Below are positions 1 through 64,000 of a stretch of DNA of 64,000 nucleotides, piece by piece. Positions within the stretch are counted from its first letter, which is position 1; each line of letters begins with the position of its first letter. The notes beneath the pieces were generated by a model. The model did not search any database. It saw nothing but the letters and a program-made list of their open reading frames with translations, and had not been told where the DNA came from. Source of the DNA: Zingiber officinale (lineage: Eukaryota; Streptophyta; Magnoliopsida; Zingiberales; Zingiberaceae); assembly GCF_018446385.1 (NCBI RefSeq), contig NC_055997.1:43404254-43468253 (forward strand), read 5' to 3'. The position numbers were made by a program, and so were the translations under genes.

Positions 1-1
1 C

Positions 2-882
2 GATCGGCCAACAGCTCCCGAACATCTGATCACCATCAAGGGGCCCCTCGCTGAGATGTGGGTGGACGCCCGGGCCCGTGTGGCCATGATACCGCTCGAC
101 AAGCTGGCTGACAATCATATGCAGCAGTCTACAAGGGTAAGCCTCATTTCTGCACTTTTACGTAGCCTTCCCGGTCGGCCTTTTAACATGCCTTTGTATA
201 TTAGAGATGGGTGGAAGAAATTGTTGTTGCCAACCGCTTGGCAATGGTGGAGGAGGAGCTGAAAAGACTGAAGAGTCTGAGCAGCCCGTCTTCTTCTCGA
301 GGTCCCTCTTATGTTGAGTTGCAGAAGGAGCTCGCAAAAACTAAGGGCTTGTTAGAGGCCGAGCGGAAGAAGACGGCCGACCAGGCATACATGCTGGACT
401 AGTTCAACAAGCAGGTCAAGACTTATGACCACAAGATCGAGCTCGCCACCACTCGGAAGAACACTGCCATCGCCTATTTGGATAAGAAGAATGTGGAAGC
501 TCGAGCATTAGAGCAGCGTGTGAAAGAGCTGGCCGAGCTGCTAGAAGGAGAGCAGAAAGGCCGCTCGGAGGAGGTGACCAAACTCAAGGACGATGTGAAG
601 GCCCTGCAGGAGGCTCTAGATGCTTCCCGTGCCACCTTCAAGGAGTACCAAGAAGCGGAGCCAGGTTGGGTCGCAACTCTGAGGCAAAAATACATCCGCT
701 CAGCGGAGTTTGTGGAGAAGGTTTGCGACCGGCTGGTCATCGCCTTCGAGTTGGCCATCATCGCCACTGCGGACTATCTGAAGTCCAAGGGCTAGCTCCC
801 TGACTCCGTGGTCATCCCTGCTACAGAGCATGCGGCGCTTCTCACTACCATCCCGAAACATATTTTCAACTACCTTGAATGA
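2..882 (+). pseudogene. Antisense additional ORF of the gypsy element: coiled-coil protein, spliced, two stop codons, 5' end missing
   Basis: This frame is open from the window edge. A 68-bp GT-AG intron is likely at 137-204 (donor AGG|GTAAGC, acceptor TATATTAG|AGA), phase 0, joining exon 2-136 to 205-882. Exon 2 encodes a charged, heptad-like protein (ELKRLKS.., LQKELAKTKGLLEAERKK, VKELAELLEGEQKGR) that ends in a hydrophobic helix-rich tail (KVCDRLVIAFELAIIATADYL). Two in-frame TAG codons (400-402 and 793-795) interrupt it; both look like CAG to TAG changes, and after the second the same frame runs on to TGA at 880-882. It faces the gypsy pol tail to tail. Function is unknown; position and orientation match the additional ORFs of Tat elements. 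It could instead be a captured host fragment. Confidence 0.6.
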
Positions 883-1079
883 ACTATTTTCTGTAATTCT
901 ACCGATCGACTAGACTTTATTTTTAATGAGTGGCATCTATAACTTTATCCCCGGTCGGCGGACTTTTAAAAGTAATTTTTAAATGAATGCCTACTTTTGC
1001 TGCGTTAGCCTTTCATTTTGAGTGTTGCTTGTAACTGTGCCGACCGGTCTGTCGACCTTTTTCTCGTAGGAAATTTCTT
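883..1079. other. Spacer between antisense ORF and tandem repeats
   Basis: AT-leaning sequence downstream of the antisense ORF. No coding frame is seen. A GCCGACCGGT motif near 1040 resembles the start of the next repeat array. Confidence 0.5.
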
Positions 1080-1310
1080 AATTTCGCCGATCGGTTAAAC
1101 GACCTCCCACTCTGCCTAGGACTTCTATGAGTTTGTCATTGGGGTGTTTTTCTTTACTGTGCCGATCGGTCAAACGACCTCCCACTCTCCCTGGGACTTC
1201 TATGAGCTTTTCGCTGTAGTGTTTTTCATTACTGCGCCGATCGATCAAACGACTTTCCATTTTACATGGACTTTCTGCTAGTGTCTCGCTGAAGTGCTTC
1301 AACGCGACGC
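1080..1310. repeat. Tandem repeat, about 75 bp x 3
   Basis: Three units begin near 1086, 1161 and 1237 with GCCGATCGGTyAAACGAC, followed by CTCCCACT..GGACTTCTATGAG. The array lies between the end of gypsy pol and the antisense ORF, the usual place for noncoding repeats in Tat-like elements. Confidence 0.8.
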
Positions 1311-1315
1311 TGCCT

Positions 1316-1700
1316 CATCTGGGGGGTTTATAGTCGCCGGTCTGACTCTAGAGTTTAACGTCGCCGCTCGACGGTCTTTAAGCCGAGGGGTTTATAGTCA
1401 CCGGTCTGACTCTAGAGTTTAACGTCGCCACTCGACGGTATTCAAGCCGGGGTTTTATAGTCGCCGGTTCGACTCTAGAGTTTAACGTCGCCGCTCGACG
1501 GTCTTCAAGCCGGGGTTTTTATAGTCGCCGGTCCGACTCTAGAGTTTAACGTCGCCGATCGACGGTCTTCAAGCCGGGGTTTTTATAGTCGCCGGTTCGA
1601 CTCTAGAGTTTAACGTCGCCGCTCGACAGTCTTCAAGCCAGAGTTTTTATAGTCGCCGGTCTGACTCTGGAGTTTAACGTCGCCGCTCGACGATCTTCAG
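1316..1700. repeat. Tandem repeat, about 63 bp x 6
   Basis: Six units with TAGTCGCCGGT starting near 1331, 1395, 1458, 1522, 1587 and 1650. Each contains CTCTAGAGTTTAACGTCGCC and a CTCGACGGTCTTCAAGCC tail. The array is part of the gypsy 3' noncoding region. Confidence 0.85.
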
Positions 1701-1820
1701 GTAGTTTTCCGTTCGGCATATAATGCTCAGACTCTTCGCAATTTTTCTTATCTTCAATCCTACAGTCAAAGGATACAGATGAACGGAACACACATGAAAT
1801 GAATTACACTGGTGCACCTT

Positions 1821-3048
1821 TTATCCAGCACGATACGGCTGGAGGTGGTTTGCGCTCCATGGTCGATCCAGCCGCCGTCCGTCCTGATCCTCCAGGTAGT
1901 ATGCACCCGATCGGAGCTTCTCGATGACTTTGAAGGGCCCCGCCCAGGGAGCTGTCATCTTGCTCACATCGTCGACCGGCTTCACCTTCTTCCACACAAG
2001 ATCACCGACCTGGAATGCTCTGGGAATTACATGCTTGTTGTAATTCTGCTTCATTCTTTGTCTGTATGCCATCAGCTGGACGGCTGCTTTAGCTCTCGCT
2101 TCGTCCACCAGGTCCAACTCCAGCTGCCTTCGCTCGGCATTGTCCCCATCGTAGCTTTAGATCCGATCGGACTCCACTCCGACCTCGACTGGGACGACCG
2201 CCTCACCTCCGTACACCAAGTAGAACGGTGTCACTTCTGTTCCCTCCTTTGGGGTTGTGCGGATGGCCCATAGTACGCCGGGCAGCTCGTCCACCCAGCT
2301 TTCTCCTATGTGATCGAGTCGAACCCGAAGTATTCGCAGGATCTCCCGATTGGCCACTTCGGCTTGACCGTTGCTCTAAGGATACGCCACGGAAGTGAAG
2401 TGTTGTTCGATGTCGTATCATTTGCACCATTCTCCGAGCTCCTGACCAACGAATTGTCGGCCGTTATCCGAGATGAGCCGATGAGGGATGCCGAACCGAT
2501 AGATTATATGCTGCCAGATGAACTTTTTGACCATCTGCTCGGTTATTTTGGCCAGTGGTTCGGCTTTGACCCACTTGGAGAAATAGTCGACCGCCACCAA
2601 TAAAAACTTCCATTGTCCGGTCGCCATAGGGAAAGGCCCCACTATGTCCATACCCCACTGGTCGAACGGGCAGGACACAGCAGATGTCTTCATCTTCTCT
2701 GTTGGTATATGGGAGAAGTTGTGAAACTTCTGATAGGAAAGGCAGGTAGCGACGGTCCGAGCGACGTCTTCCTATAGGGTGGGCCAGAAGTATCCGGCCA
2801 GCAAGATCTTCCTCGCTAAAGACCGACCGCTCGGATGACCTCCGCAAGATCCTTAGTGTACCTCTTGGAGAATGTATTCTGCATCCTCCGAGCTGACGCA
2901 CTTTAGCAGAGGTCGGGAGAATGCCTTCTTGTAGAGTTGGTCCTCGATGAGCGTGAACTAGCTGGCTCTCCTCCTCAATAGTTGGGCTTCTTCCCGATTG
3001 GACGACATGGCCTCCGATCGCAAAAATTCTATTATGGATGTCCTCCAA
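1821..3048 (-). pseudogene. Gypsy integrase, broken
   Basis: Reading the minus strand from 3048 leftward gives a damaged zinc-binding region and then the integrase core: WGMDIVGPFPMATGQWKFL (first catalytic Asp), RLISDNGRQF (second Asp) and SNGQAEVANREI (catalytic Glu). After these come the WVDELPGVLWAIRTTPK block and a C-terminal domain (FQVGDLVWKKV, GPFKVIEKL). A TAG at 2376-2378 falls at a position that is CAG in the usual PQSNGQAE motif, and there are frame changes between 2418 and 3048. The product would have joined element cDNA to host DNA. It is inactive. Confidence 0.85.
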
Positions 3049-3154
3049 TCGCTCGGGAATGTGAGACCTTCCATCCGGTCGATGTGCGCCACCAGGGACA
3101 CTTGCTCTATTGGTTGCTGGATGACAACCGGCGATATCGAACTGGCGAGCTTGG

Positions 3155-3491
3155 CTAGCTCGTCCGCAGGCTGGTTTTCGGCTCGGGGATCTTCTGTATG
3201 ATGACTTCTATGAAGTTGGTCCTGAGCTTTTCAAAGGCCTCCGCGTAGAGCCTGAGCCTTGCGTTGTTTATCTCGAAGGACCCTAAGAGTTGCTGAGCGG
3301 CCAACTGAGAGTCTGAGAATAGCGTCACTCGGCTGGCTCCCACGTGCCGCGTGGCCTGTAGGCCGGCTATTAGGGCTTCGTACTCAGCTTCAATATTGGT
3401 CGCTCAGTAATTGAGTCGGACGGACAGGTGCATCCGCTCTTCTTGAGGGGAAAGTAACAGGATACCAATTCTGCTTCTGAGTCGAGTGGAT
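3155..3491 (-). pseudogene. Gypsy RNase H, C-terminal part, separated by the nested copia
   Basis: Minus-strand frames contain EAEYEALIAGLQATRHVGA and LFSDSQLAAQQLLGSFEI, the second half of a plant gypsy RNase H. The piece starting GSSTR at 3491 is the direct continuation of the FMD that ends at 12874 on the other side of the nested element. Stop codons and a frame change near 3400 show decay. Confidence 0.85.
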
Positions 3492-3496
3492 GATCC

Positions 3497-5899
3497 TGTT
3501 AGGATGTATACTAAAAGCCTAGCTTTTGGTATAAACATTTATCTAGAAATAAGAATCACATTGGTCAAATGTCTACATTTATGATAAATGTAGTTGTTCA
3601 ATTAATTTATATTGTAGATAACATGGTGTATGGTGTCACACACAGAAGATCATGTTATTGGTTCCTTATAAATTATAAACAGTAGCTCACGACCAAGATG
3701 GAAAGGAACAAACCATTGGAAGGTCGTAGTATAATTAGGTATTAGTTTATCTTAACTATATAATTACACTAGTACACTTAAAGTGTATTGAGTAGGACCA
3801 TTTGAGGTCGTTTCTTTTATACTGACTATATAAAGAAACAAAGACCTCGGTTATTATGGAAGTGTGTGCTCTTAATCCTGATATAATAACAAGCATATAT
3901 ATTTGATATTTATTTCTTTAATTTATCAATGGGTGAGATTTAGTTCGATGAATCAATAAGCCCGGTAAGTTGGGAAATGGTATCACTTATAATGTGTGTT
4001 GTTGATTATAGAAGGAAACTGTGTCCTAGAGATCTAGGTTGATAATGTCCTCAAGAGGAGCTCATAAGGATTGTCATGTTAAACCCTGCAGGTGGACTTA
4101 GTCCGACATGATAATAAGGTTGAGTGGTACTATTCTTGGACTAAGATATTAATTAAATGAGTTGTCAGTAACTCATTTAATTAGTGGACATTCGATATCT
4201 TAAACACAGGGAGACTAACACACTCATAATAAGAAGGAGCCCAAAAATGTAATTTGGGATTGGTGCGGTAGTTCAATAATAGTTCTCTAGTGGAATGAAT
4301 TATTATTGATAAAATTAAGTTGTGTGTTCGGGGCGAACACGGGATGCTTAATTTTATCGGGAGACCAAAACCAATTCCTCCTCTCGGTCCCTATCGTAGC
4401 CTCTTATTTATAGAGTACTATACCCACCTTCTATACCCACTTAAAGGGGGCCGGCTAAGCTAGCTTGGAAACAAGCTAGGGCCGGCCTAGGTATAAATTG
4501 GGGTGGTCGGCCCTAGCTTGAACCCAAGCTAGAGGGGCCGGCCATATTAAATTAAAAAGGGATTTTAATTTTAATTTTTATTATGTGGGAGATATAATTT
4601 ATTAAAGAGAATTAAAATTAAAATATCTCTCTTGTAAAAGATCTACAAAAGATTAAAGAACGAGATTAGATCTCTTTCCTTATTTGTAGATTGGTGAGAT
4701 ATTTTATTTTCTCTTTAAAAATTATTCACATGTTGTAAAATTAAAATTATAGAAATTTCCTTTTATCAACCATGAAGAGATTTTGAAGAGAAATTTTATT
4801 TTTTTTAAATTTCTGGAAACAAATTAGGAAGTTTTAATTGTTGATTGAAACTTGTCCAATTTGTTCTTCATTGATGTGGCCGGCCATAAGATTTCAATTG
4901 GGGAAATTTTATTTTATTTTTCTCAATTAAATCATGTCAAGGAAATTGAGGAAATTTTATTGTAATTAAATTTCCTAATTTGCTTAGGCCAAGGAATATA
5001 AAAGAAGGGGTGAGGGTGCCTTCATGGGCGACAACCTCTATTATTTCTCTCCCTCTTTTGTTCCTTGGTGTGGCCGACCATCCTCTCCCTCTCTTTCTCT
5101 TGTGGTGGCCGAACCTCTCTCTCTCCCTTGGATCTCTTGTGGTGGCCGGATACTACTTGGAGAAGAAGAAGAAGAAGGAGAGAAAGCTAGCATCTCTTGG
5201 AGCTTAGTTAGTGTTTTGATTTTCTTCCTTGGTGAAGCTTCTTCTTTTGTGGCCGAACCTAGCTAGGAGGAGAAGAAGGTGGTTGGTGGTTTCTCATCTC
5301 GGAAGATCGTTTCCTGCACAACGTCCGAGGTTAGAAGAGAAATACGGTAGAAGATCAAGAGGTTTTTCTACAAGGTATAACTAGTAATTTTTCTTTCCGC
5401 ATCATACTAGTTATTTATGGAAATAATACCAAATACAAGAGGCTTACGTTCTAGTATTTCGAATATGTTTTTCGAAGTTGTGTTCTTTTGTTTTATTTTT
5501 CCCTTGTGATTTGATTGTTCTTTTCGGTTAACCTAAAGTTATTTTAGGAAATTAAATATTAGCTTTCTATAAAAGGTTTTATCTAGTCGGTGGTGGTTGC
5601 TCCCATATCCAAGAAGGTCATGTGCCTCGCCACGTCAGTACTGGGAACCAATTATGGAAATTAATATTTAATGGAATAAATAACTTAAGGCGATTTGGGT
5701 CGAACGTGTTAAGTTCCGCAGGAGACCCAAGTCAAAACCTAAAAGAACGAATAGATTAAGTTTTGGATCAAACGTGTTAAGTTCCGCAGGCGAACCAAAA
5801 TTTAATTTAAAAGAACACATGGTAGCTAGGAAAAGGTTCAGACCTTTGTACAAAATTTTGTACAGTGGAACCTCTAGGTTTTCCGAGTAGCAACCAACA
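3497..5899 (+). repeat. Left (5') LTR of copia copy 1, 2403 bp
   Basis: Terminal TG..CA, nearly identical to 10460-12868. A TATA box (TATAAAAG) is at 4997-5004. Around 4445-4540 are clustered inverted repeats of AAGCTAG and GGCCGGCC. The short ORFs after the TATA box sit in the presumed R/U5 leader and show no coding signature. Confidence 0.93.
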
Positions 5900-5901
5900 A
5901 T

Positions 5902-5913
5902 TGGTATCAGAGC
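5902..5913 (+). other. Primer binding site, initiator tRNA-Met type
   Basis: TGGTATCAGAGC lies 2 bp after the LTR end. It is complementary to the 3' end of initiator methionine tRNA, the usual primer for plant copia elements. Confidence 0.9.
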
Positions 5914-7380
5914 TAGGGTTTTGCCTCTGTGTATTTGGTATTAGTTTAATTATGCACATGTCATACATAATTTAGGCAGGATAATAGAAGGATGTGCTAA
6001 CTTTATGGATGCAGGATCCAACTATTATGGCTTTTAGTTATTATGTGTGTGATTTGACCCTTGGACATGTCAAGGGCATTTATATGTGTGTGCATGATTG
6101 TATTATAAAATACAGCAGGAGCTGTATTTAGTTTTATTAGGATTTTATTTTTGATCTAGATACATGTACATTCCTTTTATGGAATATAGGATCAAAAATG
6201 TAAAATTCTATTTATGTCGCGGATCGAATCTTGCAAAGCGTGGAACCTTCTAAGGACCAGAGGCGCAGCGGAACTAGGAGCAAGATGGATGCGACAGCTA
6301 GACCCGGTGGCGGTGGCCAAATATGGCAGCGGCTTGGGATGACAACACACGGAGGACAGCTAGAGATAAAAGTCATAATAGTTGAAAATTAGATTTTCTA
6401 TTTATTGCTTTTATATTGTGCTGTGTGTGCATGTTGGTTTACATATTTAGTAGGCTAGCATAGTTAAAATTCCTCATTTATAAATAACTAAGTGGGAGAG
6501 GGATTTTTAAGTAAATCCCATGGTCTCCATTACTGGTTTGTAAGTGATGCAAACAAGCTTGCGCGTTGGCTCTGAGTGCCTTCCTCCATAACGGATGAGC
6601 TTGTTTGTGGATCACTAGAACAGACTTCTATTTTTGGATGACTATAGGAAGTTAATTAAGAGCGTGTGATCTTCCCTAACGGAAGGGACATAATCTTATT
6701 AATGGACTTAGTGTCAAGTAATGGTATACACTTAGACACATTTAATAGTATCCTCCCCAACGGAGTCACTACTATCACTTGTGTGACCAAAGGGAAACCA
6801 ACTATTGATTTGTCATAAAACTAGATTGGCAATATAATAAAATTAATAAACCCCTCTTACAAATCTTTGAATTTGTATACGTCCACACTAACGTGGCATA
6901 CAAGATTCATGGTGTTTGAGGTAATTTTATTTGTCAAAAAGTTATATTGACAAGATAGTCAATGGGTAAAACCCTCCTCTTACAAATGATGAATTTGTAT
7001 ACATCCACACTAACGTGCCATGCAAAATTCACGGTGTTTGATGTGTTGGTGAATTTAAATAATATTGTTTGAGGAATCAATGTTATTTTAAATTCAAAGA
7101 GTTTTGACCAAATATTTGATCAAAGACAGATCAACTATTAATTTTATTCGTCAAGTTGACGAGATAATAAAATTAATGAATAAAATCTCCTCTTCGATTT
7201 TGTATACACAAAATTCATGGAGATTTTAAGGAGTTGATCTTGACCAAATATTTTTGTGATTCTTAGGATGTTTGTCAATCCCTAGTAGTCATACTATAGA
7301 AAAAGACTTAGTAGTCCCAATTGTAATGATTGGAAATAGGACTTGGACATTAAGGTAGTCTGTCTTCTTAGAACTAAGAA
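5914..7380 (+). other. Leader of copia copy 1 without gag, with degenerate internal repeats
   Basis: A full copia element would have gag here. No gag domain or CCHC finger is readable in any frame. From about 6830 to 7260, units of roughly 110-120 bp recur, each with CTCCTCTTACAAAT, GTATACrTCCACACTAACGT and ATTCAyGGTGTTTGA. The same arrangement is found in the other copy (50740-51330), so it was inherited rather than produced locally. Confidence 0.7.
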
Positions 7381-7389
7381 CAATTTAGG

Positions 7390-10300
7390 TGTATTTAATT
7401 CATTAGTTGAAACATGTCTAGTGGTGTTATCTACCAGAACCTGGAGTGTAGATACAAGATGCCATTAGTCATGTCTGCAATTCATTGTAGGGTTCCAGGA
7501 AACCCGACAACTAAATGAAAGATAAATCACCGTCCACATGGGCACTACTGTAAAAGTGGTAGCTGTTACAGTGAGAGATGTTTATCTTTTGATAAGAATA
7601 AAACATGGATTTTTTAGTAATTGTCTTTACGCACTAAGTTTAGAAAGAACTAGTTTTCAGTTTCTAAACTATTCAAAGAACTTGATATTCTGCCTCTTTT
7701 AATAACAAAGTTGTTATTAAGAAAAAGAGGGAAGTTATCTGTTCTGGTACGTTGGTTGGTAATTTATAAATCCAATAACTCTTACGATGCAACAAATGGA
7801 AATTAGTAACCCATCTTCTAACTTTAAGAGGAAGTAACCTTCGAAAATGAACCAATTATATCTTTGGCATCTAAAGCTAGGTTATATTAACTTAAGTAGG
7901 ATTCATCGGTAGCTGATGAACTTTTGGGTTCATTAGTAGTGGAAATCTTTCCAAACCTGCGAGTCTTACTTGGAAGGAAAAATAACCAAGAAGCTTTTTT
8001 AAGTCTAAGGGGTATGGAGTCGAAGATATGTTGAAATTGGTTCATTCTGATTTGTGTGATCCTATGACTATCCAGACAAGAGGTAGTATTGAATATTTCG
8101 TCTATTTTATAGACAACTATTCAAGATACAAATAAATTTACTTAATGTACCACAAGACTAAGTACTTTGATTAGTTCAAAGAGTACTAGGCTGATGTGGA
8201 GAAACAACAAAGTAAAAAGACACTATTGTGAGATCATAGTGGCAAGTACCTCTTGGGAGAATTTAGGAATCACTTATCAGAAGTAGGGATTCAATCCCAA
8301 CTAACTGCATCTGGTACACCCCAACAGCATGGTGTAGTAGAAAGAAGGTAAAGGACTCTTATGGAATAATTAGATAGATGATGAGTTATTCAGAGAATTA
8401 CCAAGTTTGTTTTAAGGATAAAACTCTGAAAACGAAAGTGAACATAGTACCTTCCAAGATAGAACTCTCTACTCATATAGAATTGCTGAATAGGCATAAG
8501 CCTATTTTGAAGCATATTCGGATTCGGGTAATCCAGCACATATGTTAAAGAGAGATAATGATAAGTTGGATAGGAGTTCACTTGTTTGTAAGTTATCCTA
8601 GATAAACAAAAGTAGGTTTATAGTCTTAAAAATCAGAAGGTCATTGTTAGCATCAATGACTGATTTTAAAAGGACTATATAATGAACCACGTGCTCATAA
8701 GTAAATTTGTTCTTAAGGAAATAATAAAAGACATGTCTAATCTAGTACCAACTGTACAAGATGAGATACCACAAGAAAACTGCAACACGTATCACAAATG
8801 ATACACAATTACAGAAAATGCCTTGTTGTAGTGGGAGGGTTGTTAAGCAACCTTAAAAGATTCATGTTTTGAGAGAGTTTTTGAACTCGATCCCTGAAGG
8901 ACATGAACCTGATCTCCGGACATATGACGAAGCACTCCAAGATGAATATGCAGCATCTTGGCAAAGAGTAATGAATAATAGAATTAGAATATATGTATTC
9001 TAATAAAATCTGGAAGCTTGTAGAACCACCAAGTGGTGTAAAAGCCTTTGGGTGTAAAAGGTCTATAATAGGAAAAGAGGGATAGACAGGAAGGTAGAAA
9101 CCTTCAAAGCAAGGCTTGATGAAAAAGGAAACTTTTTTTACTGGTAGCCATGCTTAAGTCTATCCGGATTCTTTTATCTATTTGGCAAGTGGATGTCAAG
9201 ACAACATTCCTTAATGGAAGTCTTGAAGAAAACATCCATATAAAGCAACCAGAAGGGTTCATTGCAAAGGGCTAAGAGCATCTTGTGTAAAGCTCAATCA
9301 GTCTATGGACTGAGGCAAAGCTTCAAGGTCTTGGAACATCCGGTTTATCAAAGTAATTCAGACCTATGGATTTATTTAGTAATCGGATAAGTCTTGTGTA
9401 TACAAAAGGTGTGATGGAAGCGTGGTGGTATTTCTTGTACTATACGTAGATAACATTTTTGGTAGTTGGAAATAATATCAAAATGTTGTCAGAAGTAAGG
9501 GTATGGTTGTCCAAACAATTCGATATAAAGGACTTGGGAGAATGAATATATTCTTGAGATCAAAGTAATAAGGGATCGCAAGAAAAGAATATTTTACTTA
9601 TCCCAATCTTCATACAACGGAAAAATCCTTGCTCGTTTTAAAGCATGCAAAACTCCAAGAAAGGTTTCTTACCTTTTCAGGATGGAGTGACTTTATCTAA
9701 AGATATGTCTCTGTAGACATCAAAGGAGATAAAGGAAAGAAAGACAGTTCTTTATGCTTCGGCTGTCGGAAGCCTAATGAATGCTATGCACGAGATAAGA
9801 AATCTGTTTTGCCAAGGGCATAGTTGGCAGATATCAAAGTAACTCTGGACAAGGACAGTGGACTGCAGTAAAGCATATATTGAAGTACCTTAGAAGCACT
9901 AGAGATTATATGCTAGCTTATAAGGCAGTTAATTTGGTCCTTGTGGGTTGCATGAATTTTGACTTCCAATCAGATAGGGACAATAATAAGTCAACCTCGG
10001 GGTTTTGTGTTTATTTTAGGAGGTAAAGTCATAACTATGGAAGAGTGATAAGCATAGGTGTTTTTCTGGACTCTATCATAGAAGCTTAGTATATGGCAAG
10101 CCTCTGAGGTAGCCATAAAAGCTTAATGACTCAATAACCTCAAGATAGACTAAGATATGATTTCTGGTTTGTCCAAAGATTATTACAATTTATTGTAATA
10201 ATGTTGGTGCAGTAGCAAACTTGAAGAAACCATAAGTCTATAAGGCAAGTAAACACAATAGAGCGCAAGTACCACCCAAAACGAGAAATCGTATAAACGA

Positions 10301-10440
10301 GGAGAAGTTGTTGCCGCCTAGATTGCATCAGGAGATGACCTATAGATCTTTTCACTGTGGTCCTTAAGGCAAGAGCTTTTGATGGGCATGTTGAAGGGAT
10401 AGGAATCAGATGTATGGCAGCAGATATAGCAGCTTAGTCT
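7390..10440 (+). pseudogene. Copia pol remnant: protease, integrase, RT, RNase H, many stops
   Basis: In shifting frames one can follow a protease-like TWSVDT, a GAG-pre-integrase LWHLKLGYINLSR near 7860, integrase HSDLCDP and FVYFIDNYSRYK near 8040-8130, and the RT start PEGHEPDLRTYDEALQDE near 8900. WQVDVKTTFLNGSLEENI follows near 9190, and RNase H and the C-terminal TKALKARAFDGHVEG near 10350-10400. Dozens of stops and indels break it. Three stops and one extra base near 10230-10345 are also present in the other copy, so they predate this insertion. Confidence 0.85.
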
Positions 10441-10459
10441 TTTAGTATAAGTGGGAGAT

Positions 10460-12868
10460 TGTTAGGATGTATACTAAAAGCCTAGCTTTTGGTATAAACA
10501 TTTATCTAGAAATAAGAATCACATTGGTCAAATGTCTACATTTATGATAAATGTAGTTGTTCAATTAATTTATATTGTAGATAACATGGTGTATGGTGTC
10601 ACACACAGAAGATCATGTTATTGGTTCCTTATAAATTATAAACAGTAGCTCACGACCAAGATGGAAAGGAACAAACCATTGGAAGGTCGTAGTGTAATTA
10701 GGTATTAGTTTATCTTAACTATATAATTACACTAGTACACTTAAAGTGTATTGAGTAGGACCATTTGAGGTCGTTTCTTTTATACTGACTTTATAAAGAA
10801 ACAAAGACCTCGGTTATTATGGAAGTGTGTGCTCTTAATCCTGATATAATAACAAGCACATATATTTGATATTTATTTCTTTAATTTATCAGTGGGTGAG
10901 ATTTAGTTCGATGAATCAATAAGCCCGATAAGTTAGGAAATGATATCACTTATAGTGTGTGTTGTTGATTATAGAAGGAAACTGTGTCCTAGAGATATTA
11001 GGTTGATAATGTCCTCAAGAGGAGCTCATAAGGATTGTCATGTTAAACCCTGCAGGTGGACTTAGTCCGACATGATAATAAGGTTGAGTGGTACTACTCT
11101 TGGACTAAGATATTAATTAAATGAGTTGTCAGTAACTCACTTAATTAGTGGACATTCGATATCTTAAACACAGGGAGACTATCACACTCATAATAAGAAG
11201 GAGCCCAAAAATGTAATTTGGGATTGGTGCGGTAGTTCAATAATAGTTCTCTAGTGGAATGAATTATTATTGATAAAATTAAGTTGTGTGTTCAGGGTGA
11301 ACATGGGATTCTTAATTTTATCGGGAGACCAAAACCAATTCCTCCTCTCGGTCCCTATCGTAGCCTCTTATTTATAGAGTACTATACCCACCTATACCCA
11401 CCTTCTATACCCACTTAAAGGGGGCCGGCCAAGCTAGCTTGGAAACAAGCTAGGGCCGGCCTAGGTATAAATTGGGGTGGCCGGCCCTAGCTTGAACCCA
11501 AGCTAGAGGGGCCGGCCATATTAAATTAAAAAGGGATTTTAATTTTAATTTTTATTATGTGGGAGATATAATTTATTAAAGAGAATTAAAATTAAAATAT
11601 CTCTCTTGTAAAAGATCTACAAAAGATTAAAGAAAGAGATTAGATCTCTTTCCTTATTTGTAGATTGGTGAGATATTTTATTTTCTCTTTAAAAATTATT
11701 CACATGTTGTAAAATTAAAATTATAGAAATTTCCTTTTATCAACCATGAAGAGATTTTGAAGAGAAATTTTATTTTTTTAAAATTTCCGGAAAAAAATTA
11801 GGAAGTTTTAATTGTTGATTGAAACTTGTCCAATTTGTTCTTCATTGATGTGGCCGGCCATAAGATTTCAATTGGGGAAATTTTATTTTTCTCAATTAAA
11901 TCATGTCAAGGAAATTGAGGAAATTTTATTGTAATTAAATTTCCTAATTTGCTTAGGCTAAGGAATATAAAAGAAGGGGTGAGGGTGCCTTCATGGGCGA
12001 CAACCTCTATTATTTCTCTCCCTCTTTTGTTCCTTGGTGTGGCCGGCCATCCTCTCCCTCTCTTCCTCTTGTGGTGGCCGAACCTCTCTCTCTCCCTTGG
12101 AGCTCTTGTGGTGGCCGGATACTACTTGGAGAAGAAGAAGAAGAAGGAGAGAAAGCTAGCATCTCTTGGAGCTTGGTTAGTGTTTTGATTTTCTTCCTTG
12201 GTGAAGCTTCTTCTTTTGTGGCCGAACCTAGCTAGGAGGAGAAGAAGGTGGTTGGTGGTTTCTCATCTCGGAAGATCGTTTCCTGCACAACGTCCGAGGT
12301 TAGAAGAGAAATACGGTAGAAGATCAAGAGGTTTTTCTACAAGGTATAACTAGTAATTTTTCTTTCCGCATCATACTAGTTATTTATGGAAATAATACCA
12401 AATACAAGAGGCTTACGTTCTAGTATTTCGAATATGTTTTTCGAAGTTGTGTTCTTTTGTTTTATTTTTTCCTTGTGATTTGATTGTTCTTTTCGGTTAA
12501 CCTAAAGTTATTTTAGGAAATTAAATATTAGCTTTCTATAAAAGGTTTTGTCTAGTCGGTGGTGGTTGCTCCCATATCCAAGAAGGCCATGTGCCTCGCC
12601 ACGTCAGTACTGGGAACCAATTATGGAAATTAATATTTAATGGAATTAATAACTTAAGGTGATTTGGGTCTAATGTGTTAAGTTCCGCAGGAGACCCAAG
12701 TCAAAACCTAAAAGAACGAATAGATTAAGTTTTGGATCAAACGTGTTAAGTTCCGCAGGCGATCCAAAATTTAATTTAAAAGAACACATGGTAGATAGGA
12801 AAAGGTTCAGACCTTTGTACAAAATTTTGTACAGTGGAACCTCTAGGTTTTCCGAGTAGCAACCAACA
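10460..12868 (+). repeat. Right (3') LTR of copia copy 1, 2409 bp
   Basis: Starts TGTTAGGATG directly after the purine tract AGTGGGAGA (10449-10458) and ends CAACCAACA. TATA box at 11966-11973. It matches the left LTR throughout with scattered substitutions and a duplicated CCCACCTATA near 11390. Confidence 0.93.
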
Positions 12869-14254
12869 GATCTGTCCATAAATACTTTCCACATTTCGGG
12901 CTCAGGATTTTGCACCTCGGTCACAAAATCTGCCAAGGATTGCGCCTTAATTGCCGAGCGGGGTTGATACTGAATGTCTAACTCACTCTGCTCGGTTGTC
13001 CACTTGATGAGCCGCCCGGACGCTTCTGGATTCAGGAGCACCCTTCCCAGCGGGCTGTTCGTCATCACGATGATTGTATGCGCCAAAAAATAAGGGTGCA
13101 ATCTCCGCGCAGCATGGATCAAGGCAAAAGCCAATTTCTCGAGACCAGTGTAGCGAGATTCAGCATCCTTTAGAATGTGGCTTAAAAAGTACACGGGCTG
13201 CTCTTCACTGTTCGGCCTTACTAATGTCGAGCCCACAACATGCTCGGTCGAAGACAAGTAAATCCGGTTTGGCCAGCACGGGCAAAGAATTGAGATAAGT
13301 CTTCAGCTCCTCGAACGCCCGATTGCATTCCTCGTCCCATTGAAACTTAGTAGCCTTGCGTAGAATCTTGAAAAAAGGGAAGCTTCGGTCGGCCGTTCGA
13401 GAGATGAATCGTGATAACATCGTTATCCAACCGGTGAGGCGCTGTACTTCTCGAAGATTTCTGGGAGGAGGCATATCTTGCAATGCTTTTACCTTTCTGG
13501 GGTTAGCTTCTATGCCCCGCTCGGTCACAATATAACCCAAGAAACGCTCACCCTTTGCTCTGAATAAGCACTTCTGGGGGTTCAGCTTGACCCCATATCT
13601 CCTCAGTGTCTGGAAAGTTTCTTCCAAATCCGCATAAAGGTCCGCCGCTCGGAAGGATTTGATAAGTATATCATCTATATACACTTCTAAGTTGCGCCCG
13701 ATCTGCTCCCGGAATACCTTATTCATCAGCCGCTGATAGGTAGCTCCTGCGTTCTTCAGTTCGAATGGCATTACGTTGTAACAGAAAGTGTCGTCTGCAG
13801 TGACGAAACTGACTTTCTCTTGGTCTTCTCGGGCGAGCAGCACTTGATGGTAGCCCTGATAAGCATCCAACATGCATATCAGCTCGCACCCGGTCGTGGA
13901 GTCCACCAGTTGATCGATCCAGGGCAAAGGGTAGAAATCTTTCAAGCAGGCCTTGTTCAGATCCCGGAAGTCGATGCAGACTCTCTACTTGTTGCCTGGT
14001 TTGGAGACCAGCACCACGTTTGCAAGTCAACTCGGGAACTGCACCTCCCTTATGTGGCCGGCCTCCGAGAGCTTCTCCACCTCCGCCCGGATGATGATAT
14101 TCTGTTCGGCACTGAAGTCCCTCTTCCTTTGCTTTACCGGCCGAGCATCCGGTCGGACGTGAAGCTCGTGCTGCACTATGCTCGACGAGACTCCTGGAAG
14201 CTCGTGGGTCGACCAAGCGAAAATGTCATAATTTTTCTGAAGGCATCCGATCAT
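12869..14254 (-). pseudogene. Gypsy reverse transcriptase and N-terminal RNase H, broken
   Basis: The minus-strand reading gives the RT core: MKDFYPLPWIDQLVDSTTG, LDAYQGYHQV, FELKNAGATYQRLMN, and the catalytic VYIDDILIKS near 13670. The thumb (KLNPQKCLFRAKGERFLGY, TERGIEANPRKVKALQ) and a connection region with FQWDEEC follow. The RNase H start has YFLSHILKDAESRYTGLEK and EMWKVFMD ending at the copia junction. A frame change occurs near 13230-13260. The stretch 13946-14254 reads the usual N-terminal RT linker (HELPGVSSSIVQHEL). The enzyme would have copied element RNA to DNA; it is inactive. Confidence 0.88.
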
Positions 14255-14323
14255 CTTCTCTTTCTGACTTACTTCCAGGTCGGCTGCTATGAAAGTCGTG
14301 GCCTCCGGTCGGGCAGGGTGGAT

Positions 14324-14744
14324 CTATACCTCCTCCTTTTCTTCATAAACTAAAGAAGGCAGCTTTTCGGTTATAGCGTTTACCTCGACTCGTGGCACTT
14401 TCCGAGCGGATTTAGCCTCAGCACGGACCATCTCTACGTAGCATCGCCGAGCTGCAAGCTGATCTCCTCGGACCTCCCCAACTTGATCTTCCACCGAGAA
14501 CTTGATCTTCTGGCAGAAGGTGGAGATGACCGCTCGGAACTCGTTGAGAGCCGGTCGCCCCAGGATAACATTGTACGCGGAGGGAGCATCGACCACGATG
14601 AAGTTGGCGGTCCGAGTTTTTTCTGAGTGGCTCCTCCCCCAGCGAGATAGCCAACTGGACTTGTCCAACCGGCAAAACTTTGTTACTGGTGAATCCATAG
14701 AGGGGGGTTGTCATCGGCAGCAACTCGGCTCGGTCGATTTGCAA
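14324..14744 (-). pseudogene. Gypsy aspartic protease region, damaged
   Basis: Minus-strand frame with NFIVVDAPSAYNVILGRPAL, then FRAVISTFCQKIKF and GEVRGDQLAARRCYVEMV. This is the typical tail of the protease domain and the protease-RT linker of plant Tat-type gypsy elements. The catalytic DTG segment should lie upstream, toward 14850, but is not clear because of a frame change near 14640. Confidence 0.7.
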
Positions 14745-14861
14745 TTGATCAAATGCCTTCTGGAAGATGATATTGACCGAGCTGGCTGTATTAATAAAAA
14801 TACGGTGAATAGTATAATTAGCTATTACCGCTCGGATGATGAGGGCGTCATCATGCGGGAC

Positions 14862-16385
14862 TTAGACTCCTTCAAGGTCCCTAGGCCCAAAGCTGATCTC
14901 GGGCCCGTTTGTCCGCTCCTGACTGCAGCCAACTGCGTGGATCGTGAGCTGCCTTGCATGCGCCTTCCGTGCCCTATTGGAATCTCCTTCGGCCGGCCCT
15001 CCGGTGATAATGTTGATTTCGCCCCTCGAGGCATTTCCTTTGTTCTCTTCCTCCCGAGCGGACGGCTTAGGCCGTTCATGCGACGCCCGGGGATTAGCTC
15101 TGTGCGGCTGGTGATGGTGTCGCTCGGGTGATTCTCTGACCGCTCGCCACCTGGCCTCTTGGTGTCGATGTCGCCTGTCAGGTGATGGGGATCGGCGACG
15201 ATAACTCCTGGGAGCGGGATGAGCGATCGGAGGGAGACTCCGACAATCCCGAGTGTTGTGTGTGGCGGATTGGTGGAGCGAGCAGAACATGGGAGTCCAT
15301 ACCTTCCCTTTTAGCTTAGGCCGATCGGCCGCTACTTGTTGAACGACGTGCGACCTTGCTTGCTGATGGGGACGAGCCATCTCTGCGCGGGGTCCTCTTG
15401 GCGGTTGATAATTGGAAGGCGGCTTCCGCTCGGCGGGGACTGGTGGCTCGGCTGGTGCTTCCTTTTTCCTCGCCATCTGAGCTTCCTCCACGTTGATGTA
15501 CTTATTGGCCTTGTTCAACATGTGGTCGTAGCTGCGAGGCTGCTTTCTGACGAGTGCATGGAAGAAATCCCCGTCCGCAAGCCCCGTGTAAATGCGTTCA
15601 TCATAGTTTCCGAGGTGGCCGTCGGGATGTCCATGGCCACCTGGTTGAAGCGTTGGATATAGGTCTGGAGCGGCTCCCTCGGTCCTTGTTTGATGGTGAA
15701 TAGGCTGACGCTAGTTTTCTGATAGCGTCTGCTACTCGCGAAGTGGTGGAGAAAAGCCGTGCGGAACTCCTTGAAGCTTGTTATTGATCGTCCGGCAGCC
15801 TCCGGAACCACCGTTGTGCCGACCCAGAAAGGGTGGTGAGGAACACTCGACACTTCACCCCATCTGTATATTGATGCAAAGTGGCGGTGTTGTCAAACTT
15901 ACCCAGATGGTCATCCGGGTCGGTGGTCCCATTGTATTCCCCGATCGCCGGAGGCGTATAATGCTTTGGTAGTGGGTCTCTCAGGATGGCGTCGGAGAAC
16001 TACCGATTGATCCACTGGGGGATGAATCCGTCCGGGGCGCCTTGCCCTTCCTAGCGTCACGGATAGGTGCCTCGTCGGACGATCCTTGGTTGGCTAGGGC
16101 CAATTCTGATGGCGTATGGAATAGTGCTCGATGGAATGGAATAGGGGCGGCCGACGCGTCTCCTGGTGTGCCGGTCTTCCCCTTGTTCTGAGCCCACGTA
16201 GAATATTGTTCCGGTCGGTCCTCCATTGCCACTCGGCCTCCAGAGACGGATGCGGCCTGCTGCGTTATCCTTTCTGCTTGAATCTTCTGCTATTGCTCAA
16301 CCATCTTTGCGGCTCGCGCTTGAATGAGTGCTTCGAGCTCCTCAGGAGAGAGCGTTAACAGGAGTTGACGTCCAGCTTCTTTCAT
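14862..16385 (-). pseudogene. Gypsy gag, broken by stop and frameshifts
   Basis: It starts at ATG (complement of 16383-16385, MKEAGRQLLLTLSPEE), about 45 bp after the LTR. A TAG at 16290-16292 follows EQ and looks like a former CAG. The retrotransposon gag core is at 15515-15853 (FRTAFLHHFASSRRYQKTSV, LFTIKQGPREPLQTYIQRF), in another frame. The C-terminal part, 14862-15521, has a histidine/cysteine finger (FCSLHQSATHNTRDC) and Arg-rich stretches for RNA binding. Gag would form the particle. At least two frame changes make it a pseudogene. Confidence 0.82.
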
Positions 16386-16410
16386 CTTCTAAGCTCGGAT
16401 TCAGGTGAGT

Positions 16411-16428
16411 TCCAACAGACGACGCCAA
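16411..16428 (-). other. Gypsy primer binding site region
   Basis: On the minus strand TTGGCGTCGTCTGTTGGA directly follows the LTR end. It resembles the TTGGCGCCGTCTGTGGG type of PBS of plant gypsy elements, with substitutions. The tRNA is not assigned. Confidence 0.6.
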
Positions 16429-16430
16429 TT

Positions 16431-17265
16431 TGATCCTGTCCGAGCGCTGAGTCGACGGACGCTGGGGACGTGGCGCTCTCCGCTATCCTTTGGTGTTGAA
16501 GTAGACCTCTGGCGAACCTGCAAAGAAGCCAAGCCGGGAGGGGTTTCCCGACGACGACCCTACGAAGCTCAAGTCAGGCAACGAAGAAGCAGAGTAATGT
16601 TACTATGGCTACAGTGAGAAAGATTGCATACCTCCGTCGATGTCTGGGGGTCCTTATATAGGACCCCGGGGAGGCGTGGACACACTTCCCTAAACATACC
16701 TCAATAGGGTAGTGTTAGAAAAGTACGTCTGACGTCATTCCGCAATTGTCTGAGCATATCCCATATGTGACGGTGGAAGCTTCCACCGTACGATATTCTG
16801 TCCGATCCGGCCGCCGACCATGCTGTTTGTCGGCGGCAGGTGTCTCGAGGACAAAGCTACCAGTTGTCCTTTTTGTCTTCTAGCGCTTTTATCTGTTCCC
16901 GGGCCAAGCGGACCAGCCGCCCGATGCTCAATGGCCTCCGGGAAGTCCTGTTCATGTGCTTGGCTATGATTGAGCTTTATTGTCCTGCGTCTCAGCCGAG
17001 CGCCTTGTCCGCCCGACCCATAGACCTTTTTACCTTGAACATCGGAAACCCGACCCCTGGTCAGGCTGTCTTTCGTCCGGTCCGGGAGACCCTTGGCCAG
17101 ATGTCCGGTCGGCCAGATGCTTGATCGGCCCCGTCACTCCGCTCGGCACGACCTCTGGCCACTCGGCACGACCTCTAGCTCGACCCTCTTGACCATTGAC
17201 CTCCACGTGTCGTTGACCTCCCGTCAACGAGTGATCCCCCGTCCTTACCACTAGATCAGGTATCA
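16431..17265 (-). repeat. 5' LTR of the gypsy element, 835 bp
   Basis: The ends are TGATCCTG (left, + strand) and GGTATCA (right), giving TGATACC..AGGATCA on the minus strand. It contains a near-palindromic TATA region (16647-16667) and several GC-rich inverted repeats such as GGTGGAAGCTTCCACC near 16771. The partner LTR lies outside the window. Confidence 0.75.
16647..16667 (-). promoter_or_regulatory. TATA box inside a palindrome (gypsy LTR promoter)
   Basis: Arms GGGGTCC (16647-16653) and GGACCCC (16661-16667) flank TTATATA, so the minus strand reads TATATAAGG with matching arms. It is correctly oriented to transcribe the gypsy element leftward. Confidence 0.65.
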
Positions 17266-17555
17266 TATGTTTCCCTTATTTTAACAGTTCTATCCACTTG
17301 AAACGCATCATACAAGTGCATTTAAAATTTTGAAAAATTCCTAAAATTCATAGAAAATTTTATGAATTAATCCCTTAATTAACGCTTGTGTGAACTTAGA
17401 CATTTTCATAAATAAATTCCTTAATTTTTGCTCGTGGGCCCTTACACTATCAGGGGGGTTTCATGGAGGTTTTAGCTAAGATTTTGTAAGATCTTTTCTT
17501 AAAGTCACTAGGGTGAGTGTCATTACATTCTAGGGCTTCTAGAGTTATCCTATTT
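17266..17555. other. Spacer between gypsy 5' LTR and older LTR
   Basis: AT-rich sequence with repeated AAATTTT runs and a GGGGGG run near 17453. No gene or recognisable element part is seen. Confidence 0.4.
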
Positions 17556-18370
17556 GAAAACTACAGATATGGTGCGCTGGGCACGGTGGCTTGATGGTTA
17601 ACCTAGAGAAGACTTCTTACTCCACAAAGAGGCTCCCTTTCGATCATGTGCACGTGGAAACGAGCCAATAAAATATCATCACCTAGAAACCAGGGGGAGT
17701 CCCTGGCGAAGGCCCTCCGATGCTCAAGTTAGTACAAGTCCGGATGAGTGAATGAAGAACAGTAGATAACATGCTCGCGAGAGTAAGCTTCAAATGTTCA
17801 GAGAAGGTACCTTGCTAACGGAGAGGACCCCCTTTATATACCACCTCTCATAACCTCTGCAATCATAAGGTGAGGAAGTGTATCAGAGGTTGTTAGGTAA
17901 AGAAAAATGTACAATCAAGGTAATGTGCAATAATTATCCAAGGATCTCCCATTTACCCATGTATATATCTATTTTCGTTTATAGCTTATGTCATTGCTGA
18001 GATTGTTAAAGGAATATGCTGTCATAAGTAGTCTGCGGATGAGAGACTTGATGATTCCTGAAAAAGGTTCCAGAAAATATATTCTCTGACATATAGTTGT
18101 TATTCTGACAGGTTGTTAGGATTCTCTGCTCATGCTGTCGATGAGTATATCTCGGTCAACGTATAAGGTCGGTCGTCTTTATGCATGTCCTCACATTAAG
18201 CTGCTTTGTTATGTATTGAAGGCTATTTAGAAATCCATTCAAGAAATAATATGATGCACTAAGCATACTGGAAATCCATCTGGGAAGCATTATGAAGCTA
18301 TGTACTACAAGCCCAGTTGGATTTTTATTCGGCCAGATATATAATGGACCACCCAGAGAAAAGAAGAAGT

Positions 18371-19462
18371 TGTTGGTGCGGGTAGCACTAACGGTCTAAC
18401 CTAGGTTTTGATGAATGACAAATAGGTTAAGTTAGTTTTGTTGTTATCTGACACTTTGATCGAGTGTGCAGGAGAAGTCCAGACAGGTCGACGGGCTGAC
18501 CGGATGTCTGGCACGAAGTCCAGCTAGGTCGACGGGCTGACCGGATAGCTGGCGAGAAGTCTAAGCGGGTCGACGGGCTGACCGGACGCTTGGCAAGAAG
18601 TCCAGCTAGGTCGACGGGCTGACCGGATAGCTGGCAAGAAGTCCAGATGGGTCGAAGGGCTGACCAGACGTCGGCAGGTAAGTGAGGTAAGTCACTGGAG
18701 GGGAGTGACTGCGAGGACGCGTTCCCGGGAAGGGAACATTAGGCCTCGATCCGGCTTAGATCCATTTCGGATGTCTAAAGTTGAGATCGTGACTAGATTC
18801 CGGTCTCGGAAAGACGGAATCTAAGTCATACTATTTGTGCTAATTCATACTATTATAAAATGTGCTAACAATCTATTTTGCAGGATATATATTGCCTCGG
18901 ACTAACTTTGTTTTGCAGGAAATGGGAGTTTTCTGGAACAAGGTGGTCCGGGCGCCCGGAAAGCAAATTATATCCAGGCCAAGTCGTCGCCACGTGGAGC
19001 ATCTCGGTTTGAGCAGCTACGTCACATTCCAGGCGCTCGGAAGGAATCCAGGCGCCTGGAGCAACATATAAAAGAAGCCCCAGGCAGGAGCTTCAGAATC
19101 ATCTGTTTCACATCTGAGAACTCTGAGATTACTCGCTCTGCTACTCTGCTGCTCTGCGCTCCAACGACGCTCACAAAGCTCCGACGACACGATCCCGCTC
19201 TTTTAAATTCCTTGTCTGTCGGTACAGCTTTGTTTTTTCTTTTCATTAGCATCTTTTTGTACTTAAATTGTAATTATCCGAATTGCTAGTGAATTGCCCA
19301 ACGAAAGTACTCAAGGAGTACGGGCCTTTGAGTAGAAGTCGTCACAGGCTCCGAACGAAGTAAAAAAAACTCTGTGTCTACTTTACTTTTCCGCTGCGCT
19401 TATACTCGATATTTTCGAATCGATATTCAGCCCCCCCCTCTATCGAATCTAACGGTCCTACA
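18371..19462 (+). repeat. 5' LTR of the gag-only element, 1092 bp
   Basis: Contains five tandem hairpin units (18474-18680), a TATA box TATAAAAG at 19067-19074 and GGCGCCCGGA-type motifs upstream of it. Compared with the right LTR it has small indels at GGCGCC repeats. Confidence 0.92.
18474..18680 (+). repeat. Tandem array of five about 41-bp hairpin units in 5' LTR
   Basis: Each unit reads AAGTCC.., an outer arm, inner GGTC, a loop, inner GACC, a GGA bulge, the outer arm complement, then GGCA. Outer arms are CCAGACA/TGTCTGG (18479-18511), CCAGCTA/TAGCTGG (18520-18552), CTAAGCG/CGCTTGG (18561-18593), CCAGCTA/TAGCTGG (18602-18634) and CCAGATG/CGTC-GG in the fifth. The arms change together between units. 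Confidence 0.88.
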
Positions 19463-19464
19463 AG

Positions 19465-19476
19465 TGGTATCAGAGC
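19465..19476 (+). other. Primer binding site, initiator tRNA-Met type
   Basis: TGGTATCAGAGC, two bases after the 5' LTR end. Confidence 0.92.
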
Positions 19477-19709
19477 AGGTACCGCTCTGATTTGGTGCAA
19501 CCACCAATCAGACTGGGGGTGAAACCTTTTTTTTTTTCGGTCTTCACTTTTACACTTTATTCCAAACTGGTCTATTTTTTTAAAATATTTTTTAATTAAA
19601 TCTAAATTGGTGCAACACCAATCTAGATTTTTCTACTATTTTTCCCGCACTACTAATCCAAGACCAAGTCTTGGGATATTTTTTTTTCGGTTATTTACTT
19701 GTGTACAGG

Positions 19710-21380
19710 ATGTCCCAACAAGAAGGCTTCAGCACAGTACGACCTCCACTCTTCAACGGGGACGATTTTCCGTACTGGAAGAAGCGCATGGAGGTTTACC
19801 TCAAAACAGACTTCGACCAGTGGATGAGCGTTACGAGACCCTATAAAATTCCAGCGGACACTTCCGGGAATATACTGGATCCTGAAGACTAGACAACAGA
19901 TTTGAAGAAAAAGGCGTCAACAGAGAATAAAGCAATCAACACTCTACAATGCGGATTAACAAGAGAAGAACTAAACAGAGTCGGTCCACACAAAAACGCT
20001 AAAGAGCTGTGGGACAAATTGATCGAGCTGCACGAGGGAACGAGCGACGCCAAGGTAACAAAACGAGACCTGCTTTTAAATAAAATTTTTAATATAAAAA
20101 TGCAGGAAGGTGAAACGGCAAATCAACTCCACGCAAGGATCAAGGACATCCTTAACGGGCTTCATGCGATAGGCCACCAGATGGAAAATAGAGACTTAAT
20201 AAGGTATGCATTAAATGCTTTTCCACGTAATAGTTTGTGGGCATCAATCGTAGATGCCTACAAAATCTCTAAAAATCTTTCTAAATTAAAATTATACGAG
20301 CTCTTCTGTGAATTAGAATTACATGAACAAACTAATGCTGGAGCCGAGAAAGGTATAGCCTTATTTGCAGGTTCCTCCAAAGAAAAGAAGAGCAAACCTG
20401 AATATGAAGAAGATTCCAACCAAGACTCCGAAGACGAAGAACACCTGGTGAACTTGGTAAGAAAAATATTCACCAGGAGAAAAAGGAGCTTCAGCAAAAA
20501 GGGCCTTCAAAAGATCAGTTCTCCCTCAGAACAAAAGAACGTGACTTGCTACGGCTGCAACAAAAAGGGACACTACAAGAACGAATGTCCAAAACTGAAG
20601 TTCGACAAACCGAAGCCAACCAAAAAGAAGGCCCTCAAAGCAACGTGGGATGACTCCTCGGATGAATCGGAGGAAGAAGAGCAGAAACATCAGAGCCACC
20701 TCGCACTGATGGCCCACGAAGCTGAAACAGAAGACGAGACGGAAGATGAAGACGGGTCTGAACCCGAAACAAGCCACGAGTCCGTACTCGTTTCCGAAGG
20801 CACGAATGAGGTAGATTTTAATTTAAACAAAAAATTTTTTAGAATTATTTCCTGTTTAAATAGTAAATTGATTAAATTAGAAAATGAAAACAAATCACTT
20901 TTTGAGGAAAATCAAAACCTCAAGGAATAAAAAGAAAATACAAATCCAACTCAAGATCTAACACTTGAGGAGGAGAATTTATCATTAAAAAATGAGATTA
21001 ACAATTTAAAAGAAATGTTAGAAAAATTCACAACAAGATCAAAAAATCTAGACTTAATCCTAAATAATCAAAAAGCATGCTATAATAAAACCAGACTAAG
21101 ATATAAGTCGAATTCAAATAAAACCTTCAAATCATTAATAACTCAATGCAAATCAACCAATCTAGCTTGGGTTCCGAAAGCGTGTTTAACCACGCAAATA
21201 GGACTTAATCAATATTATATACCTAAAGAAAAAATACATTATATAAAATCGAATAAACCAAACCAAAATCCAAAATACAAACCTAAATCAAAATTTAAAC
21301 ACTTTAAAAATCAACAAAATTATCACCAAGTTAACTATAACTACAAAAGGAATCGACACAAACCTAAAACCAAAATTTAA
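19710..21380 (+). pseudogene. Copia/Sirevirus gag (UBN2 type), two in-frame stops
   Basis: The frame starts MSQQEGFSTVRPPLFNGDDF and has the UBN2-type gag fold (YWKKRMEVYL, NAKELWDKLIELHEGT, RDLLLNKIFNIKMQEGETA, NQLHARIKDILNGLHAIG). A CCHC knuckle CYGCNKKGHYKNECPK lies near 20550-20597, followed by Asp/Glu-rich repeats and a coiled coil (LNSKLIKLENENKSLFEENQ). TAG at 19890-19892 and TAA at 20928-20930 interrupt one continuous frame that ends at 21380 with a basic tail. Gag binds element RNA and builds the particle. Only two stops and no frameshift suggest recent loss. MSQQ is chosen over the upstream ATG at 19671 because the conserved region starts there. Confidence 0.85.
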
Positions 21381-21920
21381 ATTAATGGCCAATAATTCAG
21401 GGGGAGGCTCCAGAATAGCTGGCACCTCCAAAACTAACTTACCCGACAGGGTAACCCAAAATTAACTAACCCGGTAGGGTAATTAGGATTAGTTAAAAAG
21501 AGACCAAGTTTAACTTGAATCATGGTACTGGTGAAGTTTTTGGATGATAGTACGTTAGAGAAGCTTGGACATCGCATGTCTAGAAAGATATGGTTTCGAT
21601 CTGGTGCATTTGGCCAAGTGGAACTGACCGAAGCTACCCTTAAATGAACCCTAACCAGTTAGACCAAGATTTAGTACTAAGCTCCGTGGATAGGACTATT
21701 CGGAAAACCTCGAAAGGTTGGTTACTTCTAATGACGTCCATATGACTCACCAAACTTAGAAGTTTATCCGAAAATTGCCTATTTGTGGAGACCAAAGCTA
21801 AATCTGAATCTAACACAAGTTAAACCAAAACTCCATAATTAAAAATCCAATTTCATCTCACAAAATCATAGGATTCCCTGATTGATAATATAGATCGGGT
21901 GAGATGAATAAGGCTTCAAA
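21381..21920 (+). other. Noncoding stretch after gag; no pol
   Basis: No protease, integrase or RT motif can be read in any frame. A PPT-like CAGGGGGAGG occurs near 21399 and a short dispersed GGTAGGGTAA near 21473. Confidence 0.6.
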
Positions 21921-22740
21921 ATTTTAATCTTAAAACTTAAAAATTATTTCAAAATTTTAATTTTAAACTTAAAAATAAATTTCAAAATTTTAATTTTAAA
22001 CTTAAAAAATTAATTTCAAAATTTCAATTTTAACCTTAAAAAATTAATTTCAAAATTTTAATTTTAACTTAAAAAATTAATTTCAAAATTTCAATTTTAA
22101 ATTTAAAAAATTAATTTCAAAATTTTAATTTTAAACTTAAAAATTAATTTCAAAATTTTAATTAAACTTAAAAATTAATTTTAATTTTAAACTTAAAAAA
22201 TTAATTTCAAAATTTTAAACTTAAAAATTAATTTCAAAATTCTAATTAAACTTAAAAAAAAATTAATTTCAAAATTTCAATTTTAAACTTAAAAAATTAA
22301 TTTCAAAATTTCAATTTTAAACTTAAAAAATTATTTCAAAATTTTAATTTTAAACTTAAAAAATTAATTTCAAAATTTCAATTTTAAACTTAAAAAATTA
22401 ATTTCAAAATTTTAATTTTAAACTTAAAAAATTAATTTCAAAATTTCAATTTTAAACTTAAAAAATTATTTTCAAAACTTTAATTTTAAACTTAAATTAA
22501 TTTCAAAATTTTAATTTTAAACTTAAAAATTAATTTTAAAACTTAAAAATCATTTCAAAATTTTAATTTTAAACTTAAAAAGTAATTTCAAAATTATAAT
22601 TAAACTTAAAAAAAAAATTTAATTTTAACCTTAAAAAATTAATTTCAAAATTTTAATTTTAAACTTAAAAAATTAATTTCAAAATTTCAATTTTAAACTT
22701 AAAAATTATTTCAAAATTTTAATTTTAAAATTTAATCTCA
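21921..22740 (+). repeat. AT-rich tandem array, about 34 bp x 20+
   Basis: Units alternate AATTTTAAACTTAAAAA and TTAATTTCAAAATTT with small length changes, followed by a poly-A run at about 22740-22754. It separates gag from the second transcription unit, so it may act as a spacer. Confidence 0.9.
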
Positions 22741-22812
22741 AAAAAAAAAAAAAAGGTCAAACACCAGGGGCGGGTGCCCCTGGTATTCCCCTCCGGGGCG
22801 CCCGGAGTTCCC

Positions 22813-22820
22813 TATAAATA
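22813..22820 (+). promoter_or_regulatory. TATA box of the internal ORF
   Basis: TATAAATA sits in a GC-rich setting (CGGGGCGCCCGGAGTTCCC upstream, GGGGGCAGCAGGCGCCCCC downstream), 163 bp before the ATG at 22976. The same GGCGCCCGGA motif lies upstream of the TATA box in this element's LTRs, which suggests a shared promoter type. Confidence 0.6.
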
Positions 22821-22975
22821 GGGGGCAGCAGGCGCCCCCAATCCTTGCCATACAAAAACTTCACTTTTGCCAAGGTTCACTCCGAACCTCAGTGCGAGAG
22901 TATTTTAAATCAAATTTTCTTGCGGTGAAGACGCTGTTGCGATTTAACCGAGGTCGTCAGATCTATATTTTGTCG

Positions 22976-24240
22976 ATGGCTCCTCGGTAAATCTTCTTCC
23001 CCTATCTGAAAATTTATTAAAATTTGTCTTCTCATGTTTTCTTAGAATATTTTTTTTATTATACAGTAGGAAACGAACAAATACTGGTGCTGGACCCTCC
23101 AATGCTAGCACTGACCCTAGGTTTCCCACAGATGAACTAAGGCTTAAGTTTGAGTCAACCATTTATAAGGCCATTATGACTAAATGTATAGATAGATCTT
23201 TCTTTCTAAATTCGTGTGCCTCCGTTATAGAGGTGATAAACCACTATAACTTAAGGAACCTAGTCGAATGTACCAGTCCAGTAAACATAAGTCTGTGTGC
23301 TGAATTTTGCAATAACCTAGTGAAAGTAGACGATCTCACCTATACCACTAGGGCAGCGGGTACTGATATCACGTTTTCTCCTTCGACTATCCGAGAATTT
23401 TTAGAGTTACGTCCATCTGATTGCCCTTTCTTGTGCTATCCTCCCAGGGATCTACCATTCGGAGATCCCTACTCACATATTACTCTCGATACGATTTATT
23501 CGTATTTTTTTGGGGGAGAGCGAGATCCCACTGTGACCCAGTTCAGGTCAGTAGAACTTCGAGTCCAGGACTACGCTCTTTATAGGGTCTTAGTCTGTTG
23601 CGTTTTACCACTGACTACTCGGGACATCGCCGTGATGCGCCCATTCCATTCATTTTTACTCTATGCCCTGAGTCATAGGTTAGATATTGACATCAGCCTA
23701 CATATCTTCTCCACCATTATCTACTCGGCTGGATATGTGATTGATAGACGAGTTCACATGCCGTACTGTCACATTCTGACAGCATATATGTCCTCGTTGC
23801 ACATTGATGTCACTAGAGGAGACATTGCCTATATGACCGAGTTCGATGTTATAGCAGCTAGGAACTTCTCCCTAGCTGGTATCCACATAGATAGGGATGA
23901 CAGGACTATGTCTTGGCGGAGGGGGGCACAGCACCAGCACGACCCAGGCGCACAGGGGGAGGCCGAGCAGGATGAGTTCATGCTTGCACTATTTCCGGAG
24001 GAGGCTGTTCCACCTCCACCACCAGCTCGAGCACCATGTCACGCTCCCCACACTCTAGCCGACCGTATGACCGGACTAGAGAGAGCTATGGCGAGTCTCC
24101 AGCAGGAGAACTCTGGTTTTCATCGGGACATACGGCGAGAGGTTGTCGAATTACGAGCTGCCGGGGAGACCCGACACACTGAGCTGATGGCGCTTCTCCG
24201 ATCCTTGGGATCTGGACCACCCCCTTCATCATCTCAGTAG
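22976..24240 (+). CDS. Spliced ORF inside the gag-only element; resembles 'putative plant transposon protein' family
   Basis: Exon 1 is 22976-22986 (ATGGCTCCTCG), the intron 22987-23066 (80 bp, donor CG|GTAAAT, acceptor TTATACAG|T), and exon 2 23067-24240. Splicing gives 394 residues starting MAPRRKRTNTGAG, with no stop. The usual ATG-only reading would start at 23176 and lose a conserved-looking N-terminus. The middle (VIEVINHYNLRNLVE, DITFSPSTIREFLELRPSD, LTTRDIAVMRPFHSFLLYAL, MPYCHILTAYMSSLHIDV) follows the order seen in the plant family annotated Transposase_32; this is recognition by eye. The C-terminus is Pro-rich (PPPPPARAP), then a coiled coil (RMTGLERAMASLQQENSGF). Function is unknown. 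It is intact while gag is broken. Confidence 0.65.
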
Positions 24241-25585
24241 CTCTAGTTATGACTCACTTCTGTAGCTACACTACCTGTAAAATATTTTGGATCTATCTAG
24301 TGATATTTCAGACTTGCATTGATTATGTTCAATCTTGGTAGACTAGGATTTTTCAAAAATATTTTCAAAAATGGTTTTATCAAATTATAAGTTAAACTTG
24401 TTTGTTTTCAAAACTTTCCATTTTTAGATTAAAAAAAAAACAGTTTTGGCCTTAGACTAGTTTGAATCCTTAGAAAGCATGTACCCATAGGACTAGTTTT
24501 TGAGCATCTCACCAACACCTTATGCTTACCTTGCTTGTGTTTGACAAACATAGAAAGGGGTGAGATGCATAGGCCAACTGTCTGGACTTAAGATGCTTAT
24601 TTCAGTGCATCGGCATAAGTCTGGACGTTAAATACAAATCAGACATTAATCAGATTAAGTTCATCAGTCAAGTCAAACACTGACTACTTATAATCAACTT
24701 AATCCGACTAACCAAGTGAAAGCTACTATCTTCTGATAATTAGTTAATACCTAATTGGTTAGGCAGTTGTTTAATGTTAAGTATCAAGTTCAGGGGGAGA
24801 AATTATTTAAAATTTTGTGTGTTTGAAAAATGCTTTTGTACATCTATTTTAAAACTAACTTATTTTTTGAACACCAGTTTACAAAAAGTTAAATTTAACT
24901 AAGTGTTTGAAAAACTTGGAAGTTTAATCCCACCTAATTTTTAAAATTTGATTTTAAAAGTTGAATATTACAAATTTAAACTTATTCAGTTTTGTAACAT
25001 ATGTTTGAAAATTAAACTTTCCAAACTTAGCTTTTATCAAATTAGCCTTAAAAATTTATTTTGGCAAAAAATTTTACTTCTTGAAAAATTAATCTTACTT
25101 GTTTAATTTTTGCTTTGTTTTGAAAAATCGAAGTTGAAAATTTACCTTTTGAAAAGTAATTGTTACTTAAACTTGAAAAGTAAATTTGAAAAACCTGATT
25201 TGAAAAATTTTACACTCTTGAAAAGTTAAACTTGATTAACTTTAAATTTATACTTTTCAAAATTCAACTTGTCTCCCCCAAGTCAACTTGACTATTTTTT
25301 TAACTTGGTGTTAAAAATTGTACTTTTATCTTTGAATTTTGAACCAAACTTAGATATTTTTCAAAATTAGCTGTTTTTTAATTTGATTACTTTTTACAGT
25401 AACTCTACACTATGATTGTTTACCCTTGCTTATTTTTTTTTATGAATGCCAAAGGGGGAGGGTTAGGTGGTTAAGTTAGCTAAACCAAATTGAAAACACT
25501 AAAACTAACTTTAAAACCGATGTACCTGTTTTAGTTATTTTTTTGCGTCATTTCACTAACTTAACCAGGTTAAAAAGGGGGAGAT
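24241..25585 (+). other. AT-rich 3' noncoding region with repeated PPT-like tracts
   Basis: No ORF is seen. Many short TTTGAAAA/TTTTCAAA inverted motifs occur. GGGGGAG tracts lie at about 24791, 25451 and 25576; the last directly abuts the 3' LTR and is the likely plus-strand primer. Confidence 0.65.
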
Positions 25586-26655
25586 TGTTGGTGCGGGTAG
25601 CACTAACGGTCTAACCTACGTTTTGATGAATGACAAATAGGTTAAGTTAGTTTTGTTGTTATCTGACACTTTGATCGAGTGTGCAAGAGAAGTCCAGACA
25701 GGTCGACGGGCTGGCCGGATGTCTGGCACGAAGTCCAGCTAGGTCGACGGGCTGACCGGATAGCTGGCAAGAAGTCCAAGCGGGTCGACGGGCTGACCGG
25801 ACGCTTGGCAAGAAGTCCAGCTAGGTCGACGGGCTGACCGGATAGCTGGCAAGAAGTCCAGATGGGTCGAAGGGCTGACCGGACGTCTGGCAGGTAAGTG
25901 AGGTAAGTCACTGGAGGGGAGTGACTGCGAGGACGCGTTCCCGGGAAGGGAACATTAGGCCTCGATCCGGCTTAGATCCATTTCGGATGTCTAAAGTCGA
26001 GATCGTGACTAGATTCCGGTCTCGGAAAGACGGAATCTAAGTCATACTATTTGTGCTAATTCATACTATTATAAAATGTGCTAACAATCTATTTTGCAGG
26101 ATATATATTGCCTCGGACTAACTTTGTTTTGCAGGAAATGGGAGTTTTCTGGAACAAGGTGGTCCTGGCGCCCGGAGGGGATCCGGGCGCCCGGAAAGCA
26201 AATTATATCCAGGCCAAGTCGTCGCCACGTGGAGCATCTCGGTTTGAGCAGCTACGTCACATTCCAGGCGCCTGGTGCAACATATAAAAGAAGCCCCAGG
26301 CAGGAGCTTCAGAATCATCTGTTTCACATCTGAGAACTCTGAGATTACTCGCTCTGCTGCTTGCGCTCCAACGAGCTCCGACGACACGATCCCGCTCTTT
26401 TAAATTCCTTGTCTGTCGGTACAGCTTTGTTTTTTCTTTTCATTAGCATCTTTTTGTACTTAAATTGTAATTATCCGAATTGCTAGTGAATTGCCCAACG
26501 AAAGTACTCAAGGAGTACGGGCCTTCGAGTAGGAGTCGTCACAGGCTCCGAACGAAGTAAAAAAACCCTGTGTCTACTTTACTTTTTCGCTGCGCTTATA
26601 CTCGATATTTTCGAATCGATACTCACCCCCCTCTATCGAATCTAACGGTCCTACA
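25586..26655 (+). repeat. 3' LTR of the gag-only element, 1070 bp
   Basis: Same ends as the 5' LTR. TATA box at 26283-26290. It has an extra GGGGATCCGGGCGCCCGG segment near 26177 absent from the 5' LTR, and lacks a CGGAAGGAATCC segment present there. Confidence 0.92.
25689..25895 (+). repeat. Five-unit hairpin array in 3' LTR
   Basis: Same five units as in the 5' LTR but with better pairing: unit 3 is CCAAGCG/CGCTTGG and unit 5 CCAGATG/CGTCTGG with one G-T pair. This copy therefore shows the intact structure. Confidence 0.88.
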
Positions 26656-27346
26656 GAAGTGTTCTGAGATGTTTGGTCATTATTTTAAGTCGAAGTGCCT
26701 TAGGCCTGGTTGGTCTTTTGTCTGGTCGGGTGTCTAATAATTTGGAGGTAAGGTAAACCTAGAAGTCTAACCGAATCATATATAAGGGATGGGTATAAAG
26801 ACATATAAACCCGCTCGAGTCTATTATTGAATGGATACACAAGAATATCATCATGTGGAAATCCATAGGGTTGACTGGTAATCAGGTAGACCGAATGTGT
26901 GTAGAGAGCCTCGCACAGAGTAAGGAGTTTGGCCTTTCCCTCAATCGGACCTATGGTCGATCGAATGCAAGGTGGATCAGACATCTCGACCGGCCTATAA
27001 GGCCGACCGTCCTTAAACTCAATCAGTTATTGAATGACCGAACACGCTGTCTTTTTAGTTCAAGAGAAAAATACTAAACTCCTTATATTCGACCGGCTTA
27101 AGGGTTGGTCGTCCCCTCCTAAGCAGCTTGTAATCTGGTCGGGCTGGGCCTGAGAGCTTTAGCACTGGGCGACCAACCAAGCCAAGTGGGGAATGCTCTC
27201 TTCCCTTGACTTTGGCCGCCATGTCATCTTAACTTTGACCATCACGTCATTTTGATTTTGACCTCCACGTCACCTTGACTTTGATTTCTATGTCAACTTA
27301 ACTTTGATCGCTACGTTATCTTTTGAGTTTGCACGTTACATCCTGT

Positions 27347-29176
27347 TGTTGCTAGAGTCCTAGAGCCAATTAGTTGATGATTGTATTATGGACTTATTGT
27401 ATCATATTTTTTTTATATTAATAAAGGCATTTGTTTAGTTATTATACTTACTTGTATTGGTGCCAAATAAACTAAGTATAATAACGTCCTTGAGTAGAAG
27501 GTTCTTACCTATATCAATCGATTGGTTGAATCGATAGTGAGATGATATAGGGAACACTACTCTAAATCATTCCTAGTCGAGTATTAACATTCAGGGACAA
27601 TGTTAATACAATAAGACTAGCATGTAGGTCAACTCGATGACTTGATCTCACAAGTCATGGATATAGAGATATCAAGTTGACACATGGGTATACATTAGAG
27701 AATGTATACTGAATGACCCACCATGAGAAAGTATCATGGATCATTATATGAGTGTCATATACTTTCTCATGTGGCTATTAGTATGACTACTAGTCCTTAG
27801 ACCTGAAGTCACCATGGTTCCCTACATAAGGAGTTATGTACTTTGGTTTCGTCAAATGTCACCCGTAACTGGGTGGACTATAAAGGCGATTACTGGGTAT
27901 GTAACAAATTATGCGGAGGGATGTGAGTGATGTAGATGAGATCTATCCCTCCTATATGACGGGAGAGACATCGGTATTCTTGATAGAGTGAGACCACGAA
28001 GTGCATGGTCATGCCCAAATGAGTCAATATAAGATATTGAGCTCATTTTATTTAGTGAGTCTACTTGGAGTTCAAGATTTAGATTGATCAGAGGATGGCA
28101 CGGTCTATGCCTCACATTGACCAATCTAGATGTCTAGGATAGAAGGACACTTATCATATATTATGAGGAGTCACAATTAGTAGTCACAAGGTGATATTGG
28201 ATCTCAACATTCTTGTAACATTGGGTAGTAATGATGTGTTGCTAGATACCGCTCATTACTTATGCTCCTAAATGAGTTTAGGGGCATTGCCAACATTACA
28301 AGAACCTATAGGGTCACACACTAAGGACAATTAGATGGAGATTAGGTTCATATGATGAACCAAGAGGATTAGATTCATTTGATGAATCAAATTGGATTAA
28401 TAATAATCCAAATTGGGCTAATTGAGTTGGACTCAAGTTGATTCAAGTATTCAATGAGTCTAATTTAGATTATGACTCATTAAATCAACTTAATTTAATG
28501 AATTAGATTCATTATATTAAGTTGGCTTGAATCAAATAGTTAGATTAGATCAACCATGGAAGAGATTTGGTCAAATTTGACTTGACTTGAGAGGAAAAGG
28601 AAGAGTCAAGTTTGACTTGACTAATTGCCACATCATTAGTGAGATGGCAAGATGTGGACCAATGATGATGCTCCACATCATCAAAGTGTTCCACCTCATG
28701 GGGGTTACAAAGCCATTCTCTTTAATAGCTATATTTAATGAGAATGGGGGTTACACATTCTAATGTGGCCGACCACTTTATTGTGGAAGTGAATTTGATT
28801 TTTTCATTCAAGCCTCATTATTCCTTCTTCTTCCTCTAGCTCTCCCTCTCCCTCTCCTCCTCAACTTTGCCGAACCACACATAGGTGCTAGCACACCTCT
28901 TTGTGTGTTTTTCTCCACCTACGTGTCCGTGTGGTTGCTTCTAGAGGAGTATCTATTTTGATACTCTTGAGATCCGACACCGTTTGGACGAGCGGGAACG
29001 CGAAGGGCTTCACTTCAAAGGTATAACCCTTTTTCCATGTAGATCTAGGAGTAGATCTCGGTAGAAACTCGTATTCGTAGTTTTCAAAATTTTTTTTTGC
29101 ACGGATCCGTTGGCTTTGGGGCTTTCAGGGTTTCCGCGACGCGAAAACGTCGTTTTCACGGCCGAAAAACCCAACA
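27347..29176 (+). repeat. 5' LTR of near-intact copia, 1830 bp
   Basis: TG..CA ends. It contains repeated TGACTTGACTTGA-like and TTAATTCAT-like motifs in the U3 half and a GACGCGAAAACG stretch near the end. It is nearly identical to 34640-36470. Confidence 0.94.
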
Positions 29177-29177
29177 G

Positions 29178-29189
29178 TGGTATCAGAGC
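29178..29189 (+). other. Primer binding site, initiator tRNA-Met type
   Basis: TGGTATCAGAGC, one base after the 5' LTR. Confidence 0.92.
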
Positions 29190-30683
29190 TACGTGCGAAG
29201 CGAGTACGAGTTTAGATTCATATTTTTATGAAAAATATAGATCTATAAACTTTCTGTAAATTCATGTTTTTATAGTTTTAATGGGTATTTTTCTCGTAGA
29301 AGCGAAGCACAAGTGTTTAGACACTTGTAGGCTTCGACTACCGAGAAGAATTTTCCGAAACGGCAATGTTTCGCCCCAAAATTTTTTGGGATAGCGGGCT
29401 TAAGCACTGTTAGATCGCAAAGGAACCCTCGCGATGGTTAGATCGCGGGTAGTGGTGCTGCCCCTGGCCCCGCAAGGGGATTCGTTCCGCGATTGCGCCC
29501 GAAAACGCTAAATGGGACCGTCGGGAAAAATTTACTCATAAAATTGTAAAAATTATGAAAATTATAGAAAATTATGAAAAAATATATAATTTAGAATTAT
29601 ATATTAATTTTGTGATAGTCATGGCTCAAACGACCCAAATTGGATTTGGAAATGTATTGTAATTCATAATACGGCCTACGTGCCGTTATGTGATGTGCGT
29701 GCTGTATTTATTTATTTTTTTTATTTTCACGACCTGCGCATCGTGCCTTTCTCTTATATTCTGGTAGTAAATTAGATTTAGACTCGAATGTAACTCGAGT
29801 TTCAAAATTTTAATGTAAATTTTGAAGCGGTGGAAGGTCCACACGAGACGGAGTTACGAGGAGGGCGCGAGCAACACAAGGTGGTCAAAGGAAGAACCTT
29901 GAGAAGCTGTTGACCTTAGGTTGACCATCCGATCTTCTCATTGGCTTGAGAAGATCGTAGTAGGGCCATGACACAATCACAAAAATAATTTAATTAATTG
30001 CTTATATGTATGTGATGCATGTTTAATTAAGTAGTTAATTAGTGCCTAGCGATTAGATTAGATCTAAATCGTGCACATGATGCACCCCACGATTAGATTA
30101 AATCTAAATCAAGTATTTGATATGCATCATCATTTAGATTAGATCTAAATCACGTCAACTCTAATGCCTACCGTGCCGTGATACCTACTACTACCTCGAT
30201 CACATGTGTTGTTGAATCTGCCAAAGCAGAGCAACACATATTATTTTGGTAGGGTACGGAGGGACAATCTTGGTCCCGCCTATCAACGCATGGGTGAGTT
30301 CAACTCAATTAGATTGAGTAACTAGTTAACTCGGTTGGATCGAGTACAACTATAGGCATTCTTCCAACGGTTGGAAAGGTAGGACAAAATCACGTTTATA
30401 TTAACTTTCGGGCGTATTAGTCAAAGCTAACTCGAGTTTTAATATCAATGCGGATCTTGATCCTATAAACAAGAGTTGCATAGAGATGTAATTGGTAATC
30501 GTTACCTACCGATCATACTAAGTCTTGGGCGTATTAGCCAAAGCTAACTCAAGGGTTAGTATGATGTGGATCTTGTCCCACATGAATTATAAAATTCAGT
30601 GGGAGCATCATTTAGTTAAAGGCCTAATTAAATGATTAAGAATATGATACTTATTTCTGCATTTATTTCTGTTGTAGATTACC
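29190..30683 (+). other. Long untranslated leader of the copia element
   Basis: About 1.5 kb without a coding frame. It contains repeated GATTAGATTAGATCTAAATC motifs (about 30050-30160) and two ATTAGyCAAAGCTAACTC repeats (about 30417 and 30534). It may hold packaging or dimerisation signals; none is identified. Confidence 0.55.
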
Positions 30684-33600
30684 ATGACGTCGAATACGAA
30701 CACCTTCTCCCTGCGATCTATCCTCGAGAAGGACAAGCTCAATGGAGCAAACTTCCTGGACTGGTACAGGAACCTGAGAATAGTTCTCACCCAAGAACGT
30801 AAACTGTACGTTCCGGAGGCTCCTCCTGCCACTGCCCCGCGAGCTGACCGAGATGCTTTCAAGAAGCATCAAGATGACGCATTAGATGTGTCTTGTCTAA
30901 TGCTGGCGACTATGAACTCTGAGCTTCAGAAGCAACACGAGTTAATGGGCGCTTACGATATGGTTGAACATCTTCGTCAACTGTATCAAGGACAAGCAAG
31001 GCATGAGAGATTTGAGATCTCTAGGGCACTATTTCAGTGCAAGATGTCAGATGGGGCTCCCGTAGGCCCATATGTACTCAAAATGATTGGGTACATAGAG
31101 AACCTACAAAGGTTGGGGTTCCCACTTGGCCAAGAGCTGGCTACTGACCTAATCTTGCAATCCTTTCCGGATAGCTACAGTCAATTCGTTCTAAACTACA
31201 ATATGAATGAAATTGACAAGCCACTGCTCGAGCTGCTTAGCATGTTAAGAACTGCTGAGCTGAACCTTAAGAAGGCAAAGCCCAACACTGTTCTGATGGT
31301 TCAGAAACATAAGGGCAAGGGCAAGCCCAAAGGCAAGGGAAAGTCCCAAGCCAAGGGCAAAGGCAAGGAACTGAAGCCTAAAGGAGGGGTCGCCAAGGAT
31401 GCTACCTGCTTCCACTGCAGTCAGACCGGGCACTGGAAGAGGAACTGCAAGGTATACTTGGAGGATCTTAAGAAGAAGCGAAGTGAGACTTCCACTTCAG
31501 GTATATATGTTATAGAAGTCAATCTATCTATTTCTACATCATGGGTATTAGATACTGGTTGTGCTTCTCACATTTGTACTGATGTGCAGGCGCTGAGAAA
31601 TAGCAGGGCATTGACAAAGGGCGAGGTGGACCTATGAGTAGGCAATGGAGCACGGGTTGCTGCTGTTGCTGTAGGGACTTACTTTCTATCTCTACCCTCT
31701 GGGCTTGTAATAGAGTTAGTCGATTTTTGTTATGTGCCTGCATTAACTAAGAACATTATATCAGTTTCTTGTTTGGACAAGAAAGGTTTCTCGTTTACAA
31801 TAAAGAACAAATGTTGTTCCGTCTATTTAAACGATATATTCTATTGTAGTGCACCTCTGATAAACGGATTCTATATTCTAGATCTTGAGAGCCCTATCTA
31901 TAACATAAATACCAAGAGGTTCAAGTCAAATGACATGAACCAAACCTACCTCTGGCACTGTCGCTTTGGTCATATAAATGACAAGCGCTTATCCCAGCTC
32001 CATAAGGATGGTTTGCTGGACTCATTTGATTTTGAATCATATGAGATATGCGAGTCATGCCTACGAGGCAAGATGACCAAGACTCCCTTTAGTGGGCACA
32101 GCGAAAGAGCGACTGATTTGTTAGGACTCATACATAGTGATGTATGTAGCCCTTTCAATGTCACTGCTAGAGGTGGTTATAGATACTTCATCACATTTAC
32201 TGATGACTTCAGTAGATATGGTTATGTGTACTTGATGACACATAAGTCTGAATCCTTTGAAAAGTTCAAAGAATTCAAGAATGAAGTACAGAACCAGCTT
32301 GACAAGAGTATTAAGATACTTCGATCAGATCGAGGTGGAGAATACCTTAGCCATGAGTTTCGTGACTACCTAGCTGAGTGTGGGATTCTATCCCAACTCA
32401 CTCCTCCTGGAACACCACAGTGGAATGGTGTATCCGAAAGGAGGAATCGTACCTTATTAGATATGGTACGATCTATGATGAGTCACACAGATCTTCCGAC
32501 ATACCTTTGGAGCTATGCTCTAGACACGGCAGCTTTTATACTCAACCGAGTTCCATCCAAGGCCGTGATAAAGACACCATATAGGATATGGACTGGGAGA
32601 GATGCCCAGGTGTCTTTCATGAGGATTTGGGGTTGTGAGGCTTACGTTCGACGTCAAGTCTCAGACAAGTTAGGAACCAAATCCGACAAGTGCTACTTTA
32701 TTGGATATCCCAAGGAAACTAAGGGATATTACTTCTACATTCCCAGTCAGCACAAGGTAGTTGTGGCAAAGACTGGGGTCTTTCTAGAAAGGGACTTTGT
32801 TTCTAGAAAGACTAGTGGGAGCACGTTCGATCTTGAAGAAGTTTAAGATGCGAACAATAGCACTGATGCCTCGATGGAAGTTGAACTGGAACCACAAAGT
32901 GTTGTGGATGATGTTGTTCCACAAGGAGTTGAGGAACAACAACCAGTTCAAGTAGACATACCTCTTCGCAGATCTGATAGGGTACATCGTCAGCCTGAGA
33001 GATACTCATTTCTCTTGTCTGACCATGATGACGTTATGCTCATAGAGGATGAGCCTACCACCTATCAGGAAGCTGTGACGAGACCAGATTCTGAGAAATG
33101 GCTAGAGGCCATGAGATCTGAAATGGAATCCATGTACACCAACCAAGTATGGACTTTGGTTGATCCACCTGAAGGGGTAAAACCCATTGGGTGTAAGTGG
33201 GTCTTTAAGAGAAAGACTGACATGGATGGACTTATCTATAAGGGTCGCTTGGTAGCTAAAGGTTTCAAGCAGATTCATGGTATTGACTATGATGAAACCT
33301 TTTCTCCAGTAGCGATGTTTAAGTCCATTCGGATCATGCTTGCTATTGCAGCCTACCATGACTATGAGATATGGCAGATGGATGTCAAAACAACGTTTCT
33401 GAATGGAAACCTACTCAAGGATGTGTACATGACACAACCTGAGGGTTTTGTAGATCCACAGCATACTAGCAGAGTATGCAATTTGCATAGGTCCATTTAT
33501 GGACTAAAGCAAGCTTCTCGGAGCTGGAATATTCGATTCGATGATGCAATCAAACAGTTTGGTTTCATCAAGAACGAAGATGAATCTTGTGTCTACAAGA

Positions 33601-34619
33601 AGGTTGTAGGGGACATAGTTATCTTCCTCATATTGTATGTGGATGACATACTGCTCATTGGGAAGGACATCCCTATGCTTCAGTCTGTCAAGACATGGCT
33701 AGGGAGTTGCTTATCAATGAAGGACTTAGGTGAGGCATCCCGCATTCTAGGGATACAGATCTATAGAGATAGATCTAAGAGATTGCTTGGCCTAAGTCAG
33801 AGTACATACATTGACAAGGTACTCCTTCGGTTTGCTATGCAGAACTCCAAGAAGGGATTTCTACCGATGTCACACGGCGTGAGTCTTTCGAAGACTCAAG
33901 CTCCCTCTTCTAGAGAGGAGAGAGACCGCATGGATCAGATCCCTTATGCCTCAGCCATAGGATCGATCATGTACGCCATGCTATGTACTCGACCTGATGT
34001 ATCGTATGCTTTGAGCATGACGAGTAGATACCAGTCAGATCCAGGTGAAAGTCACTGGATAGCGGTCAAGAATATTCTTAAGTACTTAAGAAGGACTAAA
34101 GAATATTTCTTGATATATGGAGGCAATGATGAGCTAGCTGTAAAGGGTTACAGTGATGCTAGCTTCCAGACCGACCAGGATGACTATAGATCGCAATTGG
34201 GGTTCGTGTTTTGCATTAATGGTGGTGCTGTGAGCTCGAAGAGTTCGAAGCAGGACACAGTAGCTGATTCTACGACAGAGGCCGAGTATATTGCTGCATC
34301 AGAGGCAGCAAAGGAGGCAGTTTGGATTCGCAAGTTCATCACTGAACTTGGGGTGGTTCCTAGCATTGCTGACCCTATTGAGCTCTATTGTGACAACAAT
34401 GAAGCTATAGCACAGGCGAAGGAACCTCGCTCACACCAGCGGACCAAACACATACTACGACGCTTCCATCTCATTCGAGAGATCATCGAGAGAGGAGATG
34501 TGAAGATTTGCAGAGTACCTACAGAAGCTAACATCGCAGATCCCTTAACCAAGGCTTTGGCACAGAGGAAGCATGATGGTCACACTAGGTCATTTGGGCT
34601 TAGACCCTACACTGATTAG
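30684..34619 (+). pseudogene. Copia gag-pol polyprotein, one frame, two nonsense codons
   Basis: Starts MTSNTNTFSLRSILEKDKLN. In order: gag; CCHC knuckle CFHCSQTGHWKRNC near residue 242; protease DTGCASHI near 290; GAG-pre-integrase LWHCRFGHIND; integrase with HSDVCSPF, FTDDFSRYG and SERRNR (DDE); RT with FKSIRIMLAIAAYHDYE, WQMDVKTTFLNGN and YVDDILL near 985; RNase H with GYSDASFQTD, STTEAEYIAASEAAKE and ELYCDNNEA. TGA at 31635-31637 (expected TGG) and TAA at 32844-32846 (probably CAA) are the only breaks in 1311 codons. The polyprotein would supply all enzymes for retrotransposition. It ends 20 bp before the 3' LTR. Confidence 0.93.
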
Positions 34620-34639
34620 CACTAGTGCTAGTGGGAGAT

Positions 34640-36470
34640 TGTTAGCTAGAGCCCTAAAGCCAATCATTTGATGATTGTATTAGGGACTTATTGTATCATA
34701 TTTTTTTTATATTCATAAAGGCATTTGTTTGGTTATTATACTTACTTGTATTGATGCCAAATAAACTAAGTATAATAACGTCCTTGAGTAGAAGGTTCTT
34801 ACCTATATCAATCGATTGGTTGAATCGATAGTGAGATGATATATGGAACACTACTCTAAATCATTCCTAGTCGAGTATTAACATTCAGGGACAATGTTAA
34901 TGCAATAAGATTAGCATGTAGGTCAACTCGATGACTTGATCTCACAAGTCATGGATATAGAGATATCAAGTTGACACATGGGTATACATTAGAGAATGTA
35001 TACTGAATGATCCGTCATGAGAAAGTATCATGGATCGTTATATGAGTGTCATATACTTTCTCATGTGGCTATTAGTATGACTACTAGTCCTTAGACCTGA
35101 AGTCACCATGGTTCCCTACATAAGGAGTTATGTACTTTGATTTCGTCAAACGTCACCCATAACTGGGTGGACTATAAAGGCGATTACTGGGTATGTAACA
35201 AATTATGCGGAGGGATGTGAGTGATGTAGATGAGATCTATCCCTCCTATATGACGGGAGAGACATCGGTATTCTTGATAGAGTGAGACCACGAAGTGCAT
35301 GACCATGCCCAAATGAGTCAATATAAGATATTGAGCTCATTTTATTTAGTGAGTCTACTTGGAGTTCAAGATTTAGATTGATCAGAGGATGACACGGTCT
35401 ATGCCTCACATTGATCAATCTAGATCTCTAGGATAGAAGGACACTTATCATATATTGTGAGGAGTCACAATTAGTAGTCACAAGGTGATATTGGATCTCA
35501 ACATTCTTGTAACATTGGGTAGTAATGATGTGTTGCTAGATACCGCTCATTACTTATGCTCCTAAATGAGTTTAGGGGCATTGCCAACGTTACAAGAACC
35601 TATAGGGTCACACACTAAGGACAATTAGATGGAGATTAGGTTCATATGATGAACCAAGAGGATTAGATTCATTTGATGAATCAAATTGGATTAAGAGTAA
35701 TCCAAATTGGGCTAATTGAGTTAGACTCAAGTTGATTCAAGTATTCAATGAGTCTAATTTAGATTATGACTCATTAAATCAACTTAATTTAATGAATTAA
35801 ATTCATTATATTAAGTTGGCTTGAATCAAATGGTTAGATTAGATCAACCATGGAAGAGATTTGGTCAAGTTTGACTTGACTTGAGAGGAAAAGGAAGAGT
35901 CAAGTTTGACTTGACTAATTGCTACATCATTAGTGAGATGGCAAGATGTGGACCAATGATGATGCTCCACATCATCAAAGTGTTCCACCTCATGGGGGTT
36001 ACAAAGTCATTCTCTTTAATGACTATATTTAATGAGAATGGGGTTACACATTCTAATGTAGCCGGCCACTTTAGTGTGGAAGTGAATTTGATTTTTTCAT
36101 TCAAGCCTCATTATTCCTTCTTCTTCCTCTAGCTCTCCCTCTCCCTCTCCTCCTCAACTTGGCCGAACCACACATAGGTGCTAGCACACCTCTTTGTGTG
36201 TTTTTCTCCACCTACATGTCCGTGTGGATACTTCTAGAGGAGTATCTATTTTGATACTCTTGAGATCCGATACCGTTTGGACGAGCAGAAACGCGAAGGG
36301 TTTCGCTTCAAAGGTATGACCCTTTTTCCATGTAGATCTAGGAGTAGATCTCGGTAGAAACTCGTATTCGTAGTTTTCGAAATTTTTTTTTGCACGAATC
36401 CGTTGGCTTTGGGGCTTTCGGGGTTTCCGCGACGCGAAAACGCGGTTTTCGCGGCCCGAAAAACCCAACA
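34640..36470 (+). repeat. 3' LTR of near-intact copia, 1831 bp
   Basis: Begins TGTTAGCTAGAG after the purine tract and ends AAACCCAACA, followed by the target duplication CCTGT. Confidence 0.94.
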
Positions 36471-36475
36471 CCTGT

Positions 36476-37424
36476 ATCATAGAGAGTATTCCAAAAAAAA
36501 AAAAAAACTCCAAGCTATGAAACAATCAAGTTATTTTCTAATCTTCTATTCGTTGTATTACTTTTATTTTATTTGCTTGTATCTTTTGTATTTGTGTGTT
36601 GCTATAAAATTACATACTTATAAGAGCTCCTTCAAAAGGAATCTAAAGAGGATAAAGATAGTGGTGTTATTGGAGTGTTAACCTGTTGAAAAGTAATAAA
36701 TTGTGGAGTAGGAATCGAAGTGTTCCGAATCACATAATTGGATTTGTCAGTTTTTTTGTTTGTGTTATTTTTATTTATATTTTTGTTGCACACTAATCTA
36801 TTATAGACGAGCATGAGATCGATACAAAAGGCAAAACATGCTATTCAACCCCCCAGCCTTGCATCCCCCATTCATGAACGCGTCTACTAAGCATCATTGA
36901 CAAAGGTAATAGAAGACTATTTTATACCATAAAAGAACTATTTATTATAATTGATATTCTCTTATATTGTCACTCAGCTATGAAAATACATATTAGACGT
37001 GTTTTTTTAAAAAATTCAACTATCCAACCTATCAATTCGAGAGATAATTGATTCAATTCCATAAAAATTTTCTATTCATCATCTAAGTAAATCAAAAAAT
37101 ACTCATGGAGGTTCATCCAAGCTGTCAATTTTTTTAGAATTATCATCCCATTGGAAGAAAATTTCTATAGTATGCCACAATAGGAATTTGATTTAAATAC
37201 CTAATTAACTACCGAAAGAATTTAATCGCTACATCTTTGCAACGACAAATCAATTTTTTTGGTAGCAAAAAATGATTCACTCGTTTCCAACGCCTCCGTT
37301 AGTCCATCTACAGGTCAACATGGAAGAGGTAAATCATGGATAACTACTAACTTTGGACAGTTAAATAGTACATGAGAGAGGACAAACACCCGATGACACA
37401 CCAATTCTCTTAAACACATGCATA
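36476..37424. other. Intergenic, AT-rich, no gene seen
   Basis: A 15-bp A-run near 36495, CAACCCCCCAGCC near 36850 (similar to LTR tails) and no supported coding frame. Confidence 0.4.
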
Positions 37425-37742
37425 GTGGATTTGCTATATTCCTGGGACAAAACTAGATATCATGGCACTCTAAAAGCAACCACAATGTCTCATTCGAGTA
37501 CTAAAGCCAAATACAAAGCTATTGTCAACGCTAAATCTATGGTCAGTTGCCTTCAATCTCCTCTCCAAGGCACAACTATCCACTATTATTGCACCCAAAA
37601 TTTTTGTGAGAATATTAAAGGATATATCTGCTACAAAATTAATCTTCTATACTACACAAAACATGTGAAAATTTTGATTGGGAATGTATTACAAATATCA
37701 AATTACGCTTTTAAAATTTTTTATTCACAGTCAGATTGTTGA
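37425..37742 (+). pseudogene. Old copia RNase H remnant
   Basis: The frame contains TMSHSSTKAKYKAIVNAKSM, matching the SSTEAEYxA core of copia RNase H with Glu-to-Lys changes at the acidic positions, then LQSPLQG and YYTKHVKI where H.RTKHI is expected. No LTR can be assigned. It is older than the nearby elements. Confidence 0.7.
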
Positions 37743-38600
37743 TAGAGTCACGAATCATTGTTAAGGAAAATGTGTCCCCATAATCTTTTATGGGGAGGTC
37801 AGATACCCAATAAATTATTTTACACTGAGAATTAATTCTAAAATATATTAGCCACCATCCTTTGATGATTGTATATTGTATCATCAAGGTCATATCAGAT
37901 ATATAATGGCCTATTCAACCGTCTACAACAAGATATGAAATTATTCTCTTAATCTTGTTCTATTTCTATTCTCTATTTTATTACAATTTCTTAGTTGAAC
38001 CTTTTTATATTAGCCTTTCTATGTTTCTGTCTTTCTCCATTTGCTCCTCTCTAATAAATTTTTAAAACATTTATAAAGAGTTTATATTGAAATGTTTAAA
38101 TCTCCCTTCAAATCAAAGATGAGTAAGATTTCTGAGAAGAGCTCTGCCTCCTTTCTACGTTATTTTAGAAGACGCTTTTGAAGCATTTTACTTTGGGAAA
38201 TTCCAACAAATCTTTTTACTGATATTCTTTAAGAAAATATCTATTTGCCTTAATTTTTATTCCCAAGTCGTTGATGTTGTCTCTTTTCCATTTCATTATG
38301 GTGCATTGGTGCTCGAGGACTTTTCTTAGATTGTAAATGGAGAATGCCAAGTGAACTTAACAAAAAATAACAATGACAAATAAAATATTTCATTTTAAAT
38401 AACAGAAGCAACAACTTGATAAAAGTCAATAAGGCCAAATTTATAATCTGATAGCAGACACAAAGAGCAAAGTGATAAATCCAGCATAGATCTTGGAGAT
38501 GGATGTAAATATGATCCATAAAGTTAGCTCCAAGAATCATCTTACTTGCTATAATATCTTGCTTGGACCATATTTAAATCGTCTACAGGCTTAATGATAC
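37743..38600. other. Intergenic, downstream of CER1
   Basis: AT-rich, no coding frame of note. A TGATGATTGTAT motif near 37862 resembles copia LTR sequence and may belong to the remnant before it. Confidence 0.35.
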
Positions 38601-38617
38601 TTGTGATACAATAGCAT

Positions 38618-38623
38618 TTTATT
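38618..38623 (-). terminator. Polyadenylation signal of the CER1-like gene
   Basis: AATAAA on the minus strand, about 100 bp past the stop codon (38725-38727). This is a usual distance for a plant 3' UTR, though plant signals are loose. Confidence 0.55.
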
Positions 38624-38724
38624 GAAGAAAGCAGGTTGGTTCTTGGTTTTAGTAGTGGAATATTACAATATAAGTTTCAGAGATGCACCCATTATTCTGT
38701 TTTGGTTAAGACAACTGATGAAGC

Positions 38725-41700
38725 TTAATTTACGGGGAGAAAACCATGACGCAGAGCAGCAGCCCACATTTTGTCAAGATCCTGCATATTGTCTCCGCAT
38801 TCATGTGAGTTCCATCCCTCTAGTGCATGTACTATACCAGCAATTCGAGATGCACTCATCACTCTTCTTGGTAACCAATTCTGTGAAAAGCAAGAGTGGT
38901 ATAAGCAAGGTGTTTCCTAGAACACAATACTCATGCAATTGCCTCAAAATTTTAAATTGTCTCAGAATCTTCTTGCTATCTAAACTAGCTAATCAAGGTA
39001 AAATTGCATTGCTAATGGAACATACCTCACATGAGTGCATGTTCTCAAATGTTTTAGGGATTTTCATAGCCGGAGTGGTGTAATAAATGCAATCTTTCCG
39101 CACTTTCTTCGTCGGGAACCATGAGAAGGGGATAAAGAGTGTCCCTTTTGGTGCTCTTCTTTGTTGTATATCTTCCAACCCATCTCCTACTAACCAGACC
39201 TGGGATTACATACCAATGTTAACATATATTATATGCATGGTAGGTTCTAATTGTCCACATTGTAACTAGTATGATTGTTGGGAACATTTTAATCAGCTAG
39301 AATGCAATATTGATTTCTGACTATTCCCGATTACCTGTGCATTGCAGTCGTTTGAAAGAAGAAGAAAACTCGATGCATTTTCTGGTAACTGTGACTTGAT
39401 CATATAGTAATCATTCTTCTGTCTCATAGTCACCTGATGCGCATATATACAATAAAATACTTGTTCAAGCAAGAATGATTCTGTCATGTGATGGATTCTC
39501 TATTACAGTTTGATAAAGTCGATTTTCTGTGGAGAAGTTTTCATACCTCAACACCTTTCTGGCAAAGTGCTATAGTTACTCTGTAGGCTACCTTTGACTG
39601 ATTTCCAGTTAAGATGACTTTTCTTGTTTCCGGGGGAATGCTGTTAACAACTATTGCTGCTGCTAAGCTGCTTCCGTCCACGATTCTTAATTTCAATTTG
39701 GGGTACTTTTGAAGATAAAGTTCACCACTTCCATTAAGTTCTTGCGCCTGAAAGTAGACAATTAGTCTTTTAAACAACGAAGAAGGAAATTTGCCCAAGT
39801 AAATATGTTTTACCCATTTGCCTTTTCAATTCGTTGCCAGAGAAGAGAAATTAGCAAACCTGATTTAGGAGTTCCAAAGTGAGAAATTTGATTCCTTTGT
39901 TATCAGCCTCTAAAATTGCCTTTTCGACCAGATCATTGATCGCATCTCTTGCACTCAGCAGCCCATACTGTAAGGTGAACAATTTTTTATCACTATGAAC
40001 TGAAAGATGATCTGACTTTACCGAAAGGGAAACCTTTGTTTTGAAAACTTCTTACCTGGAATTTGAATCTAGGTAACGCCCACGTTTGCATCTTGACTTT
40101 CTCAAAACTATTCCTCTCCACAGTGAAGGAGTCGTTTATCCACATAAATATGATCGAGATCCATGCCAAAGGCCACAAGGAGAAGATAGGTGTCTTGGGA
40201 TCGTATGGCTTAGAAGCTAATGAAGCAAACCCAACTCTCAGATGGTAAATCGATAGGAAGGAAGTGAGGTGAGTAAGGTGAACCACGTCAGGTTGTTCCT
40301 CCTTCCCTTCCAATGCACTTTCATATAGGAGATCTGACGACTTGTCCACGGTTCCGTACACGTAGTCATAGAATGGCATGAACAGGGAGTAGTTCACTCG
40401 AAATTGCGTGTGATGAAGCGAGTGAAAGCTGTAGCAAGGTGGAATTCAAAGGAAGCTGCTTCAAAATAAATAATAAAAAAAAAGGGTAGAACAGGCAGTT
40501 ATGCCATATACTTACGAGGGAGTATACATGAGGTACTTGAGAGGTGGAAAGACAGTAAATAACCATTTCGGGATGATCTCGAAGTTACAATGGCCCAAAT
40601 TGTTCATGAAATCAATATATGCAATATACCCGATCATCGAAATTATGGAGGCAGTTCCACAAAGTGTAGCAGTCAACGTCGGAATGGAAAAAAGCAAAAA
40701 ATACACTATATGCTCCGCGAACGGATGGATGACGGCTGTCAAAAGGAAAATCACTCAGACGTCAAGTATTAATAAGTTTCTTACAAGAGGAGAAGAATGT
40801 ATGACTTACATGTGATTGGCTCGGTAACAATTGATGCATGGTGGTGGGAATGGTAGCGAGTGTAGAGGAAATGATGGTGCAGGGCTCTGTGAAACCAGTA
40901 ATAGAGGAACTCCACAGGACCCATATGGAGTAATGCTATCAGCAGTGCTCCATCGGATCTCCACAGCGGAAGGTTTCTTCCAGATGGAATGTACATGAAG
41001 GCAAGATAAAACAGTAACCCATTGAAGATGATTTGGTCATCCCTGTTGCACGCACGCATACTCTTCTTGTTCAAGTAATTCGCCAACAAATGAAAAAGCA
41101 ACGACAAGAGAAATCATCGGAAGGAAGTAGGAACCACTCAATGAAATTAACCATCATTCCTTCACCTTTCTGCGTAAGTGACCTTGAACTCCACATGGCC
41201 ACACTCGCGGCTTAGAACATCAATTAGTGTGTTTTGCTCATGTTTGATAAATATCATATGCCTACTTTATAAATGTCTACTTAAGTTCACTCAAATCCAT
41301 CCACTAGACCATAAAGATGCACATGCGCAAAGCTCAAAACAAACCCCGCCATTACACCTCATCAGTCATCTAAATCTCGCTTATAACATGACGACACTTC
41401 CGGTGAATGTATCTATCACACACTAGTGCATACACAAAAAAAAGTAAGCGAACTGCATCACTCACATGTGTTGCACATGATCTAGATCATGATATTTGCG
41501 CATGATTTACCTGTCCTTATCATGGTGCCCCCCACTGAATCCACCTTTCACCGACGCATAGCTTCATGTAAAAAGTCTATATTCCTCTCCGCAATCTAAT
41601 TGTTCGACTAATTTCCACATGAAACCCCCAACAATGCTCTTTTTCTTCTTCCTTCATCGTATTTTGAAAAACTATGTGAAAATAATTTTTATTTCGAGAA

Positions 41701-42896
41701 GTTCTACAAAAGAAGCCTAAGTTTAACTTTTATTATATGCTTGGATGAAATGAAACTTAAGCTTTTGTAACTCCCATTGAATCGCAGGCAGACTTAAACA
41801 ACACCAAAGATCCATGCTAGTTCAACCTAGATCCGAGGTCAGATGGCATAAACAAATTTCTTAAAGAATCTTAATTAACTAGAGTGACCTATAAAATCAA
41901 AAGGCAAACTAAATAATAAAGTTCATTTGATTTTCAGATGGTATTTTTCATCTCTTATTTTTTTTTTGTGTTCTTCAAAAAACAAAAAAAAAATTGACAA
42001 ACAGGGACGGCAGAGAAAATTTTTGTGGTGAGACATCCTTAAAGACTTAAACAGACACCATTTTTATGATGTGGACTTCGTTCCTTTATGATGTGGACCT
42101 CGTTCATCATATATAACAACTACCATTTATTTGATGGTGATCGGCTATGCATCTTGGAACATTTATTCACATGTGATAGAACATAGAGTCTATTAAACAT
42201 TTGTTGCTTCAGTATTAGACTTGTACATGAGTAATTCTTCGAGCAGGAAGGGGATGAAAACTCACCAGTTCCTCTCCCTGTCGACTTGCTCAAACTCGAG
42301 GCTCTTGTCGACGATTCGGTGGTGCTTGCTGCGAGCGTTCTGAAAGCGTGATATGCTGATCCAGACTTGGCTGTGCACCATCCTTAGCAGCAAAGAGGGC
42401 AAGATCAAGAGGTACGCCAGGTCCCACTTCTTCCTCTCCTGTGTCGCCAACAAGTAGAGGCCATGCAATGCCCAAGGTGCCAACACCACGTACTGCAACA
42501 AACATAATCGACCAACCTTTTAGGCACCAAGCCTTTCCTTGCTCCTAATCTTTTACATTTTTATTTTCGGAGAACGTTCAAATGATTTTTTTTAGTCCGA
42601 AAAATGTATGGACCAAAAAAAAAAAAAGAAAAAAGAAATGCTATGGTTCATCACGCTTGTTCGAGTTCGCAGGCCATGCATATCTCAGACTTCATCCAAA
42701 ATTAAGTTTCTGAACCCTTGGATCCATTGATATAAAAAAAAAATAAAAGGAAAGGGAGAAAGGGAGAGTGTTGCGATATCTTGAGGAGAAATTATATATT
42801 CATGCAAAGCGACCATAAGAGGGAGGATTAGGAAACCTTGAAATTGCCAAGGCGCTGCCATGGCCATTCCGTGAGGAGGCCGGGTCTTGAAGCCAT
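38725..42896 (-). CDS. CER1: CER1-like very-long-chain aldehyde decarbonylase (cuticular wax alkane synthesis), ten exons, intact
   Basis: Exons (complement): 42837-42896, 42266-42492, 40810-41042, 40516-40735, 40056-40428, 39860-39967, 39547-39747, 39335-39433, 39026-39199, 38725-38880. All junctions are GT-AG and phases fit, giving 616 residues, the usual family length. Residues 1-20 are MASRPGLLTEWPWQRLGNFK. The membrane fatty acid hydroxylase domain holds the His clusters HRALHHH (147-153), HSHHH (160-164) and HSLHH (249-253), plus HPFAEH (177-182). The WAX2 C-terminal domain has LRIVDGSSLAAAIV, KGTLFIPFSWFP and GIVHALEGWNSHECG. CER1 acts in the endoplasmic reticulum with CER3 to make alkanes from very-long-chain acyl-CoA derived aldehydes; substrate here is by family. 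Intron 2 is 1223 bp. No stop or frameshift seen. Confidence 0.95.
41043..42265 (-). other. Large intron 2 of the CER1-like gene
   Basis: 1223 bp, AT-rich, donor AACTG|GTGAG, acceptor CAACAG|GG. No nested gene or clear transposon is visible. A TTTATGATGTGGAC pair near 42064-42095 is a short local duplication. Confidence 0.8.
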
Positions 42897-42962
42897 GATT
42901 AGTGCGAGCAGTGTGTTTGCAGCTCCCGGGGTGCCTGTTCTGTGTGAACCATCGCTGCTGCG

Positions 42963-42969
42963 TTTTATA
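42963..42969 (-). promoter_or_regulatory. TATA box of the CER1-like gene
   Basis: CTATAAAAC on the minus strand, 67 bp upstream of the ATG at 42896, so a short 5' UTR of about 35-40 bp is likely. Confidence 0.7.
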
Positions 42970-43899
42970 GCGTGGGATGGGCTGACAAGAAACATGATCT
43001 GGTATTCATTAATGGCACGAAACAGAAACCACGACGTGTTGGATCGAAAATCTTTATTTGAAAGAACTAGCAGACGCGGATGGTGGGTGCAGAGAGAGAC
43101 CGAAATGGCGTTTGGACACACTTTGGTTTTTTTTTTTCCCTCCAAGTTATTACTGTGCATTTGTGTATTTTCTACCTCAGTTTGTTTATCGATCACAAGA
43201 AAATTAAGAGTCCACGGAATCTGAGAAAAACAACACTCAACTGGGTTAGCTCATCAACTTCTTGTTGGCTAAGTTGATATATGCATCATTAATTCTGCGG
43301 GGCAATAAATAAGTGGTAGGGAGGAGGAACCTACTTTCGTCCTGGATTGCTGCAGAGGGCGGTTTAGATGGAAGGGTGAGCCATTTCATTCAGTTCCTGA
43401 CTCAGTCGCAGCTGTAACACACGGTAAAATGGTTCTTTAGTAATATAGTAAAATACAAAAAACACAACAGATAAATAATAAATGACATTTGTATTGTGCA
43501 TTTAAATGTATCTGACTTTTATTAATATTTAAATTGCCCGACACACTTATCTGAAACATCTAGACCATAAAATATATATATTTATTTTTAATAAAACATA
43601 TTATAGTGAGTTTTAAAAACACTATTTTTCTCAGTAAAAGGTAAAAAAAACCACAACCAACTAAATAAAAGACAGAATTCAAATTGAAGACATGAGAATC
43701 TCAAGAATATAATAATGTTGATTTAGATTGAATCTAATAATAAATCTTATGAAGTTTTAATCGAAATTAGTAAATGACACATTAATGAATTTTAATCAAA
43801 ATTTATTAATGGATATACACATCCAAGTCATCGCAACTAGGACCATAGCACTCTTAAATTTCACCACACTCATAAATTTTAATTCTACAGTTTATATAG
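42970..43899. other. CER1 upstream region
   Basis: No coding frame. It includes a T-run near 43128 and AT-rich DNA. It probably carries the native promoter, since the nearest retroelement boundary lies about 1 kb upstream. Confidence 0.45.
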
Positions 43900-44952
43900 T
43901 AATATGATATGTTGTGAGTGGACCAAAGGTGATATGGTAGTCAAAGTGAAGGTGAAATGACGGTTAAAGTCAAGATAAGATGGCGGTCAGAATGTCACTC
44001 TCAACGGAATTTAGCTCCTCACTCCTCATGACTGAGAACTTCGATATGAGGACGGTCGACCCGAGAGTCGGTCGGACTTGTGAGATCTAGTGCTCCATTT
44101 GTGTTCATTCAGTGTATAGCCGGTCAACCCAAAGGTCGATCAGACTTATGGACCTAGCTCTTATTCTAAATGTTTCTCAGCATACAGTCCAATCTATCCC
44201 AAAAGACCTGTTGGGATTACAGGGCATAGCTTCCTATCTCTTAGCATTAATGAGACTCTCAGCATATGTCCGGTTGGTCAAAGGGTCGGTTGGGTACAGG
44301 GTATAGTTCCCTATCTTACAGCACTAAGGCAACTCAGTATATGGTCAGTCAGCCCCAAAGTTGATCTAGACTTCCCAGGCTATGGCCGGTCGGTCACAAT
44401 GTCAATCGGGTTTACGAGGCTCAGCACCTCCACTTATATATAAGTCAAATGTATGAGGTATTTCTCAGTGCAAACCTGGTCGAACATAAGGCGGGTCAAA
44501 CTCCTAGGTTAACATTCCTAGGGTCGATCTATCCAAAGTGTCCATCGGATCTTATGAGGTTTGGCTCCCCCTCTTCAAAAATAGGTATCACAGCATACAG
44601 GCGATCGACTAAAGATCTGGCCAGGATATCTCCAGGGGACAACATAGTCAAGGAATGTAACAACCCATCAGAGAATAACAGCTACTTGTTAGATAATATT
44701 CTGCTGCTATATAGCATATAAGTGCGATGGAACCTTCCTCAAAGGGTGGCTATATATCTTCTATCACCTGACATTTTGATGGTATATTCTCTTAACCGCC
44801 TCATTGATGGTAGAAGTTATAAGAAGCGATTCATATACTTATAATGAAAGATTCCTCAAAAGATGACTGTACATCTTTCAGGCTGCACATCTTCCATCAC
44901 TAGGCATATTCTGATACAAAATATTCCTTGTTGCGTTATTATTGCGGTATAT
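43900..44952 (-). repeat. Degenerate gypsy-type LTR, interrupted by copia copy 2
   Basis: Repeated phrases such as GTCAAAGTsAAGrTGA, GGTCGGTCGGACTT and CAGCATA, plus TATATAGCATATAAG near 44710, resemble the old LTR at 17556-27340. It stops at 44952 where copia copy 2 begins. The right continuation is lost. Confidence 0.45.
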
Positions 44953-47553
44953 TGTAGGTTAGTCCTAAGAAAATCGTACCGGTTCCACTGTACAAAATTT
45001 TTTTGTACAAGTGTCGAACCTTTCCTTAAATAACCTGTTGTGTTATTTAGAAGTTAAATTAGGAATTGCAGACGGAACTTAACATCATTGATTCCAAATT
45101 TAACTTATCTGTTCTTAATGGTTTAGATTTGAATCGCAAGAGGAACTTAACACTATTGATTCAAATCTACCTAAGTTATTAATTCCATAAATATTAATTT
45201 CTAAAATTGGCTTCTAGGACTGCATGGCGAGGTACATGACCTTCTTGAATATGGGAGCAACTACCACCGCCTAGGCAAAGCCTTTTAAGGAAAGTTAATA
45301 TTTATTTCCTTAAATAATTCTAGGTTAACCAAAAAGAACAATCGAATCACAAATTCGAAAAAGAAGAAAACACAAACTCGAAAAAATATTTCGAAAACTC
45401 TAGAATCATATGCCTTTTGTGTTTGGTATTTCCAAAAATAACAATACAAAGAAAACTAGTATGATGCGAAAAACAATTACTAGTTATACCTTCCTTTGTA
45501 AGTAAAAATAACCTCTTGATCTTCTACCGTATTCCTCTTCTAACCTCGGACGTTGTGTGGGCAACGATCTTCCGAGACGAGAACCACTAAGCACCTTCTT
45601 CTTCCTTCTAGGTTTCGGCCACCACAATTTTCCAAGAGAAGTAGAGGTTCGGCCACCACCACCAAGCTCCAAGGGATGCAAGAAACAGAACCTCCTTTCT
45701 CTCCTTCTTCTCCTAGCTAGAACCGACCACCATCAAGAGCACCAAGAGGGGTTGCCGCCGGCCACAAGAAGAAGAGAAGAGGGAGAATCTAGGGCCGACC
45801 ACCAAGGAGGAAAAGAGAGGAGAAGAATAATAGAGTCGTTCACCATGAAGGCACCTCTACCCCTTCTTTATAATCCTTAGTCTTGGCAAATAAGGAAATT
45901 TAAATAAAAAACTTCCTTAATTCTTTTGCCATGAAAAGGAAAATTTATTTAATTAAAAATAATTTTCTCTTCTCAATATACTTGGCCGGCCACTTATTTC
46001 CCCAAAACAAGGAGAGTTTTAATTAAAACAAAAATTAAAACTTCTTAATTTGTCTCCGGAAATTTATAAAAAATTTCTCCAATAATTTTTCCCTTCATGG
46101 TGGTTTGTAAAAAGAAAATTTTATAAATTAAAATCTTTCTTTTAAACATGTAGATAAAAAGAAAGTTATCTCTAAAAATTAAAATCTCTTTTAATCTACA
46201 AATAAGGAAAGATATCAAATCTTTTCTTAATCTTTTGTAGAAACTTATAAAAGAGAATATTTAATTTTTAAACTCTCTTTTAAATCATAAACATGGTTAA
46301 AAAGGAAAGTTTTCTCAAAATTAAAATCTACCTTTCAATCTACAAATAAGAAAAGATTTCAAATCTTTTCTTAATCTTTTGTAGAAAGCTATAAAAGGAA
46401 AGATTTAAATTTTAAACTCTCTTTTAAAACCATGATATCCACATAAGAAATAATTTTAACAAAAAACCTTTTTAATATGATGTGGCCGGCCACCTAAGCT
46501 TGGGCTCCAAGCTATTGGCCGGCCACCTTAAGGCTCAACCTTTAGGCTTGGCCGACCCTAAGCTTGAGCTTCAAGCTTGGCTTGGCCGACCCCTATTGGT
46601 TGGCTAAGAAGGTGGGTATGTGGTGGGTATAAATCTTTATATACAAGAGGCTACGATAGGGACCGAGAGGAGGAATTGATTTTGGTCTCCCGATGAAATT
46701 AAGCATCCCATGTTCGCCCCGAACACATAACTTAATTTCATCAATAATAATTCATTACACTAAAGAACTATTATTGAACTACCGCTCGAATCCCAAATTA
46801 CATTTTGGGCTCCTTCTTATTATGAATGTGTTAGTCTCCCTGTGTTTAAGATAATGAATGCCCACTAATTAAATGAGTTACTGACAACTCACTTAATTAA
46901 TATCTTAGTCCAAGAGTAGTACCACTCAACCTTATTGTCATGTCGGACTAAGTCCACCTGCAGGGTTTAACATGACAATCCTTATGAGCTCATCTTGGGG
47001 TCATTCTCAACCTAGATTACTAGGACACAGATTCCTTCTATAATCAACAACACACACTATAAGTGATATCATTTCCCAACTTATCGGGCTTATTGATTTA
47101 TCGAACTAAATCTCACCCATTGATAAATTAAAGAAATAAATATCAAATATATGTGCTTGTTATTATATTAGGATTAAGAGCATACACTTTCAAAATAACT
47201 AAAGTCTAGTTCTTTTATCAAGTCAGTATAAAAAGAATTTACCTAAAATGGTCCTACTCAATACACTTAGAGTGTACTAATGTAATTTATTAGTCAAGAT
47301 AAACTAATACCTAATTATACTACGAATATTCCAATGGTTTGTTCCTTTCCATCTTAGTCGTGAGCAACTGTTTATAATTTATAAAGAACTGATAACATGA
47401 TCTTTTGTGTGTGACATCACACACTATGTTATCTACAATATAAATTAATTTAACAACTACATTTATCATAAATGTAGATATTTGACCAATGTGATTCTTA
47501 TTTCTAGATAAATGTTTATACCAAAAGCTAGGCTTTTAGTATACACTCTAACA
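44953..47553 (-). repeat. 3' LTR of copia copy 2, about 2600 bp
   Basis: + strand ends TGTAGGTTAG and CTCTAACA. A TATAAAG box reads leftward near 45870. GGCCGGCC and CAAGCTT inverted repeats cluster at 46480-46600, the same position as in copy 1. Confidence 0.9.
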
Positions 47554-47589
47554 ATCTTCCACTTATACTAAAAGACTAAGCTGTCATAT

Positions 47590-50540
47590 CTGTTGGTATA
47601 CATTTGATTCCCAACCCTTCAACATGCCCATCAAAAGCTCTTGCCTTAAGGGCCTTAGTGAAAAGATCTATAGGTCATTATCTGATGCAATCTAGGCGGC
47701 AACAACTTCTCCTCTTTTATATGATTTCTCGTATTGGGTGGTACTTGCGCTCTATTGTATTTACTTGCCTTATGGACTTATGGTTTCTTCGAGTTTGCTA
47801 CTGCACCAAATTATTTTGGGTAAACCAGAAATCATATCTAACTCTATCTTGAAGTATCTGAGTCATACAACTTCTATGGCTATCTCAGAGGCTGCCATAT
47901 ACTCAGCTTCTATGGTGGAGTCCGAAAAAGCACCTATGCTTATCGCTCTTCCATAGTTATGACTTTACCTCCTAAAGTAAACACAAAACCCCGAGGTTGA
48001 CTTACTATTGTCCCTTTCCGATTGGATGTTAAAATCCATGTAACCCACAGGGACCAAATTATCTGCCTTGTAAGCTAGCATATAATCTCTAGTGTCTCTA
48101 AGGTACTTCAATATATGCTTTACCGCAGACAAATGTCCTTATCCAGAGTTACTTTGATATCTGCTAACCATGCCCACCGTAAAACAGATATCCAGACTCG
48201 TACACAGCATTGCATACATTAGACTTCCTACAGCCGAAGCATAAGGAACTGCCTTCATGTCCTTTATTTCCTTTGATGTCTTCTGAGACATCTCTTTAGA
48301 TAGAGCTACTACATGCCTAAAAGGTAATAAACCTTTCTTGGAGTTCTGCATGCTAAAACGAGCTAAGATTGTTTCGATATATGAAGCTTGGGATAAGTAA
48401 AATATATTATTTTCTTGCGATCCCTTTGATCCCAAGAATATATGCATTCTCCCAAGTCCTTCATATCAAATTGTTTGGACAACCATACCCTTACTTCTGA
48501 CAACACTTTGATATTGTTTCCAACTACCAAAAATGTTATCTACGTATAGTAGAAGAAATACCATCACGTTTCCATCACACTCTTTGTATACACAAGACTC
48601 ATTTGGTTATTAAATAAATCCAAAGATCTGGATTACTTCATTAAACCAGATTTTCCAAGACCTTAAAGCTTTGCTTCAATCCATAGACTGATTGAGCTTG
48701 CACACAAAATGCTTCTTTGTTCTTTGCAATGAACCCTTCTGGTTGCTTTATATGGATGTTTTCTTCAAGACTTCCATTAAGGAAAGTTGTCTTGACATCC
48801 ACTTGATAAATCTCATAGATAAAAGAATTCGGGTAAACTTAAGCATGGCTACCGGTAAAAAAGGTTTCCTTTTTCAACAAGCCTTGCTTTGAAAGTTTCT
48901 ACCTTCCTGTCTATCCCTCTTTTCCTATTGTAGACTAATTTTCACCCAATGGCTTTTACACCATTTGGTGATTTTATAAGCTCCCAGACTCTATTAGAAT
49001 ACATATATTCTAATTTTGTATTTATTGCTTTTTGCAAAGATGCTACCTCTTTATCTTGAAGTGCTTCGTCATATATCCGGGGATCAGGTTCATGTCCACC
49101 AGGGATCGAGTCCAAAGATTCTCCCAAAACATGAATATTTTAGGTTACCTAACAACCCTCCCACTACGACGAGGCACTTTCTGCAATTGTGTATCATTTG
49201 TGATACGTGTTGCAGTTTCTTGTAATATTTCATCTTGTACATTTGGTACTAGGTTAGACGTTTCCTTTAATTTCCTTAAGAATAATTTTTACTCATGGGC
49301 TTGTGGTTTATAGTATAGTCCTTTTCTCAAATCGAGCATTGGTGCCAACAATGACCTTCCGATTTTAAGGACTACAAAACTCTTTTCGTTTTTCTAAGAT
49401 AACTCACAAACAAGTGAACTCATGTCCAATTTTTCAGTGTCTCTCACGTGCTAGACCACCCAAATCCGAATATGCTTCAGACTAGGCTTACGCCCATTCT
49501 GTAATTTTGTGGGAGTAGAGAGTTCTGACTTAGAAGGTACTATGTTCACTTCCGTTTCCAATGTATATCCTTAAAATGAATTTGGTAACTCATCATCGAT
49601 CTAATTATTCCATAAGAGTCTTATACCTTCTTTCTACTACACCATTCTGTTGGGATGTACCAAGTGCAATTAGTTGGGATTGAATCCCTACTTCTGATAA
49701 GTGACTCCTAAATTCTCCCAAGAGGTATTTGCTACTACGATCTCACCGTAGTGTCTCGATATTTTTTACTTTGACATTTCTCCGCATCAGCCTCGTACTC
49801 TTTGAACTAATCAAAGCACTTAGACTTGTGGTGTATCAAGTAAATCTATCTGTGTCTCGAATAGTTGTCTATAAAATAGACGAAATATTCGAAACTACCT
49901 CTTGTCTGGATAGTCATAGGACCACACAAATCAGAATGAACCAATTCCATTATATCTTTGGCTCCATATCCCTTAGACTTAAAAGCTTCTCGGTTATTTT
50001 TCCTTCCAAGTAAGACTCTCAGGTTGGAAAGATTTCCACTACCAATGAACCCAAAAGTTCATTAGCTACCAATGAATCCTACTTAAGTTAAAATAACCTA
50101 GCCTTTGATGCCAAAGATATAATTTGTTCATTTCTGAAGGTTGCTTTCTCTTAATAGTTAGAAGATGTGTTATTAATTTCCATTTATTGCATCATGGGAG
50201 TTATTAGATTTATAAATTGTTAACCAACGTACCAGAACAGATTTCTTTCCTATTTTCTTGATAACAAGTTTGTTATCAAAATAGATAGAATATCTATTCT
50301 TCTATAGTTTAGAAACCGAAATCAAATTCTTTCTAAACTTGGTACGTAAAGATAATTTCTTAAAATCCATATTTTATCCCTATCAGAGGATAAGCATCTC
50401 TCACTGCAACAGCTACCATTTTTGCAGTAGTGCCCATGTAGACGGTGACTTCCCCTTCATATAGTTATCGGGTTTCTTGGAACCTCTGCAATGAATTGCA
50501 GACATGATTAGTGACTCCCGTATCTACACACCAGGTACCG
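47590..50540 (-). pseudogene. Copia pol remnant in copy 2
   Basis: Readable pieces on the minus strand: RNase H/C-terminus TKALKARAFDGHVEGLGIK near 47620-47690; RT tail YLSQASYIETILARFSMQN and AVPYASAVGSLMYAMLC (48139-48447); RT start GHEPDPRIYDEALQDKE and KLEYMYSNRVWEL (48942-49127). Integrase fragments lie around 49640-50090. Broken by many stops, several shared with copy 1. Confidence 0.85.
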
Positions 50541-50739
50541 GTAGATAACATCACTAATCATGTATTAACTAATGAATGAAATACACCTATTTTGTTCTTA
50601 GCTCTAAGAGGACAGTCTGCCTTAAATGTCCAAGTCCTATTTCCAATCATTACAATTGAGACTACTAAGTCTATTCTATAGTATAACAACTAGGGATTGG
50701 CAAACATTTTAAATCGTAAGAATCACAAAAATATTTGGT

Positions 50740-51330
50740 CAAGACCAACACCTTAAAATTCCCATGAATTTTGTATTGCCACGATAGTGTGGACGTATAC
50801 AAAAACAAAGAGGAGATTTTATTCATTAATTTTATTATCTCGTCATCCTAACTTTATGACCAATAAAATTAATAGTTGGTCTATCAAATATTTTGGTCAA
50901 TAACTTTGAATTTGAAATAATATTGATTCCTCAAAACAATATCATTTAAATTCACCAACACCTCAAACACCGTGAATTTTGCATGCCACGATAGTGTAGA
51001 CGTATACAAATTCAAACATTTGTAAGAGGAGGGGTTTACCCATTAATTATCTTATCAATAAGTCTTTATGACACATAAAATTACCCCAAACACCGTGAAT
51101 TTTGTATGCTATGATAGTGTGGACGTATACAAAACCAAACATTTGTAAGAGGAGTTTTTCCCATTAATTTTATTTTCTTGTCATCCTGACAAATAAAATT
51201 ACCTCATACACCGTGAATTTTGTATGCCACGATAGTGTGGACGTATACAAAAACTCGACATTTGTAAGAGGGGGTTTTAATTTTATTATCTTGTCAACTT
51301 ATCTTTTTGACAAATTAATAGTTGGTTTTT
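50740..51330 (-). repeat. Degenerate tandem repeats in the gag position of copy 2
   Basis: GATAGTGTGGACGTATAC (or GTGTAGACG) recurs at about 50781, 50992, 51113 and 51229, each next to CACCGTGAATTTTG and ATTTGTAAGAGG. Copy 1 has the same motif set at 6830-7260. Confidence 0.8.
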
Positions 51331-52209
51331 CTTTGGTCACACAAATAATAGCAGTGACTCCGATAGGGAGGATACTATTAGACGTGCCTAAGTGTATACA
51401 ATTACTTGACACTAAGTCCATTAATAAGATTATGCCCCTTCCGATGGGGAAGATCACACGCTCTTAATTAATTTCCTATAGTCATCCTAAATGGAAGTTT
51501 GATCTAGTGATCCGCAAACAAACTCATCCGATATGGAGGAAGGTACTCAGAGCCAACGCGCAAGTTTGTTTGCATCACTTACAAACCAGTAATGGAGACC
51601 GTGGAATTTATTAAAAAAAATCCCTCTCCCACTTAGTTATTTAAAGTGAGGAATTTTAAGTTATCCTAGCATACATCACATACATACATACACATCACAG
51701 TAAATAAAGCAATAAATATGGAAATTATTTTCCAACTATTATGGCTTTTTCCTGTTACTGTCCTCCATATGCTCCAACCCTAGCTGCTGCCATCTTTAGC
51801 CACCGCCATTGGGTCGAGTTATCGCATCCATCTTGCTTCTTATTCCGCTGCGCCTCTGGTGCTCCAAAAGTACCACGCCTCGCAAGAATCCGATCCGCGA
51901 CAAAAATAGAATTTTACATATATCGATCATATATTCCACAAGGGAATGTACATGTATTCTAGATCGAAAATAAAATTCTAAAATCCTAAGGCTAATACAG
52001 CTCCTGCTGTATTAGTTATATACAATCATGCACACACAAAAATAATGCCCTTGACATGTCCAAGGGTTCAATCACACACAACATCTATAAGCCATAATAG
52101 TTGGAGCCTGCAACCACAAAGTTAACACATCCTACTATTATCCTGCCTAAATTATGTATGACATGTGCATAACCTAATTTGAAAACCAAACACACAGAGG
52201 CAAACCCTA
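51331..52209 (-). other. Leader of copia copy 2
   Basis: Noncoding; corresponds to 5914-6780 of copy 1, including AACGCGCAAGTTTGTTTGCA and the CGGATCGAATCT-like region. No gag is seen. Confidence 0.6.
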
Positions 52210-52221
52210 GCTCTGATACTA
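52210..52221 (-). other. Primer binding site of copy 2, mutated
   Basis: Minus strand TAGTATCAGAGC, one base different from the initiator tRNA-Met type. Confidence 0.8.
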
Positions 52222-52223
52222 AT

Positions 52224-53102
52224 TGTAGGTTAGTCCTAAGAAAATCGTACCGGTTCCACTGTACAAATTTTTTTTGTATAAGTGTCGAACCTTTCCTTAA
52301 ATAACCTATTGTGTTCTTTAGAAGTTAAATTAGGAATCGCAGACGGAACTTAACATCATTGATTCCAAATTTAACTTATCTGTTCTTAATGGTTTAGATT
52401 TGAATCGCAAGCGAAACTTAACACTATTGATTCAAATCTACCTAAGTTATTAATTCCATAAATATTAATTTCCAAAATTGGCTTCCAGGACTGTATGGCG
52501 AGGCACATGGCCTTCTTGGATATGGGAGCAACCACCGCCTAAGCAAAGTCTTTTAAGGAAAGCTAATATTTATTTCCTTAAATAACTCTAGGTTAACCAA
52601 AAAGAACAATCGAATCACAAATTTGAAAAAGAAGAAAACACAAACTCAAAAAACTATTTCGAAAACTCTAGAATCATATGCCTCTTGTGTTTGGTATTTC
52701 CAAAAATAACAATACAAAGAAAACTAGTATGATGCGGAAAACAATTACTAGTTATATCTTCCTTTGTAAGTAAAAATAACCTCTTGATCTTCTACCGTAT
52801 TCCTCTTTTAACCTCGGACGTTGCATGGGCAACGATTTTCCGAGACGAGAACCACCAAGCACCTTCTTCTTCCTTCTAGGTTTTGGGCACCATAATTCTC
52901 CAAGAGAAGTAGAGGTCCGGCCACCACCACCAAGTTCCAAGGAATGCAAGAAATAAAACCTCCTTTCTCTCCTTCTTCTCCTAGCTAGAACCGACCACCA
53001 TCAAGAGTACCAAGAGGGGTTGCCGCCGGCCACAAGAAGAAGAGAAGAGGGAGAAGCTAGGGCCGGCCACCAAGGAGGAAAAGAGAGGAGAAGAATAATA
53101 GA
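52224..53102 (-). repeat. 5' LTR of copia copy 2, truncated to 879 bp
   Basis: Aligns with 44953-45833 and stops after AGAATAATAGA, where sequence of another LTR family begins. Confidence 0.88.
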
Positions 53103-53143
53103 ATACAATCATCAAATGATTTGCTCTAGGGCTCTAACTAACA
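53103..53143 (-). repeat. Inverted 41-bp tip of the near-intact copia family's LTR
   Basis: The reverse complement begins TGTTAGTTAGAGCCCTAGAG and matches the first 41 bp of the LTR at 34640 with a few changes. It points opposite to the LTR piece that follows. Confidence 0.8.
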
Positions 53144-55036
53144 GTATTGGTGCCAAATAACTAAGTATAATAGCGTCCTTGAGTAGAGGGTTCTTACCTA
53201 TATCAATCGGTTAGTTGAACCGATAGTGAGATGATATAGGGAACACTACTCTTAATCATTCATAGTCAAGTATTAACATTCAGGGACAATGTTAATGCGA
53301 CGAGACTAACATGTAGGTCAACTTGATGACTTGATCTCACAAGTCATGGATATGGCGATATCAAGTTGACACATGGGTATGCATTAGAGAATGCATACTG
53401 AATGACCGCCATGAGAAAGTATCATGGATCGTTATATGAGTGTCATATACTTTCTCATGTGGCTATTAGTATGACTACTAGTCCTTGGACTTGAAGTCAC
53501 CATGGTTCCCTACATAAGGAGTTACGTACTTTGGCTTCGTTAAACGTCACCCGTAACTGGGTGGACTATAAAGGCGATTACTGGGTATGTAACAAATTAT
53601 GCGGAGGGATATGAGTGATGTAGATGGGATCTATCTCTCCTATATGACGGGAGTGACATCAATATTCGTGATAGAGTGAGACCACAAAGTGCATGGCCAT
53701 GCCCAAATGAGTCAATATAAGATATTGAGCTCATTTGATCGAGTGAGTCTACTTGGAGTTCAAGATTTAGATTGATTAGAGGATGACACAGTCTATGCCT
53801 CACATTGATCAATGTAGATGTCAAGGATAGAAGGGCACTTGTCATATATTGTGAAGAGTCACAATTAGTAGTCACAAGGTGATGTTGGATCTCAACATTC
53901 TTGTAACTTGGGTAGTAATGATGTATTGCTAGATACCGCTCATTACTTATGCTTCTAAATGGGTTTAGGAGCATTGCCAACGTTACAAGAACCTATAGGG
54001 TCACACACAAAGGACAATTAGATGGAGATTAGGTTCATTTGATGAACCTAAAGGATTAGGTTCATGTGATGAACTAAATTGGATTAAGAGTAATCCAAAT
54101 TAGGCTAATTGAGTTGGACTCAATTTGGTTCATGTATTAAATGAGTCTAATTTGGACTTAGACTCATTGAATCAATTTAATTCAATGAATAGGGATTCAT
54201 TAAATTAAAATTGACTTGAACAAATGGTTAGATTAGATCAACCAAGGGAGAGAAGTGGTCAAGTTTGACTTGACTTGAGAGAAAGATGAAGGGTCAAGTT
54301 TGACTTGACCATTTGCCACCTCATTGGTGAGTTGGCATTAAGTGGATAATGGTGATGTGCCACATCATCAAGGCTAGCACATGTGTGTGTCACCTCATGA
54401 GGGAGATCAAGAGTTTTTGACTCTTGAAATTCCATGGAGTATATTGTTAGGATCGATGGTCGCGGCTAGAGAGGGGGGGTGTGAATAGCCGACCCCAAAT
54501 CTTCGTTTCTTTCTACAAATCAAGTTAGCGCAGCGGAAAAATAACAACCGAAATGTAAATGGAGAATTCAAACCTCAAGCACAGCGATGTAACGAGGTTC
54601 GGAGATGAAACTCCTACTCCTCGGCGTGTCCGTAAGGTGGACGAAGCCTATCAATCCGTCGGTGGATGAGACCCCGGAAAATCGGCTAATATGAACTCCT
54701 TCTGGGTGGAGAAACCTCGCCACAATAACTCTTGCAACAGCAAGATAGAAGTACACAAAATACAAAGAAGCACAAGACAATATGAATGTAAAACAAACAA
54801 GCTTGCCTTCTCGTCTGGAGTCCATTGATGAAGCAGCAGCTTCACTGATGCCAGCAGGGAAGCTCACGCGAAGCTTCTCAGCAAAGCTCGCAGAAGGAAC
54901 CTGGAAGAACTTGCAGAAGCAAGAAGAATAACCTGTAGAGTCGCTCGACTCTTTATATAGCTGAACCTGCAAACCTGTGAAGGCAGAAGAAGACACAGAA
55001 GACCGAGATCTAGCCGTTGTCACTCACAACGGCTAG

Positions 55037-55320
55037 GCCTGGACCGATCAGGCTCCAACCTGATCGGTCCACACTGTCCCTGATCGGTCTTGGGGACCGA
55101 TCAGGCTAAGCTTGGACCGATCAGGCTATGTCCTGATCGGTCCAGGAGGAGTCTGATCGGTCCCTGGACCGATCACCCTTTCTCCTTCTTCTCTTCTGTT
55201 TGCTTCCTGATCGGTCTTCAGACCGATCAGATAATCCACAGAGGCATTCTGTTTGGTTACTGATCGGTCACTAGACCGATCAGCCGTATCACTGGATCGG
55301 TCCCCAGATCGATCCAGAGC
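55037..55320. repeat. Hairpin array of CCTGATCGGTCC / GGACCGATCAGG
   Basis: At least six dyads: GGACCGATCAGG with CCTGATCGGTCC near 55041-55072, repeats near 55079-55142 and 55150-55178, then AGACCGATCAG with CTGATCGGTCT near 55208-55230 and CTGATCGGTC with GACCGATCAG near 55260-55284. The last is CTGGATCGGTCC/CAGATCGATCCAG near 55292-55318. Stems are 9-12 bp. Confidence 0.85.
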
Positions 55321-55357
55321 TTGGTTTTTCCCAATACCAAGTCCCAAGTCTCCCACA

Positions 55358-55560
55358 CCAACATCCGGTCAACCTTGACCTGTTGGTACATCATGCTTAG
55401 TATCCAGTCACTCCCTTGACCTGCTAAGACTCCCCACCAAGTGTCCGGTCAATCCCTTTGACCCACTTGGACTTTTCTCTTCGTGCCAAGTATCCGGTCA
55501 CTCCCTTGACCTACTTGACATTCTCAACACCAGATGTCCGATCATTCTTGATCCATCTGG
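55358..55560. repeat. Five two-stem hairpin units with changing arms
   Basis: Outer arms: CCAACA/TGTTGG (55358-55386), CTTAGTA/TGCTAAG (about 55396-55427), CCAAGTG/CACTTGG (55437-55470), CCAAGTA/TACTTGA (55486-55518), CCAGATG/CATCTGG (55530-55560). After each left arm comes TCC, then inner GGTCA..TGACC (GATCA..TGATC in the last). On the minus strand this equals the unit found in the 18371 element's LTRs, bulge included. Confidence 0.88.
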
Positions 55561-55564
55561 ATTT

Positions 55565-55790
55565 TTCCTTGCCCGGCTTCACTCACCAGGACTTCCCAAC
55601 TGCCTGGCTTCACTCACCAGGACTTTCACCAACTGCCTGGCTTCACTCACCAGGACTTTCACTTTCACCTAGCTTCACTCACTAGGGTTTTCACCTGGCT
55701 TCACTCACCAGGATTTCCAATCTGCCTGGCTTCACTTACCAGGACTTCCAAACTGCCTAGCTTCACTCACTAGGACTTTTACATCTGCCT
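55565..55790. repeat. Short hairpin array CCTGG..CCAGG
   Basis: About seven units of CCTGG CTTCACTCA CCAGG, spaced 25-30 bp. Two or three units read CCTAG..CTAGG, a paired change. One (near 55571) reads CCCGG and breaks a pair. Confidence 0.85.
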
Positions 55791-55794
55791 TCCT

Positions 55795-56075
55795 GGTCTA
55801 GAGAACGAGCTACCGAGCCCTCTCTGACCTAGTCCGGAGAACGAGCTACCGAGCCCTCTCCGACTTCCACATCCGGTCTAGAGAATGAGCTACCGAGCCC
55901 TCTCTGACCTAGTCCAGAGAACGAGCTACTGAGCCCTCTCCGACTTCCACTTGCCAAGTTCCCATACTTGGACTTCTCCGTGCCAAGTCTCCATACTTGG
56001 ACTTTCTCCCGTGCCAAGCTCCCTGCTTGGACTTTTCCCGTGCCAAGCTCCCTGCTTGGACTCTTCCATGCCAAG
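55795..56075. repeat. Two further tandem motifs in the solo LTR
   Basis: AGAACGAGCTACCGAGCCCT recurs about four times (55800-55945) between AGAG and CTCT arms. Then GCCAAGT/ACTTGG (two units) and GCCAAGC/GCTTGG (two units) follow at 55953-56060, again with paired changes. Confidence 0.82.
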
Positions 56076-56089
56076 TCAACTCACCTCGG

Positions 56090-56335
56090 GTCAACCAGGT
56101 CAACCTTGACCAAGGGTTGCACCCACAACCTCCCAAGTTTCTGTTCTTGTCAAACATCAAGATACAACTTGAGTCAGGTCAACTCGAGTCAGGTCAACCT
56201 TGACCTAAGGTTGCACCAACAATCTCCCATCAAAATACAACTCTTCTGTTCTCGTCAAACATCAAAATACAACTCGAGTCAGGTCAACTCGAGTCGGGTC
56301 AACCAGGTCAACCTTGACCTAAGGTTGCACCAACA
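56090..56335. repeat. About 115-bp tandem duplication at the solo LTR end
   Basis: AAGGTTGCACC..CAA..CTCCCA, TCTGTTCT.GTCAAACATCAA and GGTCAACTCGAGTC recur two to three times. The LTR terminus TTGCACCAACA is itself repeated inside near 56209. Confidence 0.75.
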
Positions 56336-56771
56336 TATATAACCCCTCATGAAAAGTGGCCGGCCACTTTTAGTGCTTGTGGAGTTTCAATTTTGTTTTG
56401 TAACTCCATCATCTTCTTCCTCCTCTTAAGCTCTCATCTTCTTCTCCCTCTCCTCCACCTCCTTGGCCGAAACTTCTAAGGGTGCTAGCACATCTATTAG
56501 TTGTTTTCTCCATCATTTGTTCGTGTGGATACATATAGAGAAGTATTTACTTTGATACTTTCGAGATCCGATGAACCATGGACAAGCGGGATTACACGAA
56601 GGGCTTTGCATCAAGGGTAACCTCTTCATCTTGTAGATCTAAAGTAGATCTAGGCTTAGAAAACTCATACTCGAAGTTTTTCTACTTTTATTCTTCGCAC
56701 GGATCCGGTGGTGGGGGTTTCGGGGTTTCCGCAACGCAAAAAGCGGTTTTTGCGGTCCGAAAAACCCAACA

Positions 56772-57231
56772 ATTGTGTGCCACCTCATGAGGGAGACCAA
56801 GAGCCATGACTCTTGGTATTACATGGAGGTTTAAAACCTCTCAAGTGTGGCCGGCCACATTAACTGAATTCAAGGGGTGTGAATTCAAGGCTTCATCTTC
56901 TTCCTCTCTTCTTCTTCTCTCCCTCTCCTTCATTGTCGAAACCTCTCAAGGGTGCTAGCACACTCTAAGTGGTTTCTCTCCACCTTTTGTCCGTGTCGAT
57001 ACGTGTAGAGGAGTGTACACTTGACACTCTACGAGATCCGGCAATCATTTGGACAAGCGGGATAAACGAAGGGCATTGCTACAAGGGCAACACTTCTTTC
57101 ATGTAGATCTAAGGTAGATCTAGTGTAGACAAACATGTACATGAATTTTTATTTATCTTCACACGGATCTGTGGCTAGTTTCGGGATTTCTGTAACGCAA
57201 AAAGCGATTTTTGCGGCTCGAATTGCTAACA
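56772..57231 (+). repeat. Second partial LTR 3' end of the near-intact copia family
   Basis: Begins GTGTGCCACCTCATGAGGG, matching 54374 onward, contains GTGGCCGGCCAC, GGTGCTAGCACAC and the GACAAGCGGGAT block, and ends TTGCTAACA. It is clearly diverged from the adjacent LTR, so it is not a fresh duplication. Confidence 0.7.
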
Positions 57232-57479
57232 AGTTCCTTAAGATTTTAGAATAAATTAACTAATAAGACAGTTTCCTAAGATTTAGGACAATATTAAATT
57301 TAATTAAGGAAAAAATAAGCTAAACTTAATAAATGAATAACTAATTAAAAAAATCTAAAAGATACAAATCTGAATATTTTAGATCTCCTTCTGTATCAAT
57401 CACCCATGATTGAAAAAAATATCATCCTCAAGTTCAGAATAATATCAAGAGGTATCCTAGGAGGAAAATTATCTGACAT

Positions 57480-57675
57480 TAAATCGGCAAAATCTACTAG
57501 TAGATGTTCGACTTTGACAATCCTCGTTGATCCGTCAATGAACATGACATCATGAACACTGTTCTTGGCCATCTTCACATCCCTCAAGTACTTCACTGGT
57601 CCATGCACTTCTTGAATGGGTCAATGTTTACCACCTCAAATCGAGCTCAAGTGATCGTGAGGTAGATGAACTCAG
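57480..57675 (-). pseudogene. HSP70 gene fragment (about 60 codons), broken
   Basis: Minus-strand frames read FIYLTIT*ARFEVVNIDPFKKCM, then after a one-base shift PVKYLRDVKMAKNSVHDVM and FIDGSTRIVKVEHLL. This matches the HSP70 nucleotide-binding domain order TITRARFEELN..KCM.PV..LRDAK....VHDVVLVGGSTRIPKVQ. The stop at 57647-57649 (TGA) sits where Arg (CGA) is expected. No more of the gene is seen on either side. It lies against a gypsy remnant and may have been captured or left by recombination. Confidence 0.8.
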
Positions 57676-59136
57676 GAGGCTTCTTGACCAAGTCTTTGAA
57701 ATGACTTTCTTTTTCATCCTTCGTAGTTTGCCTAGCCTCTTCAATTTCTTCAGCAAGAATGAGTGCAGTCTGTTTATCAAGATGATACTTAAGATCAGTC
57801 TCCCAGTAACTTTGACCATTAGTAATCTCAAAGCCATCACGGTTCAAAAGATCACCATCAAAACCAGAGGAAGGCCCGGTATAAGAGCTCTGAGGCACCA
57901 AAACCTCCTTAATTTTGTCCTATTCCTTCCCTTGATGCCATTCAGACATTGCAAAACTATCCACTTCTATTTTTAAAACTGCTTCTTCCACAACATCAAG
58001 ATTGCCTATGGCACTAATACCATTGTTACTTTCAAAAGATGAAAAATTTCACACCAACAGAACTAAAGTAAAAAATAGTAGATGCTCCAAGAGAATGCAT
58101 TGCTTCTCCCTGGAAACCATCCTTGCAATGCTGCAAAATTATAGCGGCATCGACCTTCATCTTTGACACGTCCATATCTGAAGAAACAATAGAAGAAGTG
58201 GTATGACTGGAAATGATTGTGTCATCCTCAAAGATGTGGATGTTTGGATTACCGCCATCAAAATAACAATTGGAAACTTAAGGCGGGGTTGAAGGTGGTG
58301 GATGGTAGGAAGCACCTGTAGCAATCTGTAGAAAACCAATTACTAATGGAACTATGCCAGATCGAAGAGCATCTTCTTGGCCCAAATGATACCTACTAGT
58401 TTCTCCCCTTGGAACAGAAGAATCCAGAACATCATTAGTTGAAGACTTATTTGTTTGACATATACACTAGTCCCATCCTCAATATTAATTACTTGAGAAG
58501 ATTCGTTATGTTTTGGGATTTTATCCTCAACACTCTCCAAACGATTTCCATAATCTTCTATTGCATTTTGGTCTTCAATAATCTATTTTTTTGATCCCTA
58601 GATGTGAAAACTTCATGTCTTATTACCTCATCATAAGGTACCTCATCAATTTCATTGATAACATCAACCACTTCATCATCATCATCATAAACTGGATCAC
58701 CAAGTATTTCGATCTTGTCATCTTCTATGCCTCCTCCAATGATCAGATGATTGGTAGAGTAGGATTCGTTGATGTTGTCGAGTTCCGCATCTTCATGATT
58801 GTCTCTGCAGTCATAGGAGGAGGGGGACGTAGAAGCACTGCGGAGCTAGAGTTCTCTAGAAGTTGTAGGAGGCAGGGCGATTGATGCTAAATTCCTTTAA
58901 ACCAAACTCGCACTTCGACATCTCTCCTTGATTGAGAATTAAGGATTTTTTTTATAAGGGAAATAAAGGAACTTACGATCTTTATAAGCTTGCACTGCTG
59001 GACGTCGGGATAACTTTGTGACTTGTCTTTTTATATCTCGAATCTTGTTTTAGGCTTCCTCAGTCGAAACTTGCTTGTCGCAACCATGATAATGACCATG
59101 ACGACCATCCAATAGATCTAAAGCTCTGGTACCAAC
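57676..59136 (-). mobile_element. Decayed gypsy internal region, first unit
   Basis: Minus strand begins at a PBS-like TTGGTACCAGAGCTT (about 59123-59136) and includes DDKIEILGDPVYDDDDE near 58690-58720, matching the second unit's gag-derived DNKIEILGDPIYDEDE. Also QTALILAEEIEEARQTTKDE at 57720-57780, not identified. Many stops. Confidence 0.6.
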
Positions 59137-59699
59137 TAACGCAGGGGAACCTTCGGGTGCGATATTCGAATTAGAGGTTTACAGAAAAAGACATAGAAAG
59201 ATAATTCATAAATAAAGAGGAGTCGCCTCTAGGTTTAAATGAAAATAAACTTTATTCAAATCAAAACCAAACTTATCATGTTTTTACAAGAGTCCTAACC
59301 CTTCTTTAAATAACCTAAGAAATAAGAAAAAGTCACAATAGAAACAAGAAAAAGTAAAAGAAAACTCATCCTAAAAAAAAGGAGATAAAATCTAAACTAA
59401 CTTTTAGAAAAGAAAATTAATCCTAAAATTTAAAATAAATAAAAGAAAAGGTAAAAAAACTAAATCTAGAGTTTTGATGACCTAATTAGCTGATTCCATC
59501 TTATATGGGTTCCGAATAGAGTGCAACCATATTAGGAGGCCACGAGTTAATCATCTTCTTTGTAAATAGCCTCGATCGTCATTCTTCAAGACCCAAAAGG
59601 GAGGTTGGTAGCCTCGTTTTCTTCCCGTCATAGCTCGAAGGGGAATATAGCTATATCGGAGGATATAAATTGGTCCTGCTATTCGATGCTCCTGTATCA
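59137..59699 (-). repeat. LTR of decayed gypsy element, first copy, about 563 bp
   Basis: Aligns along its length with 61295-61857, including TTAGAGGTTTACAGA, AACTTTATTCAAATCAAA, GAGTGCAACCATAT and CATAGCTCGAAGGG. The left terminus reads TAACGCAG where the other has TGACACAG. Confidence 0.8.
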
Positions 59700-61294
59700 A
59701 ATATCCTAGGTTGAAAAGAACTCAGCTTCGAGTTTATAATAGTATCATGTGGTAGTCCGGGATATAGATCCTCTATCATCAACTCGACAAAAGCAATTAG
59801 CCGATGTTGCACTTATCCTAGATAAAAATGTCCACCGAGCACCCCACCATGATCATTTATCTTCTCCATTGTATCTAGCATGACATCACATTCAAAATGA
59901 AGTTGGAGTTGCAAAACTAGTGGGAAATCAATGAACAAAATACATTTCGGAGCATTTTGCATCCCATGATTTTTTTGCTTGATATTTATTTTTGCGCTCT
60001 ACCTCAATATACTTTTAAATTGTGGCACAAACATCACGACAACCCTTTACATCTAGCTGTAGATCATAAAAGGATGCTTTTCTGGTGGATTTGTAGTCAA
60101 CATTAATGCTTTTAATATATAGTTCATATGGTGTCCTTCAAACAAATGTTGGATTGCTCCCTCAGCCACAATTCCCTTCATCTTATCTTCTAGTTTTTCA
60201 CATAAAACCCCGTTGAGTTGTTGGACATCATGTTAGATAAAAGAATCATATGTGTCCCAACCAAAAGATTTTGTCAATTACTTTGTTGCAAAAGTGTTGT
60301 CACTATAATGATGTTTATAGAAAAAACTTTTAAGAGCCAAGGGAATGCTTCCAGATGTCTCTGTTGTTGGCATATGATACACAACCTTTCTGCAATATGG
60401 AATATGATACAAAGTCGATAGAAGAGAGTTCATGTAACAAGTCACTCCTCGACACTTAAGGCCAACATAATCAGTTTCTTTTTTTGAGTCATAACACTAG
60501 TAATCTTCAACCTTATGGACGTAAAGTTCTCTTAGAGACATAAATGAAGAAATTCTCCGATTACTTTCTCATCCATTAAATTGATGTATGAATTTTATTG
60601 ACAACTTCAAGGGAGAACTGTGCATATCTGCTCCATTCATAAGGTAAAGTGGTTGAATAAGCAACATCAGGGTATATCGAAAAGTGGTCTACAATATTTC
60701 CCTTGGGAAAAATTAGCATTTACCATTGTTGATTTTCTAGTGTAGTTGCTTGTTGGACTGATATAACTTCCATCGGTTGAGTTTCCTCCGTAAACTCCTG
60801 ATGAGGTTTCTCCTCATCCTCTTGGTTAAGGGTTGGATCAATCCCAAGAGAAGCCCTAATTTGTTGCTCCTCTTGGTGATCTCCTCATCCTCTTCCTCAT
60901 CATAAACTGGCTCACTAGTAGACTCAGTCTCATCTTCGTCGTAAATTGGATCACCGAGAATTTCAATCTTATTGTCCATATCTTTATCAAGAAATTTTTT
61001 ATCCAAATTAAAATAAAATAACTTACAACCTTTAAGATCTCAGATACTATGATCACAATGTGAGACTTCCTCAGTCTGAACCAGTCTGTCATGATTTTGA
61101 CCACGTACCTCACACTCTTCAAGATCTTGTACTACTAGACACTAGGATAACTTTGCAACATGTCTCTATAGATCTCAAAATTTATTTTGGGTGCTACGTC
61201 TATGGTGCAAGGCTACCTCAGCTATAACCTACCTATTATGATCATAATCATGACCATGACGGCCATCCATTAGATCTAAAGCTCTGATACCAAC
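59700..61294 (-). mobile_element. Decayed gypsy internal region, second unit
   Basis: Minus strand: PBS TTGGTATCAGAGCTT (about 61280-61294), then a gag-like start MDGRHGHDYDH, VQDLEECEVRGQNHDR near 61100, and DMDNKIEILGDPIYDEDETE at 60930-61000 with an acidic run. The rest to 59700 has no clear domain. Only about 1.6 kb, so most of gag-pol is missing. Confidence 0.65.
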
Positions 61295-61857
61295 TGACAC
61301 AGAGGAAGGAACCTCTAGGTGCAATGTTTGAATTAGAGGTTTACAGAGAAAAACATAGAAATATAATTCGTAAACAAAGAGGAGACACCTCTAGCTTTAA
61401 ATGAAAATATACTTTATTCAAATCAAATCCAAACTTATCATGTTTTTATAGGAACCCTAACCCTTCTTTAAATAGCTTAAGAAATAAGAAAAAGTCACAA
61501 AAAAAAAAGTAAAAGTAAAAGAAAAATTATCCTTAAAAAATTGAGATAAAATCTCAACTAACTTTTAGACAAGAAAATTAATCTTAAAATTTAAAACAAA
61601 TAAAAGAAAAAGTTAAAACACCAAATCCAGAGTTTTCATGACCCAGTTAGTCGATTCTTTCTTGTCTGAATTTTGAATAGAGTGCAACCATATCAGGAGG
61701 CCATGAGCTAATCATCTTTCTTGTAAGTAGCCTTGATTATCATTCTTTAAGAACAAAATGGAGGTTGATAGCCTCATTTTCTTCTCGTCATAGCTCGAAG
61801 GGAAATATGGCTATACTAGAGTACATAAATTAGTCATGCTACTGAATGCTCGTACAT
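61295..61857 (-). repeat. LTR of decayed gypsy element, second copy
   Basis: Starts TGACACAG directly after the PBS; similarity to 59137-59699 ends near 61857. By eye the two are roughly 85-90% alike. Confidence 0.78.
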
Positions 61858-62214
61858 AAGCTTCCTTTATTTAGCATCTAATCACTTGATCAACCATGTC
61901 TTTGATGTCCTATCTTTGTTGACCCATAGGGTTTGTCCTACTAGATATCCAGTCCCACTGACCCATCTGGACTTCATCTTCCTGGTATATAGTCTCTTGA
62001 TCCACTGAGTCTTCTGTTGCCTAGTACCCGATCTACTTAACCTACCAGGCTTCTGTTTCCTAGTATTTAGTTCACTTGACCTATTAATAATTTTATGTTA
62101 AGTCATGCACACTTAACAAAGATATCAGAACAAAAAAGGACTTAGCATTAAACTTTTGCCAACATCAAAATATAAGTTTGATTATCCGGTACTCTTTGCA
62201 CCAACAATCTCTTC
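61858..62214 (-). repeat. Partial Sirevirus-like LTR, minus strand
   Basis: Contains decayed versions of the ATCCAGTC..TGACCCATCTGG hairpin units (61940-62090) and ends CTTTGCACCAACA, as in the solo LTR. Immediately right is CAATCTCTTCCTTTTT, the complement of a PPT, so this is a 3' LTR. Confidence 0.65.
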
Positions 62215-63005
62215 CTTTTTAATGTATGACAATATAATTTAAAGTTCAAAAAATACATTTAAAAACCCTTTTAAAACTCTTGAATTTTAAACCCCCTTGA
62301 ATTTTAAAAACTCCCCTTGAGATTTTGAAAATAACAAACCATTTCAACTTTAAAAACTTTCAAACTTTAAACTGATATTCTCCACTTTGACATACATCAA
62401 AATGAGAAAATAGGTTTAAAACCATTAAGTTTTGAAAATATACTTTGATTCCAAAATTTAGTTTGAAATCACTTTTCAAAATTTCCAAATTATGATACTT
62501 TGAAATACATAATTTTTCAAAATTATTTCTAAATAATGTTCAAAATAAGTCTTATTGAAATAATTTTCAAAGATATGTCCATGTAATTTCTAACTAATTT
62601 TTCAAATTATAGTCTTATGGATTTACATATTTAAAAATAATTTTCAAAGGAACTTTCAAAAATATTTTGTAAAATCACCTTTCAAAAATATTTAAATCAT
62701 TAGCAAAATGTGTTAAAAAATTTTCAAAATTATTTCCAAATCTTTCTAAATTTAGTCTTATTTCCTTTGAAAGCAGATTTTTAAAATAGTTGTCAAGAAT
62801 TTATGCACATTTTGTAAAATAATTTTCAAAACATTTCAAAATTATTTAAAAAGTTTTCAAATAATTTTCCAAAAATAACTATTTTACAAAACTTGATAGC
62901 TTTTAAAAGTAGTTAATAAAAATATTTTTGAAAGGCACTTTGCAAAATTTTAAAAAATAACTTTTAAACCATTAAAAAATAATTGAAAAATAAATAATTA
63001 ATTTA
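62215..63005 (-). other. AT-rich 3' region of the same Sirevirus-like remnant
   Basis: Dense TTTTCAAA/TTTGAAAA motifs without ORFs, like 24800-25400 of the gag-only element. Confidence 0.5.
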
Positions 63006-63009
63006 TGGA

Positions 63010-63237
63010 GTCAAAGAAAGAGAACAAGTTGCCCAACATGCTAATGATAGTGATCAAGTTAAGGCTCTGGAGAAAAAGAGCAACCCACTCTAGATATTAA
63101 TGATGATCCATTATGCATCAATGAAGGTCTAATTATAAAGGCTAAGGCTAAAAAGATGAAGGAAGTAGTTAATGTACTAATTGAAGTTGTGAAGGCCAAA
63201 ACTACAATTAAAGAATATTTGTCCAAGAGAAAGTAAT
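63010..63237 (+). pseudogene. Gypsy polyprotein C-terminal remnant
   Basis: + strand reads KAKAKKMKEVVNVLIEVVKA up to TAA at 63235-63237, resembling the LTRARAKKIKEA.. tail of plant gypsy polyproteins. The N-terminal side has a stop near 63091. Confidence 0.45.
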
Positions 63238-63479
63238 GGAGCTTAGTCAACCTAATTAAAGCCTTACATGAGCTTAATTAGTCACTTAAGTCTCATGTCT
63301 ATGTAGTAGGGATATGTTTGATATGTAGGCTCAATTCTATCTTTATTTGGGTTGAAGCTTAAAATAGCTAAGCACTCTGCATAGCCCTTTACTAAATGAG
63401 TTTTCTTTTGGTATTTTAGTCTTTTTTAGGTCACCCTATAGCTATAAATAAAGGGAGTGGCAACCATATATATAGGATA
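63238..63479. other. Possible gypsy 3' noncoding or LTR sequence
   Basis: Follows the remnant above; no boundary could be fixed and no gene is seen. Confidence 0.3.
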
Positions 63480-63800
63480 GAATCGGCATGGGTGGGGGAA
63501 GAGGGGGGGGGGGTAAATAGTATTGCAAATTTTACAAACATATATTTTAAAAAATAACAAATAAATAAAGTATAGTACAACAGAAATAAATATTAATCTA
63601 ACAATTTATTAGTTAAATTAGAAATGTAAGTTTAGTACAATTAAATCATGATGGAAATAGGCACACATAGTAATAATAATAATATAATTTTTATCTCTAA
63701 ATTTCTCCTTGGTGAAGAAATTTTACAGAAAAGAATTTAAAAATTAAGAACAATAACAAACAAGGCAACACAACAACAAAAAAAAAATTATTCTAGTTGT
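63480..63800 (-). repeat. LTR-end remnant with G-run, Sirevirus-like
   Basis: AGAGGGGGGGG..TAAATAG near 63500-63524 resembles the AGAGAGGGGGGGTGTGAATAG end of the solo LTR; AT-rich DNA with a TAA microsatellite (63669-63682) follows. Confidence 0.4.
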
Positions 63801-64000
63801 TGTTGATCAAAACTTAAGCATAGGTTGCTATAAGTACCTCATGATAGTTTTGATGTGGTCAAGCAAGTTAAGTTATGTCCTGTTTGTGTTTGATGCATTG
63901 CTTAAGTGTGCCGAAACTTAAGAGCATAAGAAGTCGAGTGGAAGACGCAACGGATGAGAAGGATGACATGGAAAATGAGCTGATAGGCTCGGTGCATCCA
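63801..64000 (+). repeat. Start of another Sirevirus-like LTR, cut by the window edge
   Basis: Begins TGTTGATCAAAACTTAAGC and has AAGTTAAGTTATGTCCTG and GTCGAGTGGAAGACGC, similar in plan to the 5' part of the LTR at 18371 (TAAGTTAG.., then hairpin units). Confidence 0.4.

Follow-up and report, generated by a model that had tools for sequence, protein, structure and literature searches.

The long terminal repeats (LTRs) of Sireviruses are already known to carry palindromic repeats. Bousios et al. (2010, PMC2829016) describe repeated palindromic motifs, or RM boxes, before the TATA box. An element has at least eight copies, which mostly start 200-400 bp into the LTR; the motifs given there are 10-20 bp long with one consensus per element, such as CGGTCTGACCG of Osr10, CGGTCAGACCG of Osr8 and CGGTCGACCG of Vitis. 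The regulatory part of Sirevirus LTRs is further described as holding palindrome clusters with strong predicted structure that are said to evolve rapidly, and the palindromes of maize Sireviruses are described as small-RNA hotspots (PMC5311732, PMC10760457). Such palindromes have so far been read as promoter boxes and small-RNA hotspots. A different kind of system, the template-switch hairpins described for rRNA and microRNA loci (PMC8794818), shows compensatory and often multi-base stem changes.

To these systems we compared a locus of ginger, Zingiber officinale, in a window of 64,000 nucleotides (NC_055997.1, positions 43,404,254 to 43,468,253), where both LTRs of a Sirevirus-type Copia element carry a tandem array of hairpin units (Table 1). 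Like RM boxes, the ginger units are repeated palindromes in the upstream half of the LTR, before the TATA box, and like the maize palindromes they are clustered in the regulatory part. Some RM boxes share a GGTC...GACC core, CGGTCTGACCG, CGGTCAGACCG and CGGTCGACCG being close to the ginger inner stem, and the ginger LTR also has a CGG-CCG box near the TATA box, as RM boxes do. The ginger units differ: each is a 33-nt two-stem hairpin whose loop has 8 nt, whose bulge is one-sided and whose outer arms covary. The array begins 104 bp into the LTR, before the TATA box, and holds five units per LTR. In each unit the CGG belongs to the loop and the CCG to the inner stem and bulge (CGGGCTGACCG), so that the two do not pair with each other, whereas the separate palindrome CGGGCGCCCG at 18949 does have CGG-CCG symmetry. 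Because this strict symmetry fails, though the position matches, we do not class the units as RM boxes. Measured against the published motifs (PMC2829016), the two-stem covarying form is new, and among the titles and abstract openings consulted we recognised no published report of covarying LTR hairpins.

Table 1. Features of the ginger element and of related arrays (positions in the window unless a locus is named)
Feature	Position	Strand	Basis or remark
Full element	18371-26655	+	LTR alignment, ends, direct repeat
5' LTR	18371-19462	+	LTR alignment, ends
3' LTR	25586-26655	+	LTR alignment, ends
Direct repeat GAAGT	18366-18370 and 26656-26660		one copy each side of the element
Five-unit tandem array of 41-bp two-stem hairpin units	18475-18680	+	U3 of 5' LTR
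Unit 1	18479-18511	+	arms CCAGACA/TGTCTGG, inner stem GGTCG/TGACC, 3'-side bulge GGA
Unit 2	18520-18552	+	arms CCAGCTA/TAGCTGG
Unit 3	18561-18593	+	arms CTAAGCG/CGCTTGG, one T.G; CCAAGCG in 3' LTR
Unit 4	18602-18634	+	arms CCAGCTA/TAGCTGG
Unit 5	18643-18674	+	left arm CCAGATG; right arm CGTC-GG, one-base deletion
Palindrome CGGGCGCCCG	18949-18958	+	upstream of TATA box; like CGG-CCG repeated motifs of Sireviruses
TATA box ATATAAAA	19066-19073	+	read by eye
Run of eight C, CCCCCCCC	19431-19438	+	24 bp from the 3' end of the 5' LTR; like Sirevirus integrase signal
AGTGG and primer binding site (PBS) TATCAGAGC	19463-19476 (PBS 19468-19476)	+	Sirevirus-type 5' junction
Gag ORF, 345 aa	19893-20930	+	Copia-type Retrotran_gag_2, PF14223, E 3e-15
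Terminal polypurine tract AGGGGGAG, then AT/TG	25576-25583	+	directly before 3' LTR
Five-unit array, second copy	25690-25898	+	U3 of 3' LTR
Related hairpin modules	55355-56085	-	other LTR-like stretch; similar AAGTCC...GG flanks
Second hairpin-rich family	27380-28800, 34600-36080, 53120-54360; L034:2990-4480, L036:8630-10000, L038		two copies in L038, minus strand

The element belongs to a Sirevirus-type Copia family of ginger. Three published marks are fully present: the polypurine tract AGGGGGAG immediately before the AT/TG of the 3' LTR, the 5' junction CA/A(T or G)TGG followed by the 9-bp PBS TATCAGAGC (here CA/AGTGG TATCAGAGC), and a C-rich integrase signal, which is placed about 21 bp from the LTR end in Sireviruses (PMC2829016). 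Several extra copies of the polypurine tract, mostly within 0.5 kb of the 3' LTR, are also described for the Sirevirus linker (PMC2829016); in ginger they lie at 21399, 23954, 24792 and 25453, only the last of them within that distance. Sirevirus Gag is expanded to about 660 aa. The 345-aa Gag frame of this element has short additional frames beside it and Gag is not read through, and its zinc knuckle scores slightly under the Pfam cut-off. A Pfam search of 12 ORFs of the internal region, with ORFs below 60 aa and some other overlapping frames set aside, gave no pol domain, so no RT was available for tree placement; the family seems to be non-autonomous. Downstream of Gag, a 430-aa open frame (22948-24237) has a weak match to Transposase_32 (31.5 bits against a cut-off of 45), and an AT-rich array at 21915-22729 holds about 24 copies of a 34-bp unit. 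At the palindromic GC-rich boxes close to the TATA box (18947-19047 and 26163-26263) a 19-bp piece is absent from each LTR, not the same one in both, as though each had dropped one repeat after insertion. Two partial proteins filed under Salmonella enterica have 69% and 64% identity with the ginger Gag; they come from contigs of 1061 and 1337 bases and look like plant contamination of bacterial assemblies.

Each unit reads AAGT, a 7-nt arm, GGTC, an 8-nt loop GACGGGCT (or GAAGGGCT), GACC, GGA, a second 7-nt arm and C[A/G]. A sequence-only reading of this locus had described five 41-bp units with an inner stem GGTC/GACC and a GGA bulge, placed in an LTR upstream of its TATA box, and on all of these points it was right. 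Its list of arms holds for four units; the fifth, given as CCAGATG/CGTCTGG, is broken in the 5' LTR, and the arms listed are those of the 3' LTR (25858-25890), where they include a T.G pair. Apart from this T.G pair all five outer arms pair in the 3' LTR array, in which unit 1 has one inner-stem change. RNA folding of seven single units and of one complementary strand gave the hairpin with its bulge in every case, at -13.1 to -15.4 kcal/mol for the five units of the element (z -1.9 to -2.6), and in the sense-strand folds of its units an additional G.U pair closes the loop. Folded as DNA, three units gave the same shape on both strands at -7.3 to -8.8 kcal/mol, about half the RNA energy. For the whole array of 224 nt, the minimum free energy (MFE) structure is not five separate hairpins, many alternative pairings between units being available, and its z against 60 mononucleotide shuffles is -0.9 in the 5' LTR and -2.1 in the 3' LTR. 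No model of Rfam 15 matched within 18300-26700 up to E 1, and a known structured RNA family was dropped as a candidate.

To examine the paired changes of the arms, we scanned the fetched loci with an anchor on flank and core, not on the arms, which gave 215 units. Without four rows of L041 and L045 the set came to 128 distinct units; removal of two spurious rows of L010 and addition of eight distant units found by eye gave 134. Among these, 92.4% of 1597 cells hold standard pairs, compared with 83.2% (sd 0.5) in shuffled alignments and 13.6-39.2% when the partners are slid by 1-3 columns. Cells with a two-sided change number 221 (86.7 in shuffles) and further pair types 28 (21.7 in shuffles); none of 500 shuffles reached the observed values for standard pairs, two-sided cells or pair types. 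Two-sided changes occur at nine pairs (5.9 in shuffles; 7 of 500 reached nine), namely at all seven outer pairs and at two of the five inner pairs. Some outer states are not linked by a G.U step, such as C-G, A-U and G-C at pair 5 and A-U and U-A at pair 3. The loop-closing pair is G.U in 98, G-C in 12 and A-U in 10 of 127 cells, and its mostly G.U form fits a sense RNA. By eye, the bulge lies on the 3' side in most aligned units. The paired arm changes claimed from the single sequence are therefore above both shuffled and slid controls and extend to other unit types and arrays. It should be kept in mind that the cells count sequences rather than events. Four arm types, which return in the majority of arrays, supply most of the signal, so the independent events are few, roughly eight or nine as estimated, not computed, from the pair types.

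Arms that change and yet stay paired mean either that the shape matters or that a copying mechanism maintains the pairing. Our first-ranked reading, which we hold only tentatively, is that the units are modular two-stem hairpins whose pairing selection maintains during replication of the element and which act in the 3' end of its RNA. Within near-constant flanks (AAGT...GGCA), each module has an inner stem, a loop and a 3'-side GGA bulge that are likewise almost invariant, and its outer 7-bp stem is free in sequence provided that its arms pair. The constant loop and bulge may be read by a protein, for example Gag or a host factor, the outer stem merely supporting them. We infer that selection bears on pairing during replication because the hairpins would act in the full-length RNA, at its 3' end between the polypurine tract and R. 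Against this stand the lack of an RNA-strand preference (see below), the MFE structure of the whole array, the single-stem module classes (see below) and the negative Rfam search. It is more doubtful that the arrays are RNA recognition modules of the genomic RNA, in which constant loop-and-bulge heads on swappable stems would be repeated for higher avidity towards Gag or an export factor, and differences between neighbouring stems would be maintained to make every unit pair within itself. If this were true, a plant retrotransposon would bear at its 3' end a tandem, evolvable RNA tag, and several arrays of the genome would hold tags of this kind.

The copies themselves decay freely. The arrays of the two LTRs differ by one arm base in unit 3, one inner-stem base in unit 1, and a bulge base (G>A in the 5' LTR) and the one-base arm deletion in unit 5, and none of these differences is compensated. 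Among the 195 of 215 units that lie within three changes of a main type, 88 changes are one-sided and 10 two-sided; the 88 include some from chimeric or indel-shifted units, three of the 10 sit in other arrays, and changes before and after insertion are mixed. Because of this ratio and the uncompensated differences between the LTRs, pairing is not kept in inserted copies and, if it is kept at all, is kept in the replicating lineage. The paired changes among unit types suggest that the shape of the hairpins was maintained while the element was active. The sequence-only reading had expected covariation in a large alignment and arms that do not mutate independently: the first is seen in the 134 distinct units, whereas the arms of sampled copies do mutate independently (88 against 10). 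Its conclusion that the fold is under selection is not supported in the form given: the units travel as entire modules, and most of the family consists of four arm types, so that we are dealing with a small number of old changes and not with many independent ones. The conclusion is weakened again by the capacity of template switching to make paired changes (PMC8794818). The observation itself is now better supported than it was from one sequence, and selection on the fold is plausible.

Template switching during replication or reverse transcription, which would copy one arm onto the other and give complementarity without function, is the second-ranked explanation, and we consider it rather unlikely. 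The account of RNA hairpins in PMC8794818 predicts multi-base compensatory changes, and the ginger arm types do differ at several adjacent pairs; tandem repeats and reverse transcription may also favour switches. Moreover, seven of the scanned units (in L016, L058, L059, L062, L064 and L067) are chimeras with the left arm of one type and the right arm of another. Their breakpoints fall in the identical core and their hairpins are mispaired, which means that recombination or strand transfer between units yields mispaired chimeric hairpins. According to the same source, the mechanism should also produce inverted loops and lengthened stems, whereas in ginger the one-sided GGA bulge and the stem length are constant across most two-stem units. 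A pattern search for inverted loops returned 136 rows, and a flank check of 205 normal and 205 reverse-strand core readings left none of them inverted: none of the 205 reverse-strand cores has an AAGT flank at fewer than two mismatches, while 196 of the 205 normal ones have it, so that no core is inverted inside normal flanks. The sampled arms are also mostly left uncorrected, as the one-sided changes show. The missing inversion and the persistent bulge weigh against switching as the means of upkeep, although the arm types may have arisen by it.

Third in rank, and unlikely in our judgement, is regulation at the DNA level, in which the units would be dyad-symmetric boxes upstream of the TATA box, bound by a transcription factor or extruded as cruciforms. 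The U3 position and the GGTC...GACC inner part resemble the published Sirevirus motifs; however, a protein that reads sequence leaves the free but paired outer arms unexplained, the DNA hairpins are weak, and the bulge interrupts the arms. Conservation of promoter-box sequence as the sole explanation is rejected for the outer arms, since their sequence varies. A strand signature could separate RNA from DNA, for on the sense strand a C>T change in the 3' arm produces G.T and the corresponding G>A change in the 5' arm produces A.C, with the same seven-base context in both arms. Over all arm positions of the 195 sampled units there are 35 G.T and 34 A.C, four of the latter being an inserted A. 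Genome-wide, pair 4 of the CCAGCTA unit is G.T at 491 and A.C at 311 places (P = 2×10−10, binomial test with equal rates). This excess is no evidence for RNA, because a similar bias is present elsewhere in the LTR (C>T at 154 of 3026 and G>A at 122 of 3416 sites; excess over this background, z 0.7), and it was rejected as an RNA-strand signature. Neither the sampled units nor the genome-wide pair 4 of CCAGCTA show an RNA-strand preference beyond the background mutation bias, which fits DNA. Where both LTRs carry a form, a same-strand partner is expected 4-12 kb away. Among the first 100 matches listed for each form, such a partner was counted for 16 G.T and 8 A.C places (both by eye) and for 40 places of the intact D unit. 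The counts lean towards G.U being better tolerated before insertion, but the difference is not significant (P = 0.24).

The host element is very abundant in ginger. The 20-bp core occurs 83,568 times at up to two mismatches in the 3.09-Gb assembly, while the reversed control occurs three times. Outside ginger, the core pattern was found once each, as an exact match, in 27 stretches of a prokaryote collection, which we take as chance and not as relatives. With over 80,000 near-exact cores in the genome, and with LTR pairs also numerous (for 40 of 100 listed matches to one intact unit there is a same-strand partner at LTR distance), the role of the palindromes becomes testable by counting the changes before and after insertion. 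Four arm types account for most units of the family, and the arrays differ in module order, for example A B C B D, B C B C D and B B C D. The remaining possibility, that paired-arm modules of whatever origin are old and were later shuffled as whole cassettes free of constraint, draws on these four types and variable orders and ranks fourth, as very unlikely, since other similarly flanked arrays have additional pair types and recombination in the identical 19-bp core should often mispair, whereas clear chimeras make up only 7 of the 215 scanned units.

Similar modules are present in seven other arrays in six sequences, which lie on the minus strand of the window (55355-56085 and 61900-62060) and in L032, L034, L041, L045 and L048. 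All keep an AAGTC-type anchor, and their arms and loops differ. In three of the seven (55355-56085, L032 and L048) a purine-rich stretch followed by TTGGTG or TTGGTT, like the start of an LTR, can be seen by eye. At 26 of 48 anchors an arm begins that pairs without a mismatch for 5 bp or longer, and at 17 of 48 for 6 bp or longer, compared with means of 1.3 (maximum 7) and 0.3 (maximum 4) in 500 segment shuffles, a contrast that is inflated by the choice of regions partly for hairpins already seen. Among the flank-anchored units 16 arm strings pair, and some of these are shorter versions of others. In an unselected sample of 20 arbitrarily placed loci and the window, AAGT or AAAT leads into perfect 7-bp arms at 19 of 932 occurrences, compared with 26 of 3767 for permuted words, a weak result, in that 7 of the 19 are units of the element itself and the control word ATAA has the same rate (7 of 326). 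Many units of the seven arrays have a single stem, with neither inner stem nor bulge; at 55355-56085, two-stem units occupy 55355-55564 and single-stem, bulge-free classes follow onward to 56085. A common recognition head is therefore not a general feature, as other classes with similar flanks consist of one stem and lack both inner stem and bulge.

A row of GATCGGTC-type palindromes (55010-55310) adjoins this second hairpin array. A second LTR-like family, which was spotted through its hairpins, has them nearly wall to wall (Table 1). In seven copies of it that are 90-98% alike, 384 predicted pairs give 9 two-sided, 61 one-sided and 58 broken cells, and when the partners are slid by 2-4 columns there are 0-2 two-sided and 1417-1769 broken cells.
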